Shown: piece after piece, positions 1 through 64,000 of the stretch | Position numbering within the stretch: the stretch's first letter is position 1 | Layout of the letters: every line of letters starts with the position of its first letter | DNA from: Impatiens glandulifera | Lineage: Eukaryota; Streptophyta; Magnoliopsida; Ericales; Balsaminaceae | Direction of reading: 5' to 3' | DNA: 64,000 bases | Assembly: GCF_907164915.1 (NCBI RefSeq) | Contig: NC_061862.1 | Coordinates: forward strand, 136,267,520-136,331,519 | Program-made: the position numbers and the translations under genes | Notes under the pieces: model-generated | What the model was told of the DNA's origin: nothing | What the model saw: only the letters and a program-made list of their open reading frames with translations | Database searches by the model: none

Positions 1-2129
1 AACGATGAGGCAAACCTCACTAGCTTTTATGACGAGGAGCCAACATTAATGTTTGCTTAAGTAGTGATGAATTCTTTTCCCGAAGATGATGATGAAAACT
101 TCACTAGCTTCTATGATGAGGAGCCAGTATTAATGTTTGTTGAGGGAGACGAGAAGACAAACCTTGAAGAGTTCATGCAAGAAACGTCCAAGAAGGAACT
201 AGAGGTAGTGTTGTCCAATTAAGAGAAATTCATGGAGAAACTCCTCGCAAGTGGCGATGAGTTTAATCACATTGATGTGTGGTACCTTGACAATGGAGCA
301 AGCAACTATATGACGGGCTATCGAGAGAAGCTCAATGAGCTCGACGAGAAAATTACCAGAAATGTGGAGTTTGAAGACGGAAGCAAGACGCACAAGTTTC
401 CTAATCTAGCTTGCGGAAAATCTATGTGAGTAGAGATGCCGTATTCGAGGAGGAGAAGAAGTGGGAGTGGTGCAATGACAACAACAAGCTCACACAAAAT
501 TCTGTGGAATTCAGAATCCTATGAGATGTTTATGCGGAGGCACCACTAGTAGAGATGAATCTTGATGAATTGATGTTGCTCACCACCGACAACATATCAC
601 GAGGCGGTAGTCGAAGAGTCGTGAAATGAGGCCATGAACAAAGAGCTCGAGTCTATCAAGAAGAATAAGATATGGGAGCTCACCAACTTACCACTCAGTC
701 ACAAGACCATCGGGTTAAAGTGGGTTTTCAAGTTGAAAAGAGATAGTGAAGGCAACATGTCAAGCACAAAACGAGATTGGTAGCAAAAGGCTATGTGTAG
801 AAGCAAGACGATGATTTTGAGGAGAACATTGCACTGGTGGCAAAACTTGACACAATCAGGCTAATTATTGCCATCGCAGCTCACCGTGGATGGGAGATTC
901 ACCACTTGGATGTCAAATCAACATTTTTCAATGGTGACATCGAAGAAGAAGTCTATGTCACTCAACCTTAAAGCTTCATCATCAATAGTAAATAGAACAA
1001 GGTGTACAAGTTATACAAGGCTCTCTACGGACTACATCAAGCACCAAGTGCGTGGAACACTTGCCTCAACAAGAGAATGATGATTTTCGGTTTCATGAAG
1101 TGTTCTTAAGAGCAGGTTATGTACACAAGAAACCATGGAGAAGAAGTACTCATTGTTGGTGTATACATCGACGACTTGATCGTGATAGGATCAAGCATCA
1201 AGAGTGTTGATGAGTTCAAAAAAAGATGATGAAGGAGTTTGAGATGTGTGATCTCGGGCTACTCTCGTACTATTTTGGTATAGAGGTGGACCAGAAGAAA
1301 GATAGCATTAAGGTGAAGTAGGAAACTTATGTAGAGAAGGTGTTGAAACAGTTTGCAATAGAGGATTTCAACTCGAGCAAAGTTGCAGCTCGGAAAGAAT
1401 GTGGAAGGAATCTTAGTGGATTCGAAGGAGTATAGGAGTATCATCGGGTGTCTCAGGTACTTGATGCACACTCGACCCGATATCTCTTATGTAGTTGGAA
1501 TAGTGAGTCGATATAGGGAGAAGTCTACCACTCTACACCAACAGGAAGTAAAACACATTCTTCATTACGTGAAGAGAATGAAGAGCTATGGAATTCAATT
1601 AAGAAGAGGACGAGAAGTTGAAGAGCTCGTTAGTTTTACTGACAACAACCTAGCCGGTGACACAGACGATAGAAAAAGCACCGGAAGGATTGTGTTTTAT
1701 CTCAACGGAAATTTGATCATCTGGAAATCTCAAAAGCAACGAAATGTTGCTTTATCTTCATGTGAGACAGAGTTTATGGCAGCTACTACAGCATCGTGTC
1801 AAGGACTTTGGCTGAGAAACTTGTTGAGCAAGGTGCTCGGATGCGAGACGAGGAACCCTTTATGTCGACAACAAGTCTGCAATAGATTAATGAAGAATCC
1901 AGTGTTTCATGGACGTAGAAAACACATCGACACTCGGTTTCACTTCATTCGTGAATGCGTCGAGAACCGTCAGATCATTGTAGAGTTCATAGGCACTAGA
2001 GAACAGCGTGCAGACATTATCACTAAGGCACTTGCAAGAGTCAAATTTGTAGAGATGCGAGAGTTGTTCGGCATGAAGAATCTCGAACCAAATCAAGCTT
2101 ACGGGGGAGATTGTGAATTTAAGCATTGA
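1..2129 (+). pseudogene. Ty1/copia retrotransposon pol remnant, truncated by window start
   Basis: Reading through several stops and frameshifts gives pieces of a Ty1/copia polyprotein in the expected order. The protease region has the core WYLDNGASNYMTG near 279-317. The end of integrase follows (YVSRDAVFEEEKKWEW near 421-470). Reverse transcriptase starts near 640 (KKNKIWEL, then LKWVFKLKRD) and includes the VYIDDLIV catalytic box near 1160. RNase H runs open from 1383 to 2129. The protease joins almost directly to the last part of integrase, so most of integrase, including its zinc-binding and catalytic core, was deleted. The upstream gag is outside the window or lost. The element cannot be autonomous. 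Domain order is read directly; the copia lineage was not assigned. Confidence 0.9.
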
Positions 2130-2566
2130 TTGTCAAAAAAATTGAAAGTTGTAGGCCTTTATTTTCTTTTATACAATTAGGGTTTATTTAATTATTAATG
2201 GATTTAGGCCTGTATGTATAAGTAATTTATGGTTTTTAGGCTAATTACTTTTTTATAAGGGTTATTTGTAGAGGTTGATAATAAAAAACTTAAAATTCTT
2301 AAGACTTTTTCTTATTTAACAAATATTTATTCCAGAGTTTCATATCTTCATAGCTATTTTTGGAAGATCTAATAGTCAAAGCCAACAACTCGAGTTCTTT
2401 GGACGCTGGTCGTTCCTAGTAGTTGGAAATTTGTTGACCATGTTTAGGGCTTGTATGACCCTTCTGTCTTATTGACCTAGGCTTCTGGCAGTGTTGACCT
2501 CTAGGTTTGGGTGTCTTAATGCACCTAAGTCCATGTGGCGGTCTGATCCATGGGGACTGAGTGTCT
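2101..2566 (+). mobile_element. Polypurine tract and probable 3' LTR remnant of the copia element
   Basis: A purine-rich tract (ACGGGGGAGA, 2101-2110) stands just past the RNase H coding region and is followed by TTGTGAATTT. This is the usual copia polypurine-tract to LTR junction, so the 3' LTR probably starts at the TG at 2112. I could not define its right end, because the giant MULE inserted at 2567-2575 and the sequence is decayed. No gene is visible here. Confidence 0.5.
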
Positions 2567-2575
2567 GTCGTCTAC
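2567..2575. repeat. Left target-site duplication of the MULE
   Basis: GTCGTCTAC stands immediately left of the left TIR and is repeated identically at 26961-26969. Nine bases is the canonical MULE duplication length. Confidence 0.92.
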
Positions 2576-2857
2576 CAATTCAGATCTTCTGCTACCGATT
2601 GCTGTGTTCCCCTGTGGCGGACCAATCAGATTGCAGCATTATTAATTTAATAATAAATCAATCTGGGGAGGAGACGGAGCGAGGGAGAATCCGGAATCCG
2701 GGTTTCTGCCCGGGTTCACACCAGACGCCGTTAACGGCAGTGCCTGTTAACGCCAGGAAATAATATAATATTCATATAGCACCCAGATAAGATATCTTCG
2801 CTCAGGGCACCGTGTTAGAGGGAAGGGTGGGATGCGATGGGAGCGAAGATTTACACG
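2576..2857 (+). repeat. Left terminal inverted repeat of the MULE
   Basis: About 282 bp pair with the reverse complement of 26679-26960 with only scattered mismatches. The inner part contains the perfect palindrome GCCGTTAACGGC followed shortly by a second TGTTAACGCC, and then an AGATATCTTCGCT unit of the element-wide palindrome family. TIRs of MULEs carry transposase-binding sites; the duplicated GTTAACG blocks are plausible candidates, which is inference. Confidence 0.92.
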
Positions 2858-4262
2858 CCCGTTGCCATGACCCTCATGTAAACCCCCCATACCCACCCAT
2901 GAGAAGACCGCTTGCCGTTAATGAAAATACACTTACACGGCTATGTAAAGACCAAAATGACAGGGATTTTATATTTCAGTTTATTAAATATTAATTTAAT
3001 TTATTAAAAAACACATGCAGCGATATAATATTCGCTTCAATTAATTCATTCATTTTTTTTTCATTCAATTTTTTTGGCCTTCAGACACTCCGGAGCAAAG
3101 ATATATTTGCTTCAATTAATTTTAATAATAACCTCATGTAAACCCCCAATACCCACCCATGAGAAGACCGCTTGTCTTCCATGAAAATACAATTACACGT
3201 CTATGTAAAGACCAAATTGACATGGATTTTATATTTACGTTTATTAAATATTAATGTAATTTATTAAAAAACACATGCAGCGATATAATATTCGCTTCAA
3301 GTAATTCATTCATTTTTTTTCATTCAATTTTTTTGGCCTTCAGACCCTCGGGAGCGAAGATATATTTGCTTCAATTAATTTTAATACTTATATTTCAGTT
3401 TATTAAATATTAATTCATAATTTTTTTTATTAACTTTATTTAATTTTGTTATTTAATTTTTTTTGCCTGGAGACCCTCAGGAGCGAAGATATATTTTCTT
3501 CAATTAATTTTAATGAAAACATCATGTAAACCCCCCAACCCACACATGAGAAGACCGCCTGCCTGACATGGAAAGACACTTACCCGCCTATGTCAAGACC
3601 AAAATGACATGGATTTTATATTTCCGATTATTAATTATTTATTCAATTAATTGAAGATGACATGCATCAACCGAACAAATCTTCGCCTCAATTACTTGGC
3701 TATTTTATTTTTATTAATTTTATATTTCATTATTTTCGCCTGGAAACCCTCATGAGCGAAGATATATTTGCTTAAATTAATTTTAATGAAAACATCATGT
3801 AAAACCCCCATACCCACCCATGAGAAAACCGTTTGCCTACCATGGAAAGACACATACTCGTCTATGTAAAGACCAAAATAACATGGATTTTATATTTACG
3901 TTTATTAAATATTAATTCAATTAATTGAAGATGACATGCAGCAACCGAACAAATCTTCGCCTCAATTCATTGACTATTTCTTTTCTTATTTTTTTAATTT
4001 CCGTTTATTAATAAATGTTAATTCAATTAATTTAAAATGACATGAAGCGATATAATATTCGCTTCAATTAATTCATTCCTATTTTATTTTTTTTAATTTT
4101 AATTTTTTCGCTGGTAGAGAATATTTGTTCGCCTAGAACATGTTCCATGCAAAATGGATTGAATAGTCGCTTCTCGAGAGAACACTTCTTCGCCCCTGGT
4201 CCCTGTGTCATGTGACATAGAATGAATAGTCGCTTTTCGAAAGAAGACATGTTCGCCCAGGT
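2858..4262 (+). repeat. Left subterminal module array of the MULE
   Basis: Four degenerate head-to-tail copies of a roughly 250-300 bp unit begin near 2873, 3132, 3521 and 3797 (each starting CATGTAAA followed by a C run). Each unit joins a 75-bp block containing CCATGAGAAGACCGCTTG to AT-rich DNA with two imperfect palindromes such as GCGATATAATATTCGCTTC and GAGCGAAGATATATTTGCTTC. Inverted copies are at 25960-26678. No protein-coding gene is visible. It looks like regulatory or transposase-recognition DNA, by position only. Confidence 0.85.
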
Positions 4263-4266
4263 TACA

Positions 4267-4407
4267 TTAATATATATACCCCCTAATATGATTATTTTAT
4301 AATCATTTCTGCCCGATTCATCTCTCTCTCTTCCTGCCTCCTTTCACGGCGATTCGTAACCGGCTCCCCGTCGACCAAACCTGAATCCACATCTTCACGA
4401 CTCCACA
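4267..4407 (+). promoter_or_regulatory. Probable TATA box and 5' leader of the BRCT gene
   Basis: TATATATA at about 4270-4278 lies some 130 bp before the start codon. It is followed by a pyrimidine-rich leader (TCTCTCTCTTCCTGCC near 4321) typical of a plant 5' UTR. The transcription start is not known; the assignment rests on position and composition. Confidence 0.5.
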
Positions 4408-5576
4408 ATGGTACGTATTCCTGAATAGTAACTTTTCATATTTAGTATTATGGAACTACTAAACTAGATTCTGTTATGTGATGTTGTTGTCTCTTTAATC
4501 TTTAGGAAACCCTACTCTCAAAATGTCACCTTCAATGTAAATCAATGTTATTTAGGAAAAATTACCTAGTGTTAGGTTTTGGGATATTATTTCCATGAAA
4601 CCCTAGTACATACTAACAAAGACCGTTTTTTTTTTCATGCACGTGCAGGCAACCGCCTCAGTATCCGTCCCAAACTTTGGCAAAGACTGGATTTTATGCC
4701 CAAATCAATTAACAAGTGAAGAGATAGTACTCTTCGTGACATTTCTCCCTTTTTTTTCCATATTGTTTAAGTTTTCATCCTGTTTAACTGAAATATTTAT
4801 GATTGTTCTTAAACAGCACTTGATGCAACAATATGCTAACACATGTGGTGCCACGGTGACAATGAGGTGGCGAGACGATGTGACCCATGTCATAGCATCC
4901 ACCGATTCTAATGGTGGATGCGGTCGCACTATCAAAGTATTGAAGGGCATATTGAACGGGAGTTGGGTCCTTACCATTGATTGTGAGACTCTGTTATTCT
5001 TAACCCTTTACTGTTAACTCAATATTCATTTTCACATATATGAAACTAAAAACACCTATTGCTTTTATACAGGGGTAAAATCATCAATCAGATTTAACTG
5101 TTACGTGGACGAGGAACCATACGAGGTGCAGCGAGATAATCATGGGACTGTGGGCGGTCCAAGAGCTGGCAGAATGCGGTATTTGAACAATGTAAGTTTT
5201 GTCTTATTCCTACTCCTCCATATGATATTGTCCATGATTACTAATAATGTTTTGTATTTTCTTTCAGCTGCCGAAACTCTTTGACAGTTACACCTTCATA
5301 TTTGCAGGGGAATTCATCCCGGCTTACAAACTGGATCTTATGGGGTTTGTAATTGCTGGAGGAGGTACAACTAAAGAAATGGAGAATCCATTTGTCGAGC
5401 CTGAGGACGACAAAACTATAGTTGTATACGACAAGTCTCGGCACGATGTTAATGAACTTGTTTGGGTATTTGAGGCAGAGAATCCTTTGAAGACATATTT
5501 GGATGTGTTTGGTGTTCCTCACACAAGCTTGCTAGAATCCATTGCTGCTTGTGATTTGCAGCCTTTGTTTTTGTAA
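4408..5576 (+). CDS. Tandem BRCT-domain protein, BRCA1/BARD1-like, captured by the MULE
   Basis: Five exons give an unbroken 224-residue protein: 4408-4410 (ATG only), 4649-4726, 4817-4982, 5073-5191 and 5268-5576. All introns are GT-AG. The exon 3/4 junction rebuilds a split Trp codon (W83), which supports the model strongly. BRCT1 spans about residues 14-95 and contains THVIAS (50-55) followed by D57 and G60, and the core NGSWVLTIDW (74-83). A linker with EEPYEV and GPRAGR leads to BRCT2, which starts at PKLFDSYTF (124) and ends SIAACDLQPLFL. In plants this arrangement is that of the C terminus of BRCA1 or BARD1, which binds phosphopeptides in DNA-damage signalling. No RING or other N-terminal part is present. 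BRCT2 is shortened, and the Trp normally found before the final helix is Leu (HTSLLESI). Retained introns point to DNA-level capture. Expression is unknown. Confidence 0.85.
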
Positions 5577-6143
5577 TAGACATGTGTTGGTTGAATTTGT
5601 TACTGAATATTTGAATATTTTGCATTCTTGAAAATTCAATGTCATATTTGATTTCAGATTTATCTTTTTTGTTCTTCGAATTGTTTTTTTTTAAAACATC
5701 AGCCTTATATTTAACTAAATCTTGAAACATTAAGAAATAATGTGTAACTTGAAGTATAAATTTGATAAATAATTAATATTTTTTAAAACAACTGTCAAAA
5801 TAATATTTCTAAAACAATTGTCAAAATAATAATGTGAAGAAATCTTCGCTTACTGATTGATTGATTGATTTATTAATTTTAATTCATAATAATTTTTGTC
5901 ATTTAATTATTAAAATGAAATAATTTTTTTAACAAGTCACCTCACCGCCACCTAACACCTGCCACCTTTTCATTAAATGCTGCATGCAGCAAGCCATGCT
6001 GCTAAGCTAGACAAAGTTTGTACTCTTCTCTCTCTCACCTGTACGACCATTTCTTCGCCGGAGTTATACTACATTGTCTACCATCGACCTCTCCTTCGCC
6101 GGAGACTTCATTATAATATCAATCCATCTTCCTAAATTATAAA
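5577..6143 (+). promoter_or_regulatory. Spacer with 3' flank of BRCT gene and leader of transposase
   Basis: This stretch holds no gene. The first 360 bp are AT-rich and contain one short palindrome unit (GTGAAGAAATCTTCGCTTA near 5835). From about 6010 the DNA turns pyrimidine-rich (TTCTCTCTCTCACCTG, then two TCGCCGGAG copies), which looks like the transposase 5' UTR. I see no convincing TATA box. Confidence 0.4.
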
Positions 6144-8896
6144 ATGGTATGTTTTTGAATGTCATCTATACCTTCTTTACTTTTCGTCCCAACCTTTTCT
6201 ATGTTTTTTGAATACTCGACATGAAATGTTCTGTTCTGTTTGATTATCAGGAAGGAACACATATCAGCGAGAATGATATGGACGAGAATGATATTAATGA
6301 TTTAAGGTAACATTGTTTAACTTCTCCAATTTTTTTAGTGCACATGTAAGCGAAGATCTCTTCACTATTATATTTTTAGATAATATCTTATAAAGTGAAA
6401 CTATATTCGCCTAATATTACAATCTTCATAATGTTGAAGTGAAGCTTTCTTCGCTTATATTGTTTTCATTTTCCAATAATCTACAAGTTCTGGTTAGTTG
6501 AACCTTTATTTTCCACGTGTTCAAATTGAACAGCGAATCTGCTACTTGTCGTCGTCAATTGAATTTCGATGGAAACGGCCAACCTTTGGAGGACATCGAA
6601 GCCAACTTAATTCCACTTTTAGGTAGAGAATTTGAGAGTGAAGAAGAAGGCTACGTATTCTACTTAGCATACGCTAAACTAATAGGATTTGGTATAAGGC
6701 GCAGTTCAAAATATGTAGACAACGAGGGTAAAATACTGGATAGAGTTTTTTGTTGTAGTGCACAGGGTGAACGGGGAAAGGACAAACGTGATGTCTATGT
6801 GAAACGTAGACGTTCTGTGACTCGGTTCTGTTGTGAAGCGAAATTGAGAATAAAGAGGGCAGACAATGGAAAGTTCCAAGTGGTAAATTTTATTAGTGAT
6901 CATAGTCATCCTCTTGCAAGTCCAAAGAAAACTCACCTGTATAGATGCCATAGGAATATTTCTGCAGTTGCAGGCTTACATATCGAGATGGCCACTAACG
7001 TGGGAATTCCTCCTAAGTCATCACATGCTCTAATGTCTAAACAAATCGGTGGAAGGGAGAATCTAGGTTTTCTTCCTGAGGATTACAAAAATTACTTGCG
7101 CACGAAAAGAACCAGAGAGTGTAATTTTGGGGAAACAGGGGGTGTATTAGAGTATTTGCAGAAAAAACAATCCAATGATCCTGGTTTTTATAATGCTTTT
7201 CAACTTGATGCGGACGATTTGATAACGAATATTTTTTGGTGTGATTCCAACATGCGGTCCGATTATTCATACTTCGGAGACATGGTCAGTTTTGACACCA
7301 CATACAAGAAGAATAATGAAGGTCGTCCAGTTGCGCTTTTTGTAGGTGTCAATCATCACAAACAATCAATTATTTTTGGAGCAGCTTTATTATACGATGA
7401 AACTGCGATGACTTTTGATTGGTTGTTTGAGACTTTCACCAAAGCGATGCGTGGGAAAAAACCAAAAACCATCCTTACAGATCAAGACGCGGCCATGGCT
7501 AAGGCCTTGGCGTCTACATGGCCCGAAACAAATCATCGTCTCTGTATTTGGCACATATTTCAAAATGTAGCCATACATCTTAGCTCGGTGTTCCATAATT
7601 TCAGAGATTTTTCTAAGGATTTTTCTTCGTGTATATATGATTTTGAAGAAGAGATAGAGTTTGTTGAAGCTTGGAATCAAATGTTAACAAACTACGGGCT
7701 TGAAAACAACGACTGGTTGAAACGCATGTTTAGCATCAGGCGAAAGTGGGCATTAGTCTATGGACGACAAATGTTTTGTGCTGATATGACGACAACACAA
7801 AGAAGTGAGAGTATGAACAGTATGTTGAAAAGGTACTGCTCCTACAAACACAAGTTTTTAGAATTTTTCAAACACTTTGAAAGACTACTCGATGAAAGAA
7901 GATATGATGTGTTGAAGGCTGATTTCAAATCAATTACCAGCCAACCAAGTCTTAACTATCCAGTTTTGATCTTAAAGGATGCCTGCAAAGTTTACACCCC
8001 AGAGGTCTTTAAGTGCTTTGAACAACAATGGTTTATGTCGCATGATTGTGGTGTAGAAATGTTAGAGGATGTCGAAACACACAGAAAATACAAGGTAACA
8101 CCCCACACTAGGAGATGCTCTCATACAGTTACAGTTCATAAGAATGATGATAAGAATATCGAGTGTAGCTGTTGTAAATTTGAATTTGGAGGGATTTTGT
8201 GTGCTCACATCCTAAAGATTTTCACAACGATTGACGTGTTGAAGATTCCTCTGGCGTTGATATTGAAGAGGTGGACAAGAACCGCCAAAGATGGAATATT
8301 GGGAACTGACCCATCGTGGACAGTAGTAATGTTGATCCGAGTGAACTTCATAACATAAGATACAGAGATTTGTGTGGGTTGTCCATGCATTTATTTACCA
8401 AGGCAGCCGAAAGAGATGACACTTATAAGCATGTCAGGGAAATTATGCTTAGCCAGTGTACGTTTGTGGATAAAAAATTACAGGAGAGTATAAATATGCA
8501 AACTCCACCAACCGGTGTATCATGTTCTGCCGTGGGTGCCCCTGTTCAAGCGAAAGGAATCAAAACTAAGAAGCCAACAAAGTCTGGTAAGAGAAGGAAA
8601 GGTGGACTGGAGAAGAACTCAAGAAAAAGAAAATCAACAAGAATAACTAGTGAATCACATATTCCGGTATGAATTTGCTGACTTACCTTCTTTACTAATA
8701 ATTGTGTTATTAATATTCATATAATAACATACTTTTAAATAAATTTGATATTCCTTTCCAGCCATCAAATGCAATGCCAACGACAACTCCTCAGTTCTCA
8801 ACTCCTCAACAATGGGACAAAAGTTTCAGCATGGACGCCAATACTCCGTTCACTGTTCTTTTGTCATCTCAACTATCGAATTCCAGTTTCATGTGA
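6144..8896 (+). pseudogene. FAR1/MuDR-type MULE transposase, one frameshift
   Basis: Exons: 6144-6146 (ATG only), 6251-6306, 6534-8666 and 8762-8896. The exon 2/3 junction rebuilds a Ser codon, and the last exon ends NSSFM-stop in frame. Reading across one frameshift gives about 775 residues. An N-terminal FAR1-type DNA-binding domain (about 53-147) has the Cys pairs and the closing HSH. The MULE transposase core (about 250-370) has D in FDTTY (near 271), D in LTDQD (near 334) and C-x2-H in CIWHIF (near 356). A SWIM zinc finger follows (CSCC...CAH, about 563-580), then a Lys/Arg-rich tail. It would cut and rejoin the element at its TIRs in the nucleus. The frame shifts between about 8291 and 8318: the reading frame ends at 8358, and the downstream frame continues from 8316 with family-like sequence. 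This is either a single-base indel that truncates the tail after the SWIM finger, or a sequence error. Confidence 0.9.
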
Positions 8897-9731
8897 AATC
8901 TGATATGTATATAGTATTGTATGTATGTTGGATTTGAAACCAAGAATAAGGTCGAATGTATGCATGCGAAGTTTTATGAAATACCAAATGAATGACCACA
9001 CTAATTCATTTCTAAAAAATTAAAAACACCTAAATCAATCGAATATGTATTCGCCCCCAGTCAACTAATATTAAGTATCCTTTTAGTTACAAATTGAGAA
9101 AATGAAACATAAAACTGAGGCGAATATGTGTTCGCTTGAACCTCACCATGTATCTGGGGCGAATATTTATTCCCCTCATATTTCTTTGATGAAATTGATA
9201 TTTATGTTGAAACTGGTATTTACATGTCGGGGTAAGTGTAGTGACATGACAAGTCATCCCGCTTCTTATGGATGAGATGGGGGTTTTACATGAACAATAA
9301 TTTGAGGCGAATATGTATTCGCTTCATCGAAAATAAGTATTTGAGGCGAATATTTATTCTCTTCATATTTCTTTCATGAAATTCGAGGCTTCACATATAT
9401 ATTTTATGAAGAAAAGGTCTTTGAAGCGAATATTTATGCGGCTCATGTTTCTTTCACTTAATTTATTCATTTAACACATAATTGAACAAGTATTTGAAAA
9501 TCAAATTTCATAAAAAACAATCTGCATGTATACATGTTCATTATTGTCAAGATGTGAAGTAACATTTTTTGAGAATTGAAATTACACAACATATTCTTTA
9601 TTGTAACAATAAATCATTAAAATTATAGGATTAGTTTAATTACCCCATCTGTCTATGAGTACATTATTGTACTCATGTCAACTAAAATTCTTTGTAAAAT
9701 TTAATTCCACAATATGTATACAGTTCCTAAT
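8897..9731. repeat. Spacer with clustered GCGAA...TTCGC palindromes
   Basis: No gene lies between the convergent transposase and first ULP-like gene. At least six palindrome units are spread through 9040-9440, for example GAGGCGAATATGTATTCGCTT at 9303 and GGCGAATATTTATTC at 9345. One inverted copy of the 75-bp module lies at 9225-9295. The rest is AT-rich. Confidence 0.75.
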
Positions 9732-12700
9732 TCATCGACTTATCCATTTACGGCAGGAATTGTAGACCTTGCTCCTGGCCTTGCTGAGCTCCGAGCCAAT
9801 GACACGCCAACAATATTCCATCCTCAATGTCTTTATTTGGTTCTTTACATTTCTTTTAACGCCAAAGCCAGTTTTCCACCCCTTCACCTCACCTTCATAC
9901 GTCTCCATGTGTCTCATGCAAAAAATGCCGCAGTCAGTGTAATTCTTTGAATCCTGCCATGGCAATTTCAAACATATCTTTTCCAAACCGCCATACTTTT
10001 CAGCAAGAACGGGGTCTACGTCGTTCATATATTGTTGAATGTAGTCATCCTGATACATCATTACAAACAACATTATGTAATGTATTTTAGTGCTACTAGA
10101 ATTCCAAAATTGAACTATTTTAAATTTTAATTGTAGTGTCATACCAAGATTTGTGCATTCTTATATCTTCTTTCGAAGGGCGATTGCATAGGTGACTGCC
10201 GGTTATCAATTACTTGAAATTGCCTTTGTATGAAGTTATAGCAAACCAGGTAGAAATGTCTGTCATCAATGATTGGGAAAAACAACTGTGGATAGAATTA
10301 ATAAAGATTAGATTTGAACTGAGTGGTAAATGCTATTATAAGGTATCACAGCCAGAGATGTACTTACGAGGTCCACTTCCTAGAGGTCCATTTTCGAAAT
10401 TTGGAAAGCCCGACCTTCTAGACAGAACCTGTCATTGAATTTGTCTCAGGTAGTTATCCCACCTTCACGAAAAATCTGTTTACAGCAGTCTTTAGTCTCA
10501 CAAGAATAACATAATTGATAAATAACAGTGCTAGTACAACTTACGGTGAGCACGGTTGTGTAGAAAATCTTCTTGTAACGACGTTTTACATTTTTCCTAG
10601 AAAGGTCGTGCAAAATGTATGACCAAACGTCAATAATCATACTGTCTACCCAGGTTTGATCAGCCATTGTAGGCATGTCCCCGCGCGTCACGTGTAGACA
10701 TAGGTTATCCGCAATAAATAACATTTCACTGCATGAAAACAGCAAAACATGTTTGAAAATAGTGTACAAATCATATTTTTTAGGAATAATTAAGCATTTG
10801 CAGGAAACATTACCTTGGATCAAGTCCTCCAGCAAATATGAAACCCACAAAAATCTTCTGAAAGTTTGTCAGTTGTTTTACATCCCTAAACATTTTATTG
10901 AAATATGGGGTTTTCAAAGCTGGAGGCAATTCCAATGCTTAAAGCCATTCTTTCATTTGCATGTTTGGACGAGAAGAGCTAGTTTGAAGTGGCGGTAGTA
11001 GACTGGAGATGCCTTCTTCCGGTTCATTCTTTACTATCTCCAAAGAAGAGGCAGTTTGAAGTGGCGGTGGTAGACTGGATATGCATTCTTCAGGTTCCTT
11101 TTTAACTATCGCCAAAGAAGGGGAGTTGTTGTTGGTTTCGGTTTTGATGACATCGGTTAACCAATCCGTTTTCAAATTTCGGGGGGCTTTTCTTTGGACA
11201 TTTAAGGCCTTTGAAGGTCCTGCTTCCTCTTTTTTGGGGATAATTTGGGTAGGAGGCAAGGCTGGGGTGGTTGGAGTGCTGGTGTTCGTGTTGGTTTCTG
11301 TTTTGGGAGTAATTGGGTTGGGTTTGGGTTTGGCTTGTGCCATTGGAGGGGCTGGTGTTTTGAGTGGAGGAATGGGGTTGGGTTTGGCTTGTGCCATTGG
11401 AGGGGCTGGTGTTTTGAGTGGAGGAATGGGGTTGGCTTTGGCTTGTGCCATTGGAGGGGTTGGGGTTTTGAGTGGAGGAATGGGGTTGTCTATGGCTTGT
11501 GCCATTGGAGGGGTTGGGGTTTTGAGTGGAGGAATGGGGTTGGCTTTGGCTTGTGCCATTGGAGGGGTTGGGGTTTTGAGTGGAGGAATGGGGTTGGCTT
11601 TGGCTTGTGCCATTGTAGGGGGTGGGGTTTTGAGTGGAGGAATGGGGTTGGTTATGGCTTGTGCAATTGGAGGGGTTGGGGTTTTGAGTGGAGGAATGGG
11701 GTTGGCTATGGCTTGTGCAATTGGAGGGGGTGGGGTTTTGAGTGGAGGAATGGGGTTGGCTATGGCTTGTGCAATTGGAGGGGGTGGGGTTTTGAGTGGA
11801 GGAATGGGGTTGGCTTTGGCTTGTGCCATTGGAGGGGGTGGGGTTTTGAGTGGAGGAATGGGGTTGGCTTTGGCTTGTGCCATTGTAGGGGGTGGGGTTT
11901 TGAGTGGAGGAATGGGGTTGGCTTTGACTTGTGCCATTGGAGGGGTTGGGGCTGGGGTTTTGGTATCTGTTTTGAGTGGAATGGGGTTCTTGTGGGATTG
12001 GGGTGTTGGTGTGAGGGTGGTTTGTGTGTTGTCTAGGGTGTTTAGAGGAAGGGTGTTGGATTTGGCTTGGTTGTCGGCGTTGATATTTTTTTGGATGTTG
12101 GGAGAAAGGGTGCTCTTGTTGGATGGGGTCGTTGGTGGGTGGTTGGCTTTTGTCTTTGTTTCGGTGGTGGGGGTGAATGTGTTCTTGTTGGATGGGGCCG
12201 TTAGATTGGTGTTGGCAGGGTTGTTGGTAGGAATGGTGTTGCCTTTCGCTTGGGTGGTGGCTTCTGTGTTGGGGTTAATGCCACTTCCTCTGGGCTGCTG
12301 CTTTTTTCTTTGGTCCAGGCTCCGCTGTAAGCCTTCCCTCAGGATTGCATTGGAGTTTAGTACCGTGGCCAATGGCTCAAATGCAGACTGTACAAGTTCC
12401 ATGGCGTTTATCTGGTGCATCTCATTCAGATATTTAGCCCCTTGTGCCAATTCTTCTGCAGCGGCCGCAACCTTCCTAAAACATGATGCCAGGTTTTGTG
12501 TAATTGGAGCATGCTCAGTTGGATGGTCATCTCCAGATTGTGGTGGTGTTGGCTGCACATTTTGTTGTATCGGTGGTTGCTCATTCGGAATGGCTATGCG
12601 AGCAACCACCCTACCATGTCCAAACCCCCCCTGTGCAGCCTCATACTCAACCCTTTCGTACATCTTCTTCTCGTCCCAGCATCCTAAAATAGGAAAACTC

Positions 12701-13950
12701 CTTGAGATCTGACTATTTACCTTGAACTCAACCACACGGTCCAAGTAGCACAACTGATACATTAGCATGAACAAATATATGTTACGTTCAAACTCATCAA
12801 AAAATTATGAATATACAACCTCCAGCAAATAGATTTCTACACTCACCAAAAGAAAGGTTAATGGTCCATGGAAATAGGATGTCTTCTTTGCTTTCCACTT
12901 ATAAACACTGTCGACTAGCCCGTCTAACGTGAACTTGCACCAGTTGTAGTCTTTGATTTTAGATACATCCTGGAGGGATTTCAGTACTTTGAATCTGTAC
13001 ATAAAACAGGAGTGACTGAAGCCATTGAAAATGATATTGAAGTTCTAAATGAAATCACAGAATTAATGCTAGGTTCTTTGGGTATACCTGCACTGTGGAT
13101 TTTGGGATGTCCACAAAAAACTGGATACAACAAACACCACGAAGTCCATCTTGAAGTTACTGTCTCCTTCGGTGTTCTGTAGAATTTTCTCAGGCATTTG
13201 GTAGGTTGAAGTACCTCCACTGTTCTCGTATCCCCATCTCCTTCTCCACGCCGTGAGATGGTCCTTGTACACCTTGTCGCCCGTGTGATTTCCTAAACAC
13301 TCTGCCACTACTAATTCCCCTCTGGGTATGTTCAATACACATTGAACATCCTCTTCATCAATCTGCATCTCCTCTCCACTGTGTAGGACGATGCTCATCC
13401 TTCTGGGATTGAATAGACTCACAATGCACCGTGAGAATTGAAGTGGGCTATTTGATATGCCAAGTGACAGAAGGGAACCAAATCCTATGTCCCTCACAGC
13501 CTGCTTCTGTTCTTCCGATAACCTTTTAATCAGGTGATGAAGTAACGATGGAGAGGTTCTGCTCTTGAAATCAACATCAGGGTCACGAGTCCTTCTTCTT
13601 TTCTTCGTAACCTGGGACTCACTAAGTGCTTCATTCGCCGCGTTGGCCAGAATATCCAGTGGTGTCGTGGGCGTGCCTGATGCCTCGGGTTTTCTTTTCC
13701 TTTGTTGAACACTACATTATCATTAGCAAATTGGATTACTTCCCTAATCCAAATATAGGCAAATTTGTACATTTTCTAACATTAGCGTAATTACCTTAGT
13801 GTGTTAACTTCCGTCGTGGATTCAGTATATGGAACTATTTGCATATCGGAATCCTGATTCTGAGATGATAGAGTCACATTTAGATTCGAACGAAGTAAAC
13901 TAAGAAAACGAAATAGACCCAAGCATGCAACCATAAACACTTCTTACCAT
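9732..13950 (-). pseudogene. ULP-like SUMO-protease-family gene 1 (KIU-type), interrupted
   Basis: Minus-strand exons: 13950-13948 (ATG only), 13859-13795, 13699-13088, 12994-12847, 12753-10814, 10728-10545, one unresolved short exon, 10285-10145 and 10049-9732; about 1,170 residues. The N terminus has a basic RKRKP stretch and the conserved region IGFGSLLSLGI...DEEDVQCVLNIPRG seen in plant transposon Ulp1-like proteins (DUF1985-like). A Pro-rich linker with 18-residue repeats follows. The C-terminal C48 protease has His in RHFYLVC, a candidate Asp in VIDNR, the Gln in PWQDS and the Cys in YTDCGIF, so the triad is present. C48 enzymes cleave SUMO or related modifiers. Lesions: an in-frame TAA at 10939-10941 (after MKEWL), with homologous sequence resuming at once, and no clean exon between 10545 and 10285. 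Intron positions differ from the paralogue at 21932-25797. Confidence 0.85.
11320..11965 (-). repeat. 54-bp coding minisatellite, Pro-rich repeats of ULP-like gene 1
   Basis: About twelve tandem copies of an 18-residue unit, consensus KTPxPPMAQAKANPIPPL, lie in the large exon. Copies differ by a few substitutions (AQAIAN, AQAITN, AQAKPN). The Pro and Ala content suggests an extended, disordered linker between the N-terminal domain and the protease. The plus strand is also open across the array, but that is a by-product of the period and composition. Confidence 0.92.
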
Positions 13951-15104
13951 TTTCGCAGGAGCAGAAGATTCTAACCGGATGAGAAATGGATTCGTAGTCG
14001 AAAGGCCGGAGACGACAGCGCTAGGTCAGATGGTAGAATAACTTGGGTGTATGACGGCCGGAGTCGGGCTTGAGATGTTTTACTTTGTAAAGTGCTCTGT
14101 TAGTGTGAATGTATTTTCATGAGGCCGTATCGGTTTTCACAAACATGAATAAGGAGTTTCTCATGAACTTCGTATGAGTAGAAGCGATATTCGCTCATGG
14201 AATGTGACATGCAATTCTGCATTATGAAAAGAAACGTACAGGAATAGGCGAGGATGTATTCGTACAGAATTCCGCATTGTACGAATATATCTTCGCTTCG
14301 GACAAGTCTTTCTTGTTTCCCATTATTTGAAAAAAAATTCACACAATGGGAACAACTATTTGCTTCTCAATGCGGAAGAAGCGAACAATTCTTCGATCAG
14401 CAAATCTAACAGATCGTATCCAATCTAAAGGATTGACATTTGATTGGATGGTAGCGGTGGAAATGACTTGCCGTGGTCACAAAGCCTGAGACTTTGTGAC
14501 AGTTGAATTGACATGTCAAAAATTTTTTGGCGCTTGATTTTATTAATTTCATTTTTAATGGAGATGTGAATTAAATTAAATTTCTTTTTCTTCAAATATA
14601 AATAACAATATATATATATTTTACTTTTACACTAATGTAATAAATATAATTTTTGTTATGTATGAATAATTTAATATTTCATATAATGTTAATTATATTA
14701 AACGTAATTTAATTATTTATGACCGCCGGATTGAGCCTTTATTTCTATAAATTATTTGTTTCGATAATAATTGTACCAAGATCAAACAGCACCTAATTTT
14801 TGTTTCTACTTTTTAATTAAAAATATATAATTTATGAATGATGTTTCCTGTCTAAAATATTGAAGGCTGGTCCGATTCGATGTGTAATGAATACTTTAAG
14901 ATATCATACCGTACGAAAACAAATTAGTAATGAATTATAAATAAAAATGAAATGTGATTTAAGGGATAAAAATTGAAAAAAAATTTGTAGCGAAGATTTA
15001 TTACCTGCGTGTCTTCACATACAAGCGTTGGTGTACTTACATCAGGGGTAAAGGGTCTTCTCATGTAAGGGTTGAGTGTTTCACATGTTCGTCATATTAG
15101 AATT
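13951..15104. other. Upstream region of ULP-like gene 1, AT-rich
   Basis: Up to about 14090 this looks like the GC-richer 5' leader of the minus-strand ULP gene. From 14140 to 14400 several palindrome units occur (GAAGCGATATTCGCTC at 14181, GAATATATCTTCGCTTCGG at 14283). From 14510 to 14980 it is plain AT-rich DNA. No gene or clear TATA box is seen. Confidence 0.5.
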
Positions 15105-17163
15105 CATTGAAGCGAAGATTTATTCGCTTCATATAAATTTCTCATAAATTGCAATTTTCATTAAGAACGGATATATGTTCACTTAAAATTGAAAAAAAAA
15201 TGAATGTTAATTTTGGCATTTACATACAAGAATTAATTTTGGCATCACTAGAAATTAATGCAATTCTCAGGGGTAAAGGGTCTTCTCATGTAAGGGTTAG
15301 TGTGTTTCCATGTAACTAATAAAGCGAACATTTATTCGCTTCCGACCCACACTCCGTACAGAGAGCATGTTTCAAAAAATTAAAATGTTAATATGTTATT
15401 TCCAAGTCTTTGATTAAATTGGTCTGACGCTATAATTGAATTATATGAATTTCTTTAATTCATAATATTTTAAATGTAAATTATATTCGATATGATTTTG
15501 CTCATATAGAAATAATAGTATATCTAATAAAAATTTATACTTATTTCTTAACATAATCTTATCTATATAGAAATAATATTTAATAAAATATAATTTTAAT
15601 TACATTATCATACCAATACTTTATCAATAATGAAATATGTAATATAATATCAATACTTTATTAAAATATAATATTTAATAATTTATGTGATGTGACAAGA
15701 AGACTGCACACTGTTCCGATTTGACATATCATCACGGGCTTAATACTTTTTCTGAATCCATAGATATGAAATGATTTCTTTATAGGTTTTTATACAAAAA
15801 CACACTACTTTTTCAATGATGAAATATAATTTATAAATGATGTGACAACACAAAGGACTGCCCACTGTTGCGCCAAGACAGTTCGGCGAATATTTGTTCG
15901 CTGCATGTCATTTTTAATAATTTCATATAATATTCAATAAACGGAAATTTACAATACATTTAATTTTGGTCTTCACATACACGGGTTAGTGTCTTTCCAT
16001 GACAGACAAGCGGGCTTCTCATGGTGGTGTTGGGGGGTGTACACGGGGGACAGGTGGAATACAATTGTGGCGAAGATTTCTACGCTCATGGAGTTATTGT
16101 AGCTACATCTCTTCGCTGTTAGAATCAATTTTTTTATATGTTACACTTACTTCAAAATTCATGTTAATGTTGGTAATTTGTGGGATATTAAAATGTTTTC
16201 AGGCTTAATGTTTTCAATAAAAATATATTTTCATTCTTATTGTTATTGAAAACAATTTCCTTCACATAGCAATAATATGATATTGAATATAATTTTATAA
16301 TTATTTTTGAAAATATTTTTATTAATGTGGAAATTATTTATTATTTAATATAATGTTAATGACAATATTGAATTATTTGTTTTATTTAATATAAGTGTTA
16401 TTACTTTTTCGTTAATGAAATTACTTTTTCATGATGTGACCAAAGGTCTGCAAACTGTTCCGATTTGATATTTGATCACGGGAAATTTACTTTTTCTGAA
16501 TCAATACATCTAAATATTTTATGAATGAATAAAACATATTTTCTGTTTGCTATAAATGTAGGGATTACATAAACAATCTTAGTCGGCAGCATGAAATATT
16601 TCGTGAGCGTTGTTGTTGAGAGTGTGTGTTTTTTTAAGATAGTTTGTTGGGATATATTATTAGGGAGATTCTCTGTGATGGAAAACTTGTACAATGAAGA
16701 TCAACTCGTGGAAAACATCTTCAGTTACCACGAATGCTAGATACCTCAAGTAGAAACTACCGATCAAATGAAGATCATTCGTGTCCACTGCTGGTGGGAA
16801 GCGCCAACTGTGGGAGATTCCCTGGGATGGAAAACATCTCAAGAGATAACTCAACACGTGTATGACCCCAGTTATGCGTGAGAGAGCCGCTGTGGTCGCT
16901 TCAATGGAGATTCCTTGAAGCTGGAGATGCCGATGAATAGTGTTAAAATGTACAAATGTTTATGAAACGTAGAAATGTTTATGAAACTTGTAATGAAATT
17001 TTGTACGTCGAATTATAATGAATATTTGTTATTTATATTTTCATGCACATGTCATTAAACATTTATAAAATATCGAATTTGTTAGAAATAATAAAGTATT
17101 ATCATATCTACTCTTCTGGCTAAGTATACGTTTCCCATAAGTGATATCATTGCCATAATTGTA
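15105..17163. repeat. Tandem duplication, copy 1
   Basis: Collinear with 17164-19115 at an offset of about 1,941-1,948 bp over most of its length. Both copies start with AAGCGAAGATTTATTCGCTTC preceded by ATTCATT. Copy 1 has about 110 extra bp near 15240-15350, holding another palindrome unit and part of the 75-bp module. A reading frame at 16591-16881 is interrupted by TAG at 16738-16740. No real gene is supported. Confidence 0.88.
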
Positions 17164-19115
17164 ATTCATTCAAGCGAAGATTTATTCGCTTCATATTATT
17201 TGCTCATAATTTGCAATTTTCACTGAACACGGATATATGTTCGCTTCTTTTCATCTATAATTAGATGAATTCATGTGTTTAAAAATTGAAAAAAAAATTA
17301 ATGTTAATATGTTTACGAAGATTTATTCGCTGCCTGTCATTTGCAAGTCTTTGATTAAATTGTTCAGACGCTATAATAGAATTATATGAATTTCTTTAAT
17401 TCATGATATTTTAAATGTAAATTATATTCGATATGATTTTGCTCATATAGAAATAATAGTATATCTAATAAAAATTTATACTTATTTCTTAACATAATCT
17501 TATCTATATAGAAATAATATTTAATAAAATAAAATGGTAACATTACACTATTGTAACAATACTTTATCAATAATGAAATATTTAATATAATATAAATACT
17601 TTATTAAAATATAATATTTATTACTTTTTGTGATGTGACAACAATACTGCACACTATTCCGATTTGACATGTCATGACGGGCTTAATACTTTTACTGAAT
17701 CCATAGATATGAAATGATTTCTTTATAGGGTTTTATACAAAAACACACTTCTTTTTCAATGATGAAATATAATTTCTACATGATGTGACAAAACAAAGGA
17801 CTGCCTACTGATCCGCCAAGTCATTTGAGCGAATATTTGTTCGCTTCATGTCAGTTATAATAATTTATTATAATATGAAATAAACGGAAATTTAAAATAC
17901 ATTTAATTTTGGTCTACACATACACGGGTTAGTGTCTTTCCATGACAGACAAGCGGGCTTCTCATTGTTGTGTTTGGGGGGTGTACACGGGGGACAGGTC
18001 GAAAACAATTGTGGCGAAGATTTCTTCGCTTATGGAGTTAGTTTAGCTCAGATCTCTTCGCTGTTCGAATTATTTTTTTATATGATACACGGAACTTCAA
18101 AATTCATGTTAATTTTGGTAAATTGTGGGATATTGAAATGTTTTCAAGCTTAATGTTTTCAATAAAATATATTTTCATTCTTATTTATATTGAACATAAT
18201 TTCATTCATATAGCAATAATATTATATTGAATATAATTTTATAATTATTTATGAAAATATTTTTATTAATGTAGAAATAATTTATTATTTAATATAATGT
18301 GAATGACAATATTGAATTATTTCTTTTATTTAATATTATTAAGTGTTATTACTTTTTCGTTAATGAAATAACTTTTTCATGATGTGACCAAAGGACTGCC
18401 AACTGTTCCGATTTGATATTTCATCACGGGAAATTTACTTTTTCTGAATCAATACATCTAAATATTTTATGAATGAATAAAACAGATTTTCTGTTTGCTA
18501 TAAATGTAGGGATTACATAAACAATCTTAGTCGGCAGCATGAAATATTTCGTGAGCGTTGTTGTTGAGAGTGTGTGTTTTTTTCAGATAGTTTGTTGGGA
18601 TGTATCGTTTGGGAGATTCTCTGTGATGGAAAACTTGTACAATCAAGATCAACTGGTGGAAAACATCTTCAGTTACCACGAATGCTTGATACCTCAAGTA
18701 GAAACTACCGATCAAATGAAGATCATTCGTGTCCACTGCTGGTGGGAAGCGCCAGCTTTGGGAGATTCCCTGGGATGGAAAACATCTCAAGAGATAACTC
18801 AACAGGTGTATGACCCCAGTTATTTGTGAGAGAGCCGCTGTGGTCGCTTCAATGGAGATGCCTTGAAGCTGGAGATGCAGATGAATATTGTTAAAATGTA
18901 CAAATGTTTATGAAACGTAGAAATGTTTATGAAACTTGTAATGAAATTTTGTACGTCGAATTATAATAATTATTTGTTATTCATATTTTCATGCACATGT
19001 CATTAAACATTTATAAAATATCGAATTTATTATAAATAATAAAGTATTATAATATCTACTCTTCTGGCTAATTATACGTTACCCATAAGTGAAATCATTG
19101 CTATAACTGTAATCT
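17164..19115. repeat. Tandem duplication, copy 2
   Basis: Second copy of the 2-kb unit, still closely matching copy 1 by eye. It carries palindrome units at 17168, 17320, 17825 and 18010 and a 75-bp module at 17925-18000. An open 96-codon frame at 18539-18829 exists, but the two copies differ mostly at amino-acid-changing positions, so I do not call it a gene. Confidence 0.88.
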
Positions 19116-19753
19116 GACGTGACATGTAATGTAAAATGTTTTGGCGCTTCTTCAATCATTCAACCATTCCTTGGATTTAATATACAAGAGAATACATTTT
19201 CGTTCAATGTGGTCGACCTCAAATATGAATATCAAGCGAATAGTATTTCGTTTCGTAACAATGTTGTGTTTAATATAGAAACTTACAGGCGAATGATTCT
19301 TCGTTTTCAAATTCATTAGAGTATGACATGAAAGTGTCACAAATACAATAATATGTAACTTCAAAGATTGGATGCGACTTCATCTTCGTTTTCAAGGGGT
19401 TTACAGGCGAAGAAAGGTCCGTTAGATTTACTGATTAGATACTGTGTAAGGAAGCGAACAACCAATCGATGGATCAATGTAAGGGGTTTACATGAACAAA
19501 TCAGTTGTTTTACATTATACTTTGAATTGATCATGACATCCAAATTGCAATCAAAGAATCAAACATAACGACAATGATTCGATTTATATCACTCCAGAAT
19601 AAATTAACTACATAATGTAAAATATAACTTCAGACTATAATCAAACATAACTTCATAATATTATTGAATACACAAAAACATTCCATAATCCGTTTACATA
19701 AGTACTGCACAGATTAACCAACAATATAGCTGTTCAACAATACAAATGAAGCT
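19116..19753. other. Spacer downstream of the mobile-domain-like gene
   Basis: AT-rich DNA with weak palindrome units (AAGCGAATAGTATTTCGTTTC at 19234, GGCGAATGATTCTTCG at 19289) and the end of a 75-bp module near 19480-19500. No gene is visible. Confidence 0.6.
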
Positions 19754-20919
19754 CTAGTCTGATTCATGAGAGGATGACTCGTCTATCGGTCCTGTCAGCG
19801 ACACGACCTCATGTTCGATGACGGGTGGAATGTAAAGCTGAATGGCTTCGTTCACAGCATTGATCCATCGGTTGGGGATTAAAACCGTCAAAGAATTTTC
19901 AATTATTGATGTGTACTCTAAGTAAAGATGGTGAGGAGTAAGCATGAAGTCCTCCGGAGGATTGTGTCCATTTGAAGGTAGGGGATTCCGTAGGCCAAAT
20001 TGTCTATATATGACAGTTGTGCAGTAGGAGGTAGTTCCCTCAAGGCCCAACAAAATGATGAATGGAGAACCCCTCATCTCGTACATCATTTCAGTAAAGA
20101 GATACCACAGAACAATGAACCTAATTGGGTGAATATCCGAAATAAAATTCGGAGGCACGAGTCCATTGACCCTTTGCACTTGTAGATTGGCAAAGGAAGT
20201 GTAGGGAATTGAAGGACGGGGCAACCAATGCAACTTGTCTAACAACCAGAGGTATAGAACCAAAGGTGATCCACGGCGAGAATAGTTGTTTTCCTCGGGA
20301 ACAAATTCGTTAAGACCAAGTAATGTCTCAGCAAGTACCAGGCTAGCCAGGTTTGGGGCGTTTCCCATCAGTGCAGGAACTACCTGCAGGATCCTTTCCG
20401 AAGGCCGTCGTCCTGCAGCCGGACATAAAAAAAATGAGCCAGAACCACAAACATGATCAGTTTGCTTTGTGTGTGGTTGATGGTCCTCTCAGCTCCCTGG
20501 ACACGCCAAATGTACTCGTCTATGTTTGTCATATTGAGAAATCCATGTTGGAGGGTAAACAAAAGAGCATCAAACATTGTACATCCATAGAAGTTGTCGC
20601 AAATGTGGACGGCCATATGAGGATCTTGATGGACAGGCAAAATCATGAGTGCAAGACTACCACACCTAAGGATTGAAGCAAAGTCCTCTATCGTCGGGCA
20701 TATGTGCATTTCCCCAATAACAAAAGAACGAGAGTCCGTATTCCATCTGCTTTGCATGTGGGCCATCAGTCTGTCGTTAACGTTTATTCGTAATAGAGGC
20801 AGAATCTCATCTACATGATAGACACTAAAAGGGACAGGGTCATCGTTGATCAGACTTAAGTATCGCTCCAGCTGTTGCTGCGATAAAACCAGCATGTCTG
20901 GGTCCATCTCTACATCCAT
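19754..20919 (-). pseudogene. Plant mobile domain/DUF7745-like gene, one frameshift
   Basis: A single-exon minus-strand frame starts at ATG 20919 (MDVEMDPDML) and runs to 20380, where a TAG ends it. The next frame takes over in the same block, continuing ...LQVVPALMGNAPNLASLVLAE and ending HESD-stop at 19754. Together they make about 385 residues. The segment RWNTDSRSFVIGEMHICPT followed by IEDFASILRCG resembles the W...F.F...E..PT.EE...IL core of plant mobile domain/DUF7745 proteins, which are often encoded by or derived from transposons and have no firmly known biochemical role. The shift maps to about 20383-20400, near the codons for LRKGS; one base is missing or added. It sits between the tandem duplication and the second ULP-like gene. 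The family assignment is moderate. Confidence 0.7.
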
Positions 20920-20984
20920 CTTATGAGTTTTACACTAAATGACTGAAGGAAAGACACCGGTAGATAGAGATTTGGGAAGGAAAG

Positions 20985-21062
20985 AGTCAAAACAGAGAGA
21001 GAGGTGAGAGTGAGAGTGTAGTGTGAGAGTGAGAGTGAGAGTGAGGGTATGAGAGTGATGAT
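20985..21062 (-). promoter_or_regulatory. CT-rich leader of the mobile-domain-like gene
   Basis: On the minus strand this is a run of CTCTCA/CACTCT repeats 70-140 bp upstream of the start codon. Such CT-rich tracts are common in plant 5' UTRs and core promoters. It is also a simple-sequence repeat, so its role is not certain. Confidence 0.45.
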
Positions 21063-21140
21063 CTTGATACAGCAGTAGTTGAAGTAATAAATGAGTTTTC
21101 ATTCTTGAATTGACATCAATACATACCACAGGTAGGGGCA

Positions 21141-21740
21141 TTACATGTTGCGAGGATATCTTCGTTTATGAATTGGCAAACATATAGTGAAGAAGATATC
21201 TTCGTCTCGGATTTTAAAAATATGGATTGCACCAAAAAAGAACATAAGAAGATATCTTCGTTTAGGATTTTGAAAATTTATAGTTGTGAGGATATCTTCG
21301 TTTATGAATTTGAAAACATATAGTGAAGAAGATATCTTCGTCTCGGATTTTAAAAATATGGATTGCACCAAAAAATAACATAAGAAGATATCTTCGTTTA
21401 GGATTTTGAAAATTTATAGTTAAGAGGATATCTTCGTTTATGAATTTAAAAACATATAGTGAAGAAGATATCTTCGTCTCGGATTTTCAAAATATGGATT
21501 GCACCAAAAAAGAACATAAGAAGATATCTTCGTTTAGGAATTTCAAATTTTATAGTTAAGAACAGGGCCACACGAAGACATAAGAATATAATTTCGTTTC
21601 AAATAAGGTCAGCATGTCAATATTACGGTTGCAAGTTTATCAGTTTCATGATGTTGACAATATATCTTCGTTTAAGAATATTAAAACACACAGTTAAGAA
21701 AATATCCTCGTTTATGATTTTAAAAAAATCGGTACAAGAA
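21141..21740. repeat. Tandem array of GAAGATATCTTCG palindromes
   Basis: A unit of about 136 bp is repeated three times (anchors GTGAAGAAGATATCTTCG at about 21188, 21323 and 21459) with degenerate extensions to 21740. Each unit holds three copies of a GA(A/G)GATATCTTCGT palindrome in slightly different contexts, so about ten copies stand in 600 bp. It lies between the start of the mobile-domain-like gene and the end of ULP-like gene 2. No coding potential is seen. Confidence 0.9.
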
Positions 21741-21931
21741 GACACATCAAACATCAATACATTATAACTCCATACATTAACATCTGAATTGCAGTCCATA
21801 CATTAAGATCTGAATTGCATTATAAGTTATAATTCACTATCAAACATACATACATTAAAAAAATGTGAATTGACTTGTGTAAACATAAGAATTACTGTAC
21901 AAGTATAATTCTGTATAAGACATACAAATCC

Positions 21932-24900
21932 CTAATATCTTGATCTAATTGCAGTCTTTAACTTGAACCTATTGACATTGTGCTCAGACATAAGAATTCT
22001 GTATAAATATTTTATCCTCAACGTACTCAAAGCTTCTCCGGCCTTCAAAAGAACAAGAGAAAGTATAAGAACATCTAAAATTGTTCAATGTCATCTACTA
22101 AAATATGGTATAACACTTACATTATTTTCGTTGATGTCAATAGACCAATTCTTCGCCGTTCCTCTATATGTTTCCATATGTCTCATTAAATATACACCAC
22201 AGTCTGTCTTGTTTGTTTGGTCTTGCCAGTCCAGCTTTGGGGCCGTTATCCTGTATTTTTTAACCTTTGCGGCCATTCTTTCCATGCCTTGACTTAACAA
22301 GAATTTCACAAAACAATCGAGTTGTTTACTCAAAGTGACATACTTGTCCATAATTTTCATTCTATAAGGACGGCCGGAGTTGTCTAGTACAATGATTTTG
22401 GAGTCCTTAATATTCACACAAACAAGGAAGAAATGTCGGGAAAAGACAACGGGTAGGAATATCTACAAAAAGAACACAAACATTTATTAATTTATTGCAT
22501 ATTCGTTACTTGGAATTGAGGGATATGTACAGACCACGTCAGAGAAGATGAGGTCTTCTTTTGTGACTTGGTAGTTTTTCATGTCTTCTTCAATGGATTG
22601 GGAAAATAAGGTGGCATCATGCTGCATATTAACCTGCAAAATAAGGGCAGAGCATCAAAGTCATGAACATTGAAGGATACATAGCAAAAAAAAAGAGATG
22701 CACTTACATGTGAAATTGATGAGAAACAAATTATTCTTGGTTCATGCCTTGGCAACCTACGGCATTTGAAGTGCACAATTATGGACCAAGCGTCAATCAC
22801 TTCGCTCGCAATTTCTTCACACATTTTCATTGAACGAAGTAATTGACGGGTGATATTACCAGGTGCACCTTCGTACAGAACGTCACTACAAAATACATTC
22901 ATTTAGAAGACCATAACTAACTAATTTCATTTTTCAAATTTCTAAAACAATGCGAACTAACTTACAATGGAGGCAGGTCTTCATCAAACACAAAATCGGC
23001 TAATCTATGTTCCTTGTTGGTTATTTTGTGGTCCAACATATCCGCAACCTGTTGCATGTAAGGGGATCGAAGGTGCACAGGAATTTTTGAGATCTTCCTC
23101 TTAGGATATTCTTTAATGTTGATGCGTCCCCCCCCCATCACCTTCATCTTCATCTTCAGAAGATTCAACGGCCTTAGAAGCCTCAACCTGTTGCTTGCCT
23201 TCACCCTGATCACTTGGTGCAACAGACTGAGCTTGGGGTTCCTCAACATTTTCCTTCCCTGCACCATGATCATTTGGTTCAAAATGCTGAGATTTGGGTT
23301 CCTCAACCTGTTGCTTGCCTTCACCCTGATCACTTGGTGCAACAGACTGAGCTTGGGGTTCCTCAACATTTTCCTTCCCTGCACCCTGATCATTTGGTTC
23401 AACATGCGGAGATTTTGGTTCATCAACCTGTTCCTTCCCTTCACCCTGATCATCGTCTTCAACAGTGGTTGTCTGCACTTTGTGTGCCCCATCCGGTTCC
23501 TTCCCTTCACCCTCATGATCAGTTGGTTCAACACTGGGTGAGTCATCTTTGTTGGGCAGAAATGAATCCTCATGTTCGTCCTGCTGAGGAGGGGGTGACT
23601 TGGCTTGACTGTGCTGAAATACAGCCTCTACATCTTCCTGTTCAAGAAGGAGTGATTCATCTTCAATGTCCTGACCTACATCCTCAACATATTTCGGTTG
23701 AACAGGGGGTGACGGAGCTTCATTGGGCAGAACGGCAACATCGAGATCATTCTGTTCAACGTGATCTGATGGATTTTCTTGATTTGACATCACTGCATCC
23801 TCAAAATCATTCAGTTCAGCCAGTGCTGGTGGATTGTCTGCATGGTCCTCCACTGCAGTCTCACATGTGTAATCAACCAGGGGACTATTGATTTTCAAGC
23901 CCGCACACTGTAAAGTGTCCCCAAGTGCCTCCCTTGTAGGATCTTCCACACCTACATGAACCGCACCATCGTTCACCACCTTCAAGTGTTTCATGAACCC
24001 TTCAGACTCTCTGAGGTTCAGGAAACCGGCCTCAAAAAAGGGCTTCGGATCGATGTTGCGTTTCTCCAACTCCCCTGATAGGTAATTCAGCTGTTGGGCT
24101 GTATCTTTAAAAGTTTGTAGGATTTTGGATGTCAACATCTGTACATTATGAAAAACAGATTTCATTAATCTTGAAAACAGGATAATAAAGAACAATGGGA
24201 GTCAATTTATTGTTTCCACATACCTCATTATCGTCTTCTTTTACTTCAACCGAGTCAACTGGATTCTCGGGTTGTTTAACTGCTAGGCGCGTCCTTGCCC
24301 TGCCCAGCCCAAAACCACCGGCACGAACTTCTAAGTTGGTAAACTCTAACACGGTGACGTCATCCCAACAAGAGATTATTGGAAATTTTCTTTCGTAGGG
24401 GATACGTTCACCTTCCACAAAAACACCATCTAGGTAGCAAATCTAGAGTAAAGGAATGGGAAACATGTTAGAAAATATTACATATCTATAAATCATATAT
24501 AAGAGAGGCAACAATACTTACCGATAAAAGGGTTATAGGTCCATCGAAATATGGATTTTTATCTTTACTTGCTTTTTCTTTCCAACTTCTTACACTGTCA
24601 ACCAATCGTTGTAGTGTAAAGTGGCACCAGTTCAGTTCCTTTATGTTATCAACCTCCATTAAGGATTTGAGAATTTTGAACCTGAAATGAAAAAAATACA
24701 TTTGTCAGTATTCACAAATACAATTAGATATATAATAGGTTTGAATACATGTTTACCTGGCTCGTGAATTTTGAACTGGACATAAAAAACTTGAGACAAC
24801 GAAGTCTATTTTGAAATCGTTGTCTGCACTTGTGTTATTTAATATCTTGGGGATCATAGAAAGTGTTTCGGGAGCTTTTGAGTCTTCCCCGGTCCATCTG

Positions 24901-25797
24901 GTCTTCCAATCCCTCAAGAAATTAAAATAATCAGGGTCCTTAGTCTTGTCCAACCCAACGGACTCGACTACGTTCATTGCCCCTCTAGGGAGGTTCATCA
25001 CGAGCTGTACGAGATCTTCATCGATACGGATCTCATCACCGTTGGACAATACCAGAGAACTCTTATCCGGGTCAAAACATTGGATTACGTGTCTGGAAAA
25101 ATGAGCCAGGCACTTGGAGACGCCCATTGTAAGAAGAGAACCAAACCCGATTTCCTTCACGGCTTCCCTCTGTTCTACGCTCAATTTAGGAATGAGTTGA
25201 GCGAGGCCATGAGGTGATGATCTGGTTAGAAATGTCAGTTTACGTTTCTTGATGGTTTTGGTTGTTTGGGGAGATGGTGGAAACTCTTCATCGAATGGGG
25301 TAGTAGACGGAGAAATATTAGTGGTTTCTGGGGGTGGTTCTGGTAACTCTTCATCGACTGTTGGAGTGGAGGTAGGAATAACATTGGGTTTTTTTTGGGG
25401 GGGGAAAGGTGGTGTTAAAATCTCATCAGTACCTGCAGCAACATCAGTAGCTTCGACAGTAACTGTGGAAACTGATTCAGCAGTCGATGACGACTTAGTA
25501 TTCGTCTTCGGATTTCTCTTCCTCTTCCTTTCATATGTAAAGGTATTAAACCTCGAAGTCATTAATTTTGGTGGGATAGCATAAATCAGTATTATACGAA
25601 ATAAATTGAATAAACATGTGTAAAATTAGTATAAACACAATAAGATTAACATACCTCTCTAGTTTATTGCTGGGATTGACGTTGGATGCCGGAGTGGGGG
25701 CAGTTTCGTTTTCGTTTATGCTCCTACAAACTTGCAAGACGACCTCTCGGGAGTCGATGGGATCCACTTCCATGTTGTTGCCTTGGTTCCCCGACAT
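21932..25797 (-). pseudogene. ULP-like SUMO-protease-family gene 2 (KIU-type), near intact
   Basis: Nine minus-strand exons: 25797-25655, 25527-24757, 24681-24522, 24442-24224, 24138-22966, 22885-22708, 22633-22538 (or to 22535), 22462-22121 and 22042-21932. Phases agree at every junction and give about 1,063 residues. N-terminal region: IGFGSLLTMGV...DEDLVQLVMNLPRG, as in the paralogue. The middle is acidic, with two perfect 40-residue repeats near 23200-23440. The C-terminal C48 protease has His in RHFFLVC, Asp in VLDNSG, Gln in DWQDQ and Cys in TDCGVYLMRH; the last exon ends RYSRS-like (AIRSRY). The only lesion I find is a run of nine C (plus strand) at 23128-23136; the downstream frame fits eight. 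That is one slipped base, or a sequence error, so the gene may be functional. Predicted role: removing SUMO or a related modifier from proteins. Confidence 0.88.
23128..23136 (-). other. G9 homopolymer causing the only frameshift in ULP-like gene 2
   Basis: The gene-sense run of nine G follows codons for DEDEGD. With nine, translation ends THQH-stop within a few codons. With eight, it continues GGRINIKEYPKRKI into the next conserved part and the downstream exons. Runs of this kind vary by slippage and are often misread. Confidence 0.85.
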
Positions 25798-25959
25798 GTT
25801 CAGAAGAAATCCTTGTAGTATAAACGAAATATCTAGGGTTTCGACGTTCAGGGTTTGGATTATCGCCGGGAGATAGAGAGAGAAGAATATGAACAGTTGC
25901 TTATGAAAATGAAATTGAGGGAGAGTCGGCTTGTAGCGGGAAATTGAAATTATATCAAC
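25798..25959 (-). promoter_or_regulatory. 5' leader of ULP-like gene 2
   Basis: Sequence upstream of the minus-strand ATG contains CTAGATATTTCGTTTATAC and, further out, TCTTCTCTCTCTATCTCC, a CT-rich plant-leader type. I cannot identify a transcription start. Confidence 0.4.
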
Positions 25960-26678
25960 TAGTCATGGAAGCGAATAAATATTCGTTCGATATCGTAACT
26001 TCTTAAAAAAATTATAAAAATAAATTGAAAATAAAAACTATTCATCGAAGCGAAGATTTATTCGCGGAATGTAAATGCACGGGTAAGTGAATTTACATGA
26101 CAGGCAAGTTGGCTTCTCATGGGGGGGAGGTGGTTTTACATGAACGTCAGGCTAAAAATATTTGAAAAGAAGAAATCTTCGTTTTCAATCGTCTACTCGA
26201 AAAACAAAATTAAAGCGAATATTTGGTCGTTTACTGATTGTCATTTCAAATTAATTGAATTAACATTTATTAATAAACGGAAATAAAAAATTAATAAAAA
26301 TAAAATAGCCAAGTAATTGAGGCGAAGATTTGTTCGGTTGATGCATGTCATCTTCAATTAATTGAATTAATAATTAATAATCGGAAATATAAAATCCATG
26401 TCATTTTGGTATTCACATAGACGGGTAATTGTCTTTCCATGGCAGGCAGGCGGTCTTCTCATGGGTGGGTTGGGAGGTTTACATGAGGTTTTAATTAAAA
26501 TTAATTGAAGCAAATATATCTTCGCTCCTGAGTGTCTGAAGGCCAAAAAAATTAAATGAAAAAAAAAGATTGAATTAATTGAAGCGAATATTATATCGCT
26601 GCATTCGATTTTCAATAATTAAATTAATATTTAATAAACGTAAATATAATATCTCTGTCATTTTGGTCTTTACATAGA
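25960..26678 (-). repeat. Right subterminal module array of the MULE
   Basis: Inverted counterpart of the left array. Copies of the 75-bp module lie at about 26065-26140 and 26410-26490, with palindromes such as GAAGCGAAGATTTATTCGCGG at 26045 and GGCGAAGATTTGTTCGG at 26321. It is shorter than the left array (0.7 versus 1.4 kb), so module number changed after the arms formed. No gene is seen. Confidence 0.85.
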
Positions 26679-26960
26679 CGTGTAGATCTTCGCTACCATC
26701 GCATCTCACCCTTCCCTCTGACACGGTGCCCTGAGCGAAGATATCTTATCTGGGTATCATATGAATATTATATAATTTCCTGGCGTTAACAGGCGCTGCC
26801 GTTAACGGCGTCTGGTGTGAACCCGGGACGAAACCCGGATTCCGGATTCTCCCTCCCTCCGTCTCCTACCCAGATTGATTTATTATTAAAATAATAATGC
26901 TGCAATCTGATTGGTCCGCCACAGGGGAACACGGCAATCGGTAGCAGAAGATCTGGATTG
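26679..26960 (-). repeat. Right terminal inverted repeat of the MULE
   Basis: Reverse-complement partner of 2576-2857, with the same GCCGTTAACGGC palindrome and the same terminal GATCTGGATTG. Homology to the left end continues inward as the subterminal module array. Confidence 0.92.
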
Positions 26961-26969
26961 GTCGTCTAC
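26961..26969. repeat. Right target-site duplication of the MULE
   Basis: GTCGTCTAC stands immediately right of the right TIR and is identical to 2567-2575, so the element has not been rearranged at its ends since insertion. Confidence 0.92.
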
Positions 26970-27600
26970 TTGGATCTGGTTTGACATGTGTTATTTTTTT
27001 ATTTGATTCTTTAAATTTACAAAACAAATAATATTAATTAATAGATATAATTCTAATTATAAACTCATTTAATGTGTGTAAATATTTGTTTGTACATTTT
27101 ACATTTTATTTAGTCCCTCAAAAAAATTTAATAATCACGAGTATGTATTTCTGACCTAACTAGTTGGCTCGAGTTATATTTAAAATTTTAATATTTAGGG
27201 TGTCAAAATGGGTATTACAATGTTATTAAAAGATTTCAAAATAAAATTATTGTTTTAAAATATTTTATCTAAAATTATTATCAACTACTTAATTTGATTG
27301 AGTATTTATATGATAAATATTTAAATAAATATATTATAAATAGAGTTATATATAAATTAAATGTTTAATATTATTAAAATTTTAGATATAAAATTATTAT
27401 TAGAAATATTTGTTTGAAAATATCATAAATTTTAACATTTATAAATAATATATATACAAATTAAAAGTCTTATTAAAAAAATCATTATTTTAAAATATTT
27501 TATCTCTTTATTTTATAATAAATTAATTAAGTAAAAAATAAATAAATATAATTTATAAAATCTATTTTATCGGTTAGATTATATACTTAAACCAATTTTA
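26970..27600. other. AT-rich flank right of the MULE
   Basis: Very AT-rich DNA without a supported gene, RNA or repeat boundary. It is the continuation of the site into which the MULE inserted. Confidence 0.6.
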
Positions 27601-27624
27601 TTGTGAAATTGAAATTAGTATTTA

Positions 27625-28540
27625 TTTTAAGAAAAAACTCATATAAGTATCTAAACTTATAGACTATTAAAATTTGATCATCTAACCTATGTAAGTAATT
27701 ATGGTTAATTATTTTTTAAAAATTAAATATTTATTAATTAAATATTATATCTTTTTATTATTTTTTCTATTCTTTTATATTAATTAATTAATTAATTCAT
27801 TTATCTATTTTTACTATTTTTTTCGTTTGTTATTTGATTTTTTTATTATTATTTTATTTCTTTTTATATAATAAAGATTATTTTTTTTTAATTAGTTGGT
27901 ATCTTTTAAGTACTAATAGTGTATGAAATAATTTAATGTTTTGATACTCTAATATTTTAATATTTTACTTAAGTATTTTTATTAAATAATTACTTGTATA
28001 ATCTTTTTTCAAAAAAATTATTTGTGGTGGAAACTATTTTTCACAAGTTGAACACAGATTATATATTTGTCATATTTACTCAAATTAAAGTAAAAATTAT
28101 AGGAGAACAAATTAATATATTATTTTATAAACTAATTAATTAAATATTATAGTAAATATTAAACTACTTTATACAATCCAATATTGAAGTATTAGTCCCT
28201 AAAAAAAACTAAATAATTTTAAAATAATCTATGTTATATAGTAAAAAATAAAATAGTAAAAAAAATTAAAAAAAATAATTAAATAACAAAAGAAAAAATA
28301 ATAAAAGAAGATAAATAATTTAATTATTTAATAAAAAAAGAATTGACAAAAACATATAGTAAAAAGATAAATAGATTATTTAATTAATAAATAAAAAGAG
28401 AAAAATAATATTAAATTAATAAATATTAAATTTTTTAAAAAACTTAACCAAGATTATTATTAGAGTCTAGATGAGTGAATCTTTAATAGTTTGTACGTTT
28501 AAATAAACTTTTATTAGTTAATTTAATAGTAATACGTCTA
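27625..28540. mobile_element. Probable foldback/MITE-like element
   Basis: The sequence from about 27630 (AGTATCTAAACTTATAGACT) is matched, inverted and imperfectly, by DNA ending near 28510 (AGTTTGTACG...). The arms are several hundred bp and very AT-rich. Ends and a target duplication are not resolved. Confidence 0.45.
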
Positions 28541-29315
28541 ATTCAGTTAGTTGCACAATATATCCGTCTCTAGATGAACTTTTTTCCTTTATATTATTTA
28601 TACTATCGGAGATACCTACTCTAACATATCTAGTTATGAACATCGTATCTTATCTCGTATATTAATATTATATTCAAATAATGTTTTCTTTTTCCGGATC
28701 TTGTTCAATACAAATAGGGGTGAATGATGTTCCTTGTTTGGAGAGAATATTGAAAAAATTTCAATAGATTAATTTTGGAAAAAGTTAAGTAAATATTTAA
28801 TCAAACAGTTGGGGGTGCAAAGATAAAAATTAAAATAAAATTACTAATATCAAGGTTGTGCATTCAATTAAATATAAGATAAAATAAGTTTTAATACATA
28901 ATTAAATTGACGTAAATAGACTAGAGTTATTGTTGGAGATGGAATCGATAAACTATACGAATGAGAAGATGAAAATTAGGGAAGATGATAAGGAATAACG
29001 CGGCTAAAGAATATGAAAGTTTTAAATATTGTTTAGGATAATTTTAATATGAGAAGAGAAATGATTAGGTGAGGGAATTTGGTGAGGGAATGACTTGTCA
29101 TAATTTTATTCGCTAAAAAAATTAAATAATTTCTCTTTTTTTCTCTTTCCTCCCACTTTTACATTTTCTAACCAATGAATAAAGGTGATGCAAGTCATTC
29201 CCTCACCAAATTCTCTTTCTATCACTCCTCTTTTAATATATAGGTGAGTTATCTTTATGTATGAATCCGAAATGAGTTTTGAGACTGTTATCAAGTACAT
29301 CTAATATCCTATTAA
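28541..29315. other. AT-rich intergenic DNA
   Basis: No coding region, RNA or defined repeat is supported. A short inverted pair around 29080-29210 (GGTGAGGGAATGACTTG and CAAGTCATTCCCTCACC) may be a small decayed MITE. Confidence 0.45.
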
Positions 29316-29720
29316 AATTAAGGTATGTATTATTTATTGGAGAGGGATAAAGAGAAGGAAGTCATTGGCTGAAAAATTAAAAAGTGAAAAAATAGAAAAA
29401 ATATAAAATAAAAAAAAAAATCAGACAATCAAATTATGCATATTATTTTCTCTTTTAAATTATCTACCCTATTATATCTCTTATTTATTAGTCACACTTT
29501 TAGTACCGGATTAAAATTAAGGTATCTTTTATTTATTGGAGAGTGATAAGGAGAGAATGAAATGTTATAATGTCATTGACTAAAAAATTAAAAAGTGTGA
29601 AAAAATAAAGCAATTTTAAAAAAAAAAAATTCAGTCAATTATATTATGTCACGTTATTCTCTCTTCTAAATTCTCTACCCTATTATATCTCTTATTTATT
29701 AGTCACACTTTTAGAATGAG
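29316..29720. repeat. Two tandem copies of a 200-bp AT-rich unit
   Basis: 29316-29510 and 29511-29720 are direct copies, each from TTAAAATTAAGGTAT to TATTAGTCACACTTTTAG, with a Pu/Py strand asymmetry that lets each unit fold partly on itself (TTGGAGAG near its start, CTCTACCC near its end). Probably a tandemly duplicated MITE. No gene. Confidence 0.7.
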
Positions 29721-29781
29721 TGGATATTTTTTTTTTGTCCAAGATAATATTGCTGGTCAAAAGAACACATAATAGTTTAAC

Positions 29782-29941
29782 AAAAAAAAGATTGGTTTAA
29801 AAAAATGTGAATTTTTAAGAATAGAAAGCTCATGATATGTTTGAAATCTATTATAATAACCATAAAAAAAATGATTTAAAAAATTGTGAATTTTTAAGAA
29901 TAGAAAGCTCATGATATGTTTGGAATCTATTAGGATAACCA
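29782..29941. repeat. 80-bp tandem duplication
   Basis: Two adjacent copies share GTGAATTTTTAAGAATAGAA and CTCATGATATGTTTG with few differences. Confidence 0.8.
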
Positions 29942-29974
29942 TCCAAGTTTTACGTATCATCGTCCATCTCATAG

Positions 29975-31327
29975 AACTCTTTCTGGTCCTACCCACATTT
30001 CAAACAAATTTTCCCAAATTACTCACCTTTTCATTCTCATTTCCAAACTACCCACAATCCCTCTCTACAATGTTAATTAACTCATTAATTAACTCACTAT
30101 CTTTTAACCCACTAATTAACTCTGTCTCTCTAAACTCATTAATTAATCCTTCTCTTTCTCAACTATTAATTAATATCCACACTTTTAAACTATTAATTAA
30201 TTCATTCTATCTTAATCAAATAATTAAAATATATTATATAAATATTAAAATAAAATAACACATATTTTTATTTTTATTTAAATCTATAAATATAATATAT
30301 ATATATATAATTCAAATTAAATATACTAAATTAAATAATTTAAATAACTATTATAAATTAAAATAAAATAAAATACATTACATAAACGGGAACTTGAAAT
30401 AAAATATATTACATAAACATTAAAATAAAATACATTACATCACACCAAAATACATAACATAAACATTACAATAAAATAAAATACATAATAAATATTAATC
30501 ACGTTCAATATACAATAAAATGCATATTTTATCTTTATAATTCAATTTTTTTTTTACTATAATGACTTTTTATCTAACTTTTAAGTTAACTTTTAAGTTA
30601 GTGATTTGTCAATTCAATATTGTATTTATAGTGATTTGTTAATTATACTCTTGATATAATTAATATAAACTTCTAAGTTGATTTTTCAATTTAATTTTTA
30701 AATTTTATATTTGCAGTGAATTGTCAATCCAACTTTTATTAATCTTATATTTATTATGTATTTTATTTTATTATAATATTTATGTTATGTATTTTGTTGT
30801 GATGTATTTTATTTTAATATTTATGTAATATATTTTATTTCAAGTTTCCGTTTATGTTTATGTAATGTATTCTATTTTATTTTAATTTATAATAGTTATT
30901 TAAATTATTTTGATTTAGTGTATTTAATTTGAACTATATATATTATATTTATAGTTAATAGTTATTTAAATTATTTAATTTAGTGTATTTAATTTGAAAT
31001 ATATATATATTATATTTATAAATTTAAATAAAAATAAAACATATGTGTTATTTTATTTTAATATGTATATAATGTATTTTAATTCATTGATTGATATAGA
31101 ATGAATTAATTAATAGTTTAAAAGTGAAGATATTAATTAATAATTGAGAGAAAAATGGTTAATTAATGAGTTTAGAGAGAGAAATAGGGAGTTAATTAGT
31201 TGGTTAAGAAAGAGTGAGTTAATTAATATTGTAGAGAGGGAATGTACGTAATTTGGGAATGAAAATGAAAATGTGGGTAATTTAAAAAAATTTGTTTGAA
31301 ATATAGGTAAAACCGAAAAGGATTCTC
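29975..31327. mobile_element. 1.35-kb foldback MULE-like MITE with 9-bp target duplication
   Basis: Inverted arms of roughly 600 bp (left ACCCACATTTCAAACAAATT, right its inverted counterpart near 31290) surround an AT-rich centre. The direct repeat ATCTCATAG flanks both ends (29966-29974 and 31328-31336). Nine-base duplication and long TIRs fit a nonautonomous MULE. It has no coding capacity, and an RNA crossing it would form a long hairpin. Confidence 0.85.
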
Positions 31328-31336
31328 ATCTCATAG

Positions 31337-32858
31337 GTAAATGCTACTGCCAGTCTGCCATATACCACTGCAATAATGGAAGAGTAAAGCTTTATCCAAG
31401 AGCAGAATTGACAGTTGATGGTGGATCATTTTTCAACGTCGGATATTGCATTAATATTCTCATGGTACTGGCCCGTTACCTTAATCCTTAATCGATAATT
31501 TAAAAAAAAAATTGTGATTTTAGAATCAATTTAGATTCTGATTTATTAGTGTGATTAAATTGTTAAAAAGAATTATATTTAATAAATAAAATTATTTAAG
31601 TGTACTTACTGTGCATGCATGACAAATGGTGGTTGTTATTTCCCAGTCATTTCCTAAGACAGAAAAAGGCAGCCATTATTAGCCCGACATACCAACACTT
31701 ACGTTATTCATTCTGCAGTTCTCCTTATTCATTCTTTTCCACTCTGCCCAATTCTGATACGATCATCCTTAAAAGACAAATAAATAAATTAAATAAAGGG
31801 ATACAGGAACAACAAGCTCCAATTTCAATATATTCGATCAGCTGGAACCTTCCTAAAGTAATTAGTCATCCCAAATTCATTTGTAAGAGTTAACTATACT
31901 AATATAATATAAAGATTTTAGGTTCGATTTTCATATAAAACGTATTAAGTTTATATATACGTATATTATTATTTAAAAAATAATCTGAATTAAGCATTGC
32001 TAAACTAAGATAATCTGGTTTTTGTTATCTAAGAGTGATTCGCTGGAAGACAGAATTGTCAGAGAGGAACTTTCTGATCACTCTTTCTTTCTCTCTGGTT
32101 CTTTGTGACCAACTCATAACCAGCTAGCTAGGCCCTAGCTAGACAAACTTACAACAGTATCTCATGTAATATTAAAATAATAAATATCAATAATTATTAT
32201 TGTTATTATCACTATGGCCCATTTGGGACCGATTTGCATGCCTTTATTCAGTTTTTATTTTTATAAAAAAAAATTATAATATTTTATGTTTTTATAATCT
32301 TAGTGATATAAATAATCCAATTCAAACCTTAAAAAAAAATCATTTATACTTTTTAAAGTTTTTTTGAATTGTATATATATATATATATAGCTAGGTTGCA
32401 TGATCTTAATTAGGAGCCCTTATCTATTAACCCTAGAATCATAAATAACCCCAAACCAAACCCTAATTTTGTCCTATTTAAACATGGAAAATATATCATA
32501 TTTAATTACAAATTTGTCAAATTTATTATATGAATTAAGAATATTGTATGCAAAACTTTGTCCCTTATTTTTAGTTTATAAATAAATAAATGATTGAATT
32601 GGATTAAATTAGATTAGATTAGTGAATGTATAAATATATAAAATAATAATAAATTTCTTAAACATTATATAAATAATATAATACTTTGGAAACGTCTGTT
32701 GGTCTGAGCATGGAGTTAAAATTGGGTTTGTTCAGAAATAGAAAAAAAAGTTCTATTCAAAAATGGAGAAATAATTTGTGTATTTCTGGTTATATTTTCC
32801 ATAATCGAATTTATTGAATAGAAAAGGAATGAAAGTGACTAAGTAATGACTAATTATT
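31337..32858. other. Intergenic DNA
   Basis: AT-rich. A 97-codon plus-strand frame at 31600-31893 lacks family similarity I can recognise, and I do not call it. No RNA gene or complete element is seen. Confidence 0.5.
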
Positions 32859-32866
32859 GCCCTAAC

Positions 32867-33085
32867 CAGGGACGAAACTAGGATTTCGAACTGGGGTGGG
32901 CTTGAAAAAAGTTTATGGTAGGCTTAAAATAATAAAGAGAAAATTTTGAAAAAAACAAGTATATAAAAGTAAGTTTTACCATTTTTTTAAGAAATTAAAG
33001 GTAATGTCGTATTTCTACCGTAAATATAAAAAAAAAAAAAAAAAAATCTTTTTATTTTCGAGGCCCCTACATAGATTCGTCCCTG
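32867..33085. mobile_element. 219-bp hAT-like MITE
   Basis: TIRs CAGGGACGAA and (right) TTCGTCCCTG are flanked by the perfect 8-bp direct repeat GCCCTAAC at 32859-32866 and 33086-33093. The eight-base duplication and CAGGG terminus are typical of hAT elements. A poly(A) tract lies inside. No coding capacity. Confidence 0.9.
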
Positions 33086-33093
33086 GCCCTAAC

Positions 33094-33594
33094 TAATCGA
33101 ACGACCCAGTTACATCATAATTAGAGCTTGCTTCCATGGCTTTCGTAACGACGCATTCTCATTCCCGGGTGCAATTTTGGTTTGGTATTTGGTATTAACA
33201 TCTAAAATTGATTTTTAATTTATAAATTTTATTTTTAATTTATAAATTTGGTTAATATGTATATTAATTATATTATTTATATTTTATTTTATTATTTATA
33301 TTAGTATAGTAAAATTAAAAATTAAATATATCTCAAACTAATTAAAATAAAATAAAAAGCTATAAATTATTTTTTTATAATTCATTATAATTAAAATTCA
33401 TAACAATTTTTTGAAATAAATTGGCCCTATTTAGAAACAAATTGGAGTGAAACGAATAAATATTATTAAATTTGTTTATATATTTATTTAATTAAAGTAT
33501 ATTTTAGAACATTATTTTATTTAAATCAATACACAAATATCGTAAAAAAATATTATACACAGATAAGTTATCGCAAAAAAATATTGTTTTTAAA

Positions 33595-33653
<59 letters not shown>

Positions 33654-34257
33654 ATATAAATATATATATTTATTAGTAGACGTTTTATTGTCATTTTTAA
33701 GAGAGGGTGTATTGTATAGTTAAACTCAATTTTTATATGAAACTAAATAACTTAGTTATATAATTTTGTTTAATAAAATTATTATCAAAATTTAATTATA
33801 ATTATTTTTTATTTTAGATAAAATAAGGTATTTATGTACTAAACAAATATTTAATAAAAAAGAATAATAGTAAGAATAATGCATTATTATAAATTAAATG
33901 TCAAGGACAATTTTTAACCGCATATAAATTTATGATTTTTATATTTTATTAATAATATATGATATTAAATAATCAATATTTATATCTAAAATATATTATA
34001 ATTTAAAAAATAATAAATATGATGAATTTTTTTATTGAATTGCATATTGAATAACATTATAATAGTTAGAATATGATTAAACTATTATTTTTATATTATA
34101 AATAAAAAGTATTTTAATAATTAAATAAAAATAAACTTAAAATTAAATAAACACATAAAACTAAAATAAAAACCTCAATAAAAAAAACACTAAAATTAAT
34201 TACATTTCAGGAGAGAGAATGAAGGTGGAGCTGCGCATCAAGACCAGGTTGGATTAG
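33094..34257. other. AT-rich intergenic DNA with (AT)n microsatellite
   Basis: Contains a nearly uninterrupted AT dinucleotide run at about 33597-33665. No gene is supported. Confidence 0.6.
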
Positions 34258-34497
34258 GATTTTTAAAAAACATAGAGAGAGAAAAATAATGATTAGTGAT
34301 AATTTTGAGAAAATAATAATTATTTTTGGTAAAAAAAACTTAAAGGGTATTGATATATATAAATAAAATAATAATTAATAATTTAAAATAGAAAGTATTT
34401 TGGTTAATGAAATTAGTGATGTAATTGTTAAGAAGTGATTGATTGAAAAATTGATTTGGGTTGAGTTTTTTGAAAAACCCAATGAGAACAAGCCCCA
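34258..34497 (-). mobile_element. MITE, inverted copy of the 48240 family
   Basis: Reverse complement of the element at 48240-48518: the shared landmarks are TGATATATATAAATAAAATA, the run TTGATTTGGGTTGAGTT, and an end in AAACCCAATGAGAACAAG. One terminus is blurred. Nonautonomous, no coding capacity. Confidence 0.65.
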
Positions 34498-34804
34498 AAA
34501 CTGTGTTTCAAAACCAAATCATGGTTGAATGTGAAACCGGGTCGATTCCAAATTTGTCCAAATATAAAATAAAATAAAATAAATCTATTAAGGATGATAA
34601 TTTGAATTCATATATGGTAATTGAATCGATCTGTTTAGTGCGATTTTTTCTAAAACAGAACGGATGGCAGGAATGATATTTGTGTCTCCGTACCAAACTG
34701 TTTCATTGTCATTCCTGATCATTGTGTGAAGTCTCGGACACAAATAAAACTCCTAGCCATAATTAAAAATTAAAACTCATATAATAATAATAATAATATA
34801 ATAC

Positions 34805-35015
34805 ATTAAGCCGTGTCTGTGTTCTGATTGGGTTATTTAAATAACAAAAATCACTATCAACTTATTCATTCTTTCATTCATAAAATCAATTCATTAATTA
34901 AAATACTGAAATACTATTTATTTTTTATTTTTTATTTTATTATTATATATTAATACCCTTAAATGTTTTTAATATTTACCTCTCCTTAAAATTATCACCA
35001 TCATCTATTTGAGCC
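34805..35015 (+). mobile_element. Partial MITE, same family as 48240
   Basis: Shares the order: start GTGTTCTGATTGGGTTATTT, then a run resembling CATTAATTAAAATACTGAAATAC, then AAAATTATCACCATCATC. The right end is lost or decayed. Confidence 0.5.
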
Positions 35016-35570
35016 GCAATCTGTCTTTATCTTTGTCTTTCAAGTTTCAATTAATTAATATTATAGGCTATATAAGTTATTTGACCAGTTTTGGAACTAC
35101 CAACCATGGCCCATGGTCCATGGCATATATCTACTCTATGAAAAAAGGCATCATAATATTATTATGGGCCATCTATTTTATTTGACTAGAGAACATCGGA
35201 GGACAAAAACTATATTTTGGGTACCATTAAAATATACATGGCTAGGTTGTTTTTTTTATATTAAAATATACATGGTTGGTTAGTTAATTATTTTTAGTAT
35301 TTTATATGTATTTTTGTCTTTGGTTATTGTTTTGAATTTTAAATTAATTGTATTATTTGGTTGGTTGTTTGTTTGCTTTGTAGGTTTATTCTACACAAGT
35401 CAAAGCATAATTTGAATATGTTTTAAAGACTATGAAAATAGATGTAAACTTGGTAGATTTGTTTTACTTGGTGTATTTGAGGTGCAAACATGAATTGTGA
35501 GTTTTCTTTTAATAATGAATCATTTTGTATAAATATAAAAAATAAATTAAAACATTATAATAATGAAAAG
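35016..35570. other. Intergenic DNA left of the minus-strand copia element
   Basis: AT-rich; no gene, RNA or repeat supported. Confidence 0.5.
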
Positions 35571-35786
35571 TGTGAATGTGATTGGAGTTTGACTTAGTTT
35601 TTTTGTTTATCGATTCCGTTGCACCACTATCTCACACAAAGGAGTCAACTCTCTCACTAGTATCTAACACCACAAAAGAGCTCTACCTCCCACCAAGAGA
35701 GTAATATCTATTTATATTATTAGGTTAAGTCCAGTAAGTGGTTACTAGAGATTGTGCCACAATATTGGGTCAACTAATACCCAACA
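35571..35786 (-). repeat. 3' LTR of the minus-strand copia element
   Basis: Matches 41492-41717 throughout but lacks the first seven bases (TGTTGGG) on the plus strand. It ends ACCCAACA at 35786. A purine-rich gene-sense tract (AAATGTGGAGAT) follows directly, as expected for the polypurine tract. Confidence 0.9.
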
Positions 35787-35929
35787 ATCTCCACATTTGT
35801 CCAAAGTAATGCAAAACAGAATCACTAAATCACAAGACACATCATCGCCAATTTATTACCACCGAGGCAACAAAGAGAATATCCAAGGTAAACTTGTGTC
35901 ACAAAGACCAGGACAAGAGAACAAAGTAT

Positions 35930-36175
35930 GTGAAAATCACAAAGATTAAACACAAGAGTACAAAGAATGCGAAAAATCACAACGATCAAACGTAAGAGCA
36001 CAAAGCACGCGAAAAATCACAAACATTAAACGCAAGAGCATAAAACACACAAAAAATCATAAAGATCAAACGCAAGAGCACAAAGCACGCAAAAAATCAC
36101 AAAGATCTAACGCAAGAGCACAAAGCATGCAAAAATCACAAAAATTGAAGGCAAGATCACAAAGCATGACATGTC
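35930..36175. repeat. 43-bp minisatellite inside the copia element
   Basis: About six tandem copies built from AAGAGCACAAAGCACGC and AAAAATCACAAAGATCAAACG lie between the RNase H end and the 3' LTR. No coding role is visible. Confidence 0.88.
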
Positions 36176-39100
36176 CACAAAGGACGAACCTCAAAGAGTT
36201 TTCCCTAAGTCAAAGTTTAAAATCCGTTGACATGAAATAAATTTTTCAGCAAGTAAACACTTAGTACCCAATATCAATATCAGTAGGATTAAATTCCGAA
36301 GAAATTTTCTCTAACTTAAAAATGCTCTTTTCAATAATATCCGGAATGTAATGAAACCTAACATCAATGTGCTTAGTTCTGTCATAAAAAATAGTATTTT
36401 TACACAGTTGAATAGTAGATTGACTATTAGAAAACACAACCACATTTTTGTCAAGAAAACCAATTTCAGACAAAACAACCCTAAGTAAATTGTTTCCTTA
36501 AAAGCTTCAGTGGCAGCTACATACTCAGATTCTGTAGTAGATAAAGTAACAATGGGTTGAAGTTGAGACTTCCAACTTATGCAAGAGCCACACAAAGTAA
36601 ACACATAGGAAGTAGTAGACTTTCTATTATCCTTATCATTAGTATAATTTGAATCCACATAACCAACCATCTTAGTACTTACAAAACACTTAGAGAAAGT
36701 CAAGCCAACGTTAATGGTGGTTTTCAGATATCTCAAAAGTCATTTTAAAGCATTCCAATGAGGCATATCAGGGTTAGACATAAATCTACTCAAGCAACTA
36801 ATTGCATATGCTATATCAGGCTTAGTGCTAATCATGAGATACATAACAGATCCTATAGCATTGGAATAAGGCACATTCTTCATTTCAGTTATTTCAGTTT
36901 CAGTCTTAAGGGACTGATCCTTATTTAACACAAAGTGGGAAGCAAGAGACACATTCACAAATTTAGCATCAGACATAGAAAATTTACTCAAAATTTTAGC
37001 AACATATGCACTTTGACTTAGCACAAGAGAAAATTGTGTTCTATCTCTAATGATATTTATCCCCAAAATCTTTTTAGCATCACTTAAGTCTTTCTTGTCA
37101 AAATTTTCACAAAGCAATTTTTGCACATGCATAACAGACTTCAGACATGGGCTAACAATCAACATGTCATCCACATACAACAAAAAAATACAAGCAGAGT
37201 CTATATTCTTGAAATAAAGGCAATGATCGGAAAAACTTCTTTTAAACATCAAAGATTGCATGCACTTATTGAACTTAATATTTCATTGTCTAGGAGATTG
37301 TTTTAAACCATACAATGTTTTTTTAACAAACAAACATGATCAGGAAACTTGGGGTCAACAAATCCCTCTAGTTTATGCATATAAATATTCTTATCAAGTT
37401 CACAATATAAGAAAGCAGTAGTAACATCCATTTACTTCAATTCTCAATCAAAGTGAACAACTAAAGCAAGCATAATTCTAACAGTAGTGAATTTTACAAC
37501 ATGAGTGAAAATTTCAGCATAATCTATTCCCTCATTTTGAGTAAATCCCTTGGCTACTTACCTAGCCTTGAATCTAACTTTTTTAGACTTTTGCTTCACC
37601 TTATACAATCACTTGTAATCCACTAAGGAGAAATTATGAGGTTTAGGAACAAGTTTCCAAGTATTATTGATTCTCAGGGAATTCATCTCATTATTCATAG
37701 CAACAATCCATTCAGTAGAAAACTTAGACCTCAAAGCTTCTTTGTTAGATCTAGGCTCATTACAGTCTAGGAACTCAAACATGTTAAAAGCAAATTCAGA
37801 CATATTGCAAACATTTAAATTGTCATCCCTAACTCTAACAGGTATTCTAACATTTCTTCTACTTATATCCCTAGAAAGTTGATAGTCATGCAAATCATCA
37901 GACAAATCATGTGAATTAGACAACACATTTGAATCATTCAAATCATCAAAAAAATAATGTGAATCACACAAAACATTTTAATCATACAAATCATCAAAAT
38001 CATACACATTAACATGCTCCACCTCATTGAGAACATTCACATCATGTTCAACAGGTTGATAAAAAAACTACAAGAACAGGCTCCACCTTATTAGGAGCAT
38101 CATTAACAAGAATGGGGGCATAGGCAATTAAGAAAAATCATTCTCATTAAAGACAACATCTCTACTTATCACAATTCTAATCCCATGTTCACTCCTATCC
38201 CAAAGCCTATAACCTTTTATCCTTTCAGGATAACCTAAAAACACACATTTCTTGGACCTAGGCTCCAACTTGTCAACCTTCTGATGCACATAGCCAATAC
38301 AGCCAAAAACTTTCAAGTTGCTCAAATCAAGAGGCTTACCTGAAAATACAGATTCAGGACATTTCCCTCCTAAGAGAACACTAGGGGACCTATTTATTAA
38401 ATAAGCAGAAGTGTGCAAAGCATCCCCAAAACTTCTTAGACAACTTAGATGACGCTAACATAGCTCTCTCCCTCTCTAGAAGTGTCATCATATTCATCCT
38501 CTCAATAACACCATTCTACTGTGGTGTGTACGGCATAGACCTATGTCTTTTAATACCCCAGGTAACACATAAATCATTTATCTATTTATTACAAAACTCA
38601 ATACCATTATCTATCATAAGAGTTTTGATTCTCTTACCTGTTTGATTCTCAATCAAAATCTTCCACTCCTTAAACTTTTCAAAAACATCAGACTTATGTT
38701 TCAAAAGTAACACCCAAACTTTCCTAAAATAATCATCAATGATGGACATAAAATATTAATTCCCCCATGTGTAGCAACACTAGAGGGACCCCACACATCA
38801 GCATGCAAATATTTAAGGATATCAGTACACTTAGACAAGTTTGGGTAGGAGGAGATGAGAGAACTCACATTATGTTGTTTTCCTAGCACACATGATTCAT
38901 AGAAGGGGATGGAGGACAATTTATCACTACCAAAGTGGTCACCTTTATGCAAAATATTTAGACCTTTATTACTAATGTGACCTAATCTATTATGCCAAAG
39001 AACAGATTTATCACCAATCACAGAGTTCACAAAGTCACAAGTAGTCTCAGCATGACACGCATACAAATTGTTCATCTTTTTAGCAATAAAGATAACAAGA

Positions 39101-40114
39101 CACTCACGCAAAATTCTCATAACACCTTTCCCCCACTTTCCCTCCAAACCATCATTCTTAAGAGATGCACAAGACATCAAACTATAATGCAAATCAGGAA
39201 CATGCCTCACATTCTTCAAAGTAAACACAGAACCATAAAAGAACCTTAGGCATACATCATCTAATTCTAACACATTGCAATTTTTCGAATTTGCCATAGA
39301 CACAAAACCATGTTCAATATCTTTATAGTTAGAAAACAAATTTCTAAATGGAGTCACGTGGAAAGTACAACCAGAGTTAACTAGCCAATCGGATTCGCAC
39401 AAATAATCAGATAACATAGAGTTCAGACTTGCATAATCACATAGATTATTAATCATAAAAATATTACCCATATTGCCCTCACAAACAACCACATTAGCAT
39501 TTTCAACATTTTGATTTCTCTTAGGCTTAGGACAGTCCTTGATAAAATGACCAAATTCATGACAATTATAACACTTTTTCGCACTAAACCTAGACTTAGA
39601 TCTACTTTTACTAGCAGGATGAGATTTCTTACCAGAACTCTCATTAATGACATTCTTTTGGGCACTCGACCTACCCTGAGATCTACCCCTCACATGCATG
39701 ACATCCCCACCAGACTATTTACCCCTCTCAGAGTGTCTTAAATCTATCTCCTTACTCCTAAGACTATTGACAACAATATCAATAGTGACACTATCTCTAT
39801 CATACTTAATGACAGACTTCACATCATTAAAAGAATCGGGAATAACATTCAACAAAGACAATGGGGCATACTCATCAATGTTCTTATCACCACACAACTT
39901 AATATTAGAAATAAGTTTAGTGAAAATATCTAGATTATCTTCAATGTCCTTGGACATATCCAATCTAAATTTGAAAAACTTTTCAAGTAAGAACATTTTA
40001 TTAGATAGAGAAGTTTCGGTATAAAGTTCAGACAATTTATCCCACAAAGTTTTTGCACACTCTAAATTACCAATTTTTTCATCACATAATGAGATAAGTT
40101 CAAGTATATAGAGG

Positions 40115-40685
40115 TAGTAGGGGTGTTCAATATTTGGTCTGAACCGAATATCCGACCGAATTCAAATTCACCGAATTCGAATTTCATTTTCGGTTTTGAA
40201 TCGAATTTCAAACCAATTCAAATTCAAATACGGTTTTCGAATTGGTTTTTGAGTTTGGGTTTCAACTCGAAAATCAAACCGAAAACCGAATTCCTTTTTT
40301 TATTATTTATTCTTCCAAACTTAGCTTAAGAAAAAGTTCAAAATAATCAAATTAGAATATTTTGAACTCAAGATTTAATAATAAAAAAGGTAATAAAAGC
40401 ACCAGTGATCTAGTGGTAGAATATTACCCTGCAACGGTATAGACTCGGGTTCAATTCCCGACTGGTGCAATTTTATTTTGAGTTATGCTAGTTTAAAAAA
40501 ATAAAAATCGAATTCGGTTTGAATTCGAATTATTCAAAATTCGAACCGAATATCGAATTTAGTTCGGTTTAATTAAAATTTATTCGAATTCGGTTCGGTT
40601 TTGAATTGGCTAAAAAAATAAAAATTCGAATAAACCGAACCGAGAAACTTGAATAACCCGAAAACTGAACCGATGAACACCCCTA
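40115..40685. mobile_element. 571-bp hAT-like element carrying a tRNA-like gene, inserted in copia gag
   Basis: Ends are TAGGGGTGTTCA and TGAACACCCCTA, and the long subterminal parts are inverted and rich in GAATTCGAAT/CGGTTTGAAT. Imperfect 8-bp duplications TATAGAGG and TATAAAGG (40107-40114 and 40686-40693) flank it; the left end has three extra bases. The copia gag frame continues on both sides. The centre, free of the repeats, holds a complete tRNA-Gly-like sequence. Confidence 0.8.
40399..40469 (+). tRNA. tRNA-Gly-like gene with GCA anticodon
   Basis: 71 bases have an intact 7-bp acceptor stem (GCACCAG/CTGGTGC) and a T arm TCGGG-TTCAATT-CCCGA in which one pair is C:G to T:A compensated. 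The D arm has TAGTGGTAGA. The backbone matches plant tRNA-Gly(GCC), but the anticodon loop is CTGCAAC, giving anticodon GCA, which reads Cys codons. The anticodon stem has one mismatched outer pair. A T-rich stretch just downstream (TTTTATTTT) could end Pol III transcription. It may be a decayed, transposon-carried copy or a tRNA with changed decoding; the former is more likely. Confidence 0.8.
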
Positions 40686-40699
40686 TATAAAGGCACAAG

Positions 40700-41478
40700 C
40701 ATTTTCATCCATTTCACTTTTATTCTCAATTGTATCAGTAACAGCATAAACCTAACTAACAGTTTTAAAACATTTTTTTCTGAATTAAAACACATTTCAT
40801 TTTTTGTTTCCAAATGCTGAAATCAATTTTTTCGTCAAACGGAACCATACCATATTGATTAACATCAGACATGATATCAAACAAATTAAAGCAATCAACA
40901 ATCAATATGGAAGAAATTAATAGGAGGGTTCAAGCTATGATACCTCGAAACTCAAATAAAGTTTTGACTTATCCACCCCACTCGGGGATTTGCTGCTTCG
41001 TCTTCTCAAAAGCGGCATGGCGGCGGCTTTGATTCTCAGCGGTCACGACAAACACGACACCGACAACGGTTGAACATGACAACAACGACTACTTCTCCAG
41101 AGGCGGCGGCGGCTTTCTTCTTCCTCCAGTAGCAGCAAAAACAGAAAATAAAAGCAGCAGGATGAAATAAGAAACAGAAGACAGAAGAAACTCAGAGAGA
41201 TAGATTTTCGTCAGAGCAAACGATCAGATCAGGGAAGTCGATGAGATCGGAGAAGGTTTCAATCGACAAACGACCTCTCACTCTCTAAACAGGATGGGTT
41301 TGGTTCCTTTCACAGAGAGTCTCCCACTAAAATCCAATGATGAAATCAGCCAACAAAAAAGAAAGGAAAGAAAAAACAAAAAAGTGGTGCCCAAGAAAAA
41401 CATATTTGCGTTTATTGGTGAAGATAACTCATATCTTTCAACTCAATCTCAAACTCCAATTAAAAACCCTAAACCCTA
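40700..41478 (-). mobile_element. Copia gag N terminus and untranslated leader
   Basis: Gag begins at 40872; up to 41478 is the noncoding leader behind the primer-binding site. A second GGTATCATAGCTTGAACC-like segment at 40927-40946 resembles a decayed primer-binding site, which hints at a rearranged leader. Confidence 0.7.
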
Positions 41479-41491
41479 GCTCTGATACCAC

Positions 41492-41717
41492 TGTTGGGTG
41501 TGAATGTGATTGGAGTTTATCTCAGTCCTCTTGTTTATCGATTATGTTGCACCACTATCTCATACAAAGGAGGCAACTCTCTCACTAGCATTCAACACCA
41601 CAAATGAGCTTAAACATTTACCTCCCACCAAGAGAGTAGTATCTATTTATATTATTAGGTCAAGTCCAATAATTACTAGAGATTGGGTCACAATGTTGGG
41701 TCAACCAATACCCAACA
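41492..41717 (-). repeat. 5' LTR of the minus-strand copia element
   Basis: 226 bp from TGTTGGGT to ACCCAACA, an inverted terminal pair. On the minus strand it is followed within one base by TGGTATCAGAGC (41490-41479), the plant initiator-Met tRNA primer-binding site typical of copia elements. Confidence 0.92.
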
Positions 41718-42662
41718 AAAATGTTTAAAGAATGACTGTTTTTCACACTAACAACGACAAGTAACAAACCTCGTAAAAGCTCATAATAGCATTACTACAA
41801 TGGTTAATATGAGCCTGACTGGTTACAATTCTCATAGATAATGCTTATTTTCACATTTCCAACAAGCTTTTACCGATGGGTGCAACATGGGTCAACGGAC
41901 ATTTTATTATTGGAAAAGTACTATACCAACTCTGTAAGTGGCCTTTTCTAACAGTAATTACAATTGTACTATTTAATTGAAAATTTATACATTCTATCAT
42001 ATTTGACCTAAATTATAATCAAAGACAAAAAATCAAAATAGAAATTTAATTTCTAAAATTTAAAATATTTGTAAAAGAAACAATATAAATATATGTTATT
42101 CGAGTTTGAGACACATTGATTTAAAAAGGCAAATGTGGTCCGATTAACGATTAACGTTGAGAGGTTTAAGAATGAAAAACACTTATTTTAATTTAATTTG
42201 TAATTTATGAAGTCTTTAACGATTATGTTATTATATATATATTGTAAATGTCCAATGTAAAGATTCAAATGGTGCTCTAAGAGCTATAAGTCTCCGTTAT
42301 TATTATACTTTTACTTTATTTAAATGATGAAACAAACTTTCATTGATCCAATTGTTAAATGATAAAAAAGAATATGTGAAACCATGGAATGCAGATTATT
42401 TAGTTGAAGTCATTACATAAGTGAAAAGATCAAAATGTGACCAAAATAAAAAATCATTAATTGCAAACAGTTCATAGAGAACTTATATGGAGAGATCTGT
42501 TATCCCTAAGGATGTCTCAAAGACTGGAACATCCTTTAAAATTAGTATATTTTAAATTTTTTATGAAGTCTACATTTATTTTTTATATTTTTATGTAAAA
42601 AATACACTAATTTTGAAGAAGGACTCAATTTTGAAATATTCTTGAATCAACCGATCCACTCC

Positions 42663-42742
<80 letters not shown>

Positions 42743-43424
42743 TATCTCTTGTCTAAGTTTTAGTTTTAAATGAGATATGATGATTGGTTTTGAATGACAC
42801 TATATTATCTCCCCTGAACAGTTTTGTATGAATTTATATTATTTTTATTCTAAACAAAATTCAAACAAAAAGATGTTTTCTAAACAATCCAAAATTTCAA
42901 ATCAACTTTAAACAAATTAAAACATATTTAAATCAATTGTCAAGTCAAAATATTCAATATCCAAGGATTTGACTGTTGATCAAAAGTTGGATATTGAAAA
43001 GATAAATTTTTTTTTTAAGGGAAATAAAAGGTATTTTTATATTTTGTTTGATTTTAAGGTTGTAAATTAGCTTATATGATTGGACCAAGGCTTTAAATTT
43101 TCTTGGTTGCAATTAGCTGGAATTAATGGTTAAGTTGTTTATTATATGCTCATATTTTATTATTAAAATCATTTAAAGTGATAATTGCATTAATGCAAAG
43201 TTACAAACTTCAACATTTAAAGAGAAGAATTATAAACCTCATAAATAAATATGTTATTTGTAACCATACAATGAGATGACGACACAAAATAACAAAGTAA
43301 GTTGAAAGAGTTCAATCCAACTTCAATTACTTGTGTTCTTTCATATTAAGCCAACTGAGCATTATACAATATGAGCAATGTCCTAAATTCACTACTCAAT
43401 TATGAAAAACAAATCTATGAAGTG
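41718..43424. other. Intergenic DNA with long (AT)n microsatellite
   Basis: Contains an (AT)n run at about 42664-42740. No gene or element end is otherwise supported. Confidence 0.55.
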
Positions 43425-43432
43425 ATTGTGGG

Positions 43433-44354
43433 TGGCAGGGATGAGCATATCTTGAGTGACCCAAACTACAATCTAACCCAAATTCAAAATATTATTTAGG
43501 TAAGTTAATTTGGGTTGAGTTAAGTTTGAATTGGGTTAGAGTTACCTAAATTACCCAAATTAAATAAATGTAAATATTTTCTATTTAATTAGTCTACAGA
43601 ATTCAAGTTTTTCTTACTCACTATATTGTTATTTGACCTTCTCATTACTTAACAAAGGAAAACAATCGATGAAACTTTCACTCAAGTGGGATAAAAACTT
43701 AATTTTTGTAAAACTTATTAATAATATATTTATTATACTGTTCAGAAAAACATATAATAATTATTAAAACATATATACCATCAATAACACATCTCTTTTA
43801 ATATCTAGTTTGATTTTTAAAAAATAATAAAATTTACCATAATCAAGATCTTATTTATTCATTCCACTATTATTTAATCGATTAATTTATTAATTAAAAT
43901 ATCAAACGAATAAAAAATTGTATTAAACATTTCATAAACAGATTAAAAAAACCAAAACATGATAAATGTGTCAAAAGTGTGTTAAACGAACCAAAAACAT
44001 ATTAAACAGGTCAACAGCGTATTAAACGAATCAAAACAAATTAAATAATTGTTAAACGAGTCAAAACAAGACAAATATTAGTTAAACGGGATAAAAAGTG
44101 TTGATCAAGTCAAAAACATATTAAATGGAAAAAAAAAATCAAATAATTGTTAAACGGTAAAAAAAAGTGTTAAATGGGACAAAAATATCTTAAACGAGTC
44201 AAAACATTATAAATGTGTAAAAAAATCAAAATTTTGTTTGAGTTACCCAAACCATACTCAACCCATATTAATAAATAATATGAGTTGAATAATGGGTTTG
44301 ACTAAATTTAATTTGAGTTGATTATACAAGTTGGGTTGGGTTTGCTTATCCCTA
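43433..44354. mobile_element. 922-bp hAT-like nonautonomous element
   Basis: Ends GGGATGAGCA and TTGCTTATCCC are inverted, and a perfect 8-bp direct repeat ATTGTGGG (43425-43432, 44355-44362) flanks it. The middle (about 43920-44240) is a degenerate minisatellite of about 28-35 bp built on AAACGAGTCAAAACA. No transposase is present. Confidence 0.8.
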
Positions 44355-44362
44355 ATTGTGGG

Positions 44363-45131
44363 GATAAAAATGACATTAGACAAATCTCTTGTAATAAAAT
44401 TGAATTGATACCACTTGATATAAACTTGATTAATAATAATAAAGAAAATATATAAATAACACAAAATATACGTGAAAACTCAAACGAATAAAATTATAGA
44501 CAAAAGAGAAAGAATAATAACTTTAAAAAAACACTCAACTGAGATCATATATTTCTAAAAATCGTGAAGAGTCAAAAACACATCTAGATTATCATAATTC
44601 TATTTGTCACCACCGTTACTAAGGAAACCAAGAACGCACGAGGGAAGATTAATCATGATTTTTTTTTTGGTTATCCTAAAAGAGTCCCCCAAGAAGTTTA
44701 CTTGCTTAACATACACTATATATTCAGATCCAGGAGATCAAAACTTCATTCAATTGATGGACACCTAAGAAGAATTAAGCATTTGAATCTTTTAGGTGCA
44801 AATACATTATGAAACATCCAGATAACATATTAAACTACTGATGAAGTAGTAATCAAGGGTCACAAAGAACAAATCTGAGGTCAATTCAAACATCCAAAGC
44901 TAGATGAAGTGAATTGTCATAAGAATAAGATCATAAATTCATGAAAATGACACAAGATGATATCAACAAAACCATCATGCTCTGAATCCCTCTTAAAGGC
45001 TAGACATTACCGAGCTGGATCTATGTCTGAGTTCGCAAATGAACTTATTAACATCAATCAAAATAGATTTGAGTTCAAATGAGATCAAATATAAGAGATA
45101 ATAATCAAAAAAACAAATGAGATACTATTAA
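44363..45131. other. Intergenic DNA, 3' flank of the PPR gene
   Basis: No gene is supported. The part next to 45131 would be the 3' UTR of the minus-strand PPR gene. Confidence 0.5.
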
Positions 45132-47393
45132 TCAAGATGTATAAATTTGAGGAAGTTCAGGATGAGACAAATGTAGTTGTGTCAAAAGCTCATTACATGA
45201 AATACTTGATGATGATGATGATACCACCTTAGATTTCTCCTGTTGAAAGCTAGGCAAAATATCTTGAACATTATGATGATCAGAAAATAGACACATACAT
45301 TTCAAAATCGTACTAGTAATTTCGTCGTCAAGAAGAACTCCCTCTTCCGCCATCTGTTGAAGCAAACCAATTATATCTTCCTTTTCACCCATCGTAAAAA
45401 AACCCTTTAACAAAGAATCGTATACAACAACACTCGGAGCACAACCGCAAGCCACCATCCTCTCGAAAGTATGTTTGGCCTCCTTTAACTGCCCTAACTT
45501 CATAAACCCATTTATAAGTGTAGAAAACGTCACATCATCCGGTACCAAACCCTTTTGAATCATTTCCTCGAAGAATCGTTTGGCAGATTGTAGATCCTTT
45601 GCTTTTAGAGTTCCATGTATTATCATATTAAAAGAAGTAAGATCCGGTTCACTCTCTGTTTTACTCATCGCTAAAAACAACCCTTTCGCTTCCTCCAAAC
45701 TACCATCTTTACAAAGAGTATCGAGCAGTTTGTTATAATGATCGGTCGTAATCAAAATTCCACGACCCATCATGTGAATCAAAAGCCCTTTCGCAAAGTT
45801 AGTCATTTTCAGGCCGCAGAATCCTCCAATCATGGCCGAATAAGTATGTGAATTCAGAACCAATCCCAAATCAAGCGCAGTTTTCAACAACTTCATAGCT
45901 GTACCAACATACCCTTTCTTCAAATGAGCACTAATCAACAAATTAAAAGGAACTATTTCCCTCATTTTCAAATCCCCTATCATTTCACGATGAATCTCCA
46001 TAGCTTCTCCTAATCTACCTTCTTTACATAACCCATAAATTAACGACGTTAACATCCGATAATCTACCTCTGATCGATTCTCATCTTTCAACATCAAACG
46101 AACTAACTTTATCGCCTCGTCGACTTTCCCACTTTCGCAAAGCCCCCAAGCTAACGTATTGTAAGAAACAACGTCCCGTTTGTTATTATTCCCTTTTATC
46201 ATTGTTTCAAAGACTCTTAAAGCATCAGAAATCATACCAGACTTACAAAATCCATCGATTAGTGAATTATATGTTATCGTGTTCGCCTCTATACCTTTCT
46301 CCGCCATTAAGTCTAGTATCCGCATAGCTTCAGAAGGCCTTCCATCTTTACAAAGACCGTCGATTAATACGTTATAGGTTATCAGATCAGGCTGTATTCC
46401 TCTATCCGACATAACATTGAATAACTCGCTAGCTTCTTTCCATCGCTTTGTTTTGCCAAGACAATGCAGTAAACTAGAATAAATGAATTTGTTCGGTTCA
46501 ACTCCTGTTTCAAGCATTGTTTCGTAAAGTTTATTCGCTTGTTCAAAATTCTTGGAATCGCAAAATCCATTGACGAGTGCTCCGTAAGTAACAACATCTG
46601 CATTCAATCCCTTCAGCTTCATCTCTTCCAACAAATCTATTGCTTCTCCCATTCGCCCTGTTTTACAAAGCCCGTCCATAAGAGTGGTGTAAGTAATTAA
46701 GTTGGGGTTCGTTTTCGCCTTATCCATCTCAGCCTTCATGTTCAAAGCTTCTTCTACTTTTTGTGCCTTACAGAGTCCAGTAATGAGAGTGTTGAAAGTA
46801 ACCACATCAGGCAATAACACAGACCCTCTGAACCATTCATTGAAAATCTTGACAGCTCTAAAAACATCACCATTTCGACAAATTCCATTCAAAACGACGT
46901 TTAAACAATATGCATCAACTGTGTAACCACACTTAACCATCGTGCCCAACACTCCAACAGCAAAACCAGGCTTATTAGAATGTGAAAAGAATTCGAGAAG
47001 AACATTCAATGATAAGAAACTGTGGAAAACATGGATACCCTTCATCTTATTGTAGACTTTGATAACCTGGTTATACTTCTTTGACTTCGAAAGTGCTCTT
47101 AAAAGAAAATTGCATGTTGATTCAGAAGGTGGGCCGTGAAAGTCAACAGCTTGATTAAAGAGGAGCAAAGCATCTTCAAGTTGGGGGTTGGATTTTTCAC
47201 ACAGTAACTTAATTCGGTTTTCTATATCAATCAAATTACCTGAAGATTCGTTGAAACTAGATTCTACAGTTGAATACGATGCTGAAGATAAGTATTTAGT
47301 ATAACTCCGGATCAGGTTTTGAGAAGGACGAAACCAGAGAGAGCAATTTCTACAAAGCTGCTTTGTAATAATCATTTCACGCAACCGAATCAT
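45132..47393 (-). CDS. P-class pentatricopeptide repeat (PPR) protein
   Basis: An unbroken single-exon frame of 753 residues starts at ATG 47393. The first 45 residues are rich in Arg, Ser and aromatic residues and poor in acidic ones (MIRLREMIITKQLCRNCSLW...), typical of a mitochondrial or plastid presequence. From about residue 80 to 700 run about 16-17 PPR motifs of mostly 35 residues, such as DVVTFNTLITGLCKAQKVEE, NLITYTTLMDGLCKTGRMGE and DVVTYGALVNGFC. There is no C-terminal E, DYW or SMR domain, so it is P-class. Such proteins bind specific organellar RNAs and affect their stability, processing or translation. It resembles Arabidopsis proteins of the At4g28010 type; orthology is not shown. 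No neighbouring gene is related. This looks like the one ordinary single-copy host gene in the window. Confidence 0.95.
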   Translation of the reverse strand: MIRLREMIITKQLCRNCSLWFRPSQNLIRSYTKYLSSASYSTVESSFNESSGNLIDIENRIKLLCEKSNPQLEDALLLFNQAVDFHGPPSESTCNFLLRALSKSKKYNQVIKVYNKMKGIHVFHSFLSLNVLLEFFSHSNKPGFAVGVLGTMVKCGYTVDAYCLNVVLNGICRNGDVFRAVKIFNEWFRGSVLLPDVVTFNTLITGLCKAQKVEEALNMKAEMDKAKTNPNLITYTTLMDGLCKTGRMGEAIDLLEEMKLKGLNADVVTYGALVNGFCDSKNFEQANKLYETMLETGVEPNKFIYSSLLHCLGKTKRWKEASELFNVMSDRGIQPDLITYNVLIDGLCKDGRPSEAMRILDLMAEKGIEANTITYNSLIDGFCKSGMISDALRVFETMIKGNNNKRDVVSYNTLAWGLCESGKVDEAIKLVRLMLKDENRSEVDYRMLTSLIYGLCKEGRLGEAMEIHREMIGDLKMREIVPFNLLISAHLKKGYVGTAMKLLKTALDLGLVLNSHTYSAMIGGFCGLKMTNFAKGLLIHMMGRGILITTDHYNKLLDTLCKDGSLEEAKGLFLAMSKTESEPDLTSFNMIIHGTLKAKDLQSAKRFFEEMIQKGLVPDDVTFSTLINGFMKLGQLKEAKHTFERMVACGCAPSVVVYDSLLKGFFTMGEKEDIIGLLQQMAEEGVLLDDEITSTILKCMCLFSDHHNVQDILPSFQQEKSKVVSSSSSSISCNELLTQLHLSHPELPQIYTS

Positions 47394-47880
47394 ATATCTC
47401 CAATTGATTATCTCTTATTCAAGAAAAAGTTTTTAACAGCTGTTCTCTGATTTTCACCAGTGTCGTCGACCTACCCACATAAGCTTAGAGGCTCACCTCA
47501 GCGAAAACAAGGAAATCGCAACTGTTGATTCATCTTTGAAGAAGCTTTTTGGTCGCCGCCGAAACGCTACCGCGAGTTCGTAGGCACCGCCGGGAAACCC
47601 CGTCGTTTGCGATGAAATCAGAGTTCCTCCGTCAAGTTGACAGTAGCGTTTGATGCTTTCAGTGGAAGGTAGCTCTCGAATCTTCTCTCTCAATATTTGT
47701 GCTCGCTCATCGAAGAGGAAGAACGGTAAAAATGTCTGTTTTTGTTTGAAGGAAAGAGCGGCGCTGGCTGTAGATTAGGTTTATTTTAGTTTTAGTTTTA
47801 GTTTTGCAAATACGCAGTTTCGGATTTAGTCTATTTTTTTTAAATCTCCTTTAATTAAATATTTTATTACCTAGTTATTA
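47394..47880 (-). promoter_or_regulatory. 5' region of the PPR gene
   Basis: The first 370 bp upstream of the PPR ATG are GC-richer than the surroundings and likely include the 5' UTR. A 66-codon frame at 47493-47693 has no ATG at its start and is not called. No clear TATA box is seen. Confidence 0.45.
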
Positions 47881-47882
47881 TT

Positions 47883-48186
47883 GGAAAATTTGACGAAATC
47901 ACTTAAAAAAGCGTAGATTAGATGCACGGATAAATTTAATTGTGTAAATGATCATTTCAAAATATTCTAACGAAATTATATGTATCGCGTAACACGAAGA
48001 GCAGAATCGTCTCGCGAAGGAAATATATGTGAAAAGTCCAGAATGTCCGTGCCTTTCGCGTTTCGTAACGGAGGTAATTTCACATACTTTCCTTTCGTGT
48101 TACGCAACGGGACAATTTCGTCACAATTTTGTGCAATTAACCTGCGCATTTTGAGAACATTTTTAGGGTCATTTCGTCAAATTTCC
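47883..48186. mobile_element. 304-bp MITE with MULE-like termini
   Basis: Inverted ends GGAAAATTTGACGAAATCAC and GTCATTTCGTCAAATTTCC. The interior has a second inverted pair (TCGCGTAACACGAAG with CTTTCGTGTTACGCAACG). A clear target duplication is not visible. The 72-codon frame inside (47980-48198) is not a gene. Confidence 0.7.
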
Positions 48187-48239
48187 CTATTTATTTGATA
48201 AATATATAAAAAAAAAATACAATTTAGAGAAAAACTATT

Positions 48240-48518
48240 AGGCCTTGTTCGTATTTGGGTTTTCAAAATAACTCAACCATATCAATTGTCACTTCACTCT
48301 CCCTCTCATCCTTCAAATCAATCAAGTCATTAACCAAAATACTAAAATACCCTCTATTTTAAATTATAATTATTTATTTTATTTATATATATCAATACCT
48401 TTTAAGTCTTTTTATCAAAAAAATATCATCATTTCCTCAAAACTATCACCAATCATTACCAATAATCATTTTTCTCTCTTTTCAAGTTATTTAAATAACC
48501 TGAACCAAACAAACCCTT
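48240..48518 (+). mobile_element. MITE with GGCCTTGTTCG termini (hAT-like)
   Basis: Imperfect inverted ends GGCCTTGTTCGTATTTGGGTT and (right, inverted) AAGGGTTTGTTTGG. Related copies lie at 34258-34497 and 34805-35015. No coding capacity; the target duplication is unclear. Confidence 0.7.
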
Positions 48519-48929
48519 AATTTATTGAAATTAATGTGAGGGATAAGAGACCGCCACCTTTTCAACCAAATAATATTTGATTCACTGACCATTTGTCCTA
48601 AAAATAGAAAAGAATCAAATCAAATTAGATTAGCAACATGTGAGCTCTCATCTCTATCAATATCCTTAGGTCTAACTTAGTTTACGCATTAACAATTATT
48701 TTTCTATAATAATACTCTTTGATTCTATCAATTATATATAAAGATCTTGGCCTTTGATGTTAAATTTGATTTGAAATTTTGCTTAACACGTCTAATAATT
48801 AAACCATTCATATTAGAGTCATCTTGCATAAATGGATAGATCAATAAATTAATTGTTTATTTGAGATGAATCTTAATTTAAAATTGGTGACAAATTTTAT
48901 ATGGATAAAGATGTAACCTTAAAATGGAG
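48519..48929. other. Intergenic DNA
   Basis: AT-rich with no supported gene or repeat. Confidence 0.5.
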
Positions 48930-49125
48930 AAGATAAAAAAAAAATGTATGCTTGTTTTATAGTGTATGATATAGTGCTTGCATAGGGTGACTTTTATGAC
49001 CAAAATATACTATTATGTGTATCATTGTTTTTTTATGGTTTAATTGTCAAATTGAGATTTTTATTAGACCAACTTAGATTTCGGATCTCTTTTTCTAAAC
49101 CTTACAATTTTGTGATATTTATTGT
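48930..49125. repeat. Direct repeat A (left copy)
   Basis: Nearly identical to 51578-51770 in its first 110 bp (landmarks GTATGCTTGTTTTATAGTG and GCATAGGGTGACTTTTATG). The two copies flank a decayed LTR fragment. Confidence 0.85.
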
Positions 49126-49507
49126 TAAAGTTATATAAAACGAAGTTTGTCTTAATAATACTCTAACCCCGTTAATTTATTATTATTTACGTGACATTAT
49201 TTATATATAAAAATATATACATATCACTAATTGAATTACATGTCATTTTTTTTCTCAACTCATGTGACCTATTATATTTAAATATGGTTAATTTATGGTT
49301 TATGATTCAAATTTGAATTTTTATTTTTCAATTCAATATATAATTTTTTAAAATTTAAATAAAAGTTTCATGTTCTTTTGAAACTGAAATTAAGATTTTT
49401 TTTAATTTAATAAGTAAATCAATTTAGGGTTTAATTTTTTAAATAACTATTATTCATAAATAAATAACATTTAATAATCATTATACATGGACAAACTATA
49501 AACATAT

Positions 49508-51577
49508 TCTAACCCTCGGAAAATCCTTGTCCCAAAAAAAAATTTTAAGTTCAAGAAATTTCAACATCAATTTGTGTGTCAGAAATCTTTTTCAATAAAA
49601 CATTATTTTTTTAAAAGATTTATAAAAATATGTCCTAATCTTTTGAAATTAATTATAACAATAATTAATTTTGATCAAATTTCAAATAATCTTTTAGATT
49701 TAAAACAATCCAATTAAAATTTGAATAAATAAATCTGTATTAATTTAAAAGATTATTTATTTGATATAAGATTCGCCAATTGATTTTTAATTTAAAATTA
49801 ATAAAATTATACATTTACAAACGAATATTTGACTAGAGTCTCTTTTAGGTTCGGTGTTTGTTGATACTCTAGAAAGGCTTTCATGTTATATCATCTGTAT
49901 CAATTAAAGAACGTTTCTACTTTATAAAGTCTTGGCTTTTGAAAATTTGGTTTTATTTAATAATTATTCTTCAAGTTCTAGACATGTACATGTTTTTCTT
50001 GCATTTAAAATTATAGAATAATATTTAAATGTTGGTACATGAGATTGATGTCGATGAATAATGAGGAAAATACCTAAAAAAATATTAGTTTCAGAGCGTT
50101 AGGTCTAAAAATAAATCCAAAACAGGCCCTTATTAAAATATTTTTTATGAAAAATTTCTTTAAATATTTTGAAATTGTTTTCCATTTTTTCAGATTTTTA
50201 GAAAATGGTTTGTGATTTCAAAATTAAAAAAATTAATTTTGAAAATTAAAATCTAAACCAAAAACGCCCAAGACCGGTCTTTCGGTCCTGAGTGTTGCTT
50301 CCCTCGGTCCCAGGCTAAAACTCTCGGTCATGGGTGGAAATCCCTTGGTCGAGGCGCGGGAGGATCTCGGTCAGGTACGGGAGGCTCTCGGTCGAGTGCG
50401 AGAGATTCTTAGTCGGGGTACGGGAGGCTCTCGGTCGGGGTGTAAGAGGCTCTCGATCGGATGCAAGAGCCCTCGGTCAGGTGCAAAATACCTCGATCGA
50501 GGTGCGAAGAGTTCTCGGTCTTAGGCTAACTCTGGTCTAAACTCGGGTTAAACCAAGGCTAAACTTGGGCTAAATTTCATCGGTCAAATGTAGGGGAGGG
50601 TTTATTTTTCATCGGTCATGGGCTAACCTTGGGATAGATTTGGGCTAAACCTGGGCTCAGTTTCCTCGGTCGGAAATCGAACCCTAGTTAGAGTCTCAAT
50701 CGGTCGCCAAGAACATCAAACTGCAGGTTTGATGTTTTTGATTGGGGCCTTGATCCAATGGCATGTGGATCTTCGCTTAGTCTCATGGATCATTTATAAC
50801 ATCATCCCAATGCATCATTCAATTAGGATGATGTCTCACTCAACTCAAACAGTTTTGAAAAAAAAAATGTATTTTTGAGTTTTAAGGTTTTATGAAACGT
50901 AAGGAGCTAGTCAATAACTTCTTTATACTTCATATGATTGAATGAAACTAAAACTTGAACATTGTTGTTCGTTTTGACTGATTCAAGAACTAAAATTTTA
51001 TTTTTTATAAAAAAATTAGTTTTTGATTAAACATGATCGTGATGGCTTTGAATTGGCTTAAATATGTTCTTAACATCCTTAGAAACATATAAAAAAATTT
51101 GGGTCGCTGATCTTGAGTAATAACATAACCCCGATTTTGAAAATTTTCTAAATCAAAATTGGGTATTTATGATTTAGATTGATTTGTTATGTTTTGTTTC
51201 GATAAAAAAAACTTACAAATAATCCTAAAATTATTCTTCAATCAAGAAATCAGACAATCAAGCAGTATATAAAACTAGTCGAACTAAAATATAAAAATTT
51301 CAATAAAACATGTAAATCGAATTATAGTAGGATTGGAAGTTTACTTTGAGTTGGAGAACACCACTTAACTCTTTTAGAAGCTTCCTAAATGCCTGGATCC
51401 GAGCTTTACAGCCTTGCACAATTTTCAAATTTTCATAAAAAGATTGAAGATCTTCAATGGAGGATTTTTATTCGAGATTGATTGAGAGCTTGAGGGTGGA
51501 TCTCTTGTCTTCGGTTTGCCTAGAGGAGGCTATTTATAGCCTTCCAATGTCGGTTGATCGACAAAGTATCTTTGATA
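49508..51577 (+). mobile_element. Degenerate copy of the large-LTR repeat
   Basis: Aligns loosely, in the same order, with the solo LTR at 51940-54996: a start like AACCCTCGGAAAAT, a GACTAGAGTC block with a heptad CTCTAG, a block before 50270 ending in a cggtc-rich minisatellite (50275-50690), and a TATA-like CTATTTATAG near 51528. It is shorter by about 1 kb. It has no coding capacity; short frames at 50330-50540 arise from the CGGTC repeats. Confidence 0.6.
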
Positions 51578-51770
51578 AAAAAAAAAGTATGCTTGTTTTA
51601 TAGTGTATGATATAGTGCTTGCATAGGGTGACTTTTATGACCAAAATATACTAGTATATGTTTATTATTTTTTTTTATGGTCTAATTGTCAAATTGAGAC
51701 TTCTTATTGGGGGCCAATTTATATTTTAGAACTCTTTTTTTAAACCTCACAATTTGGTTCTCTTTATTTT
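51578..51770. repeat. Direct repeat A (right copy)
   Basis: Second copy of 48930-49125, same orientation, 2.65 kb away. Confidence 0.85.
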
Positions 51771-51774
51771 TATT

Positions 51775-51939
51775 CGGGATTGATTGAGATTGATGGTTGA
51801 TTTTTGAGGGAATAAGAGGTGTTTGAAAATATGATTAAGATTGGTGGTTGGTTTGTCGAGGGATAAGAGGCGTGTAAAAATATGATTGGAATTGGTGATT
51901 GGTTTACCGAAGGATAAGAAGCGTGTGAAAATGTGATTA
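51775..51939. repeat. About 60-bp minisatellite, left part
   Basis: Three copies of a unit like GGTGGTTGGTTTGTCGAGGG followed by ATAAGAGGCGTGTGAAAATG. The array resumes at 55002 on the other side of the solo LTR. Confidence 0.85.
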
Positions 51940-54900
51940 TGTAACCCCCGGGATTATGGTTCACTCGTAGCTTAACACATGTTTGGACGACACGTGACAA
52001 TACGGGAGGAGACCCGAGGTGGCTCGAGGTTCGATGTGTTTCAACCTTAGTTTACGTATCAGACATCTTTTTAAAAGAAAATATTTTAAAAATACTTGAG
52101 AGTTTTGAAAATTAATCATGTAAAAATAATTAATTTTATTCAAATTTTAATAATCTGGGCCCAGTTTAAATTAATCAAACATAACTAATTTACATGATTA
52201 TCTATTTGAAACTAGAGTCGTCAAATGATTTTAGAAAAATTAGTAAAAAGTACATGTATAAATAAATGTACTTTATACTAGAGTTTTTATAAAGGATTCG
52301 TTTTTTGTTACGCTCGGGAAAGGGCTTTCGCGCTATATCCTTCGCGCCCGTCAAATGACAGTTTTATTTTATTTAAATAAAAGTTTGGATATTAAAAAAT
52401 TTATTTATAACATTTTATTTCCTTTGATTAATAGTACGGGGTCGTAAACAATGATAGGTTTAGATTTCGTAAATAATTGTATAAAATTATTTTAAAATGG
52501 TGTACCTATGATTGCGTTGATATAAGATTAAGTATAATACTTGAAAGATATCATAAAAATGTTAGAATTTAAAAATAAATTCCAAACGGGGCCTTAGCCA
52601 AAATATTTGTTTAGAAAATATCCCGAAAATATTTAAAATTCATTTTCTGACATTTGGAATTTTATGAAAATGGATCGGGGTTCCAAAATTACAAAAATAA
52701 TTTTATTTTTTGAAAAGTGGAACCAAATAGGCCTTAGGACCAGAGTCCTAGGGCTTGGGTCTGTTTTTGATGATCTGGGCTCGAATGGGCTTGGTCTACA
52801 CCGGGGTGGTCTTGATTAGGGCTTGGGAGCGTGGATCCATGGATTCAGAGGGCTTAGTCTTGGGTTCGGGAGGCTCGGTCTCGAACTTGGACTACTTGGT
52901 CTTGAGTTTGAGAGGCTTGGTCATAGGCTCAGTTTACCGGTTTAATTCTTCGATCCTAAGTTAAGGGGTCCTCGGTCCTATGCTAAAAGGGAACTCGATT
53001 TTAGGTTAGAAAAAATGGTCCTAGGATAAAGGGAGTGATCGGTCTTAGGTTATAAAACTAAGTCGGATTTCTCGGTCCTAAGCTAAGAACATCGGTCCTT
53101 GGGTTCGGTCCTAACTCAAGAACATCGGTCCTTGGTCTCGGTCCTAACTCAAGAACATCGGTCTGTAGTCTTGATCCTATGTTAGTTTTCTCGGTCGATT
53201 TCATCGGTCCCTACTAAGATCATCGGTCCTCGTTCTCGGTCCCTAGCTAAGAACCTCGGTCATTTGCATTGGTCCAAGAGGACCGAGTGTTCTTGAATTA
53301 GTCAAAAAATTGCAGGTGTTATATTTTTTAATACTGATCATGAAATCATGACCTGTAAGTTGCAGCCAAATCATATGATTGTGGGGATTAAAGCCTTAAC
53401 CATAATCACGATTAATCGATCTCTACAAAGATTAATTTCTCAAAACTATTTTTAGGTCATTTGAGATCTTTAGAATTAGGTCATCTCATGGCCTAATTTT
53501 TGTTCCAACAGCTTATAAATGATGAACATAGTCAAACACAACCAAAATAAGAATGTCATAGCAGCTCTGTAACAACTTTTGAAATCGAAAGTCAAACTAT
53601 TTTTTTTAAATCAATTGGATCAAAATGATCGAGATGTTGATATTATGATTTGAAATTATCCTAACATGTTTAAAAATATGTTAGGCAACTATTTGAATCA
53701 AAATTCAAGTCAAAAAGCTCAAGAACATCAAATTCAAAAAATACATATTTCAAACCAAATTTTATTTTTTTCGTTTTAGGTTGATTTAATCAAATCTCTT
53801 CCGACAAAAAGTTCATACATCATCTAGGGAGTGATTATAAACAAAGAAAATAAAATTGAGGCCTATAACATATCAACCCGATCAAATTTGAAAAAAAAAA
53901 TAGATTTCAATGACAATTTAAATTATAGTGAATCTGGAAGCTTAGCAGCAATTGGAAAACACTCCAATGATGTCTATGAAGCTTTCCTGAAGCCTAAATC
54001 AAAGTTTTGATCGCCAAAAAATATTTTTACAAAAACCAGTTCCCGAAATCTTCAAGATCTTTGATTTAAGTATTAATATGTGATTATTGTTTGATGTTTT
54101 TGAAGCTTAACACCTAAGGAGTATTTTTACTCAGCTAGGTCGGTCAATCGAAGTAGAATTCAACTTCGATTTTTCTATCGGAGTTGTTCATCTCCGTTTC
54201 TATTTCAACTTAGGCATCCTAGCTAGGATGTAGATTTTGAATTCAAAGTATAGGGGAATTAAAGGCGAGGATAATACATGTACAAGGGTGAAAACATGTA
54301 AGGATAAGATCGACTATATGCAAAGATAAACCTTCTGGAAGAATCGTTAGCGTCGATTGCATTTCTGGTGATCCCTTACATCGGCGAAAAAGACGGGTTA
54401 AAACGATATTGTTTCGTTTAACTGAAATGTGGAGTTTCAGTGTTCCATCATGTTTTGTCCGCGTCTGGCTGTTTTCGGTTAACGGGGTTGGCATCTTGTT
54501 CGTTAATCCCGTGTGGATCGGGCGTGCGCGTTCTTCCTAGGTTATCAGGATTATCAGTTTATATTTTTAATAAAAGGGTTATTTGAAATCGAATTTTTAT
54601 CCCTTTTGTAAATTTTTTTCACCAAAAATAGCACAAAAAATGTTTTTGGAAAAATAATAAAAATTATGTCAATTATTTTTATTTTTGGATATTTTGAGGT
54701 ATTTATTTAATTGTTAAGACATAAATTATGTTTAAAATCATAATTAAATAATTTCAACCCCTTTTAGTGTTTAATTTGGGTAAAATAAATACAATATTTT
54801 AAACTCAAATTATTTTTGGATTTTATTTAATTTTTCTAATTATGGTTTAATTATCACAATAATTAACCCTAATTTGATTTTTTTAATCTATTTTTGGGGT

Positions 54901-54996
54901 TATTTTGAATATAAAAATTAAAAATGTTATTTTAATATTATTATAATTTAATAATATTATTTATAAATTAGTGTATGTCAAATTTTCATGTTTACA
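51940..54996 (+). mobile_element. Solo LTR, about 3.06 kb
   Basis: Starts TGTAACCCCCGGG and ends TTTACA (TG...CA). The flanks GATTA (51935-51939) and GATTG (54997-55001) are a 5-bp duplication with one mismatch. The minisatellite on both sides joins cleanly when the LTR is removed. No gag or pol is present, so it is a solo LTR. A 3-kb LTR fits large Ty3/gypsy elements (Ogre/Tat-like), by size only. Inside, 52740-53290 is a CGGTCCTAAGCTAAGAAC-type minisatellite. Confidence 0.75.
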
Positions 54997-55001
54997 GATT
55001 G

Positions 55002-56640
55002 AGTTTGATGGTTGGTTTGTCAAATGATAAAAGACTTATGAAATTGTGATTAAGATATGGTTTTCCAAGGGATAAGATACTAGTAATAAAGAATCATGAG
55101 GTGACGAGATTAGAGGTTGATTGAGATTGGCAAAAGGTTTGTCGAAATGATAAGAGATGTGTGAAAGTGTGATTAAGATTGGTTGTTGGGTTATCGAGGA
55201 ATAAGTGATGTGTGAAAGTGTGATTTGGATTCGTGGTTAGTTTGTCGAGAGATAAGAGGTCGTTAACATTAGGATAAGTTTTTGGTTTGCCAAGAGATGT
55301 AGGTAATAAAGGATCGTAAAGTCATGAGATTAGAGGTCGATTGAGATTGGTAGTTGGTTTGCTAGGGATCAAAGGCATGTAAGTGTGAAAGTTTGAGGTT
55401 ACGAGATGAGAGGTCGATTGGGATTGGTAATTGGTTTACCGATGAATAAGAGGCATGTAACATTGGAACTAGTAGTTAGTCTATCGAAGGATAAGAGGTC
55501 GATTTAGGTCGATGGTTGATTTTCCGAGAGATAATAGAAGTATATGAAAGTGTGATTGAGATTGATGGTTTGTGGTTGGTTTGCCGAGAGATAAAAAAAA
55601 TATGTGGAAGTGTGATGTAACGAGGTGGAGAGTGTCATTGGGATTGGTGATTGATTTGGCGAGAGATAAAAGGCGTGTGAAAGTAATGAGGTCACGAGAT
55701 GAAAGGTCAATTAGAATTGGTGGTTGGTTTTTTGAAGGATAAGAGACCAGTAAAAAATGATCGTAAGGTCACGCGATTAGAGGTTATTTGTGATCGGTAG
55801 TTGGTTTGTCGAGGGATTAAAAGAATGTGAAAGTTTGAGGTCACAAAATGAGAGGTCAATGGGATTAGTAGCTGGTTTTCCAAGAGATAAGAGGTCGATA
55901 AGACTGAGATTAGTTGTTAGTTTACTAAAGGATAAGAGATCGGTAACAAAGGATCGTAGGATTACTATATTCGAGGTCGATTGTGATTGATGGTTAAAAT
56001 ATATGTGAATGAGATGTTAATTGACCGAAATATGAGGTCACAATATTAAAGATTGATTGTGATTATTGGTTGATTTATCGAGAGATAAGATACATCTAAA
56101 AGTGTGAGGTCATGAGATGGAGAGGTCAATTGGAAATTTTGATGGTTGGTTTAGCGAGGGATGAGAAACGTGTGAAAGTGTGTGATGTCACAATATTAGT
56201 AATTAGAGTTGTCCACTAAGAAAAATAATATTGGTGGTTAAATGTGTGACTGAGAAGGTTGGTTGACCGAAGTGTGAAAGTAAGGTCACGAGATGAGAGA
56301 TCAATTTGATTGGTGGTTGGTTTGTTAAAATGAGGGTAAAGAGGTCGCGGTAATGATATGAGTTGGTTAAGGTACAAAATAATCGAAAAGTGGGGTCACA
56401 TGATTAGTACTAAGATGTTCATTGGAGAACAAAAAATATTGATGTTAAATATATGAATGAATTTGTTGGTTTAATGAAGAAATAAAGGTAAAAAAGTTAG
56501 TGATATGATGAGATAGTTGGTTTGCAAAAAATGATGGTAAAAGATGTTGGTACTCTTGAGATGGTTGAGTGCACAAGTGAGGTCACGAGATTAGTAATAT
56601 GAGAGGTTTATTATGTAAGAAATGATATTGTTGGTTAACT
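55002..56640. repeat. About 60-bp minisatellite, main array
   Basis: Some twenty-five or more degenerate copies of GATTGGTGGTTGGTTTGTCG + AGGGATAAGAGGCGTGTGA + AAGTGTGA, with spacing that varies by deletions. It shares the unit with 51775-51939. No coding capacity. Confidence 0.85.
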
Positions 56641-56894
56641 GAGAAATTAGAGTATGAAGTCGAAAACAACGATGAATGAGAGGAGGAAGACGATCAGTAG
56701 ACTGTCTCAACCATTGAAGAACCATCATGTTCAAACCATAGATGTTGATGACGAATAGGATAATAAAGGTGATTAAAATGATGATAATGGCGATCACAAA
56801 GAGGTGAATATTGATTATTTCAACTATGTAAATGTGATTTTTATTTATCATTGCAACTCAAAGAAATTATGCTAGTATTAATATAAAATTTCTA

Positions 56895-56914
56895 TAATAA
56901 AAATAATATTATCA

Positions 56915-56952
<38 letters not shown>

Positions 56953-57498
56953 GGAAATGTTGGCGCTTTTGACGTTGCATTCAAACAGCTTCTAGTTGGA
57001 AGCGAGACCATGATATTTTGATCTCTAAGGTCGACTATTTTTTACCAAAACTCAAGTCGGATTCATTTAGAGAGAAAAATATTTGATGTAAAATACATGA
57101 TGTGAATAAAAATATTTCATAACATTTATTATTAATAATATAAATATTATAAATTAAAATAATTAAACTAATAATAAAAGTAAAATATTATTTCATTTAA
57201 TTATTTATATTAAATAAATTATATTTTAACATATAATTGATAGTATATTTTAATTAATTTTATATTATAAATTAAAATCTCAGTAATTATTCAGATTATA
57301 ATAATAATAATATAAGTTTTTTATAATAAAATAATATTAATAGAAGTAAATAATAATAATTAGGATGTGCTTTCTAAAAAAGAAAATATTATTAATGAAG
57401 AAAATAGGGAGTAGTTCTCTCTATTCATTTATAAAATAAGTTTATAAAAAAACTATTTATTCTTATTTTAATAAAACTATTTATTTTAATTAAATTTT
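56895..57498. repeat. Segmental duplication copy A, left part
   Basis: Parallels 62495-63050 in the same orientation (landmarks GATATTTT, TTTAGAGA and TATTAATTAATTTTATATTATAAA). An (AAT)n run at 56915-56951 lies at its left end. It is interrupted at 57499 by a CACTA-like insertion. Confidence 0.75.
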
Positions 57499-58951
57499 CA
57501 CTAGTAAAAAAGACTTTTATCGACAAAGTTTACTGAGAGTTTTCTATAACTTTTGATATTCTATAACTCTCGGTAATGATCCCGAGAGAAAGAAAACTTT
57601 CGTTATTAAAAATAGATTCCAAGAGGTGTGTAAAATCTTCGGTGATAGGAGGGTTTACCAAAAGTTGTCCAATAAACCTTTGGTTTTGACTCTTTCCAAA
57701 AAACAAAAATAATTCTAAGTGTTAGAAATTGGGTAATTGCAAAGGTTTTTTAATAAACCTTCGGTTTTGACTCTTTCCAAAAAAACAAAAATAATTCTTA
57801 AGTGTTGGAAACGTGGTAATTGCAAAGGTTTTTTAATAAATCTTCGTTTTGACCCTTCTCAAAAAACCAAAAATAATTCTAAGTGTTGGGAAGGGGTAAT
57901 TGCGAAGGTTTATTGGAGAACCTTCGGTTTTAACTTTCCCCAAATTGATAATTGCGAAGGTTTCCTAATAAACCTTCGGTTTTGACCTTCTCAAAAAAAA
58001 CTAAGAATAATTCTAAGTGTTGGAAATGTGGTAATTGCGAAGGTTTTCTAATAAACCTTAGGTTTTGACACTTCTCAAAAAAACCAAGAATAATTCTAAG
58101 TGTTGGGAAGAGATAATTGTGAAGATTTATTGGAGAACCTTCAGTTTTAACTTTCCCCAAATTGGTAATTGCGAAGGTTTTCTAATAAACCTTCGGTTTT
58201 GACCTTCTCAAAAAAAACAAGAAATTGCGAAAGGTTTATGAAAACCTTCGGTAATGACCTTTAAAATTAAAAAACTCCTACTTTTCTCTTCTTCTTTCCG
58301 CCCACTTTCTTTCCCTTTCTATCTCTCCACGCTTCCTTCCACCCGCGCTGCCCAGCTGCTCGAAGATCCGCATCCGCCATGACGCCGCCAAACCGCTCGA
58401 AGGTCTGTCGTCGCCGCCGCTTGAAAGACTCCCGTCGCCGCGCCTCCGTCTATTTCAAGGTTAATTATATTTTAGTTAGATGTTATATATTTAGGGTTAA
58501 TTAATTTTAGATTATTTATATGAGGTTTATTAATAATGTTAAATTAGATTATATGTTATATATATTTAGGTTGATTTTGTTAGATTCATATTAGATTAGG
58601 TTTATTAAGGTTAGATTAGGTATATATTTAGCTATGTTGATTTGTTGGATTAATGTTAGATTAAGTTTATTAATGTTATATTAGATGTATATTTAGGATG
58701 ATTTTGTTGGATTAATATTATATTAGGTTAATTCATGTTAGATTCGATGTATAATATTTAGGTTGATTTGTTGGATTCATGTTAGTATAGGTTTATTAAA
58801 GTTAATTAGGTATACATTTTAGGTTAATTTTGTTGTATTCATTTTAGATTAGGTTCATTAATGTTATATTAGGTGTATATTTAAATTAGATTAAGTTCAC
58901 TAATGTTATATTTAATGTTATATTAGGTGTATATTTAGGTTCATTAACAAA
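57499..58951 (+). mobile_element. CACTA-like transposon, 5' terminus and truncated body
   Basis: Begins CACTAGTAAAAAAGAC after TTT. Then come seven or eight subterminal repeats of 50-115 bp, each with AATTGCGAAGGTTT and AAACCTTCGGTTTTGAC (57660-58210), an architecture typical of CACTA elements. A GC-rich first exon is possible at 58379-58441 (MTPPNRSKVCRRRR...), ending at a GT donor. From 58470 to 58950 stands a degenerate 60-bp repeat TTAGGTTGATTTTGTTGGAT, probably intronic. The right end lacks CTAGTG, so the 3' part is deleted. Comparison with the uninterrupted copy at 62495-64000 fixes the extent. Confidence 0.75.
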
Positions 58952-59960
58952 TTTGTTGTCGTATACGAATTGTCGTATCCAATAATAGATCGAATAAAGT
59001 GACTATTACATTATAATTGCTTTATTAATTTTTAAAGTCAACGAATAAGTATAAGTAGAGGGAATAGATGATTCGAGTTGTATCTTAAAAATAATTTTTT
59101 TAGGTAATTTTATTATTATTAATTTTATAATTGTGGTGAGAAATACATAGTAAAATTAAAAAATAAAATATTTTTATTGCAAAATATATATATATAGAAG
59201 AAAAAAACATAATTAATGGATTTAATTAACTGACACATTTAAACATGTTTTCCTGGAGCGTCCAAATATTAAATCTATAAGTATATTTTCTTTAATTTAT
59301 TCGTACACACTTCATCTCTGCATTACATATTATATCGCACGTCTATAATCTATAAGTAGCCAATAATAGTGAGGACATAAAAAGGTTATAAAAAAATTAG
59401 CATGTCAAAAATGCAGAATGAGAATAAATTTCAAATCACATTCTCTATTGCGAAACTAGAAAAATTAATTGAGTCTAATCAGTTATCTAAAACTAGAAAG
59501 ATGAATGTTGTGCAGGTGTATGATCAACTAGAGGTCGAGAAGCAACATAAAAAGGAAGTGACATAGGCCTTAAAAGTTGAGAAAGATAAAAGTGGTGAGA
59601 AAGATCGAGAGAACAGACGAGTTATCAACAACTCGAGCACCTCAAAAGGTCGCTAGAGAATGTAAATGACATGGTGACATAACAACTAGCTCAATTTTGA
59701 ATGCTTCCAAATGGTCATTCATGGTGTTGTCTTTGTTTTTTGTGTTTATTTTATTATTTTTAATTTTGTTCGTATTTGTGATGTTATGGTTCTTATTTTT
59801 ATGTTTGGTAGTTGTAATATTTTTTTTATTTTAATAAAGCTTATTTATGAAAAAAAACATTGATCACTTAAGTTTTTATTGTCAAATTTGTATGAATAAG
59901 TTTTATATCTTTTATTAGATAATAAAAAAACAAATATTTAATTCAGCAAAAAGAAAACAA
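58952..59960. repeat. Segmental duplication copy A, right part
   Basis: Resumes collinearity with copy B (from GTTGTCGTATACGAATTG, matching TATTGTCGTATGCGATAAG near 63050) to about 59960. Confidence 0.75.
59402..59700 (+). pseudogene. Broken copy of the small coiled-coil gene
   Basis: Starts MSKMQNEN and follows the intact copy at 63487-63792 through LEVEKQHKKEVT. A TAG stop then occurs at 59564-59566, and the frame shifts afterwards. The end, LAQF, is still recognisable. It lies in duplication copy A. Confidence 0.8.
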
Positions 59961-60251
59961 AATAAAACAAATGAATATTTACAAAATACAATTTTTATAC
60001 AAGCTAAAAATTAATTAATTGTATTATTTAATATATTTTATTATATTATTTTAATATAATATAATTAATAATATTTAAAGTAATTAAATAATTGATATTT
60101 TAACCAATATTAAAAAATATTTCAATTAGTTTTTTTATTATTTTTCAAACATTTATTTATTTAACTTCCCTTGCTTGTTCTCTTTTTGCATATTTATATA
60201 TTCATTTTCGATTATATGCTATCTCCGATAGAGCAATGAGAGGTTCACCAC

Positions 60252-61576
60252 TAGGGCTGCAAATGAGTCAAGCCGCTCGTGAGCTACTCGCGAGCCGCTC
60301 GGTCAAAGCTCGACTTGAGCTTGACATTAATCGAGCTCGAGCCGGCTCATTTAATATTCGAGCCGAACTCGAGCTCATATAATGCTTGCTCGATGGCTTG
60401 TCGAGCTTTTTCGAGCCTGATAATATAATATACTTTTTATTTATTTTTAATATTAAAATTTAAAACAATATTTTTTTTCTTTCTTCATCTCTTCAAAGCC
60501 CATATAATAGGCCCAATCCATATTATTATATTATATTATTTAAAACAAAACTCTAATTTTAATTTACATAAATTTTCATATTATGGTTGGATTAATGATA
60601 GAAAAAATTTGTAAGATATAATAATTAGTATATAATATTATATAATATCGAATGAGATAAAAATTGTTAATATATTATATACAATATTAAAAGAGATAAA
60701 AAAAAATGTTAATATATTATATATAATAAAAATTAAAAAAATGTTAGTATATATTTTATATATTATATTAAGGGATAAAAAAATTATAGTATATATATTA
60801 TATATAATATGTTGAGAGGAAAAATGAATTTATAAGATTAATAGTATATTATAATATATGTATAAAAAATTAGTAGATTCTAGCTATAAATAAGTTTATA
60901 AATATATTTTTTTGGTAGTATCTACTCCTTAATATATAGGTTAAATTTTAGATATTTTTTAACATGTATTTTTATATTAATTAATTTTAAACTTAAACAT
61001 TTCATATTATTGACTGTAGGTAAGTATGTTTGTTATGTTTGAAGAAAAGACTTAAAAAAATTAATATATTGATTATTCAAACAATTTATATTACTTTGTA
61101 CTTTAATTTTGAAATTTTATGTTTTAGAATTTTGATTAATAATGGTGGTTTGATGTTTTTAAAGTTTGGATTTTGGACTATCATTTTTGAAATTTTGAAT
61201 AATTATGATTTTTTAATATTTTATTTTGAAATATAATGTTTTAAATGTTGAATATGTATGAAAGTTTGATATTTTCATTTTGAAAATAAATTTTGGTTTG
61301 GGTTTGGGTTTGGGTTTGGGTTTGGGTTTGGGTTTGGGTTTGGGTTTGGGTTTGGGTTTGGGTTTGAGTTCGAGCTCGAGCTTGAGTTTGAAAATTTAAT
61401 TTTAGTTTAAACTTTTCGAGTCGAGCCGAGCTTGTAGGTTAATAATCGAGCTCGAGTTCGAGCTCAAATTTATAAACTCGTTCGAGCTCGAGTTCGAGTC
61501 GAGCTAATAAATACTAAATCGAGTCGAGCTCGAGCTCAAGCTGGTTCGAGCTCGACTCGGCTCATTTGCAGCCCTA
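60252..61576. mobile_element. 1.3-kb hAT-like element with GAGCTCGA-rich arms
   Basis: Inverted ends TAGGGCTGCAAATGAG and CTCATTTGCAGCCCTA, flanked by the perfect 8-bp repeat TTCACCAC (60244-60251 and 61577-61584). Both arms are packed with palindromic GAGCTCGAGC words; the middle is plain AT-rich DNA. No transposase is seen. Confidence 0.9.
61295..61365 (+). repeat. TTTGGG hexamer microsatellite
   Basis: About twelve perfect TTTGGG units inside the right arm of the hAT-like element. This is not the plant telomere repeat TTTAGGG. Confidence 0.95.
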
Positions 61577-61584
61577 TTCACCAC

Positions 61585-62494
61585 ACACCGCACTCAATTC
61601 AATGATCAAGCAAATAAGTAAGACGAATCGATTTTATTTCTATACACAATTACGTAAGAATGGGTCAAGCACATATATATATATATATATATATATAGGT
61701 GCAAAGGACAAATACGCTAGTGAGAATTACTAAAATCTGTATGCGGTATTCCACTCTTTCAATCAAATACCGTTAAAAGAAATTATTGAATTAGATGCCC
61801 CTCCTCTAATTCCATGAATAGATTAAATAACTTAGATTGCAATTTTTTTAGCCTTATTTTTACGGTGCCTGTCTTTCTTTTTTTTTTTGCCTAATTTTGA
61901 TCTTTCAAAGCTGAGGCAGAAGAAGATTTTGTATCATGGGCAGGTGCGGAATCACGCTCAACTTTACCTGGTTGTAGCCCGGGTAGCTCAAACTTTTTTT
62001 TATGTAATTGACAATAACGACGGTAAAATATCATCGTTATTGATAATTTCATGTCACTAAAGTGTAATAGCTACAGCTACAGTAAACTTGTTTTATTTTA
62101 ATTGTTTTCTTGATAATAATCCGGATAAAATTTTTTAAAACAATTTAGCTCAGGTAACTTTCAAATCCTGGTTCGATCTCTGATCATAGGGATAGTCCAA
62201 CGGCCTCACATTTCTAGGTGGTAGGAATCCATACCGTAGAGTAAAGGAATTGCAATTACAGGATGGATATAGAATTTTAAGTTGGATGGATTTGAAAAAA
62301 GTTCAGGTAGGCCTGAATGTTTTCTTGAGAAATTTATGAAAGAAATTGGTAAATTAACTTAGTTTTATATTTATTTTTGAGAATAATAAAGTTATGGTGT
62401 TATATCAAATTTTAGCATTCATAATATATTTTTTTATAGGACTGAGTCACCTCAGTCCTAAAGTAGATACATCATAATTATAATAATATTTTTT
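61585..62494. other. Intergenic DNA, possible SINE trace
   Basis: Mostly AT-rich. A TAGCTCAGGTAAC segment followed by TCCTGGTTCGATCTC near 62145-62180 resembles the A and B boxes of a tRNA-derived SINE, but no ends are found. No gene is supported. Confidence 0.4.
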
Positions 62495-63375
62495 TAAATA
62501 AAAATAATATTATCAAATAATAACAATGAAGATATAATGGTGTTTATGACGTTCTCTTCTAGGTAGTTTTAGTTGGAAGTAAACCCGTGATATTTTATCT
62601 ATAAGTACGATTTTTTTCATACCTTAACAAAATTCTTTAGAGAAAAAAATATTTGTTGTAAACTAGGTCTAGGTAAAATGATTACTTAGTATTTATTATT
62701 TAATAATATATATATATATTATAAATTAAAATAATTTATCTAATGATAAAAATAAAATATTATTTCAATTAATAGTTTACATTAAATGAATTATATTTTA
62801 ATAAATAATTGATAGTATACGTTAATTAATTTTATATTATAAATCAAAATATCATTAATTATTTTGATTATAATAATAATATAATTTTTCTGTAATAAAA
62901 TAATATTAATAATAATAAATAATAATAATTAGGTTATTATATTAATTATATAACTTTGTAAAATAAATTATATTAATTAAAAAAATATCAAATAGTTCTC
63001 TGTTTATTTATAAACTAAGGTTTTAAGAAAATTATTTATCTGAACTGAATTTTATTGTCGTATGCGATAAGTATGCTATAATAGATCGAACAGAGTGAAT
63101 TATTATATTATAATTGTTTTATTAATTTTAAACTTAGAGAATAAATATACATAAAGGGAATAGATTATTCGAATGGTATCTTTCAAATAAATAAATAATT
63201 TAGGTAACTTCATTATTGGTTTTAAAATTATGGTGAGAAATGTATAATTAAATTAAGAAATAAAATATTTTTAATTGCAATATATATATATAGAAAAAAA
63301 ATCTTAATTAATGGATTTAATTAGCTAGCACATTTAATGTTTTTTTTATGAAGTGTCCAAATATTCAATATTTAA

Positions 63376-63486
63376 ATCTATAAATAGGTTTTCTCTAATT
63401 CATACACACTTCATCTTTGCATTACATATTACATCTGTAATTAGCTAATAGTTGTGAACACAAACAAAGGGTGTAAAAAATTAACC
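63376..63486 (+). promoter_or_regulatory. TATA box and leader of the small coiled-coil gene
   Basis: CTATAAATAGG at 63379-63389 is a near-ideal plant TATA box about 100 bp before the ATG. In copy A the matching site reads CTATAAGTAT, a weaker box. Confidence 0.7.
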
Positions 63487-63792
63487 ATGTCAAAAATGCA
63501 GAATGAGAAGAATCTTCAAGTCACATCCTCTATTGCAGAACGAGAACAACTAGCAAAGGATAATCAGTTATCTAAAACTAGAGAACTGAAGGCTCAATTT
63601 ATGCATGTGCAAGCTCAACTAGAGGTGGAGAAGCAACATAAAAAAGAAGTGACTCATGCCTTAAAAGCTAGTGAAGATCAAATGGGATGGAAAATATCGA
63701 AAGAGCAGATGAGTTATCAACAACTTGAGCACCTCAAAATGTCTTTGGAGAATGTAAATGTCATAGTGACACAAAAACTAGCTCAATTTTGA
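63487..63792 (+). CDS. Small predicted coiled-coil protein, unknown family
   Basis: 101 residues from ATG 63487 to TGA 63790-63792. I do not recognise the family. The sequence is rich in Lys, Glu and Gln with few Gly or Pro, and reads as almost continuous helix (AQLEVEKQHKKEVTHALKAS), so a coiled coil is likely. There is no signal peptide or membrane segment. It is preceded by a good TATA box, and a broken paralogue stands at 59402-59700. The in-frame reading could begin upstream at 63454, but the ATG at 63487 is the one conserved in both copies. Retention of an open frame here while the other copy broke is weak evidence of function. Confidence 0.55.
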   Translation: MSKMQNEKNLQVTSSIAEREQLAKDNQLSKTRELKAQFMHVQAQLEVEKQHKKEVTHALKASEDQMGWKISKEQMSYQQLEHLKMSLENVNVIVTQKLAQF

Positions 63793-64000
63793 ATGTTTTT
63801 GAAGAGTCTTTCATGGTGTTGTCTTTGCATTTTTTTTCTTAATTTTTGTTATTTTTTGTGATTTTATAATTCTTGTTTTTATGTTTTAGTTGTAATATTT
63901 TATTGGTATTTTAATAAAAATTATTTATGAAAAAAACAATGATGACTTAAGTTTTATTATCAAATTATTATTAATAAGTTTTATATCTTTTATTAGAAAA

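Follow-up and report, generated by a model that had tools for sequence, protein, structure and literature searches.

MULEs are known for capturing fragments of host genes and for carrying a few accessory genes (mudrB, VANB, VANC, Ulp1); mudrB is not known to be related to BRCT. Kaonashi/KIU elements, the Ulp1-carrying MULEs of Arabidopsis, have been described as non-TIR (PMC13317346), DUF1985 has been described as a domain of VANC proteins (PMC5735166), and MULE target duplications have been given as 8-11 bp (PMC6446971). Plant BARD1 and BRCA1 are reported to be required for normal somatic homologous recombination (PMC9791218). BRCT is named beside transposon words in PMC11511760, PMC1855986 and PMC5788517, and the word is absent from the main texts of a 2026 gene-capture review (PMC13317346) and a 2019 MULE survey (PMC6446971). 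A literature search on BRCT or BARD1 together with MULE, transposon or gene capture, made mostly outside subscription journals, recognised no BRCT-bearing plant transposon among the papers listed. How a DNA transposon influences the repair of its own excision gaps is an open question, for which a BARD1-type BRCT gene carried by transposons offers a concrete, testable molecule.

Here we describe such a gene in two MULE families, W and M, of Impatiens glandulifera. The window (the whole stretch of DNA that was analysed, 64,000 nucleotides) contains one element of the W family.

The window element and its BRCT gene

The window element is a MULE of 24,385 bp (2576-26960). The window matches two other genome copies starting exactly at 2576, and the inverted partner of this end stops at 26960. 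The outer parts of the TIRs, at 2576..2857 on the + strand and 26679..26960 on the - strand, are about 282 bp long and 94% identical, and the element ends (CAATTCAGATCTTCTGC... and CAATCCAGATCTTCTGC...) are flanked on both sides by the 9-bp TSD GTCGTCTAC (2567..2575, with an identical copy at 26961..26969), a 9-mer that occurs just twice on the + strand of the window, exactly at the two ends. Self-BLAST of the left arm revealed tandem sub-terminal repeats (2870..4105, + strand) with inverted partners at 15.9-16.0, 17.8-18.0 and 26.1-26.7 kb. A FAR1-type MULE transposase gene (6144..8358, + strand; exons 6144-6146, 6251-6306 and 6534-8358) gave Pfam matches to PF10551 (3e-29), PF03101 (4.3e-20) and SWIM (6.3e-8). 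It has one base fewer near 8310 than three other W copies (E8, E4 and C6a) and therefore runs off frame at its C terminus, giving 627 aa against the 732 aa open in E8. A sequence-only reading of this DNA had called the element a MULE without giving its ends; the ends, TIRs, TSD and transposase bear this out.

Further frames lie on the - strand. A Ulp1 protease (Peptidase_C48) frame at 22094..22462 (PF02902, E 2.3e-8) is matched at 64.5% over 31 aa by a second, Ulp1-like frame (9732..10160), for which a Pfam search at 0.01 gave no family. Two other antisense frames, 13069..13716 and 24756..25625, are partners of one another (42.6% over 195 aa) and matched no Pfam family; DUF1985, an initial impression in the window element, was discarded as Pfam gives no such match. 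A 621-aa open frame at 10939-12804 contains by eye about 11 proline-rich NPIPPLKTP units and has no Pfam match, and two overlapping antisense frames at 19757-20934 include one weak match to DUF7745 (E 0.0047, below cut-off). The right arm also carries two direct repeats of about 1.9 kb (15441-17380 and 17382-19100), each 88-90% identical to a single segment of C6a, and a decayed copia-like retrotransposon, recognised by eye, adjoins the left end of the MULE (223-2130). The non-coding DNA of the element is dense in TTCGC/TTCGCT, often as near-palindromes, and looks like the target array of an element-encoded DNA-binding protein. For TTCGC, which was chosen in the light of a 7-mer scan of that same sequence, the density is 5.66 per kb in non-coding sequence (62 in 10,955 bases), 0.81 in coding sequence (5 in 6,172) and 0.73 outside the element (29 in 39,500).

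Upstream of the transposase and in the same direction lies a five-exon BRCT gene (4408-5576, + strand), whose four introns are all GT...AG and whose 224-aa spliced frame has no stop ahead of the terminal TAA. Exon 1, from the splice reading, is the ATG only (4408..4410, + strand), with TATATA 137 bp upstream (4271). The spacing is nearly the same in the other five W copies, where TATATA lies 129-132 bp ahead of the CTCCACA in front of the ATG. Exon 2 (4649..4726, + strand) keeps its AG/GT borders in all six W copies, with a 1-nt gap (C6a) or a base change (C6b) in the surroundings of the acceptor AG. Exon 3 (4817..4982, + strand) was placed by splice reading and holds the first BRCT domain (PF00533 at residues 20-88, E 3.8e-10, above cut-off), and splice reading and comparison of the W copies gave exon 4 (5073..5191, + strand) and exon 5 (5268..5576, + strand), the latter with the putative second BRCT domain and the stop. 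The second BRCT received no Pfam call and aligns over its length with plant BARD1-type proteins. The stop-free five-exon gene of the earlier reading is thus real, its 4982/5073 junction being exact. Chance reading frames are ruled out by the splice structure, the Pfam match and the presence of the same gene in five other element copies.

Among proteins of solved structure, the tandem BRCT of human BARD1 scored best (5.8e-15), followed by BRCA1 (3.8e-12); the human alignment covers the product up to residue 171 of 224 and so includes the second BRCT in part. The 224-aa query found four matches in the protein database (two from Escallonia at 45%, Acacia at 43% and, over a shorter stretch, Oxalis at 39%), and the three best, at 43-45% identity, are plant BARD1-type proteins and the closest of the long matches. 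A two-sequence profile search returned 46 proteins, several of them named BARD1 by their source (Vitis P0016, Durio P0021, Tanacetum P0022), and its longer matches are mostly 35-43% identical to the M protein. We prefer BARD1 to BRCA1 as the source because the human BARD1 chains have the top score and the named plant matches are BARD1; names and scores are the grounds for this choice, since plant BRCA1 and BARD1 of full length fell outside the lengths that the protein search covered. It agrees with the BRCA1/BARD1-like character claimed at first. A zinc-finger domain (PF13771) precedes the BRCT in P0002, P0010 and P0016; in the transposon product, which begins 19 residues before the Pfam BRCT match, the RING finger and zinc-finger region are absent. 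Judged by its sequence, the product is BARD1-derived and not a BARD1. When four host-like sequences (P0024, P0025, P0029, P0034) are translated unspliced, they break by eye where the introns of the transposon gene lie, which indicates that the host material was taken up as genomic DNA, introns included, and not as a transcript. Both this mode of capture and the new start exon, now seen to be the ATG-only exon 1, had been proposed by the sequence-only reading.

Other copies and the second family

The left end, searched against the genome, yielded 1257 seeds, 40 of which were scored; 39 besides the window were found at 92-98% identity. We compared six W elements: the window element, E8, E4 and E1, paired as whole elements, and C6a and C6b, left parts on C6. 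E8, E4 and E1 had been picked by their ends and not by BRCT, C6a came from a BRCT search and C6b is its neighbour. The four elements with both ends read all have perfect 9-bp TSDs (ATTATATAT in E8, ATTATTTAA in E1, TTAACTATG in E4 and GTCGTCTAC in the window). The retention by other copies that the earlier reading wished to see checked was found throughout, with the BRCT gene at the same place in all six elements read and 94.6-99.0% nucleotide identity in the other five. Its frame is intact in the window and E8; E1 has one stop, E4 has 7 extra bases, and C6a and C6b have shifts. Transposase sequence is likewise present in all six (partial in E1, cut by the end of the stretch in C6b, with many stops in C6a), and in E8 both genes are open.

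The M family was recognised through a genome search with PF00533, in which 150 of 646 seeds were scored, mostly near-identical 171-bp BRCT exons by eye. Sixteen loci were selected by BRCT exon score or as examples of identical exons, and in every one the gene could be recognised as an ATG-only exon 1 followed by exons 2-5, with intron positions as in W. Seven frames are intact; lesions elsewhere include loss of the start (L016) or of a donor (L013), a stop and an insertion (L024). Thirteen loci hold a near-full MuDR-type transposase (718-729 of 729 aa; PF10551, 5.4e-23, and PF03108, the MuDR DNA-binding domain) and most of a C48 protease (PF02902, 4e-27). Transposase is absent from L012 and incomplete in L021 and L023, and all three keep an intact BRCT gene. 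DUF1985 is present in L012, and in L009 the transposase frame starts about 1.2 kb after the BRCT stop. The M ends (GGGAAATTTGATGAAATGGCC...) are flanked by 8-bp TSDs in the two loci with both ends found (ATTTAAAC in L012, GACACAAC in L021), and each end of these two matches the reference end (L009) over 288-289 bp at 93-96%. The TSDs of both families fall within the MULE range.

A 26-mer from M exon 3, with two or fewer mismatches, occurs at 182 places genome-wide (reversed control, 0), and a genome search with Escallonia BARD1 gave 1302 seeds, 123 of them scored, some of which, such as C729, C2:40701757 and C1:109665689, are spaced from W ends as expected. Among the matches listed for C1, none of the Escallonia-search places coincides by eye with a place of the M exon-3 pattern. 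With these counts as lower bounds, the BARD1-derived BRCT gene is carried at hundreds of places in the I. glandulifera genome. The initial proposal of a captured fragment or accessory gene in one MULE therefore stands as regards the capture and fails as regards the single element, since the gene is resident in two families. Three loci were set aside by eye as other host BRCT genes, multi-BRCT and phosphatase-like (L001, seen in L025; L002, in L026; and L027).

Between W and M the BRCT proteins are 58% identical, and an 821-bp nucleotide alignment of the genes gives 67% (E 7e-71). The transposases, compared over 482 aa, share 17% identity; in an eight-protein comparison, identity is 22% for the C48 proteases (107 aa, E 0.03) and 29% for the antisense frames (49 aa, E 0.005). 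W-type transposases have relatives at 63-64% identity (P0047-P0049) in Zingiber, a monocot, and Salvia, which is odd for the phylogenetic distance.

Selection and possible function

The BRCT gene is under purifying selection between the two families. Over 217 codons dN is 0.33 and dS 0.76, giving an omega of 0.44 (0.34 in the first BRCT, 0.57 in the second); among neutral simulations, 0, 0 and 2 of 200 reached this value or less for kappa 1, 2 and 4. Inside the recent M bursts no constraint is visible in shared variants: 33 are nonsynonymous and 7 synonymous (N/S 4.71, 16 copies), or 15 and 5 when L013 and L015 are left out (N/S 3.0, 14 copies), against 3.62 expected without selection. Shared variants point toward constraint in W only, on few changes (9 nonsynonymous to 6 synonymous). 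Variants seen once, nonsynonymous to synonymous, stand at 38:17 in M and 12:6 in W, and pooling the pairwise comparisons inside each family gives an N/S rate ratio of 0.73 for M and, from three rows, 0.48 for W. The question of neutrality raised by the earlier reading therefore receives a divided answer, the gene not being neutral between families and looking neutral in recent M copies. Such a pattern fits selection on a few active lineages while most copies decay.

Against a working gene is the fact that most sampled copies are broken, just 2 of 6 in W and 7 of 16 in M being intact. It could thus be that the BRCT sequence is a passive passenger, captured as a fragment in the manner of Pack-MULEs, multiplied together with the element and never put to use; gene-fragment capture by MULEs has been described as common (PMC13317346), and in L012, L021 and L023, which keep BRCT without all or part of the transposase, the gene may indeed be one. 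Yet a start-to-stop gene with all its splice sites remains complete after a W-M dS of about 0.75, the same gene sits in two families with very different transposases, and none of the six W elements read lacks it, so that we consider a passenger unlikely overall despite the broken copies and the neutral-looking variation of the M bursts.

I. glandulifera and I. noli-tangere are reported to show a Ks peak at 0.25 and to have separated an estimated 26 million years ago (PMC12598466). The W-M dS is about three times this Ks, and by this rough scaling the gene would be expected in W and M alike in each of the two species.

As to what the protein might do, we tentatively propose, as a possibility and not as the likely outcome, that it steers repair. 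By binding phosphorylated break-response partners at excision gaps, or by competing with the host's BARD1, it would turn repair in the element's favour. Binding of phosphorylated partners is suggested because the protein, though without RING and zinc-finger parts, retains the BRCT core and, in the phosphate pocket, Arg-Thr-x-Lys. At the positions that we take to form the BRCT phosphate pocket, the Thr and Lys of the R-T-x-K stretch are kept in five of five transposon rows, and in the same five rows the pocket Ser has become Asn. For BCP4 of Arabidopsis, Gln, Thr and Asn are predicted to contact the phosphoserine, and binding is reported to be almost lost when three predicted contacts are changed (PMC11014961). 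These contacts do without Ser, and its loss in the transposon BRCT is therefore compatible with binding; the protein may bind phosphopeptides despite the change to Asn.

The main rival to a role in repair is one in anti-silencing or chromatin targeting, in which the BRCT protein would act beside the Ulp1 and VANC-like genes and not at breaks. The M family carries DUF1985 and C48, and the TTCGC array in W non-coding DNA resembles the VANC target motifs described for VANDALs (PMC5735166). Against this, the W antisense frames have no Pfam match to DUF1985, TTCGCT occurs 0 times in 9.9 kb of the M element L009, and nothing ties BRCT itself to silencing; we regard such a role as improbable.

Origin of the gene and comparison with known systems

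The W and M genes have in common the ATG-only first exon and all four introns. In a tree of eight transposon rows from both families and 19 plant host rows, all host rows being from other plants, the transposon rows fall on one side of a branch (support 100/100) with a stem of 1.01 changes per site; the point at which they attach among the host rows has support of 50/51. Seventeen residues are invariant in five transposon rows and occur in no host row at the same column (9-15 of 15 rows present). They include a change from GS to PN in the first loop, which we take to be the phosphate-pocket loop.

The ATG-only exon common to both families is the strongest sign of a single capture, which, like the subsequent transfer and the function, is a part of the explanation that we infer. 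Since the transposases are 17% identical and the BRCT proteins 58%, the gene most likely moved between MULE families after capture. Two separate captures by W and M, of the same host gene or of a shortened paralogue in which the host already had the ATG-only exon, would be distinctly less probable. The 17 derived residues might in that case belong to the BARD1 of Impatiens itself, the host rows compared being from other plants, but the common first exon and the long, fully supported common stem count against it. That we are dealing with an ordinary host gene, with a MULE inserted into or beside it, is refuted: the intron positions do agree by eye with host BARD1-like sequences, but the gene lies inside TIRs and TSD and recurs inside elements at unrelated sites.

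We therefore favour, as the probable history, one old capture of BARD1 that became a resident accessory gene of MULEs and passed between W and M. A MULE would have taken up genomic DNA with the final exons, and the introns between them, of a BARD1-type gene of the host, and these exons would have gained a new ATG-only first exon. The resulting stand-alone tandem-BRCT gene, of 224-229 aa, now resides upstream of, and codirectional with, the transposase in both W (FAR1-type, 9-bp TSD) and M (MuDR-type, 8-bp TSD). Matches in cotton and Hibiscus (56-74% over short stretches) were not counted as transposon copies, because they resemble pieces of BARD1 genes; by eye, P0023, P0027 and P0031 look like such pieces with zinc-finger-region sequence, and P0035, P0036 and P0039 look like BARD1 pieces within START-domain proteins.

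A more far-reaching and rather doubtful proposal is that the BARD1-derived tandem BRCT is a portable selfish module. After a single capture it would have been under selection in transposons for tens of millions of years and have been handed between MULE families with unrelated transposases, and it might steer repair at excision breaks, or dampen host BARD1, in such a way that elements are recovered instead of lost. The presence of the same BARD1-derived gene in two MULE families, in hundreds of copies, points to an accessory gene that moves between transposon families with very different transposases, and suggests that transposons can retain a repair module taken from the host and pass it among themselves.

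By sequence, the closest described relative is the C-terminal tandem BRCT of plant BARD1 (ROW1), which has by eye the same intron positions; the transposon gene differs in lacking the RING and zinc-finger parts, in its new ATG-only exon, in its 17 residues of its own and in being borne by transposons at hundreds of places. As in Pack-MULEs, captured host genomic DNA with introns lies inside MULE ends, but here it forms a complete new gene beside the transposase, in two families and constrained between them. Kaonashi/KIU MULEs and VANDALs (VANA, VANB, VANC) likewise combine a MULE transposase with extra genes, including Ulp1 (C48). Unlike Kaonashi/KIU, W and M have long, clear TIRs and their extra gene is a BRCT gene; the likeness to VANDALs lies in the DUF1985 of M and the non-coding motif arrays of W. 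MuDR, with its mudrA transposase and mudrB accessory gene, offers the same pairing of transposase and accessory gene, and the M transposase carries PF03108.
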